Shown: positions 1-64,000 of the stretch, in pieces | Layout of the letters: the number at the start of each line of letters is the position of its first letter | Numbering within the stretch: the stretch's first letter is position 1 | Assembly (NCBI GenBank): GCA_002238725.1 | Contig: MPMX01000021.1 | Span: 1 to 64,000 of the forward strand | Reading direction: 5' to 3' | Source of the DNA: Rhodospirillaceae bacterium bin65 | GTDB taxonomy: Bacteria; Pseudomonadota; Alphaproteobacteria; Bin65 | Length of the DNA stretch: 64,000 nt | Translations under genes and position numbers: made by a program | Notes under the pieces: generated by a model | Told to the model about the DNA's origin: nothing | Databases searched by the model: none | Seen by the model: only the letters and a program-made list of their open reading frames with translations

Positions 1-2
1 TG

Positions 3-755
3 CGGGTGCCGACTGTCGAACAGGAGGACCGCAAGCGTTTGCATCGGGAGCGCCAACGCCTGGTGAAGGAGCGGACATCGCTGACGAACTCGATCAAGGG
101 GCTTCTCAAGCTGCATGGCATCTTCGAGATACAGCCCCGTTCGAAGGACTTCGAAGCGAAGTTTGCCGATGCGAAGACCGCGTACGGAGAGCCGTTCCCG
201 CCGCGGGCCCGGCAGGAGATTCTGCGGATTGCGGGGCGGCTGGCTCTCGTGGAAGAGCAGATCGCGCAGGTCGAGGCCGAGCGCGATGCGGTGGTGAAGT
301 CCGGAGAGACGGTCTCGATGGCGGATGCGCCGGAGGGTAGCGAAACGCGGGCGGCGGCGAAGATCGCGACCCTGACCCGGCTGAAGGCGATCGGGCCGAA
401 CGACGCAACCATCCTGACGCACGAGGTCTTCTACCGCGGGTTCCGCAACCGTCGCGAACTCGCGAGCTGGGTCGGCGTGACACCAACCCCCTGGGCGAGC
501 GGCAACATGCAGCGCGACCAGGGGATCGGCCGCGACGGTCCTGCATGGATCCGGGCGCAGCTCATCCAGATGGCCTGGCGCTGGTTGCGCTATCAGCCCG
601 ACAGCGCGCTCAGCAAGTGGTTCAAAGAGCGCACTGCGGAGTCCCGCGGCCGCATCCGCCGGGTGATGATTGTGGCACTCGCCCGCAAGCTGCTCATCGC
701 GCTCTGGCGGTTCTCCGAAACCGGTCTCGTGCCGACTGGCGCCAAGCTCGTCTGA
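3..755 (+). CDS. IS110 family transposase, 5' truncated by window edge
   Basis: This is the C-terminal two thirds of an IS110-family DEDD transposase/recombinase. The frame is open to the window edge, and the first GTG (6-8) is internal rather than a real start, since family members are about 340-400 residues and the RuvC-like N-terminal domain is missing here. The visible start carries the family hallmark VEQEDRKRLHRERQRLVKER and NSIKGLLKLHGI linker. The Transposase_20 region follows at about residues 125-215, with LKAIGPNDA, LASWVGVTP and the serine-bearing WASGNMQRDQGIGRDG. Stop codon TGA at 753-755. No internal frameshift is seen, so the protein may be active if the missing part is intact. 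Confidence 0.88.
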   Translation, partial: RVPTVEQEDRKRLHRERQRLVKERTSLTNSIKGLLKLHGIFEIQPRSKDFEAKFADAKTAYGEPFPPRARQEILRIAGRLALVEEQIAQVEAERDAVVKSGETVSMADAPEGSETRAAAKIATLTRLKAIGPNDATILTHEVFYRGFRNRRELASWVGVTPTPWASGNMQRDQGIGRDGPAWIRAQLIQMAWRWLRYQPDSALSKWFKERTAESRGRIRRVMIVALARKLLIALWRFSETGLVPTGAKLV

Positions 756-1085
756 TCGCGAAACCGCACCGATCCACGCCGGCCGGACGCGGCCGGCGCT
801 GGGCCGGGTGGCGTGTGGCCGACGCTCCGCCGGGCTGAAAGACGCCGACCGAGAGATGGGCCCCGCCCCCGGAACGCTGCGCCCGCAGCAAGCGGGATCG
901 AGGGAAGGTTCCGGCGCTCCGGCGCCGAAAGACCTCCCGGATAAGAGGTGGGTATGCGCACAAGCGCGACCGATGCGAAGAGCGTTCCGACCTGGCCGCA
1001 AGGCAAGCCAGCCGTCGATCGGAGCAACCCGGAAGGTGAGATCGTCATGAATTAGACCAACCTGATTCTCCACTTGACCTTGTGT
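756..1085 (+). ncRNA. Candidate bridge RNA (seekRNA) region of the IS110/IS1111 element
   Basis: This non-coding stretch directly follows the transposase. Three consecutive hairpins are visible: GCCGGCCG/CGGCCGGC with a GACG loop (778-797), CGGCGC/GCGCCG with a TCCG loop (912-927), and ACCTC/GAGGT with an 8-base loop (932-949). IS1111-group elements are known to encode their guide (bridge) RNA in the end downstream of the transposase. That this segment is such an RNA is inference; the guide loops were not identified. The first hairpin could alternatively be a transcription terminator for the transposase. Confidence 0.4.
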
Positions 1086-1089
1086 GCCC

Positions 1090-1419
1090 TCATAAGAGGC
1101 CGAGCGCCGCCAGTAACGCGCCCTCGGCGTAGAACCCCCAGGCGAGCGTCGGCGCGGCCCAGTTAACCGTCCCGTAGCGCAGCGCCACGAACTGCCAGCC
1201 GGCCCAGAGCCACGCAGCGCCCAATGCCAGGGCGAGCGCGGGGCCGAGCCACCGGCCGGTCGGCCGCCAGCCGCGCAGCAAGCAGAGGACAAGCAGCGCG
1301 CCAGCCGCCAGCAACAGCGGCTGGGCCGGCCAAACCGCCTCGTTTTCGAGCGCAAAGAGCCGCCAATAGACCCGCGGCGAGAACAGCAGCAGGTCTTCCA
1401 GCGCCCAGGTTCCCGCCAT
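1090..1419 (-). pseudogene. DUF6064-like membrane protein, 3' end removed by IS insertion
   Basis: The 109 residues begin MAGTWALEDLLLFSPRVYWR and contain NEAVWPAQ, followed by three hydrophobic segments, as in DUF6064-type integral membrane proteins of about 200 residues. The reading frame ends in TGA (1090-1092) exactly where the IS110 element begins, so the C-terminal half has been lost or displaced. The remaining protein would have three or four membrane helices and is unlikely to be functional. The family assignment is from memory of the N-terminal pattern and is moderate; the truncation at the IS junction is the stronger claim. Confidence 0.55.
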
Positions 1420-1486
1420 TGCCGGCCGCTATTCCGTCCCCGCGCTCATCGGGGCTGTCGGCCCGGACGGCAGGATCGCCGGGGTC

Positions 1487-2389
1487 CTACAGGTCGCGCA
1501 CATGTTGCGCCATGCGCCGGCGCATGGCCGCATCCGGCATCGGACCCAAGGCGGCGGACTTGTTCTCGCGCAGATGGTCGACCCGGCCGGTCGCGGGAAT
1601 GGCCGCCGTGACCGCGGGGTGCGACAGGATGAATTTCAGCAGGAATTGCGGCCAGGTGGTGACGGCGATTTCCCGGGCCCATCCTGGCATCGGGCGCCCC
1701 GCAAGCCGGTCCGGCAGCCGGCCGCGCTGGAACGGCCGGTTGCAGATGACCGCGATACCGCGTTCCCGGGCCAGCGGCAGCAGGCGGCTTTCCGCTTCCC
1801 GGTCGACGATGTTGTAGGTGAGCTGGACGAAATCCGGCGGCCGCCGCCGCATGACCGACTCGAGTTCGCCGTGCCGGCGCCCGTGCGAGGTGGTGACACC
1901 GGTATAGCGCAGCCGGCCGGCCGCCTTCATCGCCTCCAGCGTGTCGAGGTTCCGCTCCCAGTCCCACAGGTTGTGGACCTGCAGCAGGTCGAAGCGCCCG
2001 ACGCCCCAGCGCCTCGCGGTTTCCGCGATCTGCCCCGGGCCGTCCGCGGCCGAGGTCCAGACCTTGTCGGCGGAGAACAGGCCCGGCGGACGGCCCAGCT
2101 TCTCCAGCGCGTCGCCGATCACCGCCTGGGAGGAGCCGTACATGGGCGAGGAATCGATCATGCCCCCGCCCGCCCCGAAGAAGGCGGCCATCACGGCGCG
2201 GCACTCGGCGCGCAGTTTTGGATCGTCGCCGACATTGAAGGTGATCCAGCTGCCGAGCCCGACCGCCGGGACCGGCTCCCCGGTCGCCGGTATCCGCTTC
2301 GAGAGCGGTTTTCCGGCCGGGTTTCCAAGCGCCGGCATGGCAAGCGCGGCGCCCGCTCCGGTCAGCACAGCCCGGCGTGTCACGCCCAT
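1487..2389 (-). CDS. Aldo/keto reductase with twin-arginine signal
   Basis: Predicted NAD(P)H-dependent oxidoreductase of the aldo/keto reductase superfamily (300 aa, TIM barrel). The start at 2389 is chosen because a GGAGGGG ribosome site lies just upstream and because it opens directly with MGVTRRAVLTG, a twin-arginine motif followed by an Ala-rich hydrophobic stretch. Export to the periplasm in folded form is therefore likely. The AKR catalytic tetrad is recognisable: D and Y in MIDSSPMYGSS, K in SADKVWTS and H in LLQVHNLWDWE. An upstream in-frame ATG at 2443 would bury the signal. The substrate cannot be inferred. The gene stands alone between the IS-interrupted gene and the DUF2889 gene. 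Confidence 0.82.
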   Translation of the reverse strand: MGVTRRAVLTGAGAALAMPALGNPAGKPLSKRIPATGEPVPAVGLGSWITFNVGDDPKLRAECRAVMAAFFGAGGGMIDSSPMYGSSQAVIGDALEKLGRPPGLFSADKVWTSAADGPGQIAETARRWGVGRFDLLQVHNLWDWERNLDTLEAMKAAGRLRYTGVTTSHGRRHGELESVMRRRPPDFVQLTYNIVDREAESRLLPLARERGIAVICNRPFQRGRLPDRLAGRPMPGWAREIAVTTWPQFLLKFILSHPAVTAAIPATGRVDHLRENKSAALGPMPDAAMRRRMAQHVRDL

Positions 2390-2476
2390 GAAGAGCCCCT
2401 CCCCTTCCTGCCTTGGGGCAAGACTAGAGGGTGTCCTTTTCAATTGGAACCGCCGACGCGGGGGAAAGGCCGGCCG

Positions 2477-3037
2477 CTAGTCCCCGGTGTAGAATTCCGG
2501 GAAGCGCTCCCTGACGACCGGCCCGTCGCTCGCCATGGCGTGGCAGGTGTCGATCACCAGCGGCTTGCGCTCCGGCTTGTCGGGATCGTGCATCGGCTTG
2601 CCCTTGACCCGGCGCTTCGCGACATGGGTCTGGTAGGCGACCGTGCCGAGCTGTGCGAGCATCTCGACGAGATGGGTGCAGCCCTTGCGCCCGCCGACCC
2701 GCTGCCGGACCTCGCGCATCCAGCCGACGCCGATGCGGATGCCCGCCAGCGCGCCGAAGGCCGGGGCAATATCCGGGCAGACCGCATAGGGATGATGGTC
2801 GGTCGCGGCTTCGCAGGACTGAATTACCAGATCGTCGTCGACGGTCAGCCGTAGCCACATGTCGTGAACCGGGGCTTCGGGCTCAACCCAGCCGCGGAAG
2901 CCGCCGTCGTAGCCGTAGCTCTTGCGGTCCGTGAGACGGCCTTCGATATCCCACAGCCCGTCGTCGCGGATGTAGCCGCGCATTTCGATGACGCGGGTGT
3001 GGAGCGGTTCGCGGGCAGCGGGTTCGGAAAGCGGCAT
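2477..3037 (-). CDS. DUF2889 domain protein
   Basis: A 186-residue protein starting MPLSEPAAREPLHTRVIEMR. It matches the DUF2889 family by pattern: an N-terminal RGYIRDDGLWDIEGRLTD segment, a central GCTHLVEMLAQLGTVAYQT and a C-terminal DTCHA. Family function is unknown; members are often found near catabolic or benzoyl-CoA-type genes. An in-frame ATG at 3115 would add 26 low-complexity residues without homology and was not preferred, though neither start has a strong ribosome site. No signal peptide or membrane segment is seen, so it is predicted to be cytosolic. Confidence 0.72.
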   Translation of the reverse strand: MPLSEPAAREPLHTRVIEMRGYIRDDGLWDIEGRLTDRKSYGYDGGFRGWVEPEAPVHDMWLRLTVDDDLVIQSCEAATDHHPYAVCPDIAPAFGALAGIRIGVGWMREVRQRVGGRKGCTHLVEMLAQLGTVAYQTHVAKRRVKGKPMHDPDKPERKPLVIDTCHAMASDGPVVRERFPEFYTGD

Positions 3038-3139
3038 GGCGGACTCGTGGAAATCGGGGGACGGTCTGGGCGGACGGGCCGGCCCTATGTGCGACGCCTC
3101 GGCGCCGGCCGTCACGGTAGAGTTTGTCGCGATCGGGGG

Positions 3140-4444
3140 TCAGGCGGTGTCGGGCGCGGGTCCGGTCCCGGTCCCGTTGTCGTCGAGCCGGGCGACCCGG
3201 ATCGAGGTGACCCGGTGCCCCCGGCGGCGCAGGATCTCGAAGCGGAAACCGTGAAAGGCGAAGACCTGCCGGACTTCGGGAATCCGGCGCGCCTCGTGCA
3301 TGACCAGGCCGGCAATGGTGGCGGCGTGTTCGTCGGGAAGCTCCCAGCCGTATTCCCGGTTGAGATCGCGGATCGTGACGTCACCGTTGACGACCAGCGA
3401 GCCGTCGCGCCCGGCGCGCACGCCGGCGACCGTCCGGTCGTGCTCGTCGGCGATGTCGCCGACGATTTCCTCCAGAATATCCTCCAGCGTCACGATGCCC
3501 ATGAAGGCGCCGTATTCGTCGACCACCGTCGCGAAATGCTCGCGCCGTTCGCGGAAGGCGTGGAGCTGATCGAGCAGGGCCGTCGATTCCGGAATGAACC
3601 ACGGCGCGGCGGCGATCTTGCGGATCTTCAGATTTTCGACATCGCCGCCCGCGCGATGCACGGCGCGCAGCAAATCCTTGGCGTGCAGAACGCCGACGAT
3701 GTTGTCCGAATCGCCCTTGAACACCGGCAGGCGCGTATAGGGACTCGCCAGCACCTCCTTCACGATCTCGGGCGCCGGCATGTCGGCGTCGATCATCGCC
3801 ACGCCGGAGCGGTGCGTCATGATTTCCTCGACCTCGACATCGCCGAGATCCAGGATGCTCGACAGCATTTCGCGCTCGGCATCGACCTCCGGGTCCGGTT
3901 CGGGCGCGGCGTGCATCCGGATCGCGCCGCGCAACTCCTCCTCGCTGGCGGCGGGCGAGAGCGCGCTCTCGAAGCGGACGCCGAATATCCTGAATGTTCC
4001 CTCGACGACGAGCTGGATCGTCTGCGCCGCCGGGGCCAACACTGAGACGACGCCGCGCAGCACCGGCGCGAGTCGCAATGCGGTGCTGTCGGCATGGTTG
4101 ATGGCGTAGGCCTTAGGCATCACCTCGGCGAAGATCAGCACCAGCAGCGTCATGACGATGGTGGCGTAGAACACGCCGTTCGAGCCGAACCAGCCGATGA
4201 AAAGGCTCGTCGCCAGCGCAGACGCCAGGATGTTCACCAGGTTGTTGCCGAACAGGATGGCGCCGATCAGCCGATCGGTCCGTGCGCGCAATTGATTCAC
4301 GATGCCGGCCGCGGCGACCTCCTGGCGCTCCAGTTCCAGCATCCGGGGCTGCGAGGCCGCCGTCATCGCGGTCTCCGAACCCGAGAAGAAGGCCGAGAGC
4401 ATCACCAGCAGGAGAATCGGAAGGATGTCGAGGAAGAGTTCCAT
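3140..4444 (-). CDS. CNNM/CorC-HlyC type transporter-associated protein
   Basis: This 434-residue protein has three modules. An N-terminal CNNM (DUF21) transmembrane domain spans about residues 1-185, with four hydrophobic helices and the SAFFSGSETAMTAAS motif. A pair of CBS domains lies at about 205-330 (MTHRSGVAMIDAD and VVDEYGAFMGIVTLEDILEE). A C-terminal CorC_HlyC domain lies at about 345-425. The family is linked to Mg2+/Co2+ export; the older 'hemolysin' label is misleading. It lies 66 bp downstream of aroB on the same strand, an order common in alphaproteobacteria, so co-transcription with aroKB is likely. Confidence 0.88.
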   Translation of the reverse strand: MELFLDILPILLLVMLSAFFSGSETAMTAASQPRMLELERQEVAAAGIVNQLRARTDRLIGAILFGNNLVNILASALATSLFIGWFGSNGVFYATIVMTLLVLIFAEVMPKAYAINHADSTALRLAPVLRGVVSVLAPAAQTIQLVVEGTFRIFGVRFESALSPAASEEELRGAIRMHAAPEPDPEVDAEREMLSSILDLGDVEVEEIMTHRSGVAMIDADMPAPEIVKEVLASPYTRLPVFKGDSDNIVGVLHAKDLLRAVHRAGGDVENLKIRKIAAAPWFIPESTALLDQLHAFRERREHFATVVDEYGAFMGIVTLEDILEEIVGDIADEHDRTVAGVRAGRDGSLVVNGDVTIRDLNREYGWELPDEHAATIAGLVMHEARRIPEVRQVFAFHGFRFEILRRRGHRVTSIRVARLDDNGTGTGPAPDTA

Positions 4445-4510
4445 GAGTCCGAGAGGGTGCCGAAGGAAAGGTTTGACCCGGGAAAAGCGGATTCGGGCCT
4501 GTGCGTCCGA

Positions 4511-5683
4511 TCAGTCCAGTACTACCGACAGATAGGAATTCAGAACGTCCGCTTCGATGCCGGCCGTGACAAAGGCATCGCCGATGCCGCGGACCATCAC
4601 GAAGACGATCCTGCCGTCGGCTACCTTCTTGTCTGCGCGCATCAGGCCGATCATCGCATCCGGGGTCAGGCCCGGAGGGCCGATGGCGGCCGGTGCGGTC
4701 GGCAGGCCGACGGCTTCCAGATGGGCGCGGACGCGCGCGGCGTCCTGCCCGCTCGTCCAGCCCATGGCGGCGGAAATGTCGAAGGCCATGCACATGCCGA
4801 TGGCGACGGCCTCACCATGCAGCAGCCGGTCGCTGTAACCGGTCGCCGTCTCCAGCGCGTGGGCGAAGGTGTGGCCCAGGTTCAGCAGGGCGCGCTCGCC
4901 GGTCTCGCGTTCGTCGCGCGCCACGATTGCAGACTTGGCGGCGCAGGCGGTCTCGATGGCCCGGACACGCGCGCCGCCGCCGGGCGCCCCGTCAACCACA
5001 CCGGCGCCGTTCGCCTCGAGCCATTCGAAGAAGGCGCGGTCGCGGATCAACCCGTATTTCACGGTCTCGGCATAGCCGGCCAGGCGCTGTCGGCGATCCA
5101 GCGTGTCCAGGGTTTCCGGGTCGATCAGCACGAGTTTCGGCTGATGGAAGGCGCCGACGAGATTCTTGCCGCCGGGCATGTCGATGGCCGTCTTGCCGCC
5201 GACCGACGAATCGACCTGGGCGAGCAGCGTCGTCGGCAGCTGGATATGGTCGACGCCGCGCAACAGGACAGCGGCGGCGAACCCGGTAAGGTCGCCGATC
5301 ACGCCGCCACCCAGCGCGATCAGCGTGTCGCGGCGCTCCAGGCCGAGCGACAGGCACCGGTCCGCCAGCCTTTCCAGATGACCGAAGGACTTGGTTTCTT
5401 CGCCGGGCGGCAGGACGATCGAATCGACCGATACGCCGGCCACCGCAAGGCCGGCCTCCAGCGGCGCGAGATAGTGCGCAGCAACGTTTTCGTCGGTCAC
5501 GACGATCGCGCGGGGCCGCGTCAGAATCGCCGCGACTTCGATGGCGAAGCGGTGGCGCAGTCCGTTGCCGATCAGGATGTCGTAGCTGCGCTCGGCCAAG
5601 GAAACCCGGACGCGCGCCGCCGGATCGCCCGGCGGATTTTCGGGATGCGGATGTTCGGACTGCGGATTTTCGGGGCCGGTCAT
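4511..5683 (-). CDS. aroB: 3-dehydroquinate synthase
   Basis: Second step of the shikimate pathway: conversion of DAHP to 3-dehydroquinate, using NAD+ and a divalent metal in the cytosol. The 390 residues contain the nucleotide-binding GGGVIGDLTGFAA, the QVDSSVGGKTAID motif, and NLGHTFAHALE with the metal-binding histidine. An N-terminal extension of about 20 residues rich in Pro, Glu and His (near-repeat of PENP) precedes the conserved fold and is not part of the family core. The start overlaps the stop of aroK by 4 bp (ATGA), indicating translational coupling in an aroK-aroB operon. Confidence 0.96.
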   Translation of the reverse strand: MTGPENPQSEHPHPENPPGDPAARVRVSLAERSYDILIGNGLRHRFAIEVAAILTRPRAIVVTDENVAAHYLAPLEAGLAVAGVSVDSIVLPPGEETKSFGHLERLADRCLSLGLERRDTLIALGGGVIGDLTGFAAAVLLRGVDHIQLPTTLLAQVDSSVGGKTAIDMPGGKNLVGAFHQPKLVLIDPETLDTLDRRQRLAGYAETVKYGLIRDRAFFEWLEANGAGVVDGAPGGGARVRAIETACAAKSAIVARDERETGERALLNLGHTFAHALETATGYSDRLLHGEAVAIGMCMAFDISAAMGWTSGQDAARVRAHLEAVGLPTAPAAIGPPGLTPDAMIGLMRADKKVADGRIVFVMVRGIGDAFVTAGIEADVLNSYLSVVLD

Positions 5684-6267
5684 GGCGACGGCGCCGGGCG
5701 CTGCGCCCGTCCCGGATGGCCGGAGATCCAGTCGTGAAGCGCGTCGGCCACCTGGACCGTCATTTCGCCCAACGGCTGATCGACGCTGGCGACAGTGATG
5801 TCCGCCTCGGCATAAACCGGATTGCGCTCCGCCATCAGGTCGGAAAGGATTTGCTTCATGTCGCCGTTCTTCAGCAAGGGCCGGTTGTTGCGGCGGCTAA
5901 CTCGCTCCACCAGGGTATCCAGATCGGCGTTCAGCCATATCGAAATGCCCCGGGCCTTGACGAGACTGCGCGTCTCCGGGTCCATGAAAGCGCCGCCGCC
6001 GGTCGCCAGGATGTGGGGCTCGCCTTCCAGCAGGCGCGCGATCACCCGGCGCTCGCCGGCGCGGAACGCCGCTTCGCCGTGTTGCTCGAAGAATTCCTCT
6101 ATGGTGCTGCCGGCAGCCGCCTCGATCTCCGCATCGGCGTCGATGAAGGGCAGGTCGAACCGCTTGGCCAACCGCCGGCCGACCGCAGACTTGCCGACGC
6201 CCATCAGGCCGACGAGGACAATCGTCCTTTCGGGGCGCAAGCGGGATGTATCGCTATTCGTCGTCAT
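5680..6267 (-). CDS. aroK: Shikimate kinase
   Basis: Phosphorylates shikimate at the 3-hydroxyl using ATP. The 195-residue protein shows Walker A (GLMGVGKSAVGRRLA, about residues 20-34), the shikimate-binding DADAEIE, the ATGGGAFMD loop and the lid arginines in SRRNNRPLLK. It is first in the aroK-aroB operon, with a 4-bp overlap into aroB. The start ATG (6265-6267) faces the divergently transcribed gene at 6513, leaving about 245 bp of shared upstream DNA. Confidence 0.96.
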   Translation of the reverse strand: MTTNSDTSRLRPERTIVLVGLMGVGKSAVGRRLAKRFDLPFIDADAEIEAAAGSTIEEFFEQHGEAAFRAGERRVIARLLEGEPHILATGGGAFMDPETRSLVKARGISIWLNADLDTLVERVSRRNNRPLLKNGDMKQILSDLMAERNPVYAEADITVASVDQPLGEMTVQVADALHDWISGHPGRAQRPAPSP

Positions 6268-6512
6268 GCTCTATGCGATACTGCAACTATGTTGCGTCCG
6301 TCATTCCGGCAATGCTGACCGAAGACCGTCGCGTGGCCGTCCGGCGGCCGGACGGATTCGGCAACGGCCGCCCACGCCGCAATATCGCCGCAATATTTCG
6401 GTCGGATAGTCTTTCGGCGCCAGCATTTTCTTTGCGCTGCGCCGCAGGAGTGCGGGTTCCTTCCTCTTTCCGGGCGGCTCGGGCCTGCGGCACCGGGACG
6501 ACGGTCGATCCC

Positions 6513-8294
6513 ATGGCGGGATATCCCATGGCGCGAATGACAACCGAACCTGTTTCGCCTCGGTCCCGGCGCCTCCGGCGTGCGCCGGGACTGCTGGTCC
6601 TGACCGCCGCGTCGTTCGGATTCGCAGCCGGCCCGGCTGGACCGGCGCCGGCGCAGGATAGCGGCACGCCGACCCGCATCGACCGGGCCGGCACGGAAGA
6701 TACGCCGGAACGGCAACCGACGGTACGCGTCGAGGAGCTCGGAGCGCCGGGCGCCGGATCGACCGGCACCCTCGCAGACGGCAGCGGCGGCCTCGGGGCC
6801 GGGCTGTGGCGCGGCGCGCGCCTCGAAGAGGTCGTCCCGTTGATGGCCCGGCTGCCGGCCGCGAACCGGTCGCCGATGCTGCACGATCTCCAGCGCCGCC
6901 TGTTGCTGACCGTGGCGCTGGCGCCGGCTGGCAAGGCAAAGACCGGCTTTGCGCAGGCGCGCCTGCAGGCGCTGGTCCGGATGGGCGCACTGCGCGACAC
7001 CGTCGATCTGGCGGCGCGCGCCGCGGCTAAGCCACAGGCGCCTTTCCCGGTCATCCGGGCACGCTTCCTGTCCGGCGACCCCAAGGGGGCGTGCGCCGCA
7101 GTGGCCGGCATCGGAAACGGGGCCACGCCCTTCATCGAACAGGCGCGGATCGCCTGCCATATCCTGAACGGTCATGGCGAACGCGCGGAAATCGCGCTGC
7201 GCCTGCTTCACGAGCAGGGCGCGCCGCCGCCGCGGCCATTCGAGAGAGCGGTCGTGGCTGCTGCGGCCGGACGGGCGCCGAAAGGCCTTGCCAAACCCGT
7301 CGCGCTTACGCTCGCCATGCTGCGCCGGAACAAGGCGGGCGTGAAGTCCGTGAAACTGGAGCCACTGTCGACCGGCGCCCTGATCGCTCTGGCGGCCAAT
7401 CCGAAAATGGGCCGGAGGTTGCGGATTCGCGCGCTGGAGCGCGCCGCACTGCACGGCGCTCCGGTGCATCGGGAACTCGGAGCCCTCTATGCCGGCGCCC
7501 GCGTATCGAAGCGGGAAATCGCCGACGCCGTAGCGATCCGCCTGCGCGGCTTCGACGCCCGGGCCCGGACCCGCCTGTATCTGGCGGCTGCGACTGCCGG
7601 CAGTCGCGCCCGCCGGGCGCGCATCCTTGCCGCCTGGTGGCGCCTGGCAGCCGGTGCAGCGGCACGCGGCGACGATGGCGCCGAATATTTGGCGGCACAA
7701 CAGACCGTACCGTTTCTCAAGACCATCGACCCGGCGCCGGCCTATCAGGATCATGCCGCGCATATCGCGCGGGTCTGGTTCGCAACCGGCGGGATCGAGG
7801 AGGCTTTCGCCTGGTACCGGTTCCTCAAGGCCGCGCCGTTCCGCAATCCCGCCGATCTGCACCGGATCACAGTGCCGGCGCTGCTCGCCGCACAGGCGAC
7901 CCGGTCGACTCCCGAGATCGTCAAGTCCTGGATCGGGTTCAAACGCTGGACCGACCGGAAGAACGCCGCCGGGCATCTGGCCGATCTGAAGGCGCTGCTC
8001 GACGGCCTTGGACGGTCGGGCGACCTCCCCCGGCCGTGGCACCGGGTATCGGCGGAAGAAAGGAAGGCGGAACGGACTGCGCGCACCGATCGCGACGCCG
8101 CCCTGCTGCAGGCTGCAGCCGGCGGCCGGCCCGGCCTAACGGTCCTGCGCGTCCTAACGCAGGTGAACGGCCGGTCGCTGCGCCGCATTCCGCGCCGGCT
8201 CCTGCGCGACGCCCTGTTCGGCCTGCGCGCCGTCGGGCTCGGCCGCGAGGCCCGCCGGCTCGCCATCGAAGCCGCCCTGGTCCGCCAGCTCTGA
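6513..8294 (+). CDS. Conserved hypothetical secreted helical protein
   Basis: A 593-residue protein of unknown function. After a short basic stretch (RSRRLRRAPG) comes a hydrophobic signal sequence (LLVLTAASFGFAAGPA) ending near APAQ, so it is probably exported. The rest is almost entirely Ala/Arg/Leu-rich helix, with repeated blocks resembling solenoid (TPR-like) packing, but no family motif was recognised. Candidate starts are ATGs at 6513, 6528 and 6537; all keep the signal peptide, and the long Arg-rich 5' extension back to 6246 overlaps aroK and is unlikely to be translated. Position between aroKB and xerD, the same in many alphaproteobacteria, argues for a real conserved gene. Confidence 0.72.
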   Translation: MAGYPMARMTTEPVSPRSRRLRRAPGLLVLTAASFGFAAGPAGPAPAQDSGTPTRIDRAGTEDTPERQPTVRVEELGAPGAGSTGTLADGSGGLGAGLWRGARLEEVVPLMARLPAANRSPMLHDLQRRLLLTVALAPAGKAKTGFAQARLQALVRMGALRDTVDLAARAAAKPQAPFPVIRARFLSGDPKGACAAVAGIGNGATPFIEQARIACHILNGHGERAEIALRLLHEQGAPPPRPFERAVVAAAAGRAPKGLAKPVALTLAMLRRNKAGVKSVKLEPLSTGALIALAANPKMGRRLRIRALERAALHGAPVHRELGALYAGARVSKREIADAVAIRLRGFDARARTRLYLAAATAGSRARRARILAAWWRLAAGAAARGDDGAEYLAAQQTVPFLKTIDPAPAYQDHAAHIARVWFATGGIEEAFAWYRFLKAAPFRNPADLHRITVPALLAAQATRSTPEIVKSWIGFKRWTDRKNAAGHLADLKALLDGLGRSGDLPRPWHRVSAEERKAERTARTDRDAALLQAAAGGRPGLTVLRVLTQVNGRSLRRIPRRLLRDALFGLRAVGLGREARRLAIEAALVRQL

Positions 8295-8324
8295 AGCGCG
8301 CGACAGGGAACGCGCGCCGCTCGC

Positions 8325-9242
8325 ATGACAGCCGCCCTGACGCCCGCGGTCGACCTGTTCGAGGAAATGCTGCGCGCCGAGCGTGGCGCTGCAGACAATA
8401 CCGTCGCGGCTTACCGGCGCGATCTTGCGCACCTGGCGGCCTTCCTGGTGAAAAGGGGCGCGGTTCTCGACAGCGCCGGCGCGGCGGACCTGCACGGCTA
8501 TCTGGCAGCACTCGACCGGGCCGGCATGGCGCCGCGGACGGCCGCCCGCCGCCTGTCCGCCATGCGCCAGTTCTACCGGTTTCTGCACGCCGAAGGGCGC
8601 CGGAACGACGATCCGACCGCAACGCTCGATTCGCCCAAGCGCGGCCGCCCGCTGCCCAAGCTCCTGTCCGAAGCGCAGGTCGACGATCTGCTGAAGGCTG
8701 CCGGCGCGCGGCCGGGGGCGGACGGCTTGCGGCTCGCCGCGTTGATGCAGTTGCTCTACGCGACCGGGATGCGCGTCAGCGAACTGGTCGGCCTGCCGCT
8801 CGCCGCGGCGGTTCGCGATCCCCGCCTGATCCTGGTGCGCGGCAAGGGCGGCAAGGAACGGCTGGTGCCGCTGAACGAGGCGGCGCGCGAGGCCGTGCAG
8901 GCCTGGGTTGAGGTGCGCGCAGGAAACCCGCGCCTCGCCGCCTCGCCCTTCCTGTTTCCGTCCCGGTCCGGCGCCGGGCATCTGACCCGGCACCGCTTCG
9001 GCCAGCTGTTGAAGGAACTGGCGGCGGCTGCGGGGATCGACCCGGCAAGGGTTTCGCCCCACGTCCTGCGCCACGCTTTCGCGACCCATCTGCTGAACCG
9101 GGGCGCGGACCTGCGCAGCGTTCAGCAGATGCTCGGCCACGCGGATATCTCGACAACCCAGATCTACACCCACGTCCTGGACGAGCGCCTGCGCCAACTG
9201 GTCGAAAACCATCACCCGCTTGCCAAACCAGCAGGTGAATAG
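8325..9242 (+). CDS. xerD: Tyrosine recombinase XerD
   Basis: Site-specific recombinase that, with XerC, resolves chromosome dimers at dif. The 305-residue length and two-domain layout fit. The N-terminal SAM-like DNA-binding domain covers about residues 8-95, and the catalytic domain 110-295. The catalytic set is complete: R150 (ATGMRVSELVGL), K174 (RGKGGKERLVPL), H246 and R249 (SPHVLRHAFATHLL), H272 (MLGHADISTTQIY) and nucleophile Y281. It starts 30 bp downstream of the helical protein gene. XerD rather than XerC is favoured by the HADISTTQIYTHV ending and by the aroK-linked locus, but the distinction is not absolute. Confidence 0.9.
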   Translation: MTAALTPAVDLFEEMLRAERGAADNTVAAYRRDLAHLAAFLVKRGAVLDSAGAADLHGYLAALDRAGMAPRTAARRLSAMRQFYRFLHAEGRRNDDPTATLDSPKRGRPLPKLLSEAQVDDLLKAAGARPGADGLRLAALMQLLYATGMRVSELVGLPLAAAVRDPRLILVRGKGGKERLVPLNEAAREAVQAWVEVRAGNPRLAASPFLFPSRSGAGHLTRHRFGQLLKELAAAAGIDPARVSPHVLRHAFATHLLNRGADLRSVQQMLGHADISTTQIYTHVLDERLRQLVENHHPLAKPAGE

Positions 9243-9346
9243 GCGTCCGGGACGCTGCCGGCCGGCGCGACACTTTCGTGAGTCCGAGCGCCGGAGCGCG
9301 CCTCCTATGGTGCGCCGCGTCATTCCCCGTTCCAGCAGGGTCCGCC

Positions 9347-10327
9347 ATGTCCCACACCCAGATCGTGCCCGCTCCTGCGCGGCTCAACCGCAGCGAACTC
9401 GCCGTTCCGGGCTCCAGCCCGCGCTTCTTCGAGAAGGCGGCGGCCGGCGAGGCCGATATCGTTTTTCTCGATCTCGAAGACGCCGTGGCGCCGGACAAGA
9501 AGCCGGAAGCCCGCAGGAACGCCATCCAGGCGATCGGCGACTGCGACTGGGGCGACAAGGCGCTGTCGGTGCGGATCAACGGACTCGATACGCCCTACAT
9601 GTATCGCGACATCGTCGACCTGCTGGAGAACTGCTCCGAACGGCTCGACCTGATCATGATCCCGAAACTGGGGACGGCCGCCGATGTCTACACCGTCGAT
9701 GCGCTGGTCAGCCAGGTCGAGCTTGCAATGGGGCGCGAGAAACGCGTCGGCTTCGAGCTGATTATCGAGACGGCCCTCGGCATGCAGAACATCACCGAAA
9801 TCGCCGCCGCGAGCCCGCGCAACGAGAGCCTGCATTTCGGCGCGGCCGACTATGCCGCCTCGACCCGGATGCGCACGGTGCAGATCGGCGGCGCCAACCC
9901 GGACTACGGCGTTCTGACCGACCCGGACGAGAGCGGCGCGCGCGATTTCCACTGGGCCGACATGTGGCACTACGAGATCACCCGCATGGTGGTTGCGGCG
10001 CGGGCCAACGGGCTGCGGCCGTGCGACGGGCCGTTCGGCGATTTCCGCGACGCCGAAGCCTTCGCCGCCCACGCCAAACGCGCCGCCGTGCTGGGCTGCG
10101 ACGGCAAGTGGGCGATCCACCCGAGCCAGATCGGCCTGGCCAACGACATCTTCACGCCGCCGGCCGGGGAGGTCGAAAAAGCGCGGGCGATCATCGCCGC
10201 CATGCAGGAGAGCGAGGCCGCCGGCGCCGGCGCCGCGGCGCTCGACGGCAAGCTGATAGACTACGCCTCCATCCGCCAAGCCGAACATCTGGTGGCGATG
10301 GCGGATGCGATCGCGGCGAAGGGATAG
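9347..10327 (+). CDS. CoA ester lyase of the malyl-CoA lyase family
   Basis: HpcH/HpaI-CitE superfamily C-C lyase of 326 residues. The pattern matches L-malyl-CoA/beta-methylmalyl-CoA lyases: FLDLEDAVAPDKK (Mg2+-binding acidic pair), RINGLDTPYMYRDIVDL, IMIPKLGTAADVYTVDAL, FELIIETALGMQNI and GAADYAASTRMRTVQIGG, ending in GKWAIHPSQIGLANDIF. Expected reactions are cleavage or condensation of malyl-CoA or methylmalyl-CoA with glyoxylate, acetyl-CoA or propionyl-CoA. The start ATG at 9347 has AGCAGGG upstream; an earlier in-frame ATG at 9278 would add 23 residues without family similarity. The exact substrate cannot be fixed from sequence. Confidence 0.83.
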   Translation: MSHTQIVPAPARLNRSELAVPGSSPRFFEKAAAGEADIVFLDLEDAVAPDKKPEARRNAIQAIGDCDWGDKALSVRINGLDTPYMYRDIVDLLENCSERLDLIMIPKLGTAADVYTVDALVSQVELAMGREKRVGFELIIETALGMQNITEIAAASPRNESLHFGAADYAASTRMRTVQIGGANPDYGVLTDPDESGARDFHWADMWHYEITRMVVAARANGLRPCDGPFGDFRDAEAFAAHAKRAAVLGCDGKWAIHPSQIGLANDIFTPPAGEVEKARAIIAAMQESEAAGAGAAALDGKLIDYASIRQAEHLVAMADAIAAKG

Positions 10328-10523
10328 GGCGCCGGCAACCGGCCTGGGAACCTGGATCGGCAGGGCGCGGTCCGACGCCGTGGGCGGCTGAGTGCCGGTC
10401 TTCCCGCTCGGGGTCGAATTTCCGTGACGTAGGCGGCATCCGAACGCAGGCGTTGCAACGGGGATCGGCGATGGCATAGTGCCCCGAACCAGTCATTACC
10501 TGCCATGATCGGGAGAAAACGGG

Positions 10524-11099
10524 ATGAAGATCCGCAAGATCGTCACCGTCATCGAGGAGACCCGGCGCGAGATCGACCGGCCGGTCGAGCCGGCGACCCG
10601 CCAGGCCGCCGCAATCGCGGTGATCGCGAACCCCTATGCCGGGGCCTATGACGAGGAACTGGAGGAGCTGCAGCAGGCCGGCGCCGAGCTCGGCGCCCTG
10701 CTGGTGCAGCGGGCAATCGACGCGCTCGGCGTCGACGGGGCGTCGGTCGCGAGCTACGGCAAGGCGGCGATCGTCGGTGTCAGGGGAGAGCGCGAGCACG
10801 CGGCGGCAGTGATGCACCCCAGGATGGGCAAGCCGGTGCGCGCGATCGTCGGGCCGGCCAAGTCGATCATGCCGTCGACCAAGAAGATCGGCGGGCCGGG
10901 CACGGTGATCGACTGCCCGCTGCATCACAAGGACGAAATGTGGACGTTCAGCCATTTCGACGCCATGCAGGTTTCGGTCACCGACGCCCCGCGCGACGAC
11001 GAGATCGTGGTCGTCGTGGCGGTCAGCGATTCGGGCCGCCCATTCCACCGGATCGGCGAGAACCTGGGCGTCGCCGATCTGATGACCAAGACCGAGTAG
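10524..11099 (+). CDS. AA_synth (DUF1185) family protein
   Basis: A 191-residue protein matching the 'amino acid synthesis' family: opening MKIRKIVTVIEET, then AAAIAVIANPYAG, VASYGKAAIVG, AVMHPRMGKPVRAIVG, IDCPLHHKDEMW and AVSDSGRPFHRIG. The family name comes from early association with amino-acid phenotypes; no biochemical activity is firmly established. It often accompanies oligomeric catabolic enzymes in proteobacteria. The start follows a GGGAGAAAACGGG purine-rich ribosome site. It is about 200 bp downstream of the lyase gene with no clear terminator between, so joint transcription is possible. Confidence 0.8.
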   Translation: MKIRKIVTVIEETRREIDRPVEPATRQAAAIAVIANPYAGAYDEELEELQQAGAELGALLVQRAIDALGVDGASVASYGKAAIVGVRGEREHAAAVMHPRMGKPVRAIVGPAKSIMPSTKKIGGPGTVIDCPLHHKDEMWTFSHFDAMQVSVTDAPRDDEIVVVVAVSDSGRPFHRIGENLGVADLMTKTE

Positions 11100-11252
11100 G
11101 TTTCCCTCATCGCGCCCTGCCGGGCGGCCGGATCGATCGGGTCGGCCCGGAAAGGCGGAGATCGGGTCGGGAGTGACAGGACAGCGCTGCTCGCGCGCGA
11201 TTCAATCGCCCGTGCTGGACGCGATTGCATACGCGCTGCTACGCCTTGAACG

Positions 11253-12164
11253 ATGACGACGGCAGAGTCCGGCTGGTGGAGTCCCTGGCGCGAGGCCGAA
11301 GGCGCGACCATTCTTCATGTGGACCTTGTGCCCGACGAAGACCGCGAGGCGCGCGCGTTCGCGCTACTCGACGACGAGGAGCAGGTACGCTGGCATAAGT
11401 TCCCGGTGGCCGCTCCCCGGCGCCGGTTCGCCCTCTGCCGGGCGGCGCTCAGGATCGCTCTCGCCGAGCGGTTGGGCTGCTCCAACCGCCGGCTCTCCTT
11501 CGGCCACGGCGAACACGGCAAGCCCTTCGCCCTGGTCGACGGCCGCCGCGCAGCCGTGGGCTTCAATGTCAGCCACGCCAACCGGCATGGCCTGATCGCG
11601 GTTGCGGCGCATGACTGGCTCGGGGTCGATGTGGAGGAGCGGGCGCCCGGGCGCGATCTGGACGGCATCGGCAGCATGGTCTACGGCCCGACGGAACAGC
11701 GGTTGCTCACGATCGCCGCGGGATCGCGGAAGGTGCATCTGTTCTACCGGCTCTGGAGCATGAAGGAAGCGCTCATCAAGGCGTTGGGCTCCGGGTTTTC
11801 CCTGAATCCGTCGCGCTTCGAGATTCCGGCGCCGATGCTGCACGGTGTCCGGTCGAGCGCATTTCGATTTCCGCACGATCCGTCGAGCAGCTGGCGCCTT
11901 ATCGACCTGGGCGAAGACCGGTTTGCCGCCGCGCTCGCCTACAGGGTTCCACCGGGCGGCGCCATTCGGCATTCAACTTCGACCCCCGATTGGAATGAGC
12001 CGCCGACAGCTCCAAGCGGCCGGGTCGAGGCAGCGCCGGTTTCAACCGGAACCCGCGTTCCGGCGGGCCCGGTGTTCGCGGCCTGCGGGCATGTTGCGGT
12101 CCGGCCTTGCAACGTTGGCCGGCAGCATTATCATCGCCAGGCTTGCTGCATGCGGGTCCCGTAA
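11253..12164 (+). CDS. 4'-phosphopantetheinyl transferase, Sfp type
   Basis: Transfers the phosphopantetheine arm of CoA to a serine on carrier proteins. The Sfp fold is clear: FNVSHANRHG at residues 104-113, the Mg2+-binding GVDVEER at 124-130 and FYRLWSMKEALIKALGSGF at 164-182. The domain ends near residue 232; a further 70 residues rich in Pro, Arg and Cys have no recognised similarity and may be a run-on tail created by a lost stop codon. It lies 81 bp upstream of a small acyl carrier protein gene on the same strand, its likely substrate. Confidence 0.86.
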   Translation: MTTAESGWWSPWREAEGATILHVDLVPDEDREARAFALLDDEEQVRWHKFPVAAPRRRFALCRAALRIALAERLGCSNRRLSFGHGEHGKPFALVDGRRAAVGFNVSHANRHGLIAVAAHDWLGVDVEERAPGRDLDGIGSMVYGPTEQRLLTIAAGSRKVHLFYRLWSMKEALIKALGSGFSLNPSRFEIPAPMLHGVRSSAFRFPHDPSSSWRLIDLGEDRFAAALAYRVPPGGAIRHSTSTPDWNEPPTAPSGRVEAAPVSTGTRVPAGPVFAACGHVAVRPCNVGRQHYHRQACCMRVP

Positions 12165-12245
12165 CTCACGTCTTCGCAGCTTCCAACCTGTCGGGCAGCG
12201 CTTTGCGTCCTAACCCGTAATCCACCGTCACAGGAGAAAACGCCT

Positions 12246-12476
12246 ATGTCATCAACGCAAGAACGTCTCAAGCAGCTTGTCGACGAGAATCTGGATCTCG
12301 GTGGCAATCCCGATTTCGATGCCCGGTTGGCTGACGCCGGTGTGTCCTCGGTCGATGCGGTCGCGTTCTTCAGGGAGGTCAACCAGACATTCAATCTCTC
12401 GCTAAAGCCCGAGGATTGCCTGCAGTTCAAGACCCTGCGGTTGCTTGAGGAATATATCGACGCCCGCGCCGGCTGA
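12246..12476 (+). CDS. Orphan acyl carrier protein
   Basis: A 76-residue, acidic, helical carrier protein. The phosphopantetheine attachment serine is S35 in ADAGVSSVDAVAFFREVN, the equivalent of the DSL motif, with V in place of L. The start follows a good ribosome site (AGGAG in CACAGGAGAAAA). It is not the housekeeping acpP, because it sits apart from fab genes and diverges in the DSL motif. Pairing with the upstream Sfp-type transferase suggests a dedicated two-gene carrier module, but no ketosynthase, adenylation or acyltransferase gene is nearby, so the cargo is unknown. A strong hairpin follows at 12528-12560. Confidence 0.83.
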   Translation: MSSTQERLKQLVDENLDLGGNPDFDARLADAGVSSVDAVAFFREVNQTFNLSLKPEDCLQFKTLRLLEEYIDARAG

Positions 12477-12527
12477 ATTCTTTCGGTCGATCAGGGTTAC
12501 CTGATCTATTTTTTCCCGAGTGCAAAC

Positions 12528-12560
12528 GGAACCCGACCGCTGCAAGCGCGGTCGGGTTCC
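12528..12560 (+). terminator. Strong hairpin downstream of the acyl carrier protein gene
   Basis: A perfect 13-bp stem (GGAACCCGACCGC with GCGGTCGGGTTCC) encloses a 7-base loop. There is no T run after it on the plus strand, so it may act as a Rho-assisted terminator or as an mRNA 3'-end stabiliser rather than a classical intrinsic terminator. Confidence 0.65.
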
Positions 12561-13113
12561 TGCCAGGGCACAAAATTCGAATCCGACACTATCCGTATTC
12601 CGTTCGAAAAATGCGATGCCCGGGAAACCGGCCCATCCGCCATGACAACAGAAACCGTGTGGAAGATGACGGACTGCGATCCGGCCGGATGCATCTGCCG
12701 CGGTTCCAGGTTCGCGCTGCAAGACCTTCCGAGCAATGACAATCCGGCCGCTGCGGGTCCGATTCGACAGCGGTAGCAGGTTCGAAACGGTCGGCATCCG
12801 GCACCTGCCTGCCCTGTCCGGCTGCTGCATCGGCTCTGGATTTCCTTGAAGGAAGCATCGGGGACGGCGGACTCAATCGTCCCTTCGGTAGGGCGCGGAA
12901 GCGGCCGGAGGAATCGATCTTTGCCTTTTCGGCTAGCGCACGCGCTCGCGGACGCTCAAATACCGGCCCGATCGCGCAGGCCTGGGCAGGATCGGACACT
13001 GGATGCGCTTGGCCTGTCCTGAGGCGCGGTGCTGGACAATGGCGGGATGGTATGCACCTTTGCGCGGCGACCGGGGCCGGGCCTGCGCCGGCGGGCCGGA
13101 GAGGGAGGAGACC
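12561..13113. other. Non-coding gap of about 550 bp, nothing convincing
   Basis: Both strands were read. The longest plus-strand frame with an ATG (12642-12776, 44 codons, with four cysteines) has no recognised similarity or good ribosome site. A long minus-strand open frame spans the gap but continues antisense through the next gene, so it looks like a G+C-driven shadow. Codon-position bias is weak here, and the segment could be a decayed gene. Immediately before 13114 there is a strong ribosome site for the isochorismatase-like gene. Confidence 0.5.
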
Positions 13114-13830
13114 ATGCACAAGACCGAATTGCATCCGGACGCTGTCCGGCTGATCAGGGCGCGGCGCGGCGGCCGTCTGCACGTCCGCGAAAGCCTCGAC
13201 CCGGCGCGCGCCGCCCTGGTCGTGGTCGATATGCAGACGGCGTTCCTGAAACCGGGCCTGCCGTCGGAAGTGCCGATGGCGCGGGACATCGTCCCCAACA
13301 TCAACCGCCTGGCGGCGGCGTTCCGGGCCGCCGGCGGGACGGTCGTCTGGGTCTATACCACCTTCGACGACGACATCTTCGCCGAATGGTCGTCCTTCCT
13401 CGGCGGCACCGTCAGCCCGGAATTGGCGCAGCGGATCGTCGGCCAGCTCAGGGACGGCGCCGAGGGGCATGCCCTGTGGCCCGGGATGGACGTCGAAGAC
13501 GGCGACATGCGGGCGGTCAAGCGCCGCTTCAGCGCCTTCATCCATGGCTCGTCGGATATCGAAGACCGGCTGCGCGCCCGGGGCGTCGACACCCTGGCGG
13601 TGACCGGCACGCTCACCAACGTCTGCTGCGAGTCGACGGCGCGCGACGCCATGATGCGCAACTTCAACGTCATCATGGTCTCGGACGGCAACGCCACCTA
13701 TACCGACGCCATCCACAACGCCAGCCTGACCAGCATGTCGATCAGCTTCGCCGACGTCATGACGGCCGACCAGGTGATCGGCGCCCTGACCCCTATCGGC
13801 TCCCGTATCGGCGCCGCGGCGGCGGAGTAG
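13114..13830 (+). CDS. Isochorismatase-like cysteine hydrolase
   Basis: A 238-residue member of the isochorismatase/nicotinamidase superfamily. The catalytic triad is visible: D39 (VVVDMQTAF), K136 (VKRRFSAF) and C171 (GTLTNVCCESTARDAM), with a cis-peptide-type VTGT just before. Members hydrolyse amides such as maleamate, N-carbamoyl compounds and ureidoacrylate. The start at 13114 is preceded by GGGAGGAG at ideal spacing; an upstream ATG at 13003 gives a non-homologous extension. It is followed 8 bp later by a maleate isomerase-family gene. This is the same enzyme pair (maleamate amidohydrolase, maleate isomerase) that ends the nicotinate pathway, so an amide-to-diacid step is a reasonable but untested role. 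Confidence 0.85.
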   Translation: MHKTELHPDAVRLIRARRGGRLHVRESLDPARAALVVVDMQTAFLKPGLPSEVPMARDIVPNINRLAAAFRAAGGTVVWVYTTFDDDIFAEWSSFLGGTVSPELAQRIVGQLRDGAEGHALWPGMDVEDGDMRAVKRRFSAFIHGSSDIEDRLRARGVDTLAVTGTLTNVCCESTARDAMMRNFNVIMVSDGNATYTDAIHNASLTSMSISFADVMTADQVIGALTPIGSRIGAAAAE

Positions 13831-13838
13831 CCGGCGCC

Positions 13839-14594
13839 ATGCGGCTCGACCGCATCGACCGCCCCACCGTCTACGGCACCAGGGCCAAGATCGGCGTCAT
13901 CGTCCCGCCGGCCAATACCGCCAACGAGGCGGAATGGGCGCGGATGATGCCAGCCGGCGTAACGCTGCACACCGCGCGCATGCCGCTGCATCTCGACACC
14001 GTGAGCAAGGCCGGCGAGGCGGCGCTCTACGCCGATGTCGAGCGCTATGCCGGCGACCTCGCCCTGGCGAGCGTCGATCTGATCGCCTACGGCTGCACGG
14101 CCGGCTCCATGGTCAGCCCGGTCGATGCCCTGCCTGCCTTCATGACCGGGCGCACCGGCCGGCCGGCGGTGACGACGGCGCAGGCGCTGGTCGAAGCCCT
14201 GCGCGCGCTCGGCGCCGCCCGGATCGCGCTGGGCACGCCCTACGACCGGGCGCTCAATGAACACGAAGTGCGGTTCCTGGCCGAACACGGCATCGAGGTC
14301 GTCCATGAGGAGGGCTTCGGCTACGGCGCCGGCGGGCCGCAGGAGCATCGCAATATCGCAAGAATCCGGCCCGAAGAAGTGTATGCGCTGGCCAAGCGGG
14401 TCGACCGGCCGGAGGCCGCAGCGATCCTGCTGTCCTGCACCGATCTGGCGACGCTGGACGTGATCGAACGGCTGGAGACGGAGTGCGGCAAGCCGGTGGT
14501 CAGCAGCAACACGGCGACGTTCTGGCTCGCGCTGCGCCGCGCCGGGATCGAGGCCCGGCTGGACGGCTTTGGCCGGCTGTTGAAGGACCATTGA
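13839..14594 (+). CDS. Maleate isomerase / Asp-Glu racemase family enzyme
   Basis: A 251-residue member of the maleate cis-trans isomerase and arylmalonate decarboxylase branch of the Asp/Glu racemase superfamily. Both catalytic cysteines are present: C86 in LIAYGCTAGS and C200 in AAILLSCTDLATLDVIE. The N-terminal KIGVIVPPANTANE loop is the diacid-binding signature. It starts 8 bp after the isochorismatase-like gene and its TGA overlaps the ATG of the following SDR gene by one base, so the genes form a tight operon. Isomerisation of maleate to fumarate is the leading hypothesis; racemase or decarboxylase chemistry is possible. Confidence 0.82.
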   Translation: MRLDRIDRPTVYGTRAKIGVIVPPANTANEAEWARMMPAGVTLHTARMPLHLDTVSKAGEAALYADVERYAGDLALASVDLIAYGCTAGSMVSPVDALPAFMTGRTGRPAVTTAQALVEALRALGAARIALGTPYDRALNEHEVRFLAEHGIEVVHEEGFGYGAGGPQEHRNIARIRPEEVYALAKRVDRPEAAAILLSCTDLATLDVIERLETECGKPVVSSNTATFWLALRRAGIEARLDGFGRLLKDH

Positions 14595-15439
14595 TGGGCG
14601 CCGCCGACCTCTACCCGTCGCTCAGGGACCGCGTTGTCGCGATGACCGGAGGCGGCCGGGGACTCGGCCTCGAAATGGCGCTCGCCCTGGTCGAAGCCGG
14701 CGCGAGGGTGACCGTGACCAGCGCGCGGGAGGCGGGCGAACTGGCCGACGTAATGGCGCGAGCCGAGGCGCGGGCCGGACCCGGCCGGCTGATCGCGGTG
14801 CAGGCGGATGTGCGCGACTACGACGATTGCCTGAAGGTGCGCGAGCGGACCCTCGACGCCTTCGGTGCGGTGCACTGCCTGGTCAACAATGCCGGGCGCG
14901 GCATGAAGCTGGTCCACCCGAATTACGTCGAGGAGCGGCCGAAATTCTGGGAAGCGCCGCTCGACGGCTGGCGCGAGATCGTCGACACCAACATCAACGG
15001 CGTTTTCAACATGGCGCGCGCCTTCACACCCGGTTTCATCGGGCAGGGCTTCGGCAAGATCGTCAACGTCTCGACCAGCGACGTCACCATCGTGCGCGTC
15101 GGCTATTCGCCCTACGGCCCAAGCAAGGCGATGCTGGAGGCAATGAGCCGGGTCTGGGCGCAGGATCTGGAGGGCACGGGCGTGACCGTCAACGTCTTCC
15201 TGCCCGGCGGCGCCACCGACACCGCCATCCTGCCGGACATGTCGCACAAACGCGGCGCCGACGGTGGCCTGCTGCGGCCGGAGATCATGCGGGCGCCGAT
15301 CCTGTGGTTGTGTTCGGACCGCTCGAACGACCATACGGCGGAACGCTATATCGCGCGCCTGTGGGACGAGGCGCTGTCGCCGGACGACGCCGCCGCCGGC
15401 GCGCGGGACCGGCATCACGAAAAGCCCGGCATCCTGTAG
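14594..15439 (+). CDS. SDR family oxidoreductase
   Basis: Short-chain dehydrogenase of 281 residues, NAD(P)-dependent, cytosolic. The cofactor motif TGGGRGLG is at residues 18-25, LVNNAG at 96-101, the catalytic serine near S160 and YxxxK at Y174/K178 (YGPSK). It has a longer C-terminal region than a minimal SDR. The ATG overlaps the preceding stop (TGATG), implying coupled translation. The insert around LVHPNYVEERPKFWEAPLDG sits where the substrate loop lies and is unusual in length. Substrate unknown. Confidence 0.86.
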   Translation: MGAADLYPSLRDRVVAMTGGGRGLGLEMALALVEAGARVTVTSAREAGELADVMARAEARAGPGRLIAVQADVRDYDDCLKVRERTLDAFGAVHCLVNNAGRGMKLVHPNYVEERPKFWEAPLDGWREIVDTNINGVFNMARAFTPGFIGQGFGKIVNVSTSDVTIVRVGYSPYGPSKAMLEAMSRVWAQDLEGTGVTVNVFLPGGATDTAILPDMSHKRGADGGLLRPEIMRAPILWLCSDRSNDHTAERYIARLWDEALSPDDAAAGARDRHHEKPGIL

Positions 15440-15500
15440 TCGGGCGCCCTGCCCCATTCCCGGCCTCCGATCCCAGCGGCCGCAGCGGAGAGACCGAGCA

Positions 15501-16391
15501 ATGAAATCCCAGGTTATCGGCGACATCGTCATCGACCGGATCGTGGAGGCCGAGGGCGCCTTCGCTGCGTATGATTTTATCCTGCCCGGAGCAACGCAGG
15601 AACTGGTGGACGCCAACGCCCACTGGCTGATGCCCCGCTTCATCGCGCCGGACGGCCAGCTGGTCATGGCCTTCCACGCCATGGTCCTGCGCACGCCGCG
15701 CCAGACCATCCTGGTCGATTGCTGCGTCGGCAACGACAAAGACCGGCCGCTGCGCCCGCTGTGGCACCGGCAGCAGACGCCGTTCCTCGACACCATGCGG
15801 GCCGCCGGCGTGGCGCCGGAAGATATCGACATCGTGATGTGCACCCATCTGCACGCCGACCATGTCGGCTGGAACACGCAGCTCCTCGACGGCCGCTGGG
15901 TGCCGACCTTCCCCAACGCCCGCTATGTCTTCGCGCGCAGGGAATACGAGTTCTGGGAAGCCGAGGCGCGCCGGGCAAAGGCCGACGGCGCCGCAGAGCC
16001 GCCCAACCACGGCAGCTTCGACGACAGCGTCCTGCCGGTCGTGGAAGCCGGCCGGGCGGTCCTGGTCGAAGCCGACCAGGAGCTGGACCGCGGCATCTGG
16101 CTGGAGCCCGCCTTCGGCCACACGCCGGGCAACGTGAACGTCAACGTAAGGGACGGCGGCCGCCATGCCCTGTTGTGCGGCGACACCATGCACACGCCGC
16201 TGCAACTGTGCGATCCGGGCCTGTCGAGCGCCTTTTGCGAGGATCCGGAAATGTCGGCGCGCAGCCGCACCGCGATGGTCGAGAAACTCGCCGATACGGA
16301 CTCCATCCTGCTGGCCGGCCACTTCCCCACCCCGGTCGCCGGCCGGGTCGTGCGACACCGGGAGGCTTTCCGCCTCGACACAGGGGAGTGA
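15501..16391 (+). CDS. Metallo-beta-lactamase-fold hydrolase
   Basis: A 296-residue MBL-fold protein with the dinuclear zinc motif THLHADHVG (H116, H118, D120, H121), a downstream EPAFGHTPGNV histidine, GDTMHT aspartate and the C-terminal AGHFPTP histidine, all expected ligands. Most similar in pattern to the lactonase and quorum-quenching-like MBL subgroup, which acts on lactones or esters. The start at 15501 has GGAGAG upstream. It lies 61 bp after the SDR gene and is the last gene of this plus-strand cluster; hydrolysis of a lactone or ester intermediate would fit the neighbouring catabolic genes. Confidence 0.84.
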   Translation: MKSQVIGDIVIDRIVEAEGAFAAYDFILPGATQELVDANAHWLMPRFIAPDGQLVMAFHAMVLRTPRQTILVDCCVGNDKDRPLRPLWHRQQTPFLDTMRAAGVAPEDIDIVMCTHLHADHVGWNTQLLDGRWVPTFPNARYVFARREYEFWEAEARRAKADGAAEPPNHGSFDDSVLPVVEAGRAVLVEADQELDRGIWLEPAFGHTPGNVNVNVRDGGRHALLCGDTMHTPLQLCDPGLSSAFCEDPEMSARSRTAMVEKLADTDSILLAGHFPTPVAGRVVRHREAFRLDTGE

Positions 16392-16402
16392 GCGGCGAGG
16401 GG

Positions 16403-16438
16403 TTGTATCGCGTATGGGCAGTCGTTATATTAGCTAAT
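16403..16438 (+). promoter_or_regulatory. Promoter and operator of the phd-vapC module
   Basis: A -35-like TTGTAT (16403-16408) and a -10-like TATATT (16426-16431) are separated by 17 bases. The perfect palindrome ATTAGCTAAT (16429-16438) overlaps the -10 box, the position expected for autorepression by a Phd-type antitoxin. An AAGGAG ribosome site precedes the antitoxin start. Confidence 0.6.
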
Positions 16439-16458
16439 TCTTAGTCAAGGAGACCATT

Positions 16459-16695
16459 ATGGCGACTGTCACGGTGCACGCCGCCAAAACCAATTTGTCC
16501 AAACTGATCAAACGCGTCGAGGCGGGCGAGGAAATCGTCATCGCCCGAGGCGACCAGCCGGTTGTGCGTCTCGTACCTTATGCGTCGAAAGTGGACAAAT
16601 TGAAGGGCTTCGGTTCGATGAAAGGGCTTATCGACGTAGGTCCGGAATTTTTCGAACCCCTTCCGGATGAAGAACTTGAGGCCTGGTATCGCTGA
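16459..16695 (+). CDS. Phd/YefM-type antitoxin
   Basis: A 78-residue antitoxin. The N-terminal MATVTVHAAKTNLSKLIKRV and EIVIARGDQPVVRLVP are the classical Phd/YefM DNA-binding and dimerisation fold. The C-terminal tail (GLIDVGPEFFEPLPDEELEAWY) is the usual acidic toxin-neutralising peptide. It starts after AAGGAG and ends 5 bp before the PIN toxin gene, a standard type II operon. The palindrome in its promoter suggests autoregulation. Confidence 0.93.
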   Translation: MATVTVHAAKTNLSKLIKRVEAGEEIVIARGDQPVVRLVPYASKVDKLKGFGSMKGLIDVGPEFFEPLPDEELEAWYR

Positions 16696-16700
16696 ACGCG

Positions 16701-17099
16701 ATGGGCGTCCTCCTCGACACGCATGTCGCGCTTTGGTGGCTGAAAGGCGACAACCGGATTCCCCACCGGGTAAGGGAAGTCGTAACGAGGCCGGACACCG
16801 AAGCATTCGTGAGTGCAGCAACAATCTGGGAAATTTCGGTCAAGTCAAAAATCGGAAAACTTCCCGAAGCTACAGCGGTCGCTGAGACTATGCCGGGCTG
16901 CTTTACCGAAATCGGGTTCTTGTTGCTCGACATCAACACGGCCCATGCGAAACGGGCCGGAAGCTTGCCGCTGCATCACCGCGATCCATTCGATCGGATG
17001 CTGGTTGCCCAAGCGACGATAGAATCGCTCACGCTGGTTTCCGGCGATCCCGTCCTGTCGTTCTACGATGTCGACACCGGTTGGGATGCAATTGAGTAG
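16701..17099 (+). CDS. VapC-like PIN-domain toxin
   Basis: A 132-residue PIN-domain ribonuclease. The acidic metal-binding residues are present: D6 in LLDTHVALWW, E44 in AATIWEIS, and the aspartates of HHRDPFDRMLVAQA with VSGDPVL further on. These toxins usually cut tRNA or rRNA and are held in check by the upstream antitoxin. The Phd-VapC pairing rather than VapB-VapC is common for this PIN subfamily. The module lies between the plus-strand catabolic genes and the convergent minus-strand cluster. Confidence 0.93.
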   Translation: MGVLLDTHVALWWLKGDNRIPHRVREVVTRPDTEAFVSAATIWEISVKSKIGKLPEATAVAETMPGCFTEIGFLLLDINTAHAKRAGSLPLHHRDPFDRMLVAQATIESLTLVSGDPVLSFYDVDTGWDAIE

Positions 17100-17138
17100 G
17101 CAGGAAGAGCGCAATGGACCGTGTTGTCCCGGGGAGCC

Positions 17139-17885
17139 TCAATAGTCCTGCATCAGGCTGCCCCAGCCGTAGACCCTGTCCTCGATGCCCTGCTGGCGCA
17201 GGGACCACCAGTAGGTCGCCGTGTTGATCGCGATCACCGGCTTGTCGAGCCAGAACTCCGCGATCGCCGCGACCCGGGCCATGGCGAGATTGGTGCCGAC
17301 CTGGACGATCGCCTCGACCCGGCTGTCGTCGACCTCGACGATCGCATCGCGCAATTCCCGCTCCGAAACATGGGCGATCAGCTGCGGGCTGGAGCATTTC
17401 AGGCCCTTGAGATTGACGACCTCGAAGCCGCAATCCTCGAAAAAGCGGCGGACATTCTTGTCGCCGAGCGGCATGTAGGGCGTGATCACGCCGATCCTCT
17501 TGATGTCGCCGTATTTGCGCAATGCCGCCTGGCAGGCGTCCGAGCCCATCGAGACCGGCACGCCGGCCCGTTCCTCGCAGTTCTTGTGAAAGACCTTCGA
17601 GCCTTCGAGTCCGTCCCAGAAGGTCTCCGCCGACATGCCCATGATCACGGCGCCGGGCGAGCAGGTCACCACCCGGTCGATCGCCACCATCAGCTCGGCC
17701 CGGATATCCAGCATCAGTTGATTGAAATCCTCGTCGCTGCCAATCGGATTGTCCGGGATGTGGATGCGGGCGAAATGGTTGGTCACGCCCCAGGGCCGGA
17801 GCGAATCGAATTCCGGCTGCACGGCAGTGTTGGTGGATGGCGCAATGACGCCGAATTTCATGCGGTGACCGATCGAATCGACCAT
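17139..17885 (-). CDS. Maleate isomerase-family protein lacking both catalytic cysteines
   Basis: A 248-residue protein of the arylmalonate decarboxylase / maleate isomerase family, clear from KFGVIAPSTNTAVQPEF and the domain-swapped Rossmann-like repeat. At the two places where active enzymes carry cysteine it has M84 (AVIMGMSAETFW) and G197 (IVQVGTNLAMARV). I recall an IMGMSAETFW-type motif in related database entries, so this may be a conserved variant rather than a random loss, but that was not checked. Racemase/isomerase cysteine chemistry is therefore unlikely. It is the last gene of a minus-strand cluster with a flavin monooxygenase and a Rieske oxygenase. Function unknown. Confidence 0.78.
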   Translation of the reverse strand: MVDSIGHRMKFGVIAPSTNTAVQPEFDSLRPWGVTNHFARIHIPDNPIGSDEDFNQLMLDIRAELMVAIDRVVTCSPGAVIMGMSAETFWDGLEGSKVFHKNCEERAGVPVSMGSDACQAALRKYGDIKRIGVITPYMPLGDKNVRRFFEDCGFEVVNLKGLKCSSPQLIAHVSERELRDAIVEVDDSRVEAIVQVGTNLAMARVAAIAEFWLDKPVIAINTATYWWSLRQQGIEDRVYGWGSLMQDY

Positions 17886-17937
17886 GGATTCCCTCCTTGG
17901 GGTTAACCTGTTCCGGGGCGCTCGCGCCGGTTTCGTC

Positions 17938-19140
17938 CTATGGGATCGCCTCTGATTCGCGCAACCCGGCGATCATCGAACTGCGCAGCAGGAAGTCGCG
18001 CGCCTGTACCGGATCGTCGGCGATGCGGCGCATTTCGTCGTGGCGCTGCCGCCGCAAATCCGGATCGGTCTCCATCAGGGTCTCGCGATTGCGGATCGTG
18101 GATTGCTGCACGAAATCCAGCGCCATCTTCCGGCGCTGCCTTTCATAGCGGTCGAGAACGGAAGGCTCCGCTTCGCCGCGCCAGACGGCGACCAGCTTTT
18201 CGCACAGGCTGAAGGCGTCCTGGATGCCGCCGTTCATGCCCATGCCGCCGAGCGGATTGTTGATATGCGCCGCGTCGCCGGCCAGCAGGATACGGCCGAT
18301 CCGGTATTTGTCGGCGACCCGCTGATGCACCCGGTAGTGGGTCTTGTGCACCACGTCGAACGAGCCGCAGCCGGGCGCGACGCCGTCCAGCCGTTCCTGC
18401 ACGCGGCCATCGCTGAGCGCGTCCTCTATTTCTTCGTCCGGGCCGGTCGGGAACAGGACCCGCCAGGCATCGACGACGCGCAGAAGCACCAGCCATTCTT
18501 GCGGGTCGGCGAAATAGTTGACCGGGGTCAGGTCCGGCATCGGCCCGCGGAATTCGAAGCTCGTCGAGAGTGTCAGGAATAGCTCCGGAAAGGTCAGGCC
18601 GTCATAGGCGATGCCGAGCGACCGGCGCACCGCGCTGTTGGCGCCGTCGCCGGCGATGACCCATCGGCCGTCGAATTTCTCCAAGCCTTCCGCGGTGTCC
18701 GCGGTAACCCAGGCGCGGTTTCCGTCCTGACCGGCGCCGGTCACCTCGTGGCCGAAGCGCAGGTCGAAATGCGGCACGCCCGCCATGCGCCGGTGCAGCA
18801 GGCGGGTCAGCTTCCATTGCTCGGTCTGGATCCGGTAGGGATGGCCGGTGTCGTCCTTGAGCAGGCTCATGTCCCAGGTCACGACCGGCCCGGTCTCGCG
18901 GTCGCGATACTGCCAGGTCAGCGCGATCAGGCCCCAGTCTGCAAGCTCCCCGACGATGCCCTCGAAGAAATCGAGCAGGTCCAGGGTCGGCGGATGCCAG
19001 GTCGAGGCGCGCAGGTCGGTCGCAAGATCGTCGCCCGCCTCCAGCACCAGCACCGGGATGTCGTGCATTGCCAGAAAGGCGGCGGCGGTCATGCCGACCG
19101 GCCCCGCGCCCGCAACGATCACCCGGTCCGCTTCGGCCAT
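17938..19140 (-). CDS. FAD-dependent aromatic monooxygenase
   Basis: A 400-residue class A flavoprotein monooxygenase. The dinucleotide motif VAGAGPVGMTAAAFLA lies at the N-terminus, the second NAD(P)H/FAD motif at VIAGDGANSAVRRSLG, and the ribityl-binding LLAGDAAHINNPLGGMGMNGG near residue 300. Such enzymes hydroxylate phenols or hydroxy-N-heterocycles with O2 and NAD(P)H. It ends 53 bp before the maleate isomerase-family gene and begins 20 bp after the Rieske oxygenase gene, a tight minus-strand operon for an oxidative catabolic route. The substrate is not identifiable from sequence. Confidence 0.88.
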   Translation of the reverse strand: MAEADRVIVAGAGPVGMTAAAFLAMHDIPVLVLEAGDDLATDLRASTWHPPTLDLLDFFEGIVGELADWGLIALTWQYRDRETGPVVTWDMSLLKDDTGHPYRIQTEQWKLTRLLHRRMAGVPHFDLRFGHEVTGAGQDGNRAWVTADTAEGLEKFDGRWVIAGDGANSAVRRSLGIAYDGLTFPELFLTLSTSFEFRGPMPDLTPVNYFADPQEWLVLLRVVDAWRVLFPTGPDEEIEDALSDGRVQERLDGVAPGCGSFDVVHKTHYRVHQRVADKYRIGRILLAGDAAHINNPLGGMGMNGGIQDAFSLCEKLVAVWRGEAEPSVLDRYERQRRKMALDFVQQSTIRNRETLMETDPDLRRQRHDEMRRIADDPVQARDFLLRSSMIAGLRESEAIP

Positions 19141-19159
19141 GTGCCTCTTTCCTTCGCCT

Positions 19160-20227
19160 CTATTCCGCAGCGATGGCGCGTGACGGCGCCGCCGCTTCCC
19201 GTCCGGCGATCCGTTCGACGATACGGCGCGCCATCATGGGCGCCCGGTCGAAGGCGGCGTCGACGCGCGGGCTGTCGGGAAAGCGCTCGTTGCCCCGCTG
19301 CACGCCCTCGATGATAGCTTTGTCCTCCAGGAACGCCTCGCGGAACAGGGTTTTGACCCGCTTGTCCACTTGCTCGTCGGTCAACGCAAAGTTGCGCACA
19401 TGAGTGTAGAAATAGAAGCACCCCCGGTCGGTCTCCGGCGTGATCAGATTGAAGGAGCGCAACTCCACGCCCCGGCTGCGGTCGCCCTCCGGCGCGCCGG
19501 TCCCGGCGGCGGCGCTGCCCATATCGACGACGACCATCGACGGCGGCGTGAAGGTAATGATCTGCCAGCGGTCGACATTGCCTTCAAAACCGCCGAGCGC
19601 GGCGTAGAGCGGGGCCGGCGGCCGATCCAGAATCCAGCGGATCATGCGCACACTTTCGCCGTCGCGTTCCGCCTGCACCGGGATATCGGCGACGTCGTCG
19701 GTTCCGAGGGTCGATTTGTGCACGAAGGAGACGTGCGAGCCGTCCATCAGGTTGTCGACGACAAGCTGGTAATGGCCGGCGACCTGGAGGGGTTCGCCCT
19801 CCGTGACGGCCCAGTCCGGATGGTCGTTCAGGGATACATCCGGGATCGTGCACTCGTCGGCCAGCGCCGGATCGCCCATCCAGATCCAGATCCAACGCCA
19901 CTTCTCGACAACCGGATAGGCGCGCACGCGGGCGGCCCCGGGAATGCTGTCCTGTCCCGGAATGCGCACGCAGCGCCCGGTCCCGTCGAGTGTGAAGCCG
20001 TGGTAGCCGCATTGCAGATGGTCGCCGACGACAGTCCCCATGGAAAGCGGCAGGCGCCGGTGCGGGCAGCGGTCTTCCAGGGCCGCCGGGGTTCCGTCGG
20101 CCTGCCGGAACAGGACGACCGGTTCGCCGAGCAGCGTGCGGGCGAGCGGCGCCCGTTCGGCGCCGCCCGGAAGCTCGTGATGCCACGCCGCCACATACCA
20201 GGCATTCCGGATCGTGCCACCGCCCAT
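19160..20227 (-). CDS. VanA-like Rieske non-haem iron oxygenase
   Basis: A 355-residue oxygenase component. The Rieske [2Fe-2S] site is C54-x-H56 (RCPHRRLPLSMG) and C73-x2-H76 (QCGYHGF). The mononuclear iron site has NLMDGSHVSFVH (D162, H165, H170). Overall layout resembles vanillate O-demethylase and related phthalate-type monooxygenases. No ferredoxin-reductase partner lies nearby, so an external reductase is needed. It heads the minus-strand operon and is divergent from the deacetylase-transporter operon, suggesting shared control from the 200-bp region between them. Confidence 0.88.
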   Translation of the reverse strand: MGGGTIRNAWYVAAWHHELPGGAERAPLARTLLGEPVVLFRQADGTPAALEDRCPHRRLPLSMGTVVGDHLQCGYHGFTLDGTGRCVRIPGQDSIPGAARVRAYPVVEKWRWIWIWMGDPALADECTIPDVSLNDHPDWAVTEGEPLQVAGHYQLVVDNLMDGSHVSFVHKSTLGTDDVADIPVQAERDGESVRMIRWILDRPPAPLYAALGGFEGNVDRWQIITFTPPSMVVVDMGSAAAGTGAPEGDRSRGVELRSFNLITPETDRGCFYFYTHVRNFALTDEQVDKRVKTLFREAFLEDKAIIEGVQRGNERFPDSPRVDAAFDRAPMMARRIVERIAGREAAAPSRAIAAE

Positions 20228-20343
20228 TGCCGCCTCGGCCTATTCTCTACAGGTCTATTGCGCAACTTCGCGGGGCCGGGGCCGCGCGCCCGTTCGCCCC
20301 GATGGTCGTTGCCCGGTCGATACCAGGTCGTCGCCCGGTCGCG

Positions 20344-20371
20344 TTGACACACCCCATCCATGGCATACAAT
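20344..20371 (+). promoter_or_regulatory. Sigma70-type promoter for the deacetylase-liv operon
   Basis: TTGACA (20344-20349) and TACAAT (20366-20371) are 16 bases apart, matching the vegetative consensus at 11 of 12 positions. Transcription would start near 20378, about 50 bases before the first start codon of the six-gene plus-strand operon. Confidence 0.72.
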
Positions 20372-20427
20372 CAACTGCAAAATATGCAGCGGGCGCATCG
20401 AGCGCGTCGGGAGAAGCGTCCGTCAAC

Positions 20428-21333
20428 ATGCACTATGACTATGTTCCCCTACCCGCGCGCAATCCGCTGAAATGGCCGAACGGCGCCCGCCTGGCGCTGA
20501 TCCTGACGATCAATCTTGAATTCTGGGATCTGGTGAAGGACAGCACCGCGCCCTATTATGCCGGCGGTCCGCCGGTGCTGCCCGATCCCCTGCCCGGCAA
20601 CGTCCCGGACTATCACAACTTTACCTGGCGCGAATACGGCCAGCGGGTCGGCGTGTGGCGCATGATCGACACGTTCGACAAGGCCGGCGTCCCGGCAGGC
20701 TGCACCATGAACGCCAAGATGGGACTGGAGCGGCGGCCGGTCATCGACGCCGTGAAAGAGCGCGGCTGGGAACTGGTGGCGCACAATTTCGAGCAGGGCG
20801 ACCTGCTGACCAACTACCAGTTCGACCGGCCCGCCGAGGCCGATCTGATCGGGCGCACCCTCGACGTCTACGAGCAGGTCGTCGGCAAGCCGGCGCGGGG
20901 CTGGCTGTCCTCTTCCCTGCGCGGCACATCGCAGACCGCCGACATCCTGGCTGAGAACGGGCTGATCTTCCTGTGCGACTACATGAACGACGAACAGCCC
21001 TACCTGATCCGCACCCCGTCCGGGCCGATCGTCTCCACGCCCTATTCGGTGGAGATCAACGATTTCACCTTCTTCCACCGCCGCGGCATGTCCACCGGGA
21101 TGGCGCTGGACCTGCTGAAGGAACAGTTCGATCAGCTGTATCTGGAAGGCGCGGAAAGCGGCCGGCTGATGAATATCGGCCTGCATCCCCATGTCGCCGG
21201 CCATCCTTACCGGATCCGGGCGTTGCGTGAGTTCCTGGCCTATGCCAAGGGGTTCGAGGGCGTCTGGTGGGCGACCCGCGAGGCCATCGCGGAGTGGTAC
21301 CTGGAAAACCACCGCTCGCATATTCCGGCCTGA
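20428..21333 (+). CDS. Polysaccharide deacetylase-fold hydrolase (allantoinase-like)
   Basis: A 301-residue NodB-fold hydrolase of the subgroup that includes the metal-independent allantoinase PuuE. Visible family features are WPNGARLALILTINLE at the N-terminus, YGQRVGVWRMIDTFDKAGVPAG, GWELVAHNFEQGD and GWLSSSLRGTSQTADIL, ending in LMNIGLHPHVAGHPYRIRAL. In this subgroup cyclic amides or ureides rather than polysaccharides are the usual substrates. The start at 20428 has GGGAGAAG upstream. It is the first gene behind a strong promoter and is followed 23 bp later by livH, so the imported compound may be its substrate. Confidence 0.8.
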   Translation: MHYDYVPLPARNPLKWPNGARLALILTINLEFWDLVKDSTAPYYAGGPPVLPDPLPGNVPDYHNFTWREYGQRVGVWRMIDTFDKAGVPAGCTMNAKMGLERRPVIDAVKERGWELVAHNFEQGDLLTNYQFDRPAEADLIGRTLDVYEQVVGKPARGWLSSSLRGTSQTADILAENGLIFLCDYMNDEQPYLIRTPSGPIVSTPYSVEINDFTFFHRRGMSTGMALDLLKEQFDQLYLEGAESGRLMNIGLHPHVAGHPYRIRALREFLAYAKGFEGVWWATREAIAEWYLENHRSHIPA

Positions 21334-21356
21334 CCGCCGGACGGCGTTTCCCATCC

Positions 21357-22472
21357 ATGGATCTGTCCCAACTTCCGCAGCAAATCGTCAACGGCCTGAT
21401 GCTGGGCGGTGTGTACGTCATGGTGGCGGTGGCGTTCACCCTGATCATCGGCATGCTGAACTTCCTGAACTTCACCGTGCCGGCGCTGTTCATGCTCGCC
21501 GCCGTGCTGATGTGGGCGATCCTGGAAGGCCACGGCATCGCCCTCGACCTGACCGCGATCACCGTCCTGCTCGTGCTCGCCATGATGGCGGCGGACCGGC
21601 TGCAGCATGCCAAATTGCCGGCGCCGCTCAAGACTGGCGCCGCGCTCGGCCTTGCCGCCGCTGCCTGTATCGCCGTCTGGCTGGTCATTTCGCTCAAGCC
21701 GGGCGATCCGGTCTTTGCCTGGCTGGACGGCGCGGCCGGCAAGAGCGGCCGGTGGGTCGTCGGCATCGCCGTCGCCCTGTTCACGGTCGCAATGCTCTCG
21801 CTGCTGATCGAGCGCTTCACCTATCGCTACATGAAGGCGAAATACGGCGACGCCACGGAACACGCCCTGCCCCTGGTCAGCTCCCTCGGCTTCCTGATCG
21901 TTCTCGAGCATACCGTCATCAGCACCTGGGGCTCGGATTCGCTGACCACCGCCTCGCCGTTCGGCCATGCGAGTTTCACCCTGGGACCGGTGCTGTTTTC
22001 CGTGCCGCAGCTCATCAGCTTGATCCTGTCGCTGGCCATCGTCTTCGGCCTGTCCATCATGCTGCGCACGACCAAGCTGGGCCGCGCGCTGCGTTCGATT
22101 GCCGAGCGGCCGGACACCGCCCCGCTCATGGGCGTCGAGGTCGGCCGCATCGTGCCGGTCGTCTATGTTATCGCCGGGTTGCTGTGTGCGATCGCCGGCA
22201 TCCTGTTCACGATCAACTACACGACCGTCGACGCCTATGTCGGCGATACAGTCGCCACCGTCGCCATCGCCGGCATGGTGTTGGGCGGCCTCGGCAATGT
22301 TTGGGGCGCGATCATCGGCGCCATGCTGATCGGCATGGTCGAGGTCATGTCGATCTACGCCGTCGGCGCCACCTTCAAGAAAATCCCGATCTGGGGCCTG
22401 TTGCTGATGATCCTGATCGTCAGGCCGACCGGCCTGTTCGGCCACACCGCCATCGGCAAGGGCAAGTTCTAG
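21357..22472 (+). CDS. livH: Branched-chain amino acid-type ABC transporter permease
   Basis: Inner-membrane permease of the HAAT (Liv) family, 371 residues. The conserved start QQIVNGLMLGGVYVMVAVAFTLIIG and the EAA-like region LGRALRSIAERPDTAPLMGVEVGR are clear. It is about 70 residues longer than typical LivH, because an insert at about residues 45-130 adds two or three hydrophobic segments before LLIERFTYRYMK. The start at 21357 gives a normal N-terminus. It is followed 9 bp later by livM. Liv-type systems carry amino acids, ureides, amides and aromatics, so the symbol denotes family, not substrate. Confidence 0.86.
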   Translation: MDLSQLPQQIVNGLMLGGVYVMVAVAFTLIIGMLNFLNFTVPALFMLAAVLMWAILEGHGIALDLTAITVLLVLAMMAADRLQHAKLPAPLKTGAALGLAAAACIAVWLVISLKPGDPVFAWLDGAAGKSGRWVVGIAVALFTVAMLSLLIERFTYRYMKAKYGDATEHALPLVSSLGFLIVLEHTVISTWGSDSLTTASPFGHASFTLGPVLFSVPQLISLILSLAIVFGLSIMLRTTKLGRALRSIAERPDTAPLMGVEVGRIVPVVYVIAGLLCAIAGILFTINYTTVDAYVGDTVATVAIAGMVLGGLGNVWGAIIGAMLIGMVEVMSIYAVGATFKKIPIWGLLLMILIVRPTGLFGHTAIGKGKF

Positions 22473-22481
22473 CGGTCGGCG

Positions 22482-23393
22482 ATGAGCGGTTATCTCGAAT
22501 CCCAGCTGATCATCCTGTGCCTTAACGTGATCTACGCCTATGGCATCTTCCTGCCGGCGGCGTCGGGGCAGCTCAATCTGGGCGCGGCGGGCTTCATCAC
22601 CATCGGCGCCTACGCCAGCGCGTATTTCAATATGTCCGGCGCGCCGATGTATCTGGCGATCCCGGCATCGATGCTGTTCTGCGCCGCCATCGCCTTCGTC
22701 ATCGCCTTCCCGATCCTGCGCACCCGCGGCGTCTACATGGTGCTGGCCACCTTCGCCTTCGCCGAGGTGGTCGCCGGGCTGATCATCAATCTGGAATTTC
22801 TCGGCGCGGCGGCCGGCTATCCGGTGGAATCCCATGCCGATTTCCTGGTCGTCGTGCCGGTCACGATCCTGGTCGTGCTGCTGTGCTTTTTCCTGATGTC
22901 GACGCGGCTCGGCCTCGCCATGCGCTCGATTCACGACGACGAGGCGGTGGCGACGCTGTTCGGGGTCGATGTGCGCCTCGCCAAGGTCGCCGCCTTTACG
23001 ATCGGCGCCGCCCTGATGAGCCTCGGCGGCGCCCTCTACGGCCATCACTACAACTATATCGAAACCCAGAGCTTCAACGTCCTGTTGAGTATCTACATCC
23101 TGCTTTATGTCCTGCTCGGCGGAACGCAGACGGCCTGGGGGCCGCTGATCGGCGCGGCCTTTTTCACCATCGTGCCGGAGACGCTGCGCCAGATAGCGGC
23201 GTCAAGCGGGCAGGAGTGGATTGCCGACACCCGCTTCATCTTTTTCGGCGCGATCATCGTTCTGATGATGGTGTTCCGGCCGGAAGGGCTGATTACGCGC
23301 ACGCTGATCGACCGGGTCGCGATGCCGTTCGCCGGCGGACGGGGCGGCCCGGGCGGCCGTTCCGGCCCGGCGCCCACGGCGAAGATCGCCTAG
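22482..23393 (+). CDS. livM: Branched-chain amino acid-type ABC transporter permease
   Basis: Second membrane permease, 303 residues, with about eight to ten hydrophobic helices. Family features are YAYGIFLPAASGQLNLGAAGFITIGAY at the N-terminus, the GVYMVLATFAFAEVV helix, and the cytoplasmic LGLAMRSIHDDEAVATLFGVDVRLAKV loop that contacts the ATPases. The C-terminus ends in a Gly/Pro-rich tail. It pairs with livH (9 bp upstream) and is followed 11 bp later by the first ATP-binding subunit gene. Confidence 0.9.
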   Translation: MSGYLESQLIILCLNVIYAYGIFLPAASGQLNLGAAGFITIGAYASAYFNMSGAPMYLAIPASMLFCAAIAFVIAFPILRTRGVYMVLATFAFAEVVAGLIINLEFLGAAAGYPVESHADFLVVVPVTILVVLLCFFLMSTRLGLAMRSIHDDEAVATLFGVDVRLAKVAAFTIGAALMSLGGALYGHHYNYIETQSFNVLLSIYILLYVLLGGTQTAWGPLIGAAFFTIVPETLRQIAASSGQEWIADTRFIFFGAIIVLMMVFRPEGLITRTLIDRVAMPFAGGRGGPGGRSGPAPTAKIA

Positions 23394-23404
23394 GCGGGGC
23401 GGCG

Positions 23405-24190
23405 ATGGCGGACAACGTCCTCAGCATCGAAGGCCTGCACAAAAGCTTCGGCGGCCTCAAGGTGATCGACGATGTCGGCTTTGACGTCCGGCGCGGCAGC
23501 CGCACCGCCCTGATCGGACCGAACGGCGCCGGCAAGACGACGGTTTTCAACCTGCTGACCGGCGTCTACCCGGTCGACGCAGGAACAATGGTGCTCGACG
23601 GCCGGGACATCACCCGCGTCCCGGCCAGGGACCGGGTGATCTTCGGCATGTCCCGGTCGTTCCAGAATATCCGGCTGATGCCGCATCTCTCGACGGTCGA
23701 GAATGTCATGCTCGGCCAGCACGCCCGCGCACGCCGGCTCGGCGACCTGCTCTATCCGCTGGGCCTGGTGCCCGGCAATCGCTGGGCCCGGGCGGCGAAG
23801 GAAGCGCTGGAGGACGCCGGGCTCGATACCTATCCCGGCCAGGTCGTCGCCAATCTGCCCTACGGCGTGCAGAAGCGGATTGAGGTCGTGCGCGCCATGG
23901 TCTCGCAACCCAGGCTGTTGCTGCTCGACGAACCGGCCGCCGGCCTCAACCAGATCGAAGCCCAGCAGTTGCTGGCGCTGCTCGAAAAGGTGTCGGACAG
24001 CGGCGTCACCCTGCTGGTCGTCGAGCACGACATGCATTTCGTGCACAACCTTTGCGACCATGTGGCGGTGCTGAATTTCGGCCGGAAGATCTTCGAAGGC
24101 ACGCCGGCTCAGGTGAACGAGGATCCGCAGGTGCGCGAAGCCTATCTCGGCAGCGATACCGCAATGGCGGGAGCGGCCCATGCTTCTTGA
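23405..24190 (+). CDS. livG: Branched-chain amino acid-type ABC transporter ATP-binding protein
   Basis: Cytoplasmic ATPase of 261 residues. Walker A is GPNGAGKTTVFNL, the Q loop SRSFQNIRLMPHLSTVENVM, the signature LPYGVQKRIEVVRAM (the degenerate form typical of LivG), Walker B RLLLLDEPAAGLN and the H loop VVEHDMHFV. The BCA_ABC_TP_C tail (AQVNEDPQVREAYLG) is present. The start at 23405 lies 11 bp after livM, and the end overlaps livF by 11 bp. Confidence 0.93.
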   Translation: MADNVLSIEGLHKSFGGLKVIDDVGFDVRRGSRTALIGPNGAGKTTVFNLLTGVYPVDAGTMVLDGRDITRVPARDRVIFGMSRSFQNIRLMPHLSTVENVMLGQHARARRLGDLLYPLGLVPGNRWARAAKEALEDAGLDTYPGQVVANLPYGVQKRIEVVRAMVSQPRLLLLDEPAAGLNQIEAQQLLALLEKVSDSGVTLLVVEHDMHFVHNLCDHVAVLNFGRKIFEGTPAQVNEDPQVREAYLGSDTAMAGAAHAS

Positions 24191-24884
24191 AGTCGAGGGT
24201 CTGGACGTCCGCTATGGCCGCAATCATGCGATCAAGGGGCTGGACCTCGAACTGGCGCAAGGCGAGATCGTCACCGTCCTGGGCGCGAACGGCGCCGGCA
24301 AGAGCTCGCTGTTGAAAGCCGTACAGGGCACGGTCAAGCCCGCGGCCGGCACGGTCCGGCTCAACGGCGAGACCGTGACCGGCTGGAGCAGCCCGAAGCG
24401 GGTGCGCGCCGGCCTGACGCTGGTGCCCGAAGGCCGGCAGATCTTCGTCAGCCTCTCGGTCCACGAGAACCTGCAGATGGGCGCCTATACCCGCAGCGAC
24501 GGGTTCGAACAGGAGATCGAGGAGATCTACGACCGCTTTCCCAACCTTGCGGCGCGCCGGGACATGATGGCGTCCGTGCTCTCGGGCGGCGAACAGCAGA
24601 TGCTGGCAATCTCGCGGGCGCTGCTGGCGAAACCCCGGATCATGATGCTCGACGAACCGTCGCTCGGCCTGTCGCCGATTCTGGTGCAGAGCCTGTTCGA
24701 GCTGATCGAGGATCTGAACCGGGACGGCCTGACCATCCTGCTCGTCGAGCAGAACACGCACATGGCGCTACAGACCGCGCATCGCGGCTATGTCCTTGAA
24801 CTCGGTGCGACCGTCCTGTCCGGGACGGCCGAGGAACTTCTCGCCGACGATCGCCTGGAGGAGGCGTATCTCGGCGGGAACTGA
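24180..24884 (+). CDS. livF: Branched-chain amino acid-type ABC transporter ATP-binding protein
   Basis: Second ATPase subunit, 234 residues, usual LivF length. Walker A GANGAGKSSLLKA, Q loop VPEGRQIFVSLSVHENL, signature VLSGGEQQMLAISRAL, Walker B IMMLDEPSLGLSP and H loop LLVEQNTHMAL are all intact. It overlaps the end of livG by 11 bp, indicating coupled translation. The substrate-binding protein gene follows after about 90 bp. Confidence 0.93.
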   Translation: MLLEVEGLDVRYGRNHAIKGLDLELAQGEIVTVLGANGAGKSSLLKAVQGTVKPAAGTVRLNGETVTGWSSPKRVRAGLTLVPEGRQIFVSLSVHENLQMGAYTRSDGFEQEIEEIYDRFPNLAARRDMMASVLSGGEQQMLAISRALLAKPRIMMLDEPSLGLSPILVQSLFELIEDLNRDGLTILLVEQNTHMALQTAHRGYVLELGATVLSGTAEELLADDRLEEAYLGGN

Positions 24885-24974
24885 ACGCCGCCGCCGCCGG
24901 CCCTGCGGCCGGAGACCCGGTGAACCGGCTTTTCTGGGAGCGCGGGCGATAGCCCGCAGGAAAAAGGAATGACA

Positions 24975-26168
24975 ATGAGCATGAAGAAAATCCTACCGGC
25001 CGCCGCCTTCGCGGCGGCGGGCGCCGCCGCCGCAACACCGGCGCTGGCGCAGAACGAAATCGTTATCGGCGCGAGCCTCGGCCGCACCGGCATCTATTCG
25101 ACCATCGCCAAGACCACGGAAGTGTCGATCGACATCGCCGTTGCCGAGATCAACGCGGCCGGCGGCATCAACGGCAAGAAGGTCCGGGTCGCCAAATTCG
25201 ACACCGCGGGCGATCCGAAGCAGGCCGTGGTCGCCGTGCGCAAGTTCGCGCGCGACGACGGCGCGCTGGCCGTGATCGGCCCCTTCTCTTCCTCGGAAGC
25301 GCGCGTCGCCTTCGCCGCCGGCGAGCGGGCGAAGATCGTGCAGATCCCGAACGCTTCGTCGGCGCCCAAGCTGGCGGACAAGTTCTCCTATGCCTTCCGC
25401 ATGACCGAGAATGAAGGCCTGCAATTCCAGCGGGTGATCTCCACGCTCAAGAATCGCGGCATGTCGATCAAGTCCGCCGCGATCATGCACGGCACCGACG
25501 ATGTCGTGTCGAAAGCCGTCGGCCTGTTCATCATGAAGCCGATCTTCGCCAAGAACGGCGTCAAGCTGGCCAAGGCGCCGATCGGTTTCGAGACCAAGGC
25601 GGTCGACGTTTCCGCCCAGGTCACGCAGCTCAAGGGCCAGAAGATCGATTATGTCGGCCTCGCCGGCATCACGCCGGTCGCGGTCCGGGTGCTCAAGGAA
25701 ATGCGCCGCCAGGGCGTGATGACGCCGATCATCGGCGCCCAGATCTGGGCCGATCCCGAGATCACGCGCCAGATGGGCAAGGATGGCGAAGGCGCCGTTT
25801 TCTCCGCCTGGTTCTGGTACAAGAAGGACGAGCGCAGCCGGGAGTTCACCCGCAAGTTCGTTGCGGAGAACAAGAAGCGCGGCGTCGACAAGCCCTTCCC
25901 GCACCATGTCGACGCGTCGGCCTACGATGCCGTCTACCTGCTGAAGCAGGTGATGGAAGAGCAGAAGGTGACCGGCGATCCCAAGAAGCTCGCCGAGGAG
26001 CGCACCAGGATCCGCGATGGCCTGCACACCGTCGTCTACAACGGCGTGATCGGGCAGATCTGCTTCGAGAAGACCGGCGATGCGCAGCTGCCGGGCTACG
26101 TCATGACCTTGAAGAACAGCGAGTGGGTCCTGCTCGGCGAGCACAAGTCGCTGCCCTGCAAGAAATAG
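24975..26168 (+). CDS. Periplasmic substrate-binding protein of the Liv-type transporter
   Basis: Type I periplasmic binding protein of about 397 residues. A signal peptide (MKKILPAAAFAAAGAAAATPALAQ) is followed by the family pattern IVIGASLGRTGIYSTIAK, INAAGGINGKKV, VIGPFSSSEARVAFAAGE, and the hinge region GLAGITPVAVRVLKEMRRQG. Three ATGs (24969, 24975, 24981) are in frame; 24975 has AAAAAGGA at best spacing. It delivers the ligand to LivHM. The ligand is unknown, but linkage to oxygenases and an amidohydrolase-like enzyme points away from ordinary branched-chain amino acids. Confidence 0.92.
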   Translation: MSMKKILPAAAFAAAGAAAATPALAQNEIVIGASLGRTGIYSTIAKTTEVSIDIAVAEINAAGGINGKKVRVAKFDTAGDPKQAVVAVRKFARDDGALAVIGPFSSSEARVAFAAGERAKIVQIPNASSAPKLADKFSYAFRMTENEGLQFQRVISTLKNRGMSIKSAAIMHGTDDVVSKAVGLFIMKPIFAKNGVKLAKAPIGFETKAVDVSAQVTQLKGQKIDYVGLAGITPVAVRVLKEMRRQGVMTPIIGAQIWADPEITRQMGKDGEGAVFSAWFWYKKDERSREFTRKFVAENKKRGVDKPFPHHVDASAYDAVYLLKQVMEEQKVTGDPKKLAEERTRIRDGLHTVVYNGVIGQICFEKTGDAQLPGYVMTLKNSEWVLLGEHKSLPCKK

Positions 26169-26192
26169 GCCTGCACCCCGTTGCGTGAGAAG

Positions 26193-26219
26193 ACGGCGGG
26201 CCGCCCGGCCCGCCGTTTT
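26193..26219 (+). terminator. Intrinsic terminator of the deacetylase-liv operon
   Basis: A perfect 10-bp stem ACGGCGGGCC/GGCCCGCCGT with a GCCC loop is followed by TTTT. It closes the plus-strand operon just before a convergent SDR gene. Confidence 0.88.
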
Positions 26220-26247
26220 CGTTCAAACCCGCTGGCCGGCACCGGTC

Positions 26248-27012
26248 TCAGATGCCGACGATGGCGTTGCCGCCGTTCGGGCTGATCGTCTGGCCTGTCA
26301 TCAGGGCGGCTTCGTCCGAAGCCAGGAACGCAACCGCATAGGCGAGGTCGCGCGGCTCGGCCAGCCGCCGCATCGGCACCGCCGCGGCGCGGCGCTCGAA
26401 CTCGGCGTCGTCGTCCAGGCTCATTTGGGTCATCTCGGTCTTGACCAGGCCCGGCGCCAGTGCATTGACGGTGATGTTCCACGGACCGAGTTCCCGGGCC
26501 AATGCCTTGGTCAGGCCCAGCATCGCGCCCTTTGCCGCCGTGTAGTGCGCCGCATTCGGGCTGCCGATCATGGCGAACATCGAGGACACGTTGATAATCC
26601 GGCCCCAGCGCTGCGCCTTCATCCCCGGCACGACCGCCTGGCAAAGAAAGAAGGCGGATTTGACGTGGACGCCCAGCATCGCGTCGTAGCCGGCCTCGTC
26701 GATATCCTCGAACGGCAGCTGCCGGCCGGAAATCCCTGCATTGTTGACCAGGATATCGACCGCGCCGCGCGCCGCGGACAACCGTTCGACCGCCGCCTGC
26801 ATGGCCGGAATGTCGGCGGCGTCGCCTGGCAACGGCTCCGCCGAACCGCCCGCCGCGCGGATCGCCCCGGCCACGGTTTCCGTCCGTTCCGGCACGACAT
26901 CCTGCACGACGACATGGGCGCCGCGCTCGGCCAGCAATTCGGCATGGGCCCGCCCCATGCCCGAGCCTGCCCCGGTCACGAGCGCGGTGCGGTTTTGCAG
27001 GGAATCGTCCAT
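26248..27012 (-). CDS. SDR family oxidoreductase (FabG-like)
   Basis: A 254-residue classical SDR. The cofactor loop TGAGSGMGRAHAELL is near residues 13-27, DVVPERTE follows beta-2, LVNNAGISG is intact, the catalytic serine lies in NVSSMFAMIG and YxxxK in YTAAKGAMLGL. The C-terminal TGQTISPNGGNAIVGI is the usual cofactor-closing segment. Expected activity is NAD(P)-dependent alcohol/ketone interconversion; a role in the neighbouring catabolic region is possible but it is transcribed toward the operon, not with it. Confidence 0.88.
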   Translation of the reverse strand: MDDSLQNRTALVTGAGSGMGRAHAELLAERGAHVVVQDVVPERTETVAGAIRAAGGSAEPLPGDAADIPAMQAAVERLSAARGAVDILVNNAGISGRQLPFEDIDEAGYDAMLGVHVKSAFFLCQAVVPGMKAQRWGRIINVSSMFAMIGSPNAAHYTAAKGAMLGLTKALARELGPWNITVNALAPGLVKTEMTQMSLDDDAEFERRAAAVPMRRLAEPRDLAYAVAFLASDEAALMTGQTISPNGGNAIVGI

Positions 27013-27156
27013 CGGTCATTTCTCCCGAATATTCTCGCTGAATGAATGCAATATCCGCGTCAAATCCGCGGGACAGACCGCAGCATGATCGAATTCCGAT
27101 TTAACCTGCAACCGGATTATGTCGCGGCGCGAACCCGGCGTCGCGCTGCGCCGGCC

Positions 27157-27474
27157 CTATTCCTCCGGCTCGGTCGTGAACGTCAGGGCATGGCCGGCCT
27201 TGCGTCCCTCCTCCGTGCCTTCGCTCGCCTTGCTCTCGGCGACATCTTTCGTATAGACGGCGACGACGCACGCGTCGCGCTGGTGGGCGGTCATCATCAC
27301 CCGGTACGCCTGGTCCTCGGTCATCCGGAACACCGCCTTGAGAACCTGTACGACGAATTCCCGCGGTGTGTAATCGTCGTTGAGCAGGATGACCTTGTGC
27401 AGCCGCGGCCGCCGGGACTCCGTCCGGGTCTTCGGCCGCGTGTCGGTGCGGGGCCTGGTATCGATGTCGGACAT
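27157..27474 (-). CDS. clpS: ATP-dependent Clp protease adaptor ClpS
   Basis: Adaptor that delivers N-end-rule substrates to ClpAP. The 105-residue protein has a disordered Arg/Thr-rich N-terminus, then the ClpS core: KVILLNDDYTPREFVVQVLKAVF (residues NDD bind the N-degron), MTAHQRDACVVAVYTKDVAE with the hydrophobic pocket. The C-terminal tail (ALTFTTEPEE) is typical. The start at 27474 follows GGAGGCG; the longer frame up to 27576 adds a non-conserved stretch. clpA does not follow it, which is common for one of the clpS copies in alphaproteobacteria. Confidence 0.93.
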   Translation of the reverse strand: MSDIDTRPRTDTRPKTRTESRRPRLHKVILLNDDYTPREFVVQVLKAVFRMTEDQAYRVMMTAHQRDACVVAVYTKDVAESKASEGTEEGRKAGHALTFTTEPEE

Positions 27475-27722
27475 GGAGAAACGCCTCCGCACCGGCTGAC
27501 GAAAGCAATTGTAGCACAGGTCGGGGCGGCATTTCGATCTGCCCGGCCCGATATGTGCAGCCCGGGCGCCCCGCATACAGGGCTTGCGCTACTTGCCGCC
27601 CCGCTCATGCGGGTTTGTGGCTAAGGTGCCGGCCGCGGAGACGGCGAGTCCGGTCGAACCGGCCGCCCGCCGTCGCTTTCCCTGCGCAAGGTCACTTCCG
27701 TGAACGGACCGTAACCCCGCCG

Positions 27723-28604
27723 ATGTTCGTCAACTATCTCATGCTACTGACGCTGGGCATGGTCTGGGGTTCGTCCTTCCTGTTCATCAAGCTGGCGTTG
27801 CAGGGCTTCGACCCGGCGACCCTCGCGCTGTGCCGCACCGTGCTGGGCGGCGGCTTCCTGATCGGCGTCGCCTGGCTCATGGGCAAGCGGCCGCCGAGCG
27901 AACGCAGACTGTGGCTCGCATTGCTGGCGATCGCGCTGATCGGCAACGCCATGCCCTTCGTCATGATGAATACCGGCCAGCAGTATATCGACACCAGCCT
28001 CAGCGCGATCCTGATCACCACCGTGCCGCTGTTCACCCTCGGCCTCGCCCATTTCTTTTCCGACGACAAGTTCACCTGGCGCAAGCTCACCGGCGTGGCG
28101 CTCGGCTTCGCCGGCGTGCTCATCCTGCTCGGTCCGGCGGCGCTCGAAGGGCTGGACAGCGCGCTGACCGGCCAGCTGCTGATGATCGGCGGCGCGGCCT
28201 GTTTTGCCGTTTCGATGATTATCACCCGCCGGGCGATGGGCAATGTCGACCCGGCGGTGAGCGCGGGCTGGTCGCTCGGCCTGGCGGCGGCGCTGCTGCT
28301 GCCGGTTTCCTTCGCCGTCGGCGATCCGCTCGGCTCGAAGCCGGCGCTGGTCTCCGGCTTCGGGCTGCTCGCCCTGTCGCTGTTCAGCACCGCCGCGAAC
28401 ATCCTGCTGCTGTTCGTGCTGATAAAGCGAACCGGGCCGAACTTCGTCGCCATGAACAACTATATCTCGCCGCTGGTCGGCGTGACCTGGGGTGCGATCT
28501 TCCTCGCCGAGCCGGTGACCTGGCCGAAGATCGGGGCGACCCTCGTCATCCTGGCCGGCGTCGCGGTGGCGACCTGGCAGACGCCGAGCGCCTGGAAACG
28601 ATAA
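27723..28604 (+). CDS. DMT/EamA family transporter
   Basis: Inner-membrane exporter of 293 residues with ten predicted helices arranged as two EamA repeats. The first repeat begins LLTLGMVWGSSFLFIKLAL and the second around LLMIGGAACFAVSMIITRRAM. The motif ISPLVGVTWGAIFLAEPVTWPKIGATLVILAG closes the second repeat. The substrate is unknown; the family exports amino acids, nucleosides and related metabolites. No ribosome site is obvious. Beyond its stop, a C-rich tract separates it from ettA. Confidence 0.87.
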   Translation: MFVNYLMLLTLGMVWGSSFLFIKLALQGFDPATLALCRTVLGGGFLIGVAWLMGKRPPSERRLWLALLAIALIGNAMPFVMMNTGQQYIDTSLSAILITTVPLFTLGLAHFFSDDKFTWRKLTGVALGFAGVLILLGPAALEGLDSALTGQLLMIGGAACFAVSMIITRRAMGNVDPAVSAGWSLGLAAALLLPVSFAVGDPLGSKPALVSGFGLLALSLFSTAANILLLFVLIKRTGPNFVAMNNYISPLVGVTWGAIFLAEPVTWPKIGATLVILAGVAVATWQTPSAWKR

Positions 28605-28650
28605 CAGGCGGCGCCCGGCACGCGCCCGGCGTCCGGAAACCGAAAACGGG

Positions 28651-28683
28651 CCCCCCCGCCACCCCCCCCCCCCCCCCCCCCCC
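28651..28683 (+). repeat. C-rich tract with a 22-base poly-C run
   Basis: Seven C's (28651-28657), GCCA, then 22 consecutive C's (28662-28683) lie between the DMT transporter and ettA, 62 bp before the ettA start. No other homopolymer of this length is present in the window. Such runs are prone to slippage during replication and to sequencing or assembly error, so the exact length should not be trusted. Confidence 0.9.
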
Positions 28684-28745
28684 GCCGGTCGCGTCGTATC
28701 TCGCGCCCGAGCCTGTCCCCCGCCATCGAGCCGCACCCCCGCACC

Positions 28746-30425
28746 ATGGATCCGAAAAAATACATCTATGTGATGAAGGGCCTGTCGAAGGCCTATCCCG
28801 GCGGCCGGCAGGTGCTGAAGGACATCTGGTTGTCCTTCTTCCCGGGCGCCAAGATCGGCGTGCTCGGCCTGAACGGCGCCGGCAAGTCCTCGCTGCTGAA
28901 AATCATGGCCGGGCTGGACGACGGCATCTCCGGCGAGGCCTGGGCTGCCGACGGCGTCAAGGTCGGCTATCTGGCCCAGGAACCGGAACTGGATGACGAC
29001 CGGACGGTCGGCGAGAACGTCTTGGACGGCGTCGGCCCGCTGGCGGCGCTGGTTGAGCGTTTCAACGACGTCTCGATGCGGTTCGGCGAAGAGCTGACCG
29101 ACGACGAGATGAACGCCCTGATCGAGGAACAGGCCGAACTCCAGGAACGGATCGACGCCGCCGACGCCTGGAACCTGGAGCGGCGGATCGACATTGCGAT
29201 GGATGCGCTGCGCTGCCCGCCGGCGGAGACCGGCGTCGCCACGCTGTCCGGCGGCGAGCGGCGGCGCGTCGCGCTGGCCCGGCTGCTGCTCTCCGGCCCG
29301 GACATGCTGCTGCTCGACGAGCCGACTAACCATCTCGACGCCGAATCGGTCGCCTGGCTCGAACGCTTCCTGGCGGAATTTCCCGGCACCGTCGTGGCCG
29401 TGACCCACGACCGCTATTTCCTCGACAATGTCGCCGGCTGGATCCTCGAACTGGACCGCGGGCAGGGTATTCCCTGGAAGGGCAACTACTCTTCGTGGCT
29501 CGACCAGAAGCAGAAGCGGCTGGAACAGGAAGGCAAGGCCGAGGCCGCCCGCCAGCGCACGCTCGGCCGGGAACTCGACTGGATCCGCCAGGCGCCGCGC
29601 GCGCGACAGTCCAAGAGCAAGGCGCGGGTCAGCGCCTACGAATCGCTGCTCGCCGAAGCCGGCGAACAGGCGCCGGAGCAGATGCAGATCTGGGTGCCGC
29701 CGGGGCCCCGCCTGGGCGATGTCGTGATCGAGGCGAGCGGCGTGCGCAAGGGGTTCGGCGAGCGGCTGCTGGTGGAGGATATGAATTTCCTCATGCCGCC
29801 GGGCAGCATCGTCGGCATCGTCGGGCCGAACGGCGCCGGCAAGACCACCCTGTTCCGCATGATCGCCGGGCAGGAGGCGCCGGACGCCGGCACGCTGCGG
29901 GTCGGCGAGACCGTGCAGCTCGGCTTTGTCGACCAGTCGCGCGCCTCGCTCGACGATGCGAAGACGGTTTGGGAGGAAATCTCCGGCGGGCTGGACATGC
30001 TCGCGCTGGGCAAGCGGGAGATTCCCAGCCGCGCCTATGTCTCGAACTTCAACTTCAAGGGCGGCGACCAGCAGAAGAAGGTCGGCATGCTCTCCGGCGG
30101 CGAGCGCAACCGGGTCCATCTTGCCAAGGTGCTGAAATCCGGCGCCAACCTGCTGCTGCTCGACGAGCCGACCAACGATCTCGACGTCGACACCATGCGG
30201 GCGCTGGAGGAGGCGCTGCTCGCCTTCGCCGGCTCAGCGATGGTGATCAGCCACGACCGCTGGTTCCTCGACCGCATCTGCACCCACATCCTCGCCTTCG
30301 AGGGCGACAGCCGGGCGGTCTGGAACGAAGGCAACTGGCAGGATTACGAGGAAGACCGCCGCAAACGGATGGGCGAGGCGGCCGAACAGCCGCACCGCAT
30401 CAAATACCGCCGGCTGGAAGCGTAG
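28746..30425 (+). CDS. ettA: Energy-dependent translational throttle protein EttA
   Basis: ABC-F protein of 559 residues that binds the ribosomal E site and gates entry into elongation according to ATP/ADP. There are two ABC domains with Walker A GLNGAGKSSLLK and GPNGAGKTTLFR, two LSGGE signatures and LLLLDEPTNHLDAESVAWLE / LLLLDEPTNDLDVDTM Walker B regions. The linker between domains contains the arm and P-site tRNA interaction motif region. Length and the opening YVMKGLSKAYPGGRQVLKDIWLSF are typical of EttA rather than Uup or YheS. No membrane domain is associated, as expected. Confidence 0.94.
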   Translation: MDPKKYIYVMKGLSKAYPGGRQVLKDIWLSFFPGAKIGVLGLNGAGKSSLLKIMAGLDDGISGEAWAADGVKVGYLAQEPELDDDRTVGENVLDGVGPLAALVERFNDVSMRFGEELTDDEMNALIEEQAELQERIDAADAWNLERRIDIAMDALRCPPAETGVATLSGGERRRVALARLLLSGPDMLLLDEPTNHLDAESVAWLERFLAEFPGTVVAVTHDRYFLDNVAGWILELDRGQGIPWKGNYSSWLDQKQKRLEQEGKAEAARQRTLGRELDWIRQAPRARQSKSKARVSAYESLLAEAGEQAPEQMQIWVPPGPRLGDVVIEASGVRKGFGERLLVEDMNFLMPPGSIVGIVGPNGAGKTTLFRMIAGQEAPDAGTLRVGETVQLGFVDQSRASLDDAKTVWEEISGGLDMLALGKREIPSRAYVSNFNFKGGDQQKKVGMLSGGERNRVHLAKVLKSGANLLLLDEPTNDLDVDTMRALEEALLAFAGSAMVISHDRWFLDRICTHILAFEGDSRAVWNEGNWQDYEEDRRKRMGEAAEQPHRIKYRRLEA

Positions 30426-30630
30426 GACGGCCGGTATCCGCCCGTCCTGCCCCGGCATTTCCTCACGTTCATTCGCCCGGACGACAAGTGAGCAACGGCG
30501 GCGTCCGCGCGCATAGACAGGCTCGGAGCGAGGCGTCATATTTCTGCCGGTTTTCGACCGATTCTTATCTTCCCCGGCCAACCGATCGGGCGTCGGTTGC
30601 GGCGACTTTCCGACAAAGGAAATAGGTTCC

Positions 30631-31620
30631 ATGCGCTTTGTGCATCCGCACATCCGGGTGGCGGCTGCTGCCCCAGCCCTTATTGTAGGGGCCCTTATTG
30701 TCGGGGCCCTTATGGCCGGGACAGCGGCGGAGGCATCTGCCTGCGCCCGGGTTTCCGGCACAATTCTCGTTACCGGCAAACCGGCGACGGGGACCGGCGG
30801 CGTCTCCGATCACAGCCTCAGCCCGCCGCTGGAGAATTTCGAGGCCTTCGCCGCCTTCATGCAGAAGGCGCGCGGCGACAAGCCGGACTTCCTGCGCGCC
30901 AAGTGGGAACGCTACCTCGCCATGATCGAGAATTACGACCTGTGGCGGGACAAGGAGAAGCGCGCCTTCCTGGCGACTCCGCGGGAAGAATTTTCACGTA
31001 CGCGGGATGCCGGCCGGAGCTATGCCCATTCCTTTCTCGACATCGGCTGCGGGGTGACGATTTCCGGCCCGCACATCGTCGGCCGCATGACCTCGGAACT
31101 GGATGTCAGGCCGGCGGACAAGGTGCTCGAGATCGGCACCGGCTCGGGCTATCAGGCGGCGTTGTTGAGCTACCTCACGCCGCACGTCTATTCCGTGGAG
31201 ATCATCCCGTCGCTCTCCGAGGCGACCGACAGGATCTACACGAAGCTGACCGAGGCCAAATATGTCGAATTCGGCCGGATCCGGCGCAAGACCGCCGACG
31301 GCTATTTCGGCTGGCCCGAGCATGCGCCCTTTGCCAAGATCATCGTGACCGCCGGGATCGACCATATCCCGCCGCCCCTGGTGAAACAGCTTGCCGAAGG
31401 CGGCACCATGGTGATCCCCGTCGGCCCGCCCGGCGCCCAGTCCCTGCTCAAGCTGACCAAGACCCGAAGCGAGTCCGGCCGCATCCGAATCGAGCGGCAC
31501 GATATCTACGCCGCCCAATGCAGCCGGGCGGAAAACCAGCGCTGCAAGCGCAAGGTGAACTTCGTGGCCTTGACAAAATACCACGGCGACAAGACCGTTT
31601 CGCGCTGGGGCGGAAAGTAG
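30631..31620 (+). CDS. Exported protein-L-isoaspartate methyltransferase-like protein
   Basis: A 329-residue protein with a PCMT-type SAM-binding domain. The core is seen in VGRMTSELDVRPADKVLEIGTGSGYQAALL, VYSVEIIPSL, DGYFGWPEHAPFAKIIVTAGIDHIPPPLVKQL and GGTMVIPVGP. Unlike the usual 210-residue cytosolic enzyme it begins with a signal-like hydrophobic segment (with a tandem GALIVGALMAG repeat) ending near AEASACA, plus a 90-residue region before the domain. Periplasmic or membrane-anchored location is implied, where SAM supply is puzzling. AAAGGAA lies upstream of the start. Confidence 0.83.
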   Translation: MRFVHPHIRVAAAAPALIVGALIVGALMAGTAAEASACARVSGTILVTGKPATGTGGVSDHSLSPPLENFEAFAAFMQKARGDKPDFLRAKWERYLAMIENYDLWRDKEKRAFLATPREEFSRTRDAGRSYAHSFLDIGCGVTISGPHIVGRMTSELDVRPADKVLEIGTGSGYQAALLSYLTPHVYSVEIIPSLSEATDRIYTKLTEAKYVEFGRIRRKTADGYFGWPEHAPFAKIIVTAGIDHIPPPLVKQLAEGGTMVIPVGPPGAQSLLKLTKTRSESGRIRIERHDIYAAQCSRAENQRCKRKVNFVALTKYHGDKTVSRWGGK

Positions 31621-31759
31621 AACGATCTGCAGTTTGCCGGGCGCTGACGGACTTTCGGTTCGGCCGATCGGCCCCCATCCCGGTTGACCCGATTTCCCGC
31701 CCCCGCCCGTTGAAAAGGCCCGCCCGTTGACCTCTCCGGCTTCCGACACTGCAGGCGGC

Positions 31760-34327
31760 ATGAACAGCCGGGCGCTCGACCTGTCCTTCTATGTCACGGT
31801 CGGCCTGATCGCCGGCGCGATCATCGCATTGCAGATCGGCATCATGCGCGTCTTCGCGGTCGGCACCTGGTCGCATTTCGGCTCCTTCGTGATCTCGATC
31901 GCCATGCTCGGCTTCGGCGTGATGAGCGCGGCGATGTGCGTGAGCACGCCGGCCTTCCGAAAATACTGGCGGCCGCTGATTACCGTCGCGCTGATCGTTT
32001 TCGGGCCGCTGATGCTGCTGTCGAATGCCGTCGCCCAGTCGCTCGGCTTCAACCCGATCGAGCTGATCGCCAACCCGGAGCAGAAGTTCAAACTGTTCAC
32101 TCTGTTCCTCGTCTATTTCATCCCCTTCCTGCCCGGCGCCCTGTTCCTGGGCCTGGTCTTCATGCGCGGCCAGGCGGTGTTCGGGAAGGTCTATTTCGCG
32201 GACCTCACCGGCTCCGGCCTGTGCGGGCTGGTCTTCCTGGGCGGCCTGTATTTCGTCCCGCCCGACTGGATCCTGCTGATTCCCTTCGGCCTGTGGGCCG
32301 TCGCCGTTGTCGTCTGGTTCGGCGCCACGCGAGCCTGGGTTCCGCTGACCGCCGCGGCCGTGCTCGGGGCGGTGTCCCTCGGCGTTGCGGCCAGCCATAC
32401 GCGCATCGACGTCAACCAGTTCAAGGGCGTCAGCTACGCCCGAAAATTCCCGGATTCGAAGCGCATCTACCGGGATTATTCCCCCTTCGGCCTGCTCGAG
32501 GGCTACGCCAGTTCCTACCTGCATTTCGCACCGGGGCTGAGCGACAACGCCGCGGTCAATCTCGAAGCGATGCCGAAGAACGCCTATATCGCGCTCTATA
32601 TCGATTCGGATGGCCCGATCGGGGCGATGAAGCGGATCCCGCGGGCGCAGCAGGCCTATTTCGAATTCCTGCCGATGTTCGCGCCCTACGTCGTCAAGAA
32701 GAAGCCGGACGTGTTCGTGGTCCAGCTCGGCGGCGGCATCTCGTCGAACCTGGCGCTGGCGGCCGGCCCGAACTCCCTCACCGTGGCGGAGAGCAACCCG
32801 GCGCTCCTGAAGGCGCTGACCGGCGACGGCGCGATTTCCCGCCTTACCGGCAACCCGCTGAAGGACGGCAGGGTCCGCGTCGTACCCTATGACGGAAGGC
32901 TCTATCTCGGCGGGGTGCGCGACCGCTACGACATCATCGACCTCAGCCTCGCCGATTCGACGGGCCTGAGCCACGCCGGCGGCTTCGCCATCGTCGAGAA
33001 ATACAATTACACGGTGGAAACCCTGCAGGACTACATGCGCGCCCTGAAGCCCGACGGCGTGCTGGCGATCACCCTGTGGAACAAGGAGGACCTGCCGAAA
33101 TCGGTGCCGAAGCTGTTCGCCACCGTGGCCTCGGCGGCGCGCGGCCTGGACGGCGACACCGCGCGCCACAAGCTCTTCATCTTCCACACCTATCTGTCGA
33201 CCGTCACCGTCCTCTACAAGAAAAACGGCTTTACCGCGGCCGAGACCGCTGCCCTGCGGGAATGGTCGGAGGACATGTCGTGGGAGCTGCTGCATCCCCC
33301 CGGCATCGAAGCCGAAGGCAAAGACCTCGACGCCAGGGGCGCCGCCCGCATCTGGCGGACCTATCGGGCCTCCCATTTCATCGTCGGCAAGGCCGGCAGC
33401 GGCGACAAGCCAGGCGGCAACGACACCGCCGCGGAAGGGCCGGCGCCGACCTGGCAAATCCTGTATCGGCTGATGCTCGGCCACATGCTGGCGGGCCGGT
33501 TCGACGAAGTGCAGCGCAACTACGTTTTCGACACCCGGCCGCTGACCGACAACCGGCCCTATTTCGCCGCCTATATCAAACCGCTGGAGATCCCGCACTT
33601 CCTCGACCAGCTCGAGGCCGTGTCCGACGAATGGGGCTATCTGCTGCTCTGGGCGACGCTGATCATCGCGGCCATCTTCGGCTTCTTCCTGATGATGATT
33701 CCGGTGGCCGCGGGCTGGCGCACGATCTTTTCCCGCCAGCCCGGCAAGATCGGCATCTTCGTCTACTTCTTCTGCCTCGGCACCGGCTACATCACGATCG
33801 AGGTCGGCCTGATCGGGAAGTTCCTGGTCGCGCTCTCCAACCCGACGATCTCGGCGACCGTGCTGATCACCAGCATGCTGTTCTTCTCCGGCATCGGCTC
33901 GCTGGTCAGCGCGCGCTACGTTGCCGACTGCCGGCGTGTCATGCCGCGGATTTTCATGGGCATCGGGGTGCTTGTGGCGGGGGGCGCTTTCCTGTTCGAC
34001 CCGGTGCTCGGCGCCATCGGCCAGTGGCCCTATCCCCTGCGCATCGCGACTTGCATCCTGTTGATCGCGCCGGCCGCCTTTCTGATGGGCTTCCCCTTCC
34101 CGACCGGCATGACGATGCTGTCCCGGCTGGGCAAGGAGCGCTTCTTCCTGTGGGCCTGGGGCATCAACGGCACTTTCTCCGTCGTCGGCGCCGTGGCGGT
34201 GCCGATCGTCAACGTGTTGTTCGGCCAGCAGGCCCTGCTGCTCGGCGCCGCTGCAATCTACCTGGTCGCCCTGCCGGCCTTCTTCAGCCTGCTGAAACCG
34301 GCGCCCGATTCTGCCGCGGTGGCGTAG
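31760..34327 (+). CDS. Membrane spermidine-synthase-like protein
   Basis: A large membrane protein (855 residues from ATG 31760, 866 from TTG 31727). An N-terminal block of six or seven helices (about 10-215) is followed by a soluble SAM-dependent-methyltransferase-like domain with VVQLGGGISSNLALAAGP and DIIDLSLADSTG. A C-terminal block of about seven helices follows, beginning near YLLLWATLIIAAIFGFFLM. This layout is that of membrane-bound spermidine/spermine-synthase homologues of unknown substrate. AGGCGG lies upstream of 31760 and AAAGG upstream of 31727, so the start is uncertain. Its TAG stop is supplied by the terminal bases of the MITE downstream. Confidence 0.75.
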   Translation: MNSRALDLSFYVTVGLIAGAIIALQIGIMRVFAVGTWSHFGSFVISIAMLGFGVMSAAMCVSTPAFRKYWRPLITVALIVFGPLMLLSNAVAQSLGFNPIELIANPEQKFKLFTLFLVYFIPFLPGALFLGLVFMRGQAVFGKVYFADLTGSGLCGLVFLGGLYFVPPDWILLIPFGLWAVAVVVWFGATRAWVPLTAAAVLGAVSLGVAASHTRIDVNQFKGVSYARKFPDSKRIYRDYSPFGLLEGYASSYLHFAPGLSDNAAVNLEAMPKNAYIALYIDSDGPIGAMKRIPRAQQAYFEFLPMFAPYVVKKKPDVFVVQLGGGISSNLALAAGPNSLTVAESNPALLKALTGDGAISRLTGNPLKDGRVRVVPYDGRLYLGGVRDRYDIIDLSLADSTGLSHAGGFAIVEKYNYTVETLQDYMRALKPDGVLAITLWNKEDLPKSVPKLFATVASAARGLDGDTARHKLFIFHTYLSTVTVLYKKNGFTAAETAALREWSEDMSWELLHPPGIEAEGKDLDARGAARIWRTYRASHFIVGKAGSGDKPGGNDTAAEGPAPTWQILYRLMLGHMLAGRFDEVQRNYVFDTRPLTDNRPYFAAYIKPLEIPHFLDQLEAVSDEWGYLLLWATLIIAAIFGFFLMMIPVAAGWRTIFSRQPGKIGIFVYFFCLGTGYITIEVGLIGKFLVALSNPTISATVLITSMLFFSGIGSLVSARYVADCRRVMPRIFMGIGVLVAGGAFLFDPVLGAIGQWPYPLRIATCILLIAPAAFLMGFPFPTGMTMLSRLGKERFFLWAWGINGTFSVVGAVAVPIVNVLFGQQALLLGAAAIYLVALPAFFSLLKPAPDSAAVA

Positions 34328-34666
34328 GGGAGGGTTTCAAAAGGGGATTATATCGGTAACTATGCGTTCGCGGTTTACTGCCGTTCCGATAGCCGATGCC
34401 GTAAATTATCCCCTCGGTGCCACCCCGGACGGAGCGCAGCGGAGATCCGGGGCCCAGGAGCCTGCCCTGAGCTTGTCGAAGGGGCCACGGGCCGAGGCCT
34501 TTCGGGTCGGCCCTGGGCCCCGGATCAAGTCCGGGGCAGCATCAATTGTTATTGTAGGGCAACGGCAAACGAGCGGCATTTGCAGTTATCGCCGACGCCC
34601 TGCCGCTGGAGGATTATCCGGCGCTGCATAGCCAAAGATATAATCCCCTTTCAAAACCCTCCCCTA
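34325..34666. mobile_element. 342-bp MITE with 30-bp terminal inverted repeats
   Basis: The ends 34325-34354 and 34637-34666 are inverted repeats matching at 28 of 30 positions, beginning TAGGGGAGGG on each outward side. Both ends are flanked by TA, the target duplication made by IS630/Tc1-mariner transposases. The interior has no gene but carries nested GC-rich inverted repeats (CCCCGGAC and its complement around 34425-34540) able to fold into long hairpins. The left end overlaps the stop codon of the upstream gene. Apart from this element the 34328-34711 gap holds nothing else seen. Confidence 0.82.
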
Positions 34667-34711
34667 CAAAGTCGGCCGGAAATTCCCGATAACGGACAGA
34701 ATCCCTGAAGG

Positions 34712-35443
34712 CTACACGCCCCGTCCGCCGTCGATCGGGAAGGCGACGCCGGTGATGAAGCTCGCCTCGTCGCTCGCCAGCCAGAGCGCGGCCTTGGCGA
34801 CATCCTCGGACGTGCAAAGCCGGCCGAGCGGCACCGTCGCCTCGAAGGCTTCGCGCGAGTTGGCGCCGAGGAAGGAAGGCAGCAGCGGCGTGTCGCCAGC
34901 AACCGGGCAGAGTGCGTTGACCCGGATATTGTCCGGCCCGAGCTCGGCCGCCATCGACTTGGTCATGGTGATGGCTGCGCCCTTCGAGGCGTTGTACCAG
35001 GTGAGGCCCGGCCGCGGGCGCAGGCCGGCCGTCGAGGCCGTGTTGATGATGCAGCCGCCGCCCTGCTCCCGCATCAGCGGCACGACCTCCAGGGCCGCCA
35101 GGTAGATCGACTTTACGTTGACATCGAAGATGCGGTCGAATTCGTCTTCCTTGACGTCGAGCATCGGCCGGTTGACGTGGGTGATGCCGGCATTGTTGAC
35201 CATCGTATCGAGGCGGCCGTGGCGGTCGACCGCGGTGCGGACCATGGTGCGGACATCGTCCCGGTCGGCGACATCGGCATGGACATAGGCGGCGCCGATT
35301 TCCTCGGCGACCTTCTTGCCGAGCTGGTCGTTCAGGTCGGCGCAGACGACGCTTGCGCCTTCGGCAGCATAGCGCCGGGCGATGGCTTCGCCGAATCCGG
35401 AGGCTGCGCCGGTGACGATGGCGACCTTGTCCTCGAGTTGCAT
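34712..35443 (-). CDS. SDR family oxidoreductase
   Basis: A 243-residue classical SDR with cofactor loop TGAASGFGEAIARRY (residues 11-25), VCADLND after beta-2 (acidic, suggesting NAD preference), MVNNAG, catalytic IINTASTAG serine and YNASKGA. The C-terminal TGVAFPIDGGRGV is canonical. Similar to cyclopentanol or 3-oxoacyl reductases. It faces the MITE and is divergent from the DUF1330/PhyH pair. No pathway can be assigned. Confidence 0.88.
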   Translation of the reverse strand: MQLEDKVAIVTGAASGFGEAIARRYAAEGASVVCADLNDQLGKKVAEEIGAAYVHADVADRDDVRTMVRTAVDRHGRLDTMVNNAGITHVNRPMLDVKEDEFDRIFDVNVKSIYLAALEVVPLMREQGGGCIINTASTAGLRPRPGLTWYNASKGAAITMTKSMAAELGPDNIRVNALCPVAGDTPLLPSFLGANSREAFEATVPLGRLCTSEDVAKAALWLASDEASFITGVAFPIDGGRGV

Positions 35444-35636
35444 GGGAATTCTCTCCGCTGGTCATTGTCGTGGAGGGGGTATGGCGGCGGCAAGGTGCCC
35501 TACCGGGCCTGCACTGGCAACAGGACGAGAAGCGCCGGATGCGGCGGCCGTGCAGACAGGCGACTCCTCATCCGCGCAAGGGTTGTGTATGGAGGGCAGC
35601 GTTGCCGAGAGATCGGCCGGACCTCAGGGGGATACC

Positions 35637-35924
35637 ATGGCAGGGATTTTCATCGCGTTCGTGAATGTGACCGATCCGGAGAAATACAAGAATTATGCCG
35701 CCCTCACGCCCGCGGCCGTCGCCGCCTACGATGGCGAGTGGCTGGTCCGCGGCGGCGAGACCGAGACCATGGAAGGGCCAGAGGAGACCCGCCGGGCCGT
35801 CGTGATCCGCTTCCCCTCGGTCGAGAGGGCGCGGGAGTTCTGGACGTCGCAGGAATACCAGGCCGCGAAGATCGAACGCGCTGGCGCGGCCGAGATGCAC
35901 GCGATCATCGCCGAAGGTGCGTGA
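35637..35924 (+). CDS. DUF1330 domain protein
   Basis: A 95-residue protein of the DUF1330 family (dimeric ferredoxin-like alpha/beta fold), seen in FIAFVNVTDPEKYKNYAALTP, WLVRGGETETMEG, VVIRFPSVERAREFWTSQEYQ and the end. Its function is unknown; the fold is shared with small oxygenases and stress proteins. The start at 35637 has AGGGG upstream; longer in-frame starts overlap the divergent SDR promoter region and lack similarity. It ends 3 bp before a phytanoyl-CoA dioxygenase-like gene, so the two are co-translated. Confidence 0.85.
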   Translation: MAGIFIAFVNVTDPEKYKNYAALTPAAVAAYDGEWLVRGGETETMEGPEETRRAVVIRFPSVERAREFWTSQEYQAAKIERAGAAEMHAIIAEGA

Positions 35925-35927
35925 GCC

Positions 35928-36755
35928 GTGCCCTACCGGGCCGCCCGGCGGGAGATCGAGGTTTTCGAGGCGGACGGCGCCGTCCTGCTCAAGGGCGTCA
36001 TCGGCCCGGCCTGGCGTGCGCGGATCGCCGCCGCCATCGAGCGCGATATCGACAATCCCGGCCCGTTCTTCCACGGCTACGAGGCCGAGGGGCAGGGCCG
36101 GTTCCACGGCAACCTGCGGGTCTGGCAGAACGATCCGGAATTCCGGGCCTATTGTTTCGAGAGCGGCCTGCCCGAACTGGCGGCGCAGTTCTTCGGCGCA
36201 TCGAAGGTCAACCTGCTCTACGACCAGCTTTTCGTGAAGGAGCCGGGCACCGCGAATCCGACCCGCTGGCACAACGACCAGCCCTACTGGCCGGTGCGCG
36301 GCCGGCACGTCATGTCGTTCTGGCTGGCGCTCGACCCGACGACGGCGGAGAACGGGCGCCTCGAATTCGTCCGCGGCTCGCACCGGTGGGACCGATGGTT
36401 CCAGCCCGAGCCATTCGGCAGGACCGTGACCCGCAGCTACGACGACAACCCGGACTACGAGAAGATGCCGGATATCGAAGCGGCGCGCGGCGACTACGAC
36501 ATTGTCGCCTGGGACATGGCGCCCGGCGACGTCATCGCCTTCCACGCGCTGACGGTCCACGGCGCCGGCGGCAACCGGCGCAGCGACGTGCGCCGGCGCG
36601 GCTACACCGTGCGCTATACCGGCGACGACGCGCGCTACGACACCCGTCCGGGCACGGCGAAGCCGCTCGGCACCGATGCGCTGAAAGACGGCGACCCGAT
36701 GGATGGCGACCTCTATCCGGTCGTCTGGCGGCGGGAGGCAGTGGCGGCGGCCTGA
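35928..36755 (+). CDS. Phytanoyl-CoA dioxygenase (PhyH) family protein
   Basis: Fe(II)/2-oxoglutarate-dependent oxygenase of 275 residues, starting with GTG. The iron ligands are H115 and D117 (TRWHNDQPYW) and H211 (LTVHGAGGN). Arginine for 2-oxoglutarate is expected in the following RRRGYTVRY. The fold is double-stranded beta-helix. PhyH members hydroxylate or halogenate very different small molecules, so the substrate is open. It follows DUF1330 by 3 bp; the downstream promoter of rpmJ separates it from the next gene. Confidence 0.85.
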   Translation: MPYRAARREIEVFEADGAVLLKGVIGPAWRARIAAAIERDIDNPGPFFHGYEAEGQGRFHGNLRVWQNDPEFRAYCFESGLPELAAQFFGASKVNLLYDQLFVKEPGTANPTRWHNDQPYWPVRGRHVMSFWLALDPTTAENGRLEFVRGSHRWDRWFQPEPFGRTVTRSYDDNPDYEKMPDIEAARGDYDIVAWDMAPGDVIAFHALTVHGAGGNRRSDVRRRGYTVRYTGDDARYDTRPGTAKPLGTDALKDGDPMDGDLYPVVWRREAVAAA

Positions 36756-36795
36756 ATTTTCCCGAACCGGGCCGGAAATGCGCCGGAACGCGCGG

Positions 36796-36824
36796 TTGAC
36801 ACCTCGGCCCGACCGCCCTATCTG
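36796..36824 (+). promoter_or_regulatory. Promoter of rpmJ
   Basis: TTGACA (36796-36801) is followed after 17 bases by TATCTG (36819-36824), a typical alphaproteobacterial housekeeping spacing with a weak -10. The start codon lies 39 bases downstream of the -10 box. Confidence 0.6.
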
Positions 36825-36863
36825 CCGGCCTTCGAGACAGTTCTCCCAACCGGCGCCGGAGCC

Positions 36864-36989
36864 ATGAAAGTCGCAAGTTCCGTCAAGACCCTGAAGAAGC
36901 GGCACAAGGATTGCCGCGTCGTCCGCCGGCGCGGGCGCATCTATGTGATCAGCAAGACGGTGCGCAGGTTCAAGGCGCGCCAGGGCTGA
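36864..36989 (+). CDS. rpmJ: Ribosomal protein bL36
   Basis: A 41-residue, highly basic protein. The pattern [31 protein letters not shown] and ending FKARQG is bL36. Only one cysteine is present instead of the zinc-binding CCCH set, so it is the zinc-independent (C-) form, which is the usual type in alphaproteobacteria. It is preceded by its own promoter and followed by an intrinsic terminator, so it is a single-gene unit. Confidence 0.95.
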
Positions 36990-37024
36990 CGCCGGCATCG
37001 GCATTGGCCGGTTTCCGAAATTCG

Positions 37025-37048
37025 CGGCGGGCTTCGGTCCGCCGTTTT
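37025..37048 (+). terminator. Intrinsic terminator of rpmJ
   Basis: Stem CGGCGG/CCGCCG with an 8-base loop containing CTTCGG is followed directly by TTTT. It ends just before the convergent racemase-like gene. Confidence 0.8.
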
Positions 37049-37053
37049 GCGTT

Positions 37054-37776
37054 TCAGGGGCTGATTCCCCGACCGGCGGCGAGCCCGGCATGGAACCAGC
37101 GCAGCAGGTGGCGCATGTCGTAGACCGGCCGTCCGGTAGCGCGCGCAATATCCGCCGCCCAGGGCGCCATGTTGGTGCATTCCAGAACGATGGCGCCGAA
37201 TTCCGGGCGGTCCGCGCACAGGAGGCGCGCCGAAGCGCAGAGTTCGTCCCGCGCGCGGTCCGCATCCAGCGATCCGCCGTTGCCGACATAGACCGCGCTG
37301 AAATGGCTGTCCCGGTCCGGACCGGCGATCGGCGTATCGGCCGGGGCACCGGCGGCGGCGAGATGGGCCGAGCCCAGCGCCTCGGCATCCGCGGTTAGCA
37401 CGCCAACCCGATTGCCCGCCGGCAGCAGGCGCTGCACAAGGGGAATCTGAATGAGCGAGGAGGCCGCGACCGGCACCCCGCAGCCGTCCGCCAGAGCGTT
37501 CTGAAACGGTGCGAGGAAACCGCAACTCGTCGTCAGGCCCGCGGCCCCCTGCCCGACCAGCTCGCGGCCTGCCGCGATGAAGCCGGGCAACAGGCTGCGC
37601 GTATCCCCGCGCACTGCGGTTCCGGGATCGGCGCCGTCCACCGTGGCGTAGAGCACCGGAAAATCGAACGAGGCGGGATTGCCGACATCGCCCGGCAGCC
37701 GCGGAAACCGCGTCTCCAGCATCAGAACGCCTATGGCGGCGGCGCGCTCCGCCGTGCTGGTTTCGGCCGCACCCAT
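37054..37776 (-). CDS. Asp/Glu racemase superfamily protein
   Basis: A 240-residue protein of the Asp/Glu/hydantoin racemase superfamily. Both cysteine motifs are present: GLTTSCGFLAPFQ and IVLECTNMAPWAADI. The first domain opens IGVLMLETRFPRLPGDVGN, typical of the poorly characterised aspartate-racemase-like branch. Cofactor-independent racemisation or isomerisation is expected; the substrate is unknown. It converges with rpmJ and lies upstream of a 340-bp gap before the BCCT gene. Confidence 0.78.
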   Translation of the reverse strand: MGAAETSTAERAAAIGVLMLETRFPRLPGDVGNPASFDFPVLYATVDGADPGTAVRGDTRSLLPGFIAAGRELVGQGAAGLTTSCGFLAPFQNALADGCGVPVAASSLIQIPLVQRLLPAGNRVGVLTADAEALGSAHLAAAGAPADTPIAGPDRDSHFSAVYVGNGGSLDADRARDELCASARLLCADRPEFGAIVLECTNMAPWAADIARATGRPVYDMRHLLRWFHAGLAAGRGISP

Positions 37777-38118
37777 TGCTTTAGTCTCCCGAGCGGCGAG
37801 GGCCGCACCCTAGCCCGGATTTTCCGCCACAGTCACGGCCTGCGTGCGTCGCGTCCCGTATTGTAAGGGAGGGCTTGAAACGGGACAGACCGGAAGGATG
37901 CCCGGCAGACGGCGCCCGCGGAATTCTCGCGCAAAATTGGTTGCGGTCCCTGTTCATTGCTGCCTAATCCGTTGACTAACCGGATCGGGCGGCGCACGAT
38001 TGCAGGTACACAGGTCGCCGGAGCAACGGCCCCGCTGCGGTGGAGCCGGTGCCCTCGATCGGTGCGTGATATTCGGGCGCCGGGTGTTGTCCCGTGTAGC
38101 GAATCCAAGAGGCAGCAG
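37777..38118. other. 340-bp intergenic gap before the BCCT gene
   Basis: No gene is seen. At 37864-37885 there is a TAAGGGAGGGCTTGAAACGG segment resembling one arm of the MITE at 34325, without a matching partner nearby, so it is probably a solo remnant. A TTGACT at 37972 could be a -35 box for the transporter, but no good -10 follows. An AAGAGG ribosome site is at the end. Confidence 0.45.
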
Positions 38119-39774
38119 ATGTCGACAAATCGAAATCTCGTAGCAGAAACCGGTATTTTCAAAGGTCTGCACAGCGGTATGGGGCTGGCAGCGAAAGGTA
38201 TGGTGCTCGCATTTGTTGTCTTCACCGCGCTCAACGTGGAGTTTGCCAATGGGATCTACTCGGCGGTCCGCGGCTGGATCGAGACAGCGCTCAACTGGTA
38301 CTATGTGATTGCGCTGGTGATCCTGATGTTCGTCTGTTTCTACCTGATGCTGAGCCGGTTCGGAAATATCAGGCTGGGCGACGACGACAGCCGGCCGGAG
38401 TTTTCCAGATTCTCCTGGTTCGCGATGCTGTTCTCGGCCGGCGTCGGCATCGGCATCCTGTTCTTCGGCATCGCTGAGCCGATGTTCTATTTCGACAACA
38501 CCCAGCCCTGGAAATATCCCAACAACCCGTTTGCCGACGTGGCCGGCCATACCGCGATGAACGAGCAGCGCGCGGTTGCGGCGATGCGGGTGACCTATTT
38601 CCATTGGGGTTTTCACGCCTGGGCGGTCTATGTGATCGTCGGGCTGTGCCTGGCCTATTTCGGCTTTCGCAAGAAGCTGCCGCTGACCCTGCGCTCGTCG
38701 CTGTATCCGATCATCGGCGAGCGAATCTACGGGCCGATCGGCCATGCCGTGGATCTGCTGGCCGTGTTCGGCACGGTGTTCGGCGTTGCGACGTCCCTGG
38801 GTCTCGGCGTCACCCAGATGGCGGCCGGTCTCAATCATCTGTTCGGGGTCGACCCGGGCCTGGTCACGCAGCTTGTCCTGATCGCGGCGATTTCGGTCGT
38901 GGCGACCATTTCGGCGGTGTCGGGCGTCGGCAACGGCATCCGGATCATCTCCGAGTGGAATATTTGGCTGAGCGCAGTGCTGCTCGCCTTCTTCCTGTTC
39001 GGCGGGCCGTTCAATTGGCTGATGGGCTTCTTCATTACGACGCTCGGCGACTATCTGTGGAACGCCATTCCGATGGGATTCCAGATCTTCAGCGATAAGG
39101 GCGCTGCCTCGTGGCAGGGCGGCTGGACCATCTTCTACTGGGGCTGGTGGATATCCTGGGCGCCCTTCGTCGGCATGTTCATCGCCCGGATCAGCCGGGG
39201 CCGGACGATCCGCGAGTTCATGCTCGGCGTGATGTTCGTGCCGACCTCGATCTCCTTCGTGTGGCTGTGCATGTTCGGCGGGACGGCGATGTGGATGGAA
39301 CTGAACGCCGCCAACGGCGTCGGCACCGCGGGAATCGCGGACCTGGTGCGCAACTGGGATCTGCCTTCTGCGCTCTACGGCACGATCAGCCAGGTGACGG
39401 AGCTCGGCTGGCTCAACTGGGCAATGGCGGCGCTCGCCACCATCCTTTTGGCAACCTGGTTCATCACCTCGTCGGATTCGGGGACGCTGGTAATCACCAC
39501 CATGCTGAGCATGGGCGACGACAATCCGCCCCAGCGTTTCCGCATCGTCTGGGGTATGGGCGAGGGCTTCGTCGCCGCCGTCCTGCTGGCGGCAGGCGGC
39601 CTGACGGCCCTTCAGACGGCGTCGATCGCTGCAGCGCTCCCGGTCAGCGTGATCCTGCTGCTGATGGCTTACGGCATCGTCAAGTCGCTGCACGAGGATC
39701 CGAGTGCTGTCGCCGCGCCGCCGGAGGATACAGCGCCCGACGGCACGCGCATGGCCCAGGAATTGCACGCCTGA
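38119..39774 (+). CDS. BCCT family betaine/carnitine/choline-type transporter
   Basis: A 551-residue secondary transporter with about twelve helices. The hallmark tryptophan-rich motif GWWISWAPFVGMFIARISRGRTIREF is intact, as are SAGVGIGILFFGIAEPMFYF and the LGVTQMAAGLNHLFG region. BCCT carriers take up betaine, choline, carnitine or ectoine for osmoprotection or catabolism, usually with Na+. AAGAGG lies upstream of the start. The N-terminus has about 20 extra residues before the first helix; the C-terminus is short, so strong osmosensing by a tail is less likely. Confidence 0.92.
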   Translation: MSTNRNLVAETGIFKGLHSGMGLAAKGMVLAFVVFTALNVEFANGIYSAVRGWIETALNWYYVIALVILMFVCFYLMLSRFGNIRLGDDDSRPEFSRFSWFAMLFSAGVGIGILFFGIAEPMFYFDNTQPWKYPNNPFADVAGHTAMNEQRAVAAMRVTYFHWGFHAWAVYVIVGLCLAYFGFRKKLPLTLRSSLYPIIGERIYGPIGHAVDLLAVFGTVFGVATSLGLGVTQMAAGLNHLFGVDPGLVTQLVLIAAISVVATISAVSGVGNGIRIISEWNIWLSAVLLAFFLFGGPFNWLMGFFITTLGDYLWNAIPMGFQIFSDKGAASWQGGWTIFYWGWWISWAPFVGMFIARISRGRTIREFMLGVMFVPTSISFVWLCMFGGTAMWMELNAANGVGTAGIADLVRNWDLPSALYGTISQVTELGWLNWAMAALATILLATWFITSSDSGTLVITTMLSMGDDNPPQRFRIVWGMGEGFVAAVLLAAGGLTALQTASIAAALPVSVILLLMAYGIVKSLHEDPSAVAAPPEDTAPDGTRMAQELHA

Positions 39775-39873
39775 CCCGGCGGCCCGGCGCGGCGGCGGCC
39801 TCGCCGGCGCCGCGCCGCTGCCGGGCGCGCGACGTGCCGGACGCCGGCAAAATCGGGCCTCACTGAGCGGCCG

Positions 39874-41616
39874 ATGTGCCGGGCGGCGGCAACGGCTCTC
39901 CAAATTGCGTCGATCGCCGTTCTCGGCATCGTGGCCGGGGCGCTGGCGTCCCTGGCCGCGATCGGTTTCGTCGAACTGGTCGCCCTGTTGAACGATTGGC
40001 TGCTCGTCTCGCCGCGCAGCCGCTTCATGGCCGGCGATCCGAACTGGCTGATCGTCGCCACGATCTGCGTGCCGGCGGCAGGCGGGCTGATCGTCGGCGT
40101 GCTTCACCGCTACATGCCGGATCGCCGGCCGCACGGGCCGCCGGACATCATCCGCGCCGCCCATCTGCACGATGGCCGGATGCCGGCCCGCGCCGGCTTT
40201 CTCAGCGCGCTGACGAGCCTGGTTTCCCTGGGGTCCGGAGCGTCCGTCGGGCAATACGGTCCGCTCGCGCATCTCGGGGCGACCCTCGGCTCCCTCGCGG
40301 CCCGCTTCAACAGGAACAGCCGATGGATGGGGACGGCAGGCGTGGGCTGCGGCGCCGCTGCCGCGATCGCGACGGCGTTCAACGCCCCGATCGCGGGAAT
40401 CGTGTTCGCCCACGAAGTCATCCTGCGCCACTACTCCCTGCGTGCGTTCGCACCGATCACCGTGGCGGCGACGATCGGCTATGTCGTCGCCAACATCGTC
40501 TTCGAACGCCCGCCGCTGTTCCGGGTCGAGGCGGTGAGCGTGAAGGCCGCGCCCGAATTCCTCGGTTTTGTCCTGATCGGCGCCGGCGGCGCCTTCGTCG
40601 CCGTGCTCTACATGCGCGCGATCCTCTATGCCGGCCGGGCCGCCCGGGCCTTGCCTCTCGCCGACTGGTCCAAGCCGATGCTGGCCGGCGCGGCCCTGGG
40701 CGTGGCCGCGATCTGGCTGCCCGACATCCTGGGCATCGGCAAGGAGACGTTGCGCTTCGCCGTCATCGACGACGCCTTCGCGCCGGAAGAACTCGCGGCC
40801 CTGCTTATCGCCAAGATTGCGGCGACGGCGCTGTGCATCGGATTCGGCTTTGCCGGCGGCGTATTCAGCCCGGCCCTGCTGATCGGCATCCTGTTCGGCG
40901 CGCTGGCCGGCGCGGGCGCCGAGACGCTGCTCGGCGACCTGCGCTCGGACATCGCCATCTATGCAATCTGCGGCATGGTCGCCGTGACCAGCGCGGTCAT
41001 CGGCGCGCCGCTCACCGCGATCCTGATCGTGTTCGAACTGACCCGCAACTACGACCTTGCCACCGCGGCCATGGTCAGCGTCGTCTTCTCGAATCTCATC
41101 TCCTACCGGATTTTCGGGCGATCGCTGTTCGACGTGCAACTCCGCGCCGGGGGCTTCGACCTCGCCGCCGGCCGCGACAGGGCGATCCTCGATCTCCGCC
41201 CGATCGACGGATATCTGAGCCGGGACTACACGGCGCTGACGCCGGAGACACCGCCCGCCGAGGCGAAATCGCGGCTCGTGGAGGACCGCCGCCACGAAGG
41301 CTATGTCGTCGACGCCGACGGACGCTATCTGGGCACGGTGAAGCTCGACGAACTGGTGGCGTGGGAGGATGGCGAAAACGCGGCCTCCGGAGCAACGGTC
41401 GCGCAACTGGCGAAGCCGGAGGCCCTGATCTTCACGGCCGGAATGTCGATCTGGGCGGCGATGGAGGGAATGGGAGATTTTGTCGGCGAGAGCATCCCGG
41501 TGCTCGAAGACCGCGACAACGGCCGGATGCTGGGCGTGGTGTTCGAGGCGTCCATCGTCAAGGCCTGGCTGGACACGATGGACGACACGCGCCGCGAGGA
41601 GAACGCGGGGGCCTGA
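39874..41616 (+). CDS. CLC-type chloride channel/transporter with C-terminal CBS pair
   Basis: A 580-residue CLC-family membrane protein followed by a CBS-like cytosolic region (about residues 445-570, with SRLVEDRRHEGYVVDADGRYLG and IPVLEDRDNGRMLGVVF). The pore motifs are GSGASVGQYGP (119-130), FNAPIAGIVFAHEV and GGVFSPALLIG. The gating-glutamate motif GREGP of E. coli CLC is GQYGP here (tyrosine 128), and the internal proton glutamate position is V182. Both glutamates needed for H+/Cl- antiport are therefore missing, so channel-like behaviour is possible. It lies 99 bp downstream of the BCCT gene. Confidence 0.87.
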   Translation: MCRAAATALQIASIAVLGIVAGALASLAAIGFVELVALLNDWLLVSPRSRFMAGDPNWLIVATICVPAAGGLIVGVLHRYMPDRRPHGPPDIIRAAHLHDGRMPARAGFLSALTSLVSLGSGASVGQYGPLAHLGATLGSLAARFNRNSRWMGTAGVGCGAAAAIATAFNAPIAGIVFAHEVILRHYSLRAFAPITVAATIGYVVANIVFERPPLFRVEAVSVKAAPEFLGFVLIGAGGAFVAVLYMRAILYAGRAARALPLADWSKPMLAGAALGVAAIWLPDILGIGKETLRFAVIDDAFAPEELAALLIAKIAATALCIGFGFAGGVFSPALLIGILFGALAGAGAETLLGDLRSDIAIYAICGMVAVTSAVIGAPLTAILIVFELTRNYDLATAAMVSVVFSNLISYRIFGRSLFDVQLRAGGFDLAAGRDRAILDLRPIDGYLSRDYTALTPETPPAEAKSRLVEDRRHEGYVVDADGRYLGTVKLDELVAWEDGENAASGATVAQLAKPEALIFTAGMSIWAAMEGMGDFVGESIPVLEDRDNGRMLGVVFEASIVKAWLDTMDDTRREENAGA

Positions 41617-41657
41617 GCGCCCGCCGCCGCCCCGGTGGAACTATGCCCGGAGGAACT

Positions 41658-42770
41658 ATGCCGCTGAGCCCGATCCGCTTCATCGCCTGCAGCCGGACCG
41701 TGCTTGCCGCTGTGCTCTGGCTTGCCGGCGCCGGGCCGGGCGCTGCCGCCGACCGGACGCTCACGATCGCGACTTGGGGTGGCGCCTACGAACACAGCCA
41801 GAAGAAAGCTTATTTCGAACCTTTCACGGCCAGGACGGGCATCCGCATCCGGACCGCGCGCTACAATGGCGGGCTGGCTGAACTCCGCCGGCAACGCCGC
41901 AGCGGCGACGTCTCCTGGGACGTCATCGACATGACAAAGGCCGATAACCGTGCTGCCTGCAAACAGGGGCTGCTGGAGCCGATCGACCATTCGCTTCTTC
42001 TTCCGGGGATCGACGGCACGCCCGCCGACCGGGACTTCGTCGACGGCGCGCTGACCGAATGCGGGGTCTCGCATATCGTCTATGCGACGGTCATCGCGTA
42101 TAACCGCAACGCGTTTCCGGGCGTGCGCCCGAGCCGGATCCAGGATCTGTTCGATATCCGGCGCTTCCCCGGCAAGCGGGCCCTGCAGAAGATACCGGAC
42201 GCAAATCTGGAATGGGCGCTCAGGTCCTACGGCGTGCCGCGCCAGGAAATCTACCAGCTGCTGAGCACAGAACGCGGCCTTCGGCTTGCCTTCAGGAAGC
42301 TCGACGCCATCCGCGACCACACGATCTGGTGGACCGCCGTGGAGCAGCCGGTAGAGCTTCTCGTTTCCGGCAAGGCGGTGATCGCTTCGCAATACAACGG
42401 CCGCCTGTTCGACGCCGCCGCGGTCAAGGGCCATCCCATCGAAATCGTCTGGGATGCCCAGGTCTCCGAACTGAGCGCTCTCGCAATACCGAAAGGGACT
42501 CCGAGACTGCGCGACGCCCTGCGCTTCATCCGCTTCGCTACCGGCACCCGACCGCTCGCCGACCAGGCAAAGTACATCGCCTACGGCCCGGCCCGCCGGT
42601 CGTCGATGAAGCTCGTCTCCCGGCACGCCGGGACGGGCGTGGACATGCGGCCCCACCTGCCGACCGACCCGTCGAATTTCAGGACGGCGATCCTGAAAGA
42701 CACCGAATGGTACGCCAGCCTCTACGACCGGATTGCAGAGCGATTCCGGGTATGGCTCGCCGGGCATTAG
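41658..42770 (+). CDS. Extracellular solute-binding protein (PotD-like)
   Basis: Periplasmic binding protein of 370 residues for polyamine or related ligands. A signal peptide (FIACSRTVLAAVLWLAG, cleavage after GAAA) precedes LTIATWGGAYEHSQKKAYFEPF, the classical spermidine/putrescine-binding start. Later motifs are WDVIDMTKADN, IAYNRNAFPG and AIPKGTPRLRDALRFIRFAT. The start at 41658 has GGAGG 5 bp upstream; an ATG at 41643 is also in frame. No matching permease or ATPase gene is adjacent, so it is an orphan, possibly serving a transporter encoded elsewhere. Confidence 0.87.
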   Translation: MPLSPIRFIACSRTVLAAVLWLAGAGPGAAADRTLTIATWGGAYEHSQKKAYFEPFTARTGIRIRTARYNGGLAELRRQRRSGDVSWDVIDMTKADNRAACKQGLLEPIDHSLLLPGIDGTPADRDFVDGALTECGVSHIVYATVIAYNRNAFPGVRPSRIQDLFDIRRFPGKRALQKIPDANLEWALRSYGVPRQEIYQLLSTERGLRLAFRKLDAIRDHTIWWTAVEQPVELLVSGKAVIASQYNGRLFDAAAVKGHPIEIVWDAQVSELSALAIPKGTPRLRDALRFIRFATGTRPLADQAKYIAYGPARRSSMKLVSRHAGTGVDMRPHLPTDPSNFRTAILKDTEWYASLYDRIAERFRVWLAGH

Positions 42771-42867
42771 CCCGGCCGGGCGGCGGTTGACCGCGGCACG
42801 ACCGGCGTTGCAGGGTCTTCCATCGCGTCGGAAGGCCGGCGACGGGCGGTATCGGGAGGAGCCGGCG

Positions 42868-43668
42868 ATGCTGGAACTCTATCACTTCTGGGATTCACCC
42901 TGCTGCTTCAAGGTCCGGTTGACCCTGAGCGAGAAGGGACTGGACTGGACGGAGCGTTACATCGCGACCCACCGCTTCGAGCATTTCCGGCCCGACTACG
43001 GAAAGCTCAACCGCCATTGCAAAATTCCGACCCTGGTGCATGACGGCAGGCCGGTCATCCAGTCGTCCGAGATCGCCCGCTATCTCGACGAGCGGTTCCC
43101 CGAACCGCGGCTCCAGCCGGACAATCCGGCGGCGCGCGCGACCATGCGGGAATGGATCGCCGAGGAGCAGGAATACCTGTTTCCGCTGATCGTGACCCTC
43201 AGCTTCAATCTGATGATGAAGCTGCGCAGCATCGGCTTCGGCATGGAGCAACTGAAGGAATGGTCCTTGCGCCATCCGGACCAGGCGCGCGCCCAGGACT
43301 ATCTGCGCCGGGTTTCCGGGCCGGCTGACCGTGCCGCCGTCGATGCGGCCGCCGCCAAATTCCGCTGGCACCTGTCGCATCTCGAGCGAACGCTGAAGGC
43401 GGGCGGCGGCCCCTGGATCTGCGGGCCGGATTATTCGCTGGCCGATATCTGCGTCGCGCCGATCCTCGACCGGGTGGAGTATCTCGACCTGACCCGCTTG
43501 TGGGCCGATCTGCCGGCGGTCGGCGGGTGGTACGAACGGATGAAGGCGCGGCCGGCCTTCGCCGCGGCGACGCCACCCTTCGACTACCGCATGTGGGGCC
43601 CGCTGAAGCCGCCGCCTGCCCGCCCGGTCGATTCAACTGTTGCGGGCGACACTTTCCCGTCGGGCTGA
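42868..43668 (+). CDS. Glutathione S-transferase family protein
   Basis: A 266-residue GST-fold protein. The N-terminal thioredoxin-like domain has LELYHFWDSPCCFKVRLTLSEKG with the SPCC redox-type motif, KIPTLVHDG (cis-Pro) and IQSSEIARYLDERF for glutathione binding. The all-helical C-terminal domain includes GPDYSLADICVAPIL. It ends in a Pro-rich extension of about 30 residues. GGGAGGAG precedes the start. Role is probably detoxification or a dehalogenation/isomerisation step. Confidence 0.9.
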   Translation: MLELYHFWDSPCCFKVRLTLSEKGLDWTERYIATHRFEHFRPDYGKLNRHCKIPTLVHDGRPVIQSSEIARYLDERFPEPRLQPDNPAARATMREWIAEEQEYLFPLIVTLSFNLMMKLRSIGFGMEQLKEWSLRHPDQARAQDYLRRVSGPADRAAVDAAAAKFRWHLSHLERTLKAGGGPWICGPDYSLADICVAPILDRVEYLDLTRLWADLPAVGGWYERMKARPAFAAATPPFDYRMWGPLKPPPARPVDSTVAGDTFPSG

Positions 43669-43759
43669 CGGTTCCTCCCGCTGCGAACTAAACGGCCGCT
43701 GCCCGGGGGTCCGGCCACCGCATTGCGACGCGGCCTTCCCGGTCCGCCGGCCGGAAAAC

Positions 43760-44467
43760 CTATCTTCTGCGGGCAGCCCGTATATCGGACAGAATTTTTC
43801 CGATCGTCTCGCCTGCCCTGGCGATCTCGTCGCGCGTCAGCCTCGGTTCGATCGACAGTCTCAACGCTACAGCGGGCGCGTATCCCTGATCGCTGGCCAG
43901 GCTCGTCCAGACGAAAGCGCGGACATTGTCCTGCAGCACCCCTTCGCCGCGGTAGTACAGGTAGCCGAGATTGTACTGCGCCCGCGCCAGTCCCTGCATC
44001 GCGGCCCTTCGAAACCATAACGCCGCCTCTGCGTTGTCGACCGGCACGCCCCGCCCCGTGAAATAGGCGAAGCCGAGATTGTGCGATGACGCGGCGTGTC
44101 CCTTCCCGGCCGCCTTGCGGAACCACCTTATCGCCTCCGCATCGTCCCGCAGGACGCCCCGGCCTCGGAAATAGGCGGCGCCGAGGTTGTGCTGCGCGAC
44201 CGTGTGACCCTGTTCGGCCGCTCTTCGAAACCACCTTACCGCTTCCGCAAGGTCCACAGGAACGCCCAGGCCCCTGCCGTACAGGATGCCCACGGTGTTC
44301 TGGCCGTTCGCATTCCCCTGATCCGCAAGGGTGCGGAACACCTTCAACGCCGTGACGTAGTCGCCGCGCCGGTAGGCGTCGATGCCGGTCTGGAGCAGAT
44401 CCTGGCCGAATGAAAGGGACCCGTGCAGGACGACGGCGAGGACAAGCAGAAGGGACCGGAGCGGCAT
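43760..44467 (-). CDS. Secreted Sel1-repeat protein
   Basis: A 235-residue protein starting MPLRSLLLVLAVVLHG, a signal peptide (cleavage near SFGQ). After a short TPR-like segment (DAYRRGDYVTALKVFRTLADQ) come four 36-residue Sel1 repeats with the pattern GxxxAQxNLGxxYxxGxGVxxDxxEAxxWFRxAA. Such repeats mediate protein-protein contacts, for example in envelope or signalling complexes. The start at 44467 follows GGGAGG; a longer frame to 44716 overlaps the divergent Rieske gene. Function unknown. Confidence 0.85.
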   Translation of the reverse strand: MPLRSLLLVLAVVLHGSLSFGQDLLQTGIDAYRRGDYVTALKVFRTLADQGNANGQNTVGILYGRGLGVPVDLAEAVRWFRRAAEQGHTVAQHNLGAAYFRGRGVLRDDAEAIRWFRKAAGKGHAASSHNLGFAYFTGRGVPVDNAEAALWFRRAAMQGLARAQYNLGYLYYRGEGVLQDNVRAFVWTSLASDQGYAPAVALRLSIEPRLTRDEIARAGETIGKILSDIRAARRR

Positions 44468-44695
44468 GCCCTGACCTCCCGGCCGGGTTCGGCGGTTGCG
44501 ATCGGCGCCCGCCTTGTGCGGCCATAGCCGAGTATAGCCGGCGGCGGACTTGGGTTCCATCGGCAAGGCCGCCGTGCCGTGCATCCGGAAGTTACCCGGT
44601 GCGGCGGTCGAATCGGGCTTTTCAACCGCGCCGCATCGGCGTATGAGCGCCCTCCCGAGCATTCCGCGCGGCCTGCTTGTGTGCGAGGATGAGCC

Positions 44696-45898
44696 ATGAA
44701 CGCTCCGCTTCCTCAACGCCCGGTTTCCTCACCCGCCGGCGCCGCCTGGACGCCGGAGATCGCCGCTGCAGTTGGCGCACTGGCGGCCGATCCGCAGCAT
44801 CCGACCGGCCTGCCCGCGCCCTTCTACACGGACGAGGCGATGCTGGCGTTCGAGCGCGAGACGGTTCTCGCAACCGGCTGGACGGCGCTCGCCTTCGGCG
44901 CCGACGCGCCGCGGCCCGGCGACCTGTTCCCGGTCGATCTGGCGGGCCTGCCGCTGCTACTGGTGCGCGGCCGGGACAGGGAATTGCGCGTCTTCCACAA
45001 TGTCTGCCGCCATCGCGGCATGAAGCTCGTGGCTGCGCCGGGCCATGCCGGCCGGGTCATCAAATGCCCGTATCATGCCTGGTGCTACCGGCTCGACGGC
45101 ACACTCAGCGCCACGCCCCATGTCGGCGGGCCGGGCGTCCACGAATGCGACGGCTTCGATGCCGGCAATTTCGGCCTCATGCCGGTGCGCAGCGGCATCT
45201 GGCACGATACCGTCTTCGTCAATCTCGACGGCAGCGCGCCGGCGCTGGACGAGGCGCTGGCGCCCCTGAAAACGCGCTGGGCCGCGTTCGAGAATGCGCC
45301 GCTGCACACCGAAGACGGCTTCGGTTTCGGCTTCGACCTGGCGACCAACTGGAAGCTGCCGATCGAGAACTATCTCGAATCCTATCACCTGCCGACAATC
45401 CATCCCGGCCTCAACCGCTTCTCGCGCCTGGAGGACCACTACAACATCGCCGGGCCGGGCGGCATCGGCGGCCAGGGCTCAACGGTCTGCCGCCCGCCGA
45501 TGGACGAACAGGGCCGGCGGTTGCCGACCCTCGCGGGGCTGCCGAAGGAATGGCTGGAGAAGGCGGAATACATCGCCGTCTTCCCCAACGTCATGTTCGG
45601 CGTCCACCGAGACCATCTCTACAGCGTCATCGCGACGCCGGTCGCGCCCGGCCGCACGACGGAACGCGCGCGCATCTACTGCTTCAGCCCGGACGGTCTG
45701 TCCGAGGCGTTGAAGCCGCTGCGGAAGACCACAACGGACGTCTGGCGCGGCATCTTTGCCGAGGACGTCATTCCCGTCGAAGGGATGCAGGCGGGCCGCC
45801 ATTCGGCCGCCTTCGACGGCGGCGCCCTCACCCCGGTGATGGACGCGCCGACCCGGCACTATCACGTCTGGCTCGCCCGGGCGCTGACCGCGGGATAG
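44696..45898 (+). CDS. Aromatic ring-hydroxylating dioxygenase alpha-type subunit
   Basis: A 400-residue Rieske oxygenase. The [2Fe-2S] ligands are C104/H106 (CRHRG) and C124/H127 (CPYHAW), and the catalytic iron ligands include H231 and H236 (NYLESYHLPTIHP). The pattern is nearer to the choline/carnitine monooxygenase and benzoate-type alpha subunits than to VanA. No beta subunit or reductase gene is adjacent. It is divergent from the Sel1 gene and closed by an intrinsic terminator. With the BCCT carrier 5 kb upstream, a quaternary-amine substrate is one speculative option. Confidence 0.87.
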   Translation: MNAPLPQRPVSSPAGAAWTPEIAAAVGALAADPQHPTGLPAPFYTDEAMLAFERETVLATGWTALAFGADAPRPGDLFPVDLAGLPLLLVRGRDRELRVFHNVCRHRGMKLVAAPGHAGRVIKCPYHAWCYRLDGTLSATPHVGGPGVHECDGFDAGNFGLMPVRSGIWHDTVFVNLDGSAPALDEALAPLKTRWAAFENAPLHTEDGFGFGFDLATNWKLPIENYLESYHLPTIHPGLNRFSRLEDHYNIAGPGGIGGQGSTVCRPPMDEQGRRLPTLAGLPKEWLEKAEYIAVFPNVMFGVHRDHLYSVIATPVAPGRTTERARIYCFSPDGLSEALKPLRKTTTDVWRGIFAEDVIPVEGMQAGRHSAAFDGGALTPVMDAPTRHYHVWLARALTAG

Positions 45899-45905
45899 CG
45901 TCGCC

Positions 45906-45928
45906 GGCACCCCGGCGCGGGTGCCTTT
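45906..45928 (+). terminator. Intrinsic terminator after the Rieske oxygenase gene
   Basis: Stem GGCACCC/GGGTGCC with a 6-base loop is followed by TTT and an A+T-rich sequence. Confidence 0.72.
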
Positions 45929-46447
45929 ATGGGGCAATATTCCTAATTATTTTGTGATCGCTCATTATCTGCATTCCGCCCAAGCCAAGGATTTGTGCCA
46001 TTTTTCGGGCTATATACACATTAGAAAGACCGGTCTAACCAGCGTCTTTTTTCGTCTCCGGGTCGCTTCTTTCCACAGTATATTTGTTCATTTAATGTTC
46101 CTGGTTGCGATGTCAAGCCCGTTCGGCGCCCTGTAGTGTCTCAGTTTGAGACATTGTGTTGAACGGAAGCGGGAATTCTCTCCGGTTAATCGGATTGCCG
46201 CCCCGGCAGACCTGCGGAAGAGCCGTAGAGGAGGGTTTGAGCCCTCCCCTGCGCCCGGCGTTTACATTTGGATCGGAGAGCGGGATAGGCAGCGCGCCGG
46301 CCAACCGGACTGCGGCGCATGGCGGGACCGCGCCGGCGGCATGACCGGCGGCTTGCTCCCCGCCCCCGGCTCTGCCACAAAGCCCTGCCGGCGCCGCCGG
46401 CCCGCTTTCCGCCCGGCGTCCGGCGCCCTCCATCCCGAATACCCGAC
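45929..46447. other. A+T-rich leader with two palindromes before the DMT pair
   Basis: About 200 bp (45930-46160) are far richer in A and T than their surroundings. No convincing gene is seen; a 71-codon frame at 45921-46136 has no ribosome site or family pattern. Two palindromes stand out: AGACCGGTCT (46027-46036), the core of many TetR-type operators, and TGTCTCA-GTT-TGAGACA (46137-46153). A compact GAGGAGGG...CCCTCCCC inverted repeat at 46226-46250 resembles the ends of the MITE at 34325. The segment looks like acquired regulatory or remnant mobile DNA. Confidence 0.55.
46137..46153. promoter_or_regulatory. Candidate operator TGTCTCA-GTT-TGAGACA
   Basis: A perfect 7-bp inverted repeat with a 3-bp spacer lies upstream of the DMT transporter pair. 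It resembles binding sites of dimeric regulators, but no regulator gene lies nearby to name it. Confidence 0.4.
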
Positions 46448-47341
46448 TTGACCTCTCCCGCACGCGCAAACCGGCCCCGGCTCGGCATCCTGCTGATGGT
46501 GGGCACGGTGTTTTGCCTGGCCACGATGGAGGCCGGCGCGAAATACCTGACCCGGACGCAGCCCTACGAGATGGTCGTGTGGGGGCGCTACCTGTTCCAC
46601 TTCCTGCTCACGGTGCCGATTTTCCTGACCCCGGCGACGATCCGCCTGGTCAGGACCGGGCGCCCGGCCATGCATGTGCTGCGTTCGCTGTTTCTCGCCG
46701 GCGGCACCCTGGCCGGCATCGGGGCGATCAGCCTGATGCCGCTCGCCGAGGCCACCGCGCTGGTCTTCTCCGCACCGCTGCTCGTGACCCTGATGTCGCC
46801 CCTGGTGCTCGGCGAACCGGTCGGCTGGCGGCGGCGCGGGGCGATCGCCGTCGGCTTTCTCGGCGTCCTGATCATCTTGCGGCCGGGCACCGACTTCCTG
46901 ACCTGGGCGGCGCTGCTGCCGCTGCTCGCCAGCCTGTGCTACGCCTGCTACCAGGTGTCGACCCGCCTGCTCAGCTTTTCCGAATACCCGCTCACCCTGT
47001 TCTTCTACACCAGCCTGGTCGGCCTGGCCGTTACCACGCCGATGGCGTTTGCCGTCTGGAGCCCCCTGACCGGCACCGAATGGCTGATCCTGCTGTTCGT
47101 CGGATTTTTCGGTTTTGCCGGCCAGTTCCTGCTGATCAAGGCGTTCCAGGTTGCCGAGGCGTCGACCGTGGCGCCCTTCATCTATGTCCAGCTCGTCTTC
47201 GCCGGCTTCTACGGCTGGTCGCTGTTCGGCGATCTGCCGGACATCTGGGTGCTGCTCGGCGCGGCCGTCGTTATCGGAAGCGGCCTCTATATCTGGCGGC
47301 GCGAAACCCGGCGCGCTGTCGGCCGGTCCGGCGCGGACTGA
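46448..47341 (+). CDS. DMT/EamA family transporter, first of tandem pair
   Basis: A 297-residue permease with ten predicted helices in two EamA repeats. It starts GILLMVGTVFCLATMEAGAKYL after a short basic N-terminus; VVWGRYLFHFLL and LIILRPGTDFLTWAALLPLLASLCYACYQ mark the first repeat and its junction. No ATG precedes the first helix in a good context. TTG at 46448 gives a normal N-terminus (MTSPARANRPRLG), like the TTG option at 31727, which also reads MTSPA. It is 23 bp upstream of a paralogue with which it shares extensive similarity, so tandem duplication is likely. Substrate unknown. Confidence 0.82.
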   Translation: MTSPARANRPRLGILLMVGTVFCLATMEAGAKYLTRTQPYEMVVWGRYLFHFLLTVPIFLTPATIRLVRTGRPAMHVLRSLFLAGGTLAGIGAISLMPLAEATALVFSAPLLVTLMSPLVLGEPVGWRRRGAIAVGFLGVLIILRPGTDFLTWAALLPLLASLCYACYQVSTRLLSFSEYPLTLFFYTSLVGLAVTTPMAFAVWSPLTGTEWLILLFVGFFGFAGQFLLIKAFQVAEASTVAPFIYVQLVFAGFYGWSLFGDLPDIWVLLGAAVVIGSGLYIWRRETRRAVGRSGAD

Positions 47342-47364
47342 GCGTCCCGGCGCAGGCGATCGGA

Positions 47365-48315
47365 ATGGTCGATACGCGCCCCGGCCCGCGCTCCGGCCCG
47401 CGCTCCGGCCCGCGCAACGGGTACGCCCGGCGCGCCGACGCGAGCGGCATCCTGCTGATGCTCGGCGCCACCTTCTTTTTCGTCTCCACCAATGTCTTCG
47501 TCAAATTCCTGGTGGCGGAAGACATGAACGTGTTCCAGATCACCTGGGGGCGCATGTTCTTCCACTGGATCGCCTTCCTGCCGCTGTTCCTGCTACCCCG
47601 ATACCGCGAGAGGGTCCGGCCGAACCGGCCGCGCCTGCAACTCCTGCGCTCGGCCATCCTGTACGGTACCAATTCGCTGTTCTTCGCCGGCCTCTCCTTC
47701 CTGACCCTCGCGACCGCGGCGTCCATCATGTATGCCGGGCCGCTGATCGTGGTTATCCTGGGCTTCCTGTTCCTGGGCGAGAAGGTCGGGCCGCGGCGCT
47801 GGGCGGCGGTCACGCTCGGCTTCGCCGGCGTGCTGATCATCATGCGGCCGGACGGCGCCTTCCAGTGGGCCATGCTGCTGTCGCTCGGCGCCTCCGTCAG
47901 TTTCGCCTTTTACCAGCTCATTACCCGGGCCGTGGCCGCCGACGACGATCCCCTCACCACGATGTTCTGGACTCCGGTCGTCGGCATGGCCGCCGCTTCT
48001 GTCCTCATGCCGGTCCTGTGGCAGAGCCCGACGCCGCTCGCCTGGCTGTGGCTGGCATGCTGCGGCTTTACGGCGGGCGCCGGCCAGTTCCTGCTGATTA
48101 TCGCGTTTTCCCGCTCCGAAGCCTCGCTGCTCGCGCCGTTCACCTACACCATTCTGATCTGGGCGGCGCTCGCCGGGATCGTCATGTTCGGCAACTACCC
48201 GGACGCCGTGACCGTTATCGGCGCCGGCATCGTCGTGCTGGCCGGTCTCTATATCTGGGCGCGGGAACGCCAGATCGGGGGCGCCGGACGCGGCGGCGGT
48301 CCGGCGCCGTCCTGA
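47365..48315 (+). CDS. DMT/EamA family transporter, second of tandem pair
   Basis: A 316-residue ten-helix permease homologous to the gene just upstream: GILLMLGATFFFVSTNVFVKFL, ITWGRMFFHWIAFLPLF and MYAGPLIVVILGFLFLGEKVGPRRWAAV. The N-terminus holds three near-perfect 12-bp repeats encoding RSGP units (about 47385-47425) that may vary in number. It could function as a homodimer, or with its neighbour as a heteromer. The end is 45 bp before pyrB on the same strand. Confidence 0.86.
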   Translation: MVDTRPGPRSGPRSGPRNGYARRADASGILLMLGATFFFVSTNVFVKFLVAEDMNVFQITWGRMFFHWIAFLPLFLLPRYRERVRPNRPRLQLLRSAILYGTNSLFFAGLSFLTLATAASIMYAGPLIVVILGFLFLGEKVGPRRWAAVTLGFAGVLIIMRPDGAFQWAMLLSLGASVSFAFYQLITRAVAADDDPLTTMFWTPVVGMAAASVLMPVLWQSPTPLAWLWLACCGFTAGAGQFLLIIAFSRSEASLLAPFTYTILIWAALAGIVMFGNYPDAVTVIGAGIVVLAGLYIWARERQIGGAGRGGGPAPS

Positions 48316-48360
48316 TGCCGCCTTCCCTCTCCCGCGCGGCGCGCCTATAAGAGGGCTTTA

Positions 48361-49329
48361 ATGGTCGCCGCGCTGAAAAACCCGAACGTCGATTTCCGGC
48401 ATCGCAACCTGCTGGGCATCGAGGGGTTGTCGGCCGAAGAAATCAGCCTGCTGCTCGACCGGTCGGACCATTATGCCGAACGCAACCGCAGCGCGCGCGC
48501 ACCCGGCAAGGCGCTCAGCGGCCGGACGGTCATCAACCTGTTTTTCGAGACCTCGACGCGCACCCGCACATCGTTCCAGCTTGCGGCGCTGCGCCTGGGC
48601 GCCGACGTCGTCAACATGGCGGTCGAGCACAGCTCCATCAAGAAGGGCGAGACGCTGCTCGATACGGCGCTCACCCTCAACGCCATGCACCCGGACGTGC
48701 TGGTCTGCCGGCATCCCGAAAGCGGCGCGGTCAAGCTGTTGTCCCAGAAGGTCGAATGCGTGGTCGTCAACGGCGGCGACGGCGCCCACGAACACCCAAC
48801 CCAGGCGCTGCTCGACGCCGTCACCATCCGGCGCCGCAAGGGCCGGCTCCAGGGCCTGACCGTCGCCATCTGCGGCGACGTCATGCACAGCCGGGTGGCG
48901 CGCTCCAATATCTATCTGCTGCACACCATGGGCGCGCGGGTCCGGGTCATCGGCCCGCCGACGCTGGTCCCCGGCGCGATGGAGCGCTTCGGCGTCGAGG
49001 TGTTCCACGATATGGCGCTCGGCCTGAGGGACGCCGACATCGTGATGATGCTGCGCCTCCAGCTCGAGCGGATGCAGGGCAGCTGTGTGCCGTCGATCCG
49101 GGAATATTTCCGCTTCTTCGGACTGGACCGGCAGAAGCTGTCCAACGCGAAACCGGATGCGCTGATCCTGCATCCCGGCCCGATGAACCGGGGCGTCGAG
49201 ATCGACAGCGAGGTCGCCGACGATATCGGCCGCAGCGCCATTCAGGAGCAGGTCGAGATGGGCGTCGCCGTGCGCATGGCCTGCCTGGAGGTGCTGACCC
49301 GCAACCTGCCCAGGCTGGAAGACGGATGA
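48361..49329 (+). CDS. pyrB: Aspartate carbamoyltransferase catalytic subunit
   Basis: Second step of pyrimidine synthesis: carbamoyl phosphate plus aspartate gives carbamoyl aspartate. The 322 residues contain the carbamoyl-phosphate loop [44 protein letters not shown] and [12 protein letters not shown]. No regulatory pyrI is present. The ATG at 48361 is preceded by TATAAGAGGGC, a sequence with both -10-like and ribosome-site-like features, leaving a very short leader. The stop overlaps pyrC (ATGA), so PyrB and the PyrC-like protein are made in equal amounts, as expected for a complex. Confidence 0.96.
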
Positions 49330-50672
49330 TGGCGGGAACCGGCAAACACCACGGGGGCAAGCATCATGGGGGCGAACGCAACGGCACGGTCGCCTACGTC
49401 AACGCCCGGCTGATCGACCCGGCAAGCGGCCTGGACGAACCGGGCGCGCTGGTCACGAGCGGCGGGGTCATCGCCGATCTCGGGCCGCGGCTGTTCAGCG
49501 ATGCGCCGCCGCCCTCGGTCGACGTGGTGGATTGCAGGGGCCTGATCCTGGCGCCTGGCCTGGTCGACATGCGCACGCAGTTGCGCGAACCCGGCGAAGA
49601 GCACAAGGAGACCATCGGAACGGCAAGCGCCGCGGCCGGCGCCGGCGGCGTCTCGACCATGGTCTGCCTGCCCAACACCGACCCGGTGATCGACGACGTC
49701 GCCGGCGTCGAGTTCGTCGCCCGGCGCGCCCGGGAGGCCAAGGCGACCAAGGTGTTCTGCTACGCCGCCGCAACTGTCGGCATGGCCGGGCGCGAACTCA
49801 CCGAAATGGGCCTGCTGGCCGAGACCGGCGCCCTCGCCTTTACCGACGGCACGCGGGCGATCGCCAATTCGCGGGTCATGCAGCGCGCGCTCAACTACGC
49901 GCGGACGTTCGGCCTGCTCATCGTCCAGCATCCCGAAGATCCCGCGCTTGCCGAGAACGGCGTCATGAACGGCGGCGAGATGGCGCTGCGCCTCGGCCTG
50001 CGGGGCATTCCGCGGGTCGCCGAGGTCATGACCATCGAGCGCGACCTGCGCCTCGTCGAAGCGACCGGCGGGCGTTATCACGCCGCGCATCTCTCGACCC
50101 GGGAGGCGGTCGAGGCGATCCGGCGCGCCAAGGCGCGCGAGCTGCCGGTGACCTGCGATACCGCCCCGCCCTATTTCACCCTCAACGAGACCGCGATCGG
50201 CGACTACCGGACTTTCGCCAAGCTGTCGCCGCCGCTGCGCACGGAAGAAGACCGGGACGCCATCGTCGAGGGGCTGGCCGACGGCACCGTCGACGCCATC
50301 GCCAGCGATCACGCGCCCCACGACCAGGACAGCAAGCGCGTCCCCTTCGCCCAGGCCGAAGACGGCATCGTCGGGCTGGAAACGCTGCTGCCGCTCAGCC
50401 TGGCGCTGGTCCACAAGGGCCGGCTCGGCATGGCGGATCTGCTCGGCAAGCTGACCGCCGGCCCGGCCGCAATCCTCGGCCTCGGCGAAGGCAGGCTGCG
50501 CAAGGGCGCGCCGGCCGACCTGGTGCTGATCGATCCGGACAAGCCCTGGCGCATCGATCCCGACGCCTTCCTCAGCAAGTCGAAGAACGCGCCCTGGGAG
50601 AACCTGCCGGTCCAGGGCGTGGCGATGCGCACCGTCGTCGAAGGGCGGGTGCTGCACGACCGGATGACGTAG
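49326..50672 (+). CDS. pyrC: Dihydroorotase-like protein lacking zinc-ligand histidines
   Basis: A 448-residue amidohydrolase-fold protein of the class I dihydroorotase family. Where active enzymes have the zinc motif DxHxHLRE there is [10 protein letters not shown] (D81-R83-Q85), and the later His-His region reads [11 protein letters not shown]. The [11 protein letters not shown] loop and the [10 protein letters not shown] region remain. This resembles the inactive 'PyrC-prime' proteins that assemble with PyrB in pseudomonads; loss of HxH is frequent in alphaproteobacterial pyrB-linked pyrC, from memory. Catalysis is doubtful, and another dihydroorotase should exist elsewhere. A His/Gly-rich N-terminus ([10 protein letters not shown]) is notable. 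It overlaps pyrB by 4 bp. Confidence 0.85.
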
Positions 50673-50687
50673 GGACGATCTGGGGCG

Positions 50688-51338
50688 ATGCCGGATCCGA
50701 TCAGCTGGGCCTTCACCTGGCCCTACCTGCTCTCGGCGCTGGCGGCCGGCTATCTGCTCGGCTCGATCCCGTTCGGCCTGGCGCTGACCCGGCTCGCCGG
50801 CAAGGGCGACCTGCGCACCATCGGCTCCGGCAATATCGGCGCGACCAACGTGCTGCGCACCGGCAGCAAGGGACTGGCGCTGGCGACCCTGCTGCTGGAC
50901 GGCGGCAAGGGCGCCGCGGCGCTGCTGATTGCCCACGGCCTGTACGGGCCGGACATCGCGGTGACTGCCGGCGCCGGCGCGTTCCTCGGCCACCTGTTTC
51001 CGGTCTGGCTCGGGTTCCGGGGCGGCAAGGGCGTCGCGACGGCGCTCGGCGTCCTGCTGGCCGGCTGCTGGCCGGTCGGTGCGTTGGCCTGCCTGACCTG
51101 GCTGCTCGTCGCCGGGCTCTCGCGCATCTCAAGCCTGTCGGCGCTGGCGGCGTTCCTGGCGGCGCCCATTGGCGCCAAGGCTCTCGGCTGGCTCGGCGCG
51201 CCGGACCCGGGCAGCCCCGTCCTCTACCATCAGATGGCGGAGGTCGCCGGCCTGCTCGCCGTCATGATCTGGATCCGCCACGCCGCCAACATCCGCCGCC
51301 TGCTGCGCGGCGAGGAACCGAGGATCGGCGGGAGGTGA
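50688..51338 (+). CDS. plsY: Glycerol-3-phosphate acyltransferase PlsY
   Basis: Membrane acyltransferase of 216 residues that moves an acyl group from acyl phosphate to glycerol 3-phosphate. It has five or six helices and the three cytosolic motifs: [14 protein letters not shown]...[24 protein letters not shown] and [14 protein letters not shown]. It follows pyrC by 15 bp in the conserved pyrB-pyrC-plsY-dprA order. The TA module inserted after it on the opposite strand breaks the contact with dprA. Confidence 0.95.
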
Positions 51339-51347
51339 CGTGTCCGA

Positions 51348-51761
51348 TCAGCAAGCCAAGACCGCGACATGGCCCTCCCCGCCATAGTCGAGCAGGTGAC
51401 GGTCGCGGGTCACCAGCGTGTAGCCGTAAGCCCGCGCCGTTGCGACCATTATCCGGTCCACCGGATCGGCGGGCGGCAAACCGGGCAGGTTGCAGGAAGC
51501 GATCAGCACTGCGGGAGGCAACTCTGCGAGCACTACCCCAGGCAGATCGCAAAACTGGTTGAACCAGACTTCCGGGCTGATCGTGAGCGCCAGTTTCCCC
51601 TTTGCTTCCAGCATGGCGACCTCCCAAGCGGTCATCGGAGAAAGGAGAAGTCTTGTGGTCTCTTCGCGTGCATCGCGAAGCGCGCCGGCTCCCGGTTCCC
51701 GAATCGGATCGCCGTTTGCGATCCAGATTGCCGCGCAGGTATCGAGCAGAAATTCGGTCAT
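51348..51761 (-). CDS. PIN-domain toxin
   Basis: A 137-residue PIN-domain ribonuclease: MTEFLLDTCAAIWIANGD (first Asp), LLLSPMTAWEVAML (Glu), LPPADPVDRIMVATARAYG (Asp) and LVTRDRHLLDYG (Asp). It is of the PIN subfamily usually paired with Phd or AbrB-type antitoxins. It lies 6 bp downstream of the antitoxin gene on the minus strand, between plsY and dprA, which are normally adjacent. Confidence 0.92.
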   Translation of the reverse strand: MTEFLLDTCAAIWIANGDPIREPGAGALRDAREETTRLLLSPMTAWEVAMLEAKGKLALTISPEVWFNQFCDLPGVVLAELPPAVLIASCNLPGLPPADPVDRIMVATARAYGYTLVTRDRHLLDYGGEGHVAVLAC

Positions 51762-51767
51762 CGCCGG

Positions 51768-52211
51768 TTACCGTCCCGCGTCCCATTCCGTGCTGTCGGG
51801 CGCGGTAAGATCGGTCCCGGGCCGTACCGTGACCGTGCCTTTGAGCGCGCCGTAAATGCTCTGAAAGAAACCCGCACCTGGCGCTCTTGCCGAAGCTGGC
51901 GCCACTTCGGCGGCCGAACCGCCGACGGCTGCCCCACTGCCGCCGTCTTCACGGGTAATTCCGTCCTGTGAGAATTTTCGAAACACCAGCTTGCAGCCTG
52001 GTACGTCGACTTTGGTCGACTTGTATCCCGCCTTGAGCCAGGCATCGGTAATGACGCTGTTGGACGGATTGTTGGACCACCAGGGCCTGTGTTTGAACGC
52101 GGACGGCGGCAACTTCCCACCGATGATTCTTTCGATTTCTCCAAAAGTCATCGGCACAGCTGTCCGCCCGGATGCGATCAGATGGTCCGCCAGGGGATCG
52201 TATTTTGACAT
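51768..52211 (-). CDS. Antitoxin fusing a DUF7662-like domain to a toxin-binding tail
   Basis: A 147-residue protein. Residues 3-80 look like the DUF7662 fold (KYDPLADHLIASG, MTFGEIERIIGGKLPPSAFKHRPWWSN, ITDAWLKAGYKSTKVDVPGCKLVFRK), not a Phd, AbrB or ribbon-helix-helix domain. A Gly/Ala-rich linker follows. The last 33 residues (FFQSIYGALKGTVTV...DLTAPDSTEWDAG) match the C-terminal neutralising peptide seen in antitoxins of PIN toxins, which normally ends in D-L-T-x-P...W. The ATG at 52211 has GGGATT about 8 bp upstream; an alternative ATG is at 52217. It is 6 bp from the toxin gene. Assigning DUF7662 as DNA-binding is inference. Confidence 0.72.
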   Translation of the reverse strand: MSKYDPLADHLIASGRTAVPMTFGEIERIIGGKLPPSAFKHRPWWSNNPSNSVITDAWLKAGYKSTKVDVPGCKLVFRKFSQDGITREDGGSGAAVGGSAAEVAPASARAPGAGFFQSIYGALKGTVTVRPGTDLTAPDSTEWDAGR

Positions 52212-52236
52212 AGCCATAATCCCAAATGCGACACAG

Positions 52237-52287
52237 TAACTATATATAGTTAAAGGTACATTCATCCTAATTTCAAGAGTTAACTAT
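52237..52287. promoter_or_regulatory. TAACTAT operator array upstream of the DUF7662-PIN module
   Basis: TAACTATATATAGTTA (52237-52252) is a perfect 16-bp palindrome made of two TAACTAT half-sites. A third TAACTAT lies at 52281-52287, 35 bases beyond, in an A+T-rich stretch immediately upstream of the antitoxin start. A TTGACA (minus strand, 52300-52305) may be the -35 box. This is the arrangement of an autoregulated TA promoter. Confidence 0.65.
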
Positions 52288-52378
52288 TTTCACAAAAATT
52301 GTCAAAATCGCATCACCCTTGACCGTCAAAAAGGATTGTGGAACATTTTATGAACAAACAACCTGACATCGAGCACCC

Positions 52379-53509
52379 ATGGAATTCGGCCATCGCCAGG
52401 CGCTGACGGATGACGAGCGGATCGGCTGGCTGCGGCTGATCCGCAGCGAGAATGTCGGCCCGGTCACCTTCTGGCACCTGCTGCGCCATTTCGGCTCGGC
52501 GGCGGACGCGCTCGACGCCCTGCCGGACCTGTCGCGCCGCGGCGGCCGGACGAACCCGGTGCGCATCGCCTCTGTCGCGGCGGCGGAAACCGAAATCGGC
52601 GCCACCCGCAAGGCCGGCGCACGGCTGGTTGCCGCGCAGGAGCCCGACTATCCCTGGCGGCTGGCGACGACCGAGGATGCGCCGCCGGTGATCGCTGTCC
52701 GGGGCGAGGCGGCGCTTGCCAGCGCCCCGGTCGTCGCCATCGTCGGCGCGCGCAACGCATCGTCCAACGGCAAGCGGTTCGCGCGCACGATCGCGCAGGA
52801 TCTCGGCGCCGCCGGCGTTACCGTCGCCTCCGGCCTGGCGCGCGGCATCGATGCCGCGGCCCATGCCGGGTCGCTGGAATCGGGCACAATTGCCGTGGTC
52901 GCCGGCGGGATAGACGTCTGCTACCCGCCGGAGCATGAAGAGTTGATGGAGGATATTGCGCGGCGCGGCGCGATCCTGGCGGAGCAGCCGGCCGGCACAA
53001 AGCCCCAAGGCCGCCATTTCCCGCGCCGCAACAGGATCGTTTCGGGCATCGCCAGCGGCGTGCTGGTTGTCGAGGCGGCGGCGCGCTCCGGCTCGCTGAT
53101 CACGGCCCGATGCGCCGGCGAGCAGGGCCGCGACGTGTTCGCCGTGCCCGGCTCGCCGCTCGATCCTCGCTGCACCGGAGCCAACGGCCTGTTGCGCGAC
53201 GGCGCCGTCCTGACCGAAAGCGCGGCGGATATCCTGCAGGTCCTGCAACCCGGATTGCGCGAACCGCCGGACCGCGCTGCGACAGCCGAACCGGCGCCGG
53301 ACGCAGCGCTCCAGGCGGCAGACCCGGAGGTCGCCGACGCCCGCCGCTCGCTCGCCGATTTCCTGTCGCCGGCGCCGACTCCGATCGACGACCTGGTGCG
53401 CGAGTTCGGCGACGATTCCGCGGCCGTCGCCGCGGCCCTGCTCGAACTGGAACTGGCCGGCAGGCTCGAACGCCATCCCGGCAACCGCGTCGCGCTGGTG
53501 GCGGTGTAA
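52379..53509 (+). CDS. dprA: DNA-processing protein DprA
   Basis: Loads RecA onto incoming single-stranded DNA during natural transformation. The 376 residues have an N-terminal SAM-like domain (DERIGWLRLIRSENVGPVTFWHLLRHFG) and the Rossmann-fold core: VAIVGARNASSNGKRFARTIAQDLG, SGLARGIDAAAHAGSL, VAGGIDVCYPPEHEEL, FPRRNRIVSGIASGVLVVEAAARSGSLITA and GSPLDPRCTGANGLLRDGA. A C-terminal winged-helix-like tail (TPIDDLVREFG) is present, as in the alphaproteobacterial form. Two TA modules flank it on the opposite strand. Confidence 0.94.
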   Translation: MEFGHRQALTDDERIGWLRLIRSENVGPVTFWHLLRHFGSAADALDALPDLSRRGGRTNPVRIASVAAAETEIGATRKAGARLVAAQEPDYPWRLATTEDAPPVIAVRGEAALASAPVVAIVGARNASSNGKRFARTIAQDLGAAGVTVASGLARGIDAAAHAGSLESGTIAVVAGGIDVCYPPEHEELMEDIARRGAILAEQPAGTKPQGRHFPRRNRIVSGIASGVLVVEAAARSGSLITARCAGEQGRDVFAVPGSPLDPRCTGANGLLRDGAVLTESAADILQVLQPGLREPPDRAATAEPAPDAALQAADPEVADARRSLADFLSPAPTPIDDLVREFGDDSAAVAAALLELELAGRLERHPGNRVALVAV

Positions 53510-53588
53510 ATCCGGAATGCAGGAACGCTGCCAGACCGGCCGCCGGGAACCTGACGCTTGCTCCCGTAGCCGGAAATCGGGGGGCGTC

Positions 53589-54017
53589 TCAGGCGGCGTA
53601 AGTCTCGACGACGAGTTCGCGGCCGAGCGCATGCAACGCCTTGTGAATCCGGTTGGCCGAGCTGCGATGGCGCGGATCGAGCATCCGGCGTACGGCTTTT
53701 TCATCAACGCCCAAACGGGCCGCCAAGGCGACCCGGGTGACGCCGCTCTCGCGCAGCGCGACCGCCAGAGCCGCCTTGGCCGCAGTTTCGGCAGGTACGG
53801 CGACCAGGTATTCGCCGGCACGCCGCGGGCTGGGTACGGGAAGCGATTCAGTGTCGTCGATTCGACCCGCGATAGCTTCTTCGAGTGCATCGGCCGCCTC
53901 GGTAAGGGCCTCGGCAATGTCGCCGCCGGAGGTCAGGCACTCCGGCAGGTCGCGGAATGAAACGACGATCTCGTCCGGTCCGGTTCGCCTCAGTACGGCG
54001 GGATAGGTAAATCGCAT
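53589..54017 (-). CDS. hicB: HicB-family antitoxin
   Basis: A 142-residue antitoxin. The HicB fold is visible in RFTYPAVLRRTGPDEIVVSFRDLPECLTSGGDIAEALTEA. An XRE-type helix-turn-helix (ALRESGVTRVALAARLGVDEKAVRRMLDPRH) follows at the C-terminus for autoregulation. It lies 21 bp downstream of the frameshifted hicA. With the toxin probably inactive, it may be a solitary antitoxin able to cross-protect. Confidence 0.9.
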   Translation of the reverse strand: MRFTYPAVLRRTGPDEIVVSFRDLPECLTSGGDIAEALTEAADALEEAIAGRIDDTESLPVPSPRRAGEYLVAVPAETAAKAALAVALRESGVTRVALAARLGVDEKAVRRMLDPRHRSSANRIHKALHALGRELVVETYAA

Positions 54018-54038
54018 TGCACTATCCTTCCGATAGCT

Positions 54039-54253
54039 CTAACGGAAATCGTCCCGGTTCAGTCCCAATTGGCGAAGCATGGCGGACAACAGGCCTGATC
54101 CGAGTTCCTTACGTCGGTCCTTAACGACCGTCTTGCGAGCGCCGTAATAACGATGATGTGGCTTCCTTTGCCGCGTTTGGTATCGATACGGACCGGGACG
54201 CCACGCGCCCGGCCGATCACCTGCACCCGTGCGATAAAGTCCCTGCACTTCAT
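54039..54253 (-). pseudogene. hicA: hicA toxin gene broken by a frameshift
   Basis: The start MKCRDFIARVQVIGRARG...RGKGSH is in one frame, but the conserved C-terminal part HRYYGARKTVVKDRRKELGSGLLSAMLRQLGLNRDDFR continues only in another. The break is at the codon pair after GSH, where CACATCATCG would read CAC-CAT-CAT-CG if one C were restored, giving the family motif KGSHHHRYYG. A single-base deletion, or a sequencing error, is the simplest explanation. HicA is an mRNA interferase with a dsRBD-like fold whose histidine is in GSHH. Both ends of the gene look otherwise intact. Confidence 0.8.
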
Positions 54254-54432
54254 CGCACAGAATATAGGTCGCGATTTTCCGAATGTTGAGCGAAATCGGA
54301 CAATAATGTCCGAATTGCCATGCCGATCGCAGGGGAAACAGTGAAATGCTTGACGCCGCGACGCCACGGTCCCATTTGCGGGGCCGGCCGGTGCGGCGAC
54401 CGCATCGCCCGTAAACGGATGATCGAACCGCC

Positions 54433-57081
54433 ATGAACGTCGTCGTCGTCGAATCCCCGGCCAAGGCGAAAACCATCAACAAGTATCTCGGCGCCGGCTG
54501 GCGCGTGCTCGCGAGCTACGGCCATGTCCGCGACCTCGCCGAGAAGGAAGGCTCGGTCGATCCCGAAGCCGGGTTCGCCATGACATGGCAGGTCGATGCC
54601 AAGTCGAAGAAGCGGATCGCCGACATCGCAGGGGCGGCCAGACAAGCCGGCAGCCTGGTTCTGGCCACCGACCCGGACCGGGAAGGCGAAGCGATCTCGT
54701 GGCACGTGCTGGAACTGCTCCGGCAGAAACACGGGCTGAAAGACCTCGACGTCCGCCGCGTCGTCTTTCACGAGATCACGCGCGACGCGGTCCGCCAGGC
54801 CATGGAAAATCCACGCCCGATCGACCGGAATCTGGTCGACGCCTATCTGGCGCGCCGGGCGCTCGATTATCTGGTCGGCTTCCATCTTTCGCCGGTGCTG
54901 TGGCGCAAACTGCCGGGCGCGCGCTCGGCCGGCCGGGTCCAGTCGGTCGCCCTGCGGCTGGTCTGCGAGCGCGAAGACGAGATCGAGCGCTTCCAGTCGC
55001 AGGAATACTGGACGGTCGATGCCGATTTCCTGACCCCGCGGCGCGACCGCTTTACCGCGCGCCTCACCCATCTCGACGGCAAGAAGCTGGATCGACTCGC
55101 CATCGCCAGCGAAGCCCAGGCCGGGGCCGCGGTCGCGGCGATCGAAGCGGCAGCCTTTGCCTGCGCCGGTGTCGAACGCAAACAGGTCCGCCGCAATCCG
55201 GCGGCGCCGTTCACGACCTCCACCCTGCAGCAGGAGGCGTCGCGAAAACTGCGCATGAGCGCAGACCGGACCATGCGCACCGCCCAACGCCTCTACGAAG
55301 GCGTCGATATCGGCGGTGAGACCGTCGGCCTGATCAGCTACATGCGCACCGATTCGACGTCGTTGTCCGGCGAAGCGATCGGCGGCTGCCGGCGTCTGAT
55401 CGAGCGCGACTATGGCGGCGATTATCTGCCGGCCAGCCCGCGCCAATACCGGACGAAGGCAAAGAATGCCCAGGAAGCGCATGAGGCGATCCGGCCGACG
55501 GACCTGTTCCGCCGGCCGGCCGATATGTCCCGCCACCTGACAGCCGAGCAGGCAAAGCTTTACGAGTTGATCTGGAAACGCACCGTCGCCTCCCAGATGG
55601 CGAGTGCCGTGCTCGACCAGGTGACGGCCGATATCGCCAGCGCCAACCGGATGACCCGGCTGCGCGCCGCCGGATCGACGATCAGGTTCGACGGTTTTCT
55701 GAAGCTCTACCGCGAAGGCCGGGACGAACCTGCGGACCGCGACCCCGAACGGGAACGGGACAAGCCGGACGACGAGAACCGGATGCTGCCGGAAATCCGG
55801 GATGGCGAGGCCGTGGACCGGACAGCGGTGCGCCCGGCGCAGCATTTCACCCAGCCGCCGCCGCGCTATACCGAAGCCAGCCTGGTCAAGAGGCTCGAAG
55901 AACTGGGCATCGGCCGGCCCTCGACCTACGCCTCGATTCTCAAGGTGCTGCAGGATCGCGACTATGTCCGCCTGGACCGCCGGCGCTTCCATCCGGAAGA
56001 CCGCGGCCGGGTGGTTACCAGCTTCCTGACCAATTTCTTCGGCCGCTATGTCGAATACGGGTTTACCGCCGGCCTGGAGGAAAAGCTCGACATCGTCTCG
56101 GACGGCCGGACCGACTGGAAGAAACTGCTGCACGATTTCTGGACCGCCTTCAGCGCCTCGATAGCAGATGCGATGGAACTGGACCGGACACGGGTGATCG
56201 ACGCGCTGGACGAAGCGCTCGGTCCGCATTTCTTCCCGTCCCGCGAGGATGGCGCCGACCAGCGCGGCTGCCCGGCTTGCGACGGCGGCCGGCTCGGCCT
56301 GAAGATCGGGCGCAACGGGGGTTTCATAGGCTGCTCCAACTATCCGGCCTGCCGTTTCACCCGTCCGCTTGCGGTGGTCGATGGCAGCGTCGGAGAAGCC
56401 GCCGCGGTTTCCGGCGACCGCAACCTCGGCGCGGACCCGGCAAGCGGCGCAGCGATCGAGCTGAAGACCGGCCCCTACGGCCCCTATGTCCAACGCGCCG
56501 GAGCCGCGGAAACCGACAAGCCGGAACGGACTTCCCTGCCACGCGGGCTGGACCCGGACTCGGTCGATCTCGCGATCGCGCTGAAACTGCTGTCCCTGCC
56601 GCGCGACATCGCAACCCATCCGGCCAACGGCAAACCCATTACCGGCGCCATCGGACGATACGGTCCCTATGTCCGGAACGAGGGCGTGTATGCGAACCTG
56701 GACTCCTGGGAGGAACTGTTCGAAATCGGCGCGAACCGGGCCGTCGCCTTGCTTGCGGAGGCCCGGCAGAAACGCAACGGCGGCGAACAGCGCGCCCTCG
56801 GCGAGCATCCGGAGAAGAAGGCGCCCGTCACGACCGGCGCCGGCCGCTACGGCCCGTTCGTCAGGGTCGGCCGCACCTATGCCAGTCTGCCCAAGGACGT
56901 GACCGTCGACTCGGTGACGCTGGAACAGGCCGTCGCCCTGCTGGCGCCGAAACTGGCGAAATCCGGCGGCCGGAAACCGGCGGCCGGAAAGAAGCGGACG
57001 GCCAGGAAAGACCCGGCCAAGAAAAAGACGGCGGCGAAGGAGCCGCGCCCCGCCAAATCGGCGAACCCGGCCGCTGAATGA
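54433..57081 (+). CDS. topA: DNA topoisomerase I
   Basis: Type IA topoisomerase of 882 residues that relaxes negative supercoils. The N-terminal Toprim domain has VVVESPAKAKTINKYLG and the acidic triad DPDREGE (D80, D82). The catalytic Tyr303 lies in GLISYMRTDSTSLS. The C-terminus has one Cys4 zinc finger (CPAC...CSNYPAC), then three GPYGPYV-type beta repeats (for example GRYGPFVRVGRTYASLP) and a Lys/Ala-rich tail. This C-terminal layout is typical of alphaproteobacteria. It follows dprA, interrupted by the hicAB module on the opposite strand. Confidence 0.96.
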   Translation: MNVVVVESPAKAKTINKYLGAGWRVLASYGHVRDLAEKEGSVDPEAGFAMTWQVDAKSKKRIADIAGAARQAGSLVLATDPDREGEAISWHVLELLRQKHGLKDLDVRRVVFHEITRDAVRQAMENPRPIDRNLVDAYLARRALDYLVGFHLSPVLWRKLPGARSAGRVQSVALRLVCEREDEIERFQSQEYWTVDADFLTPRRDRFTARLTHLDGKKLDRLAIASEAQAGAAVAAIEAAAFACAGVERKQVRRNPAAPFTTSTLQQEASRKLRMSADRTMRTAQRLYEGVDIGGETVGLISYMRTDSTSLSGEAIGGCRRLIERDYGGDYLPASPRQYRTKAKNAQEAHEAIRPTDLFRRPADMSRHLTAEQAKLYELIWKRTVASQMASAVLDQVTADIASANRMTRLRAAGSTIRFDGFLKLYREGRDEPADRDPERERDKPDDENRMLPEIRDGEAVDRTAVRPAQHFTQPPPRYTEASLVKRLEELGIGRPSTYASILKVLQDRDYVRLDRRRFHPEDRGRVVTSFLTNFFGRYVEYGFTAGLEEKLDIVSDGRTDWKKLLHDFWTAFSASIADAMELDRTRVIDALDEALGPHFFPSREDGADQRGCPACDGGRLGLKIGRNGGFIGCSNYPACRFTRPLAVVDGSVGEAAAVSGDRNLGADPASGAAIELKTGPYGPYVQRAGAAETDKPERTSLPRGLDPDSVDLAIALKLLSLPRDIATHPANGKPITGAIGRYGPYVRNEGVYANLDSWEELFEIGANRAVALLAEARQKRNGGEQRALGEHPEKKAPVTTGAGRYGPFVRVGRTYASLPKDVTVDSVTLEQAVALLAPKLAKSGGRKPAAGKKRTARKDPAKKKTAAKEPRPAKSANPAAE

Positions 57082-57157
57082 GTCCGGCACGGCGTTCCAT
57101 GCGGGGCGCCGGCATGGCCTTGCAGGCGCGGCGGGCCGGGCACGGAAAGAAGACAGC

Positions 57158-59386
57158 ATGACGGGCAAGCGATCCGCCAGGCCGAGGGGCGCCGCCCCCT
57201 TTCCGACCCGCGACCAGGTGCTCGAGTTCATCCGCGAGAGCGACGCCCCGGTCGGCAAGCGCGAAATCGCCCGGGCATTCCGTCTGGCCGGCCCCGACCG
57301 CGTCCGCCTGCGCGACCTGCTGAAGGAGATGAAAGAAGAAGGCCTGCTGCCGGAGCGCCGGCGGCACCGGCCGGCCGGCGCGCTGCCCGAGGTGACGGCG
57401 ATCGAGGTGACGACGGTCACCGGCGACGGCGACGTGATGGCGGCGCCGCTCCGCTGGGACGGCGAGGGCGCACCGCCGCCGATCCGGCTGCTGCCGGAAC
57501 GCGGCCGCCCGCCGGGTGTCGGCGACCGGGTTCTGGCGCGCCTTTCGGGATCACCGGACGGCACCTGGACCGCCCGCACCATGAAGCGGCTGGACCGCGC
57601 GCCGGGCCGGGTGCTGGGCATCTTCAGCGCAGACACCGGCGGCGGCCCGTTCGGCGGCCGGCTGATCCCGACCGACCGGCGCGCGCGCCACGAGATTGCG
57701 ATCCCGCGCGGGATGGAAGGCGAGGCCCGGGACCGCGATCTGGTCGAGGTCGAGATCGTTCCCGGCAAGCCGCTGGGCCCGCGGCTCGGCCGGGTCGCGG
57801 AGAATTTCGGCTCGGCGGCCGGCCCGCATTCGGTCAGCCTGATCTGCATCCACAGCCACGGCATCCCGCACGCTTTTCCGCCGGAAGCGCTTGACGAGGC
57901 GGCGCGGCTCGAACCGGCGTCGGACGACGGCCGGCAGGATCTGCGCGCCGTTCCGCTGGTCACCATCGACGGCGAGGATGCGCGGGATTTCGACGACGCG
58001 GTCTGGGCCGGGGCGGATACCGCGCCGGACAATCCAGGCGGCTGGAAGCTGATTGTCGCGATCGCCGATGTCGCCCGGTATGTCCGGCCCGGCCGGCCGC
58101 TCGACCTCGAAGCGCTCAAGCGCGGCAACTCGGTGTATTTTCCCGACCGGGTCGTGCCGATGCTGCCGGAGCGCCTGTCCAACGACCTCTGTTCCCTGCG
58201 CCCGGACGAGGATCGGGCCTGCGTGGCCGCGCATCTTGCGATCGATGCCCGCGGCAGGCCGGTCCGGCACCGGTTCGAGCGCGCTGTCATGCGCTCGGCG
58301 GCCCGGCTGACCTACGAACAAGTGCAGCGCGCCCGCGACGGCGATCCGGACCCGGCGACGACGCCGTTGCTTGCATCGGTCATAACACCGCTTTACGGCG
58401 CCTACACCGCACTCGCTGCAGCGCGGGCCGACCGCGAGACGCTGGAGCTCGACCTTCCGGAGCGGCAAATTCGGCTCGACGAGGCCGGCCGTGTCACCGA
58501 CATCCGCGCGGCGCCGCGCTACGACAGCCACCGTCTGATCGAAGAGTTCATGATCGCCGCCAACGTGGCGGCGGCCGAGCACCTGGCGCATCGCGGCAAG
58601 CCCTGCATGTACCGGATCCACGAGCCGCCTGCGGCCGACGGATTGGAAACCCTGAAGCTGGCCCTGCGCGATATGGGCGTGCCGCTGCCGGCAAGCGGCT
58701 TGAGGCCGGCCGACCTCAACCGCATCCTGGCGCAGACCGCCGGGCTGCCCCAGGGCCGGACAATCCACGAGTTGATCCTGCGCGCCCAGAGCCAGGCGGC
58801 CTACAGCCCGGAGAACCGGGGCCATTTCGGCCTTGCCCTGCCGCGCTATGCCCATTTCACCTCGCCGATCCGCCGTTATGCCGACCTGCTGGTGCATCGC
58901 GCCATTGTCGGCGGTCTCGCCGAGAGCCGGGCCGGCAGCCGAGGCGACGGATTGCCGGCCGGCGCAGAAGGCGCAATGCGGGATTGGGGCGAGCGGATAT
59001 CCTCTGCCGAACGCCGGGCCATGGCGGCGGAACGCGATGCCGCCGACCGCTACATGGCCGCTTTCATGCAAGACCGGATCGGCGCCGCATTCGACGCAAC
59101 CGTTTCCGGCGTCACCCGGGCCGGCCTGTTCGTCACTCTTGTCGAGAACGGCGCCAGCGGGCTGATACCCATGAGCCGGATACCCGACGCCCGTTTTCGT
59201 TCCCGCTCGGGGAGGCGCCGATCCGGCGCCGCAAACCGGAACCTCGCCGTACAGATCGGCGAGACGGTGCAGGTGCGGCTGCGCGACGCCGTTCCGGTGA
59301 CCGGCGGACTGTTGTTCGACGTGCTGGAGGGCGGAAAAACGCCGAAGCATAGACGCAAACGACAGGCAGAATCCGGGCGAAAATAG
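57158..59386 (+). CDS. rnr: Ribonuclease R
   Basis: 3'-5' exoribonuclease of 742 residues that degrades structured RNA. It has an N-terminal winged-helix (REIARAFRLAG...LLKEMKEEGLL), cold-shock domains, the RNB catalytic region with DGEDARDFDDAVWA and SNDLCSLRPDEDR, and a C-terminal S1 domain (IGAAFDATVSGVTRAGLFVTL). The C-terminus ends in a basic tail. It follows topA by 76 bp in the conserved order, and an A+T-rich spacer of nearly 200 bp precedes the next gene. Confidence 0.95.
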   Translation: MTGKRSARPRGAAPFPTRDQVLEFIRESDAPVGKREIARAFRLAGPDRVRLRDLLKEMKEEGLLPERRRHRPAGALPEVTAIEVTTVTGDGDVMAAPLRWDGEGAPPPIRLLPERGRPPGVGDRVLARLSGSPDGTWTARTMKRLDRAPGRVLGIFSADTGGGPFGGRLIPTDRRARHEIAIPRGMEGEARDRDLVEVEIVPGKPLGPRLGRVAENFGSAAGPHSVSLICIHSHGIPHAFPPEALDEAARLEPASDDGRQDLRAVPLVTIDGEDARDFDDAVWAGADTAPDNPGGWKLIVAIADVARYVRPGRPLDLEALKRGNSVYFPDRVVPMLPERLSNDLCSLRPDEDRACVAAHLAIDARGRPVRHRFERAVMRSAARLTYEQVQRARDGDPDPATTPLLASVITPLYGAYTALAAARADRETLELDLPERQIRLDEAGRVTDIRAAPRYDSHRLIEEFMIAANVAAAEHLAHRGKPCMYRIHEPPAADGLETLKLALRDMGVPLPASGLRPADLNRILAQTAGLPQGRTIHELILRAQSQAAYSPENRGHFGLALPRYAHFTSPIRRYADLLVHRAIVGGLAESRAGSRGDGLPAGAEGAMRDWGERISSAERRAMAAERDAADRYMAAFMQDRIGAAFDATVSGVTRAGLFVTLVENGASGLIPMSRIPDARFRSRSGRRRSGAANRNLAVQIGETVQVRLRDAVPVTGGLLFDVLEGGKTPKHRRKRQAESGRK

Positions 59387-59637
59387 TTAAGACATTAAAG
59401 ACACAATTTAACCAAATCTTTCAACCTATTGAAATACCGGAGAAATACTGTTAGAAAGCGATTGACAATTCAGCAAAGTGTGCGAATCCTTCCGCATGCA
59501 GGAATTCGCGTATGGCCGGGCGAGGGCAGGATCGGCGTTTCGGCGCACCCTGCGCCCGCAAGGGATGAAATGCGGAAAACCGCATGGCACGGTATGACCG
59601 GGCCGAAGAATTCAACGGACGATCGATCGGGCGCTTC

Positions 59638-61254
59638 ATGACGCGCTGGAGCTTGCGATACCTCATCGCCTTTCTTCTGGTCGCGGCAACGGCCTGCGCG
59701 AGCCGCGGCGATCTTGCTTCAGCGCCTCTCTCCGAAGGCGGCGAAGCGGTGATCGGCGCAGGCTACCGGTTCATCGAAACCCGCTATATCCGCGACATAC
59801 CGGTCCGGGTCGTTGCGTTGTCGGGCCTGAAAGGCATGACGAAGATCGACCCGAAGATGCAGGCGGTTCCGTCGGGCGACAGGATCGCCATCCAGCACGG
59901 CGGCGCGGTCGTGGCGTTCCTGGAGCAGCCGCCGACCGACGACATTCGCGGCTGGGCCGGGGTCACCGTGCGCGCCTTCGAAATCGCTGGAAAGCGGTCG
60001 GTAAAAATCCGCAATGCCCAGCCGGAAGAGGTCTATCGCGCCGTCTTCCGCGCGGCTCTGCTGTCCCTCGACCGCTATTCCCGCTATTCGACCCCTGCCG
60101 AAGCCCGGGAAAACCGCGCCTTGCGCGAGGGGTACGGCGGCATAGGCGTTACCATCCGCGCCGAGAATGGTGTCGCGCGGGTCATTTCGGTAATGCCCGG
60201 CACACCTGGCGACAAGGCCGGACTCAAGGACAATGACATCATTGCGGCAATCGCCGGCGTCCCGCTTCGGGGCAAGAGCCTGAACTATGTCGTGCGGCGC
60301 CTGCGCGGCCCGCGCGGCAGCGAAGTCCGGCTGACGGTCCGGCGCGTTGCGCGAAAACTGCCGCTCACGATCAACGTGACCCGCGCGTTCATCGTGCCGC
60401 AGACCGTCATTGCGCGCCGCGCCGGCGATGCGGTCTATCTCCGGATCGTCCGGTTCGGCAACGACACGGCCCGAAAGACATCGGATACCGTGGCGCGGCT
60501 GCGCACGAAGATCGGCAAGCGCAAGCTGAGCGGCGCAATCCTCGATCTGCGCAACAACCCGGGCGGGCTGCTGGAACAGGCGATCCTGATATCGGACCTG
60601 TTCCTGGACGACGGTGAGATCATGGAATCCCGCGGCCGCCATCCGAAGAGCCGCCGACGCTACGACGCCCGCTATGGCGATGTCTTGCGCGGCAAGCCGA
60701 TCGTCGTGCTGGTAAACAGCCGCACCGCATCGTCTTCGGAAATCCTCGCCGCAGCGTTGCAGGACAATGGCCGCGCGGTCGTCGTGGGCAGCAATTCCTT
60801 CGGCAAGGGCACAGTCCAGAGTGTCGCTTCCCTGCCCAACAGGGGCGAAATAATCCTGACCTGGTCGCGCTTTCACGCGCCATCGGGCTACACGTTGCAG
60901 GGACTGGGCGTAAGGCCGAACATTTGCAGCGGAAGCGACCGGCGGAATGCCGGCGCGGCGGAACGGGCCATCGCCCGGCTGATTGCCGGCGAGACCGCGC
61001 CGGCCGCCGCGTTCCAAACCTGGCGCCGGCAAATCGAACCGAATTCCGAAAGCGTCCGCGTCCTTCGTGCGGCCTGCCCGGCGCGCGCCCTGGGCGGCGA
61101 GCCGGATGTGGAACTGGAAATCGCCCGGCGCCTGCTGTCGACTCCGCGCCTGTACCGGCTGGCCCTGGCGGCCTCGGCGCCGGAACCCGATCGCGCTTCG
61201 ACGGGGCGGGAACGCGCCGAGGACAGCCCTGTCGACGCGACAAACCTGCGGTAG
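59638..61254 (+). CDS. S41 family C-terminal processing peptidase-like protease
   Basis: A 538-residue periplasmic serine protease. The N-terminus has a signal segment (RYLIAFLLVAATACA) with a possible lipobox cysteine. A PDZ domain (GYGGIGVTIRAENGVARVISVMPGTPGDKAGLKDNDIIAAIAGVPLRG) and the S41 catalytic domain follow. The nucleophile is the serine in NSRTASSSEILAAALQD and the general base lysine in SNSFGKGTVQS. The substrate probably is an envelope protein. The start at 59638 is chosen because it opens directly into the signal; an earlier ATG at 59584 adds 18 residues. It lies in the conserved position between rnr and rpmG. Confidence 0.87.
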   Translation: MTRWSLRYLIAFLLVAATACASRGDLASAPLSEGGEAVIGAGYRFIETRYIRDIPVRVVALSGLKGMTKIDPKMQAVPSGDRIAIQHGGAVVAFLEQPPTDDIRGWAGVTVRAFEIAGKRSVKIRNAQPEEVYRAVFRAALLSLDRYSRYSTPAEARENRALREGYGGIGVTIRAENGVARVISVMPGTPGDKAGLKDNDIIAAIAGVPLRGKSLNYVVRRLRGPRGSEVRLTVRRVARKLPLTINVTRAFIVPQTVIARRAGDAVYLRIVRFGNDTARKTSDTVARLRTKIGKRKLSGAILDLRNNPGGLLEQAILISDLFLDDGEIMESRGRHPKSRRRYDARYGDVLRGKPIVVLVNSRTASSSEILAAALQDNGRAVVVGSNSFGKGTVQSVASLPNRGEIILTWSRFHAPSGYTLQGLGVRPNICSGSDRRNAGAAERAIARLIAGETAPAAAFQTWRRQIEPNSESVRVLRAACPARALGGEPDVELEIARRLLSTPRLYRLALAASAPEPDRASTGRERAEDSPVDATNLR

Positions 61255-61273
61255 GCCCGCTCCCGGCATCCGG

Positions 61274-61301
61274 TTGACAGGCGCAGGGGGGTCCCTATGT
61301 T
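61274..61301 (+). promoter_or_regulatory. Promoter of rpmG
   Basis: TTGACA (61274-61279) and TATGTT (61296-61301) are separated by 16 bases, about 66 bases upstream of the rpmG start. The region lies in the 3' flank of the protease gene, giving rpmG its own expression. Confidence 0.65.
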
Positions 61302-61367
61302 CTGCGCCCTGACACTACCCTCCTCGAACCCGGCGCCCGAACGGCTGACGGGCGGAGTATTCGAACC

Positions 61368-61538
61368 ATGCCCAAGCGCCCCAACACGCAGCAGATCAAG
61401 CTCGTCAGCACGGCCGACACCGGCTACTTCTACGTTACGTTCAAGAACCCCAAGAACACGACGGAGAAGCTGGAAAAGAAGAAATACGACCCGGTGGCGC
61501 GCAAGCATGTGCTGTTCAAGGAAACCAGGATCAAATAA
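61368..61538 (+). CDS. rpmG: Ribosomal protein bL33
   Basis: A 56-residue basic protein of the large ribosomal subunit. The pattern [41 protein letters not shown] and [14 protein letters not shown] is bL33. The zinc-binding cysteines are absent, so it is the zinc-independent form. It has its own promoter and is followed by two hairpins, the second an intrinsic terminator. Confidence 0.96.
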
Positions 61539-61544
61539 CGTGGA

Positions 61545-61610
61545 GGCGGACCGCCCGGTCCGCCGGATCGCGAAACGGCAGGAAGCGCCGCCGGTCCCGG
61601 TGGCGCTTTT
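61545..61610 (+). terminator. Hairpin and intrinsic terminator after rpmG
   Basis: A first hairpin GGCGGACC/GGTCCGCC with a GCCC loop lies at 61545-61564 without a T run. A second, GCGCCGCCG/CGGTGGCGC with one G-T pair (61585-61606), is followed by TTTT and is the likely terminator. Confidence 0.75.
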
Positions 61611-61686
61611 GCTTTTCGGGCCGGGGGCCGGCCCGCCGGGAATGTGATAGGCTGCGCGCCGTGTAACGGGTGACGCGACGCCGCCG

Positions 61687-62982
61687 ATGACCGCCTTTTG
61701 CCGCGATTGCGATACCGTGCCCGTCGAGGCTGGTGCGAAGGGCGCTGCCGTTGCCCCCGGCCGGTGCCAGGCTTGCGGCGGCCGGCGCATCGTTTGTCAC
61801 GACGAGCTGTTCGAACTCGCCATCGCCCATATCGATTGCGACGCCTTTTACGCCAGCGTCGAGAAACGCGACGATCCGGCGCTGCGCGACAGGCCGGTGA
61901 TTGTCGGCGGCGGACGGCGGGGTGTGGTCTCCGCCGCCTGCTATGTCGCCCGTATCCACGGGATCCATTCTGCGATGCCGATGTTCAAGGCGCTCAAGGC
62001 CTGCCCCGAAGCCGTGGTAATCCGGCCCGACATGGCGAAATACCAAGGGGTCGGCAGGGAAATCCGCCGCATGATGGAGGATCTCACCCCGGCAGTCGAA
62101 CCGGTTTCCATCGACGAGGCCTTTCTCGACCTGTCCGGAACGGCACGGCTGCACGGCGCGCCGCCGGCAGTGGTGCTGGCCGGGCTGGTCCGGCGCATCG
62201 AGCGGGAGGCCGGCGTGACCGCTTCGGTGGGATTGAGCTACAACAAGTTCCTCGCCAAGGTCGCTTCCGACCTCGACAAGCCGCGCGGCTTTTCGGTCAT
62301 CGGCCGGGCCGAGGCGAAGGGATTTCTGGCTGCGCAGCCGGTCGGCATCGTCTGGGGCGTCGGCAAGGCAATGCGCCGAAAGCTGGCGCGCGACGGCATC
62401 CGAACGGTCGGGCAGCTTCAGGCGATGGAGGAACGGGATCTCCTGTCCCGTTACGGCAGCCTGGGCAGCCGCCTCTACAATTTCTCGCGCGGCGAGGACA
62501 GCCGCCGGATCGATCGCGGCGGCAAAGCGAAAAGCGTTTCATCGGAGACCACCTTCAACGAAGATCTGTCCGACGCGGCGGCCCTCGAGGCCCGGCTTTG
62601 GCCGCTGTGCGAAACGGTTTCGCGCCGCATGAAAGCCGCCGGCCTCGCCGGCCGCACCCTGACCCTGAAACTGAAGACCGCCGGGTTCCGGACACGGACC
62701 CGCCGCCGTCAGACCGGCGCACCGACCCAGCTTGCCGAAGACATGTACCGGGCCGCCCTCCCCATGCTCGACGGCGAATGCGACGGCACTGCCTTCCGGC
62801 TGATCGGTATCGGCCTGAGCGACCTGTCGCCCGCCGAAGACGCCGCGGCAGACCTGCTCGACGCCGACGCCCGCAAACGCGCCGCGGCCGAACACGCCAT
62901 CGATGCCGTGCGGGACAAACTCGGCGGCGACGCTATCGCGAAAGGCAGGAGTCTGCGCGCACCCGGCCGGCAGCGCGATTGA
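61687..62982 (+). CDS. dinB: DNA polymerase IV (Y family) with N-terminal CxxC pairs
   Basis: Translesion polymerase of 431 residues. The catalytic acidic residues are in [14 protein letters not shown] and [13 protein letters not shown], and [20 protein letters not shown] and the little-finger domain are typical. Before them is an N-terminal segment with two CxxC pairs (C5, C8, C27, C30) that could bind zinc; this extension is seen in many alphaproteobacterial DinB proteins. No LexA box was recognised nearby. The C-terminus converges with the eipB homologue 10 bp away. Confidence 0.92.
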
Positions 62983-62992
62983 CCTGCGCGCC

Positions 62993-63829
62993 TCAGCACT
63001 CCGGCCGCGCGAGCGGCTCGATCGCCTTGAGGGTGCCGGTCAGGGAAAAGGCGCCGTAATCGAGCACCATGTCGCGCGCAACGCCGCTGTCGGTGAAATG
63101 CGCACGGAATGTGTAGGTCGGGCGGCGGTCCGCCGCTTCCGGCGCAAAATAGGAGACCCGCATCAGCCAGCCGGGCCGACGCAGTATGGGCCTCGGCTCC
63201 GCGACGCCCGGCGAAGGCCTGCTGCCCAATATCACGACGTTGATGCCGCTGTGCCGGCCGCCTTCTTCCGATCCGTCGAACACCGTCGACCAGATCGACC
63301 GGCGGCCCCGTTCGGCGGCGCGGACGATTTCGAGAAAATGTCGGGTCGGGAAGACGGTGCCGGCCGGCAAGGCGATCCGGGCCGGTTCCGGTTCGCGGAT
63401 TTCGACGACGCCCGGCGCCCCTGCCCGGCCGAGTGTGGCGACGCCCGAGAGCCGTTCCGTGACGGTGCCGTCGGAAGACGTCACAACCGAGAATGACAGG
63501 CGCCGGCCGTTCCGCGCCTCGACCAGGATGGAGTTGGTTTCGGTTTCCTCCGCCTCCCGGTCGTTGCGCGTAATGCGGAGCTTGAACCGCTGGCGTATCC
63601 GCCAGGCCGTGCAGGTCTCGTGGAATTCATAGAAAATGGCGCCCTCGGCGTGGGCGAGATTGGCGGCGGAGCGCACCCGGTCGACCGCCAGGGCATAGAT
63701 CGCCTTGTGCGGGGACTGGCGGCCGGCCAGTTCCTCCAGACCCTCGGCGACCGCTCCACTTGCCAACGGTAGCGACCAGAGCGCTGCGAGGCAGGCCGCT
63801 ACGGCTCTAATCGAGGAAAACTGCTGCAT
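62993..63829 (-). CDS. eipB: EipB family periplasmic protein (DUF1849)
   Basis: A 278-residue periplasmic protein. A signal peptide (VAACLAALWSLPLASGAVAEG) precedes SPHKAIYALAVDRVRSAANLAHAEGAIFYEFHETCTAWRI, typical of DUF1849. EipB of Brucella is known as an envelope-integrity protein with a beta-spiral fold. Two cysteines, in HETCTAW and at the very C-terminus (RPEC), match the conserved disulfide pair. The start at 63829 opens directly into the signal; an earlier ATG at 63943 adds a non-conserved 38-residue stretch. Confidence 0.87.
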   Translation of the reverse strand: MQQFSSIRAVAACLAALWSLPLASGAVAEGLEELAGRQSPHKAIYALAVDRVRSAANLAHAEGAIFYEFHETCTAWRIRQRFKLRITRNDREAEETETNSILVEARNGRRLSFSVVTSSDGTVTERLSGVATLGRAGAPGVVEIREPEPARIALPAGTVFPTRHFLEIVRAAERGRRSIWSTVFDGSEEGGRHSGINVVILGSRPSPGVAEPRPILRRPGWLMRVSYFAPEAADRRPTYTFRAHFTDSGVARDMVLDYGAFSLTGTLKAIEPLARPEC

Positions 63830-63958
63830 CGTTCGCCCGTTGGGAATTCCGGCAATCCGGCGGCAACCCGGGCCGGGGCCGGAACCCACCCGTGCAGGAT
63901 AAGCCGTGCAGCAATCGGGGCAAAGCCCGATATCGTCGGGCAATTCGGCGAGTACGCC

Positions 63959-64000
63959 CTATTGTGCTTTCGCTTTGGGCGGCATCTGCAGCCGGAGATG
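63959..64000 (-). CDS. Possible 3' end of a minus-strand gene cut by the window edge
   Basis: Reading the minus strand from the window edge gives 13 codons ending in TAG (63959-63961), with the basic end LQMPPKAKAQ. This would be the C-terminus of a gene lying beyond the window and upstream of eipB. The evidence is short and the function is not inferable. Confidence 0.3.
   Translation of the reverse strand, partial: HLRLQMPPKAKAQ

What the first reader, a model, noticed from the sequence alone, without database searches (positions are those of the whole stretch)
51768..52211. Antitoxin built from a DUF7662-like domain fused to a PIN-toxin neutralising tail
Residues 3-80 resemble DUF7662, but the last 33 residues match the C-terminal tails of antitoxins that inhibit PIN toxins (GALKGTVTV...DLTAPDSTEWDA), and the partner gene 6 bp downstream is a PIN toxin. 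A domain not among the usual antitoxin DNA-binding folds (Phd, AbrB, RHH, HTH) would then serve as the repressor domain. This would be a new antitoxin architecture, supported by the palindromic operator just upstream.
Basis: partly seen in the sequence, partly recalled or inferred. Interest (0 to 1): 0.72.

Follow-up and report, generated by a model that had tools for sequence, protein, structure and literature searches.

The report
DUF7662 antitoxin paired with PIN toxin
This gene pair looks like a bacterial toxin-antitoxin module whose antitoxin joins a common toxin-blocking tail to a DNA-reading domain (DUF7662) with no previously reported role in such systems; the same domain is also attached to other toxin-blocking parts elsewhere, so it appears to be an interchangeable piece.

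Summary
ORF 52211-51768(-) is DUF7662 (PF24698, E 2.8e-15, residues 4-78) plus a linker and a conserved C-terminal tail. A PIN gene (PF01850) follows 6 bp downstream. The arrangement is conserved: of the 80 best relatives in public genomes, 79 have a PIN gene next door; the one without PIN also lacks the tail. An HMM made only from these tails picks out, among 786 ORFs near related PIN genes, Phd- and VapB-type antitoxins directly upstream of PIN genes. So the tail is a shared PIN-partner module with swapped N-terminal domains. DUF7662 is also joined to at least two, probably three, unrelated C-terminal regions beside distant PIN lineages. AlphaFold2 gives a confident winged-helix-like fold (pLDDT 93.7; PDB matches weak, the leading ones mostly DNA-binding winged helices). 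The TAACTAT half-site of the palindrome recurs upstream of 31 of 78 diverse homologues (1.4 expected) and of DUF7662-VapB fusions, but in only 1 of 20 related operons without DUF7662, where a TGACCAT-type repeat is common. The operator therefore follows DUF7662. Toxicity, neutralisation and DNA binding are untested; the complex model was inconclusive. Antitoxin modularity is established, so this is a new variant of a known kind.

The parts
51768..52211 (-). antitoxin gene, 147 aa: DUF7662 domain + variable linker + PIN-neutralising tail
51978..52202 (-). DUF7662 domain, residues 4-78; predicted winged-helix-like fold
   Evidence: PF24698 E 2.8e-15; AF2 pLDDT 93.7; fold matches
51771..51857 (-). 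conserved tail, residues 119-147 (IYGALKGTVTVRPGTDLTAPDSTEWDAGR)
   Evidence: conserved beside PIN in 79 loci; shared with Phd- and VapB-type antitoxins
51348..51761 (-). PIN toxin gene, 137 aa, acidic residues D7, E47, D99, D102, D120 conserved
   Evidence: PF01850; residue conservation 78-80 of 80
52237..52252 (.). putative operator: perfect 16-bp palindrome TAACTATATATAGTTA
   Evidence: half-site enriched upstream of homologues
52281..52287 (+). third TAACTAT half-site, upstream of the palindrome with respect to the antitoxin gene

Best explanation
A type II toxin-antitoxin module of VapBC type. The PIN protein is the toxin, presumably an RNase. The upstream protein is the antitoxin: its C-terminal tail binds and blocks the PIN active site, and its DUF7662 domain, a winged-helix-like DNA-binding module, binds TAACTA/TAGTTA repeats in the promoter to repress the operon. 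Shown by sequence: domain make-up, operon, conserved tail-PIN linkage, tail sharing with Phd- and VapB-type antitoxins, and an operator half-site that follows DUF7662. Inferred: toxicity, neutralisation, DNA binding, repression.
For: DUF7662 and PIN Pfam matches. 79 of 80 best relatives have PIN immediately downstream, gap -23 to +26 nt. Tail HMM finds Phd/VapB antitoxins upstream of PIN genes (N-domains named). PIN acidic residues conserved. AF2 N-domain pLDDT 93.7 with RepE, CtsR, SarA and CAP winged helices among the top matches. TAACTAT in 31 of 78 upstream regions vs 1.4 expected, TAACTATT 21 vs 0.4; 0 of 218 background upstream regions. Inverted half-site pairs in 12 of 79 vs 0-1 in shuffles. 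Four DUF7662-VapB fusions carry the half-sites (7 sites vs 0.4 expected), while 20 tail- or PIN-related operons without DUF7662 have TAACTAT in 1 and TGACCAT-type repeats in 11.
Against: The half-site is absent from roughly half of the homologous upstream regions, some of which show other repeats (AACACTGTT-like), so the operator diverges or the link is partial. PDB fold matches are weak (Z 5.6 at best, in the range the tool calls common). The read-through antitoxin-PIN model left the tail at low confidence. No toxicity, rescue or binding data.
Confidence: 0.85

Rival explanations
1. A PIN toxin-antitoxin pair in which DUF7662 is not the DNA-binder but a dimerisation or sensing module (e.g. 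nucleic-acid or partner sensing); the promoter repeats are read by another protein.
For: Many DUF7662 proteins stand alone or are joined to HNH, HEPN or other domains, so the domain has uses outside antitoxins; fold matches are weak.
Against: The operator half-site follows DUF7662 across different tails and PIN lineages and is nearly absent when Phd or VapB replaces it; the top fold matches are winged-helix DNA binders.
Confidence: 0.12
2. Not a toxin-antitoxin pair: an ordinary regulator next to a PIN RNase with a housekeeping role.
For: In this genus the pair keeps its place beside dprA, as a resident gene might; no functional data.
Against: Patchy spread over Alphaproteobacteria and into Nitrospinota, Acidobacteriota and Gammaproteobacteria bins; tail shared with Phd/VapB antitoxins; very short or overlapping gene junctions; tail and PIN occur together.
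Confidence: 0.05

Closest known systems
Phd/YefM-type antitoxin + PIN toxin (e.g. L157, L139, L135 found here)
   Same: Same kind of tail (FGxLKGTVTI..DxxxPxxxxW), related PIN toxin, same gene order
   Different: Phd N-terminal domain (PF02604) instead of DUF7662; upstream repeats of TGACCAT type instead of TAACTA
VapBC with RHH/VapB antitoxin (PF09957)
   Same: PIN toxin, antitoxin gene upstream, two-part antitoxin
   Different: N-terminal half is DUF7662; in L011, L168, L169 and L170 DUF7662 is joined in front of a VapB-like C-terminal part, which shows the domain can be added to another antitoxin
DUF433/COG2442 + PIN (Makarova 2009, PMC2701414)
   Same: PIN-linked antitoxin predicted from gene pairing, with an HTH-superfamily DNA-binding domain
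   Different: A different Pfam family; P0001 hit only DUF7662 in Pfam
Panacea (PanA) and the NetFlax network (PMC8832971, PMC10440598)
   Same: One antitoxin domain found with many partner toxins
   Different: In Panacea the promiscuous domain is itself tied to neutralisation; here the tail appears to neutralise and DUF7662 appears to be the DNA reader; only PIN partners were seen here, plus a HEPN_Swt1 fusion

Membership tests
DUF7662 (PF24698) | Match above the Pfam gathering score over the whole domain | tested here: met
   56.3 bits vs 26, profile 1-69 of 72
Type II toxin-antitoxin module | Two small co-directional adjacent genes, conserved as a pair | tested here: met
   6-bp gap in the window; 79 of 80 best relatives
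Type II toxin-antitoxin module | Antitoxin carries a toxin-binding tail shared with recognised antitoxins | tested here: met
   sequence sharing only: tail HMM hits Phd/VapB antitoxins upstream of PIN genes; binding itself not tested
Type II toxin-antitoxin module | Toxin arrests growth; antitoxin neutralises it by binding | not testable with these tools
   needs expression tests; read-through fusion model inconclusive
Type II toxin-antitoxin module | Antitoxin represses its own operon at an operator | tested here: inconclusive
   conserved half-sites that follow DUF7662, no binding data
VapC (PIN toxin) | PIN domain with conserved acidic residues | tested here: met
   PF01850; D7, E47, D99, D102, D120 in 78-80 of 80
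Classical VapB/Phd/AbrB antitoxin families | RHH, AbrB or Phd DNA-binding domain | tested here: not met
   only DUF7662 hit in Pfam, none in NCBIfam
Winged-helix fold | Helix-strand-helix-helix-strand-strand wing arrangement matching solved winged helices | tested here: inconclusive
   predicted order fits and top matches are winged helices, but Z is at most 5.6

The most novel reading that the evidence does not exclude
DUF7662 is a general, portable DNA-reading (and perhaps sensing) module of antitoxins and defence genes: it has been joined independently to several PIN-neutralising tails, and to HEPN and nuclease proteins, and carries its TAACTA operator with it, so that a whole new class of antitoxins can be recognised by this domain.
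Probability: 0.5. Interest if true: 0.65.

Novelty: new variant of a known kind. Interest (0 to 1): 0.56.

Why it matters
It gives a likely function (operon repressor domain of antitoxins) to a Pfam domain of unknown function and adds a DNA-binding module to the list used by PIN antitoxins. It also offers a natural swap experiment: related PIN toxins with the same kind of tail but a different N-terminal domain (DUF7662, Phd or VapB) have different operators, which makes the modular model of antitoxin evolution directly testable.

Tried and rejected
NCBIfam, PADLOC and PHROGs gave no family for the antitoxin. PDB sequence searches gave no credible relative of the N-domain, the tail or the PIN group. 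The AF2 model of the read-through antitoxin-PIN fusion did not place the tail with confidence; the 3-residue linker may have prevented it. Foldseek gave no match below E 0.001 for the N-domain. A first alignment was too diverse for a genome-contig scan, so a closer set was used. A same-genus search for an empty site between plsY and dprA gave no clean answer, because plsY lies elsewhere in the other species. The promoter scan found no consensus promoter upstream. The simple palindrome test (37% of upstream regions above the 95th percentile of shuffles) was weaker than the half-site test and served only as a lead.

Full report
Observation. The ORF 52211-51768 on the minus strand encodes 147 aa. 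Pfam assigns DUF7662 (PF24698) to residues 4-78 at E 2.8e-15 and PIN (PF01850) to the product of the gene that starts 6 bp after its stop codon. Both genes are on the same strand and in the same frame, so one transcript can carry both. NCBIfam, PADLOC and PHROGs do not know the antitoxin. The protein occurs once in its genome.

Conservation of the pair. A search with this protein over 398 genomes of the phylum found full-length relatives in several families. The window and the seven best relatives, L001-L008, all have a PIN gene next to them, and the relatives' PIN proteins match the window's with E of 1e-25 or better. A scan of genome contigs found 163 relatives, of which the best 80 were kept. 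In 79 of these a PIN gene follows at -23 to +26 nt. The exception, L130, ends after the DUF7662 domain and has neither tail nor PIN. The kept set was chosen by similarity to the whole antitoxin, so it favours tail-bearing genes. In the sets drawn from sampled genomes by the whole protein or by PF24698, 12 of 12 distinct genes with this tail have PIN next door. The short DUF7662 proteins without a C-terminal extension have no PIN nearby.

The tail. In alignments the linker after residue 80 varies in length and letters, while the tail is conserved (G121, G125, D134 invariant). A profile HMM made only from tails of DUF7662 antitoxins was run on 786 ORFs around PIN genes related to the window's PIN. 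It ranks the antitoxin genes directly upstream of PIN on top, including ones with other N-terminal parts. Those are Phd/YefM (L157, L139 and L135 pass the Pfam cut-off) and a VapB/PSK-like protein (L146, below cut-off). Aligned side by side, G6, G10, D19, P23 and W28 of the tail are invariant across both kinds.

The domain with other partners. DUF7662 is also joined to a VapB-like part (PF09957 E 1.1e-5 for L170, 3.7e-4 for L168) upstream of a different PIN lineage (L011, L168, L169); for L170 no PIN start was found directly adjacent. A third C-terminal type (..SREQIYDxxGRLTGGP..) lies beside a third PIN group (L036/L045, L041, L042), and a fourth, seen once (L009), lies beside a PIN of its own. 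In a PIN tree the toxins of the window's type group together, next to one partnered by a weakly Phd-like antitoxin (L142), and the toxins of the other fusions lie far off. Support for some deep branches is modest and L009 is a very long branch. So DUF7662 met at least two, probably more, PIN lineages independently.

The fold. AlphaFold2 on the domain with 51 sequences gives mean pLDDT 93.7 with the order helix-strand-helix-helix-helix-strand-strand. Foldseek finds no confident match. Re-alignment with VIA-align 2 puts winged-helix DNA-binding domains at the top (RepE Z 5.6, CtsR 4.9, SarA and CAP about 4). The tool warns that such Z values are common, so the winged-helix assignment is likely but not proven. 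The antitoxin-PIN read-through model left residues 84-126 mostly below pLDDT 50 and the tail around 50-70; it neither supports nor opposes tail binding.

The operator. TAACTATATATAGTTA at 52237-52252 is unique in the window. In 78 non-redundant upstream regions of homologues, TAACTAT occurs in 31 against 1.4 expected from dinucleotide-preserving shuffles, and TAACTATT in 21 against 0.4. Inverted pairs of half-sites occur in 12 of 79 against 0-1 in shuffles. None of 218 other upstream regions of the same loci has TAACTAT; these regions are GC-rich and their starts are mechanical, so the shuffles are the better control. The control that matters most is the 20 operons with tail- or PIN-related genes but a Phd or VapB N-terminal domain. 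Only 1 has TAACTAT (Fisher p 0.003), and 11 have TGACCAT-type sites, against 4 of 79 DUF7662 operons (p 1e-6). Conversely, the four DUF7662-VapB fusions, with another tail and (in three) another PIN lineage, carry 7 half-sites against 0.4 expected. The operator therefore goes with the N-terminal domain, as expected if DUF7662 reads it. The counts do not correct for relatedness beyond removing near-identical upstream regions.

Mechanism. The PIN protein has the conserved acidic residues (D7, E47, D99, D102, D120) of an active nuclease. By analogy with VapBC and Phd-type pairs, the tail should fold into the PIN active-site groove and DUF7662 dimers should hold the promoter. Loss of the antitoxin would free the toxin and the promoter. 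The steps from sequence to activity are inferred.

What is known. Makarova and colleagues listed RHH, AbrB, Phd, DUF433/COG2442 (HTH-superfamily fold), UPF0175/COG2886, DUF104/COG2880 and MerR-like proteins as PIN partners (PMC2701414). Modular exchange of DNA-binding and neutralising parts is stated as general for antitoxins (PMC10440598). No paper in the searched open-access library mentions DUF7662; subscription papers and preprints were not searchable. The finding is therefore a new variant: a new DNA-binding module in a known kind of system.

Noticed in passing
L036 766-1779 (minus-local) and L044 922-1740: In two same-genus genomes a HEPN_Swt1 domain (PF18731, E 8.8e-15) is fused to a DUF7662 domain; in one of them it lies just behind another DUF7662-PIN pair.
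   Followed up: partly
L035, L037, L165, L166: A distinct group of short DUF7662 proteins ends in a shared ...LTIAEAKAGLAxxFGI...IEITIRA part with no PIN nearby; L037 has a TAGTTA/AATAGTT pair upstream.
   Followed up: no
L130 888-1127: A stand-alone 79-aa DUF7662 protein without tail or PIN lies before what reads like a DNA methylase gene (DPFAGIGTT motif), perhaps a controller of a restriction-modification system.
   Followed up: no
window 53589-54366 (minus): A HicB-like antitoxin gene (PF15919, below cut-off) with a HicA-like ORF upstream lies on the other side of dprA, so dprA is flanked by two putative toxin-antitoxin modules.
   Followed up: partly
L156 (own genome, contig C26): The same genome holds a second related PIN gene, preceded by a Phd-like antitoxin with its own tail (PQAELEGTVVVTGDILGP).
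   Followed up: no
L068, L069, L097, L117, L121 upstream regions: Homologues without TAACTA often carry other repeats (AACACTGTT / ACACACA types), suggesting that operator specificity has diverged within the family.
   Followed up: no
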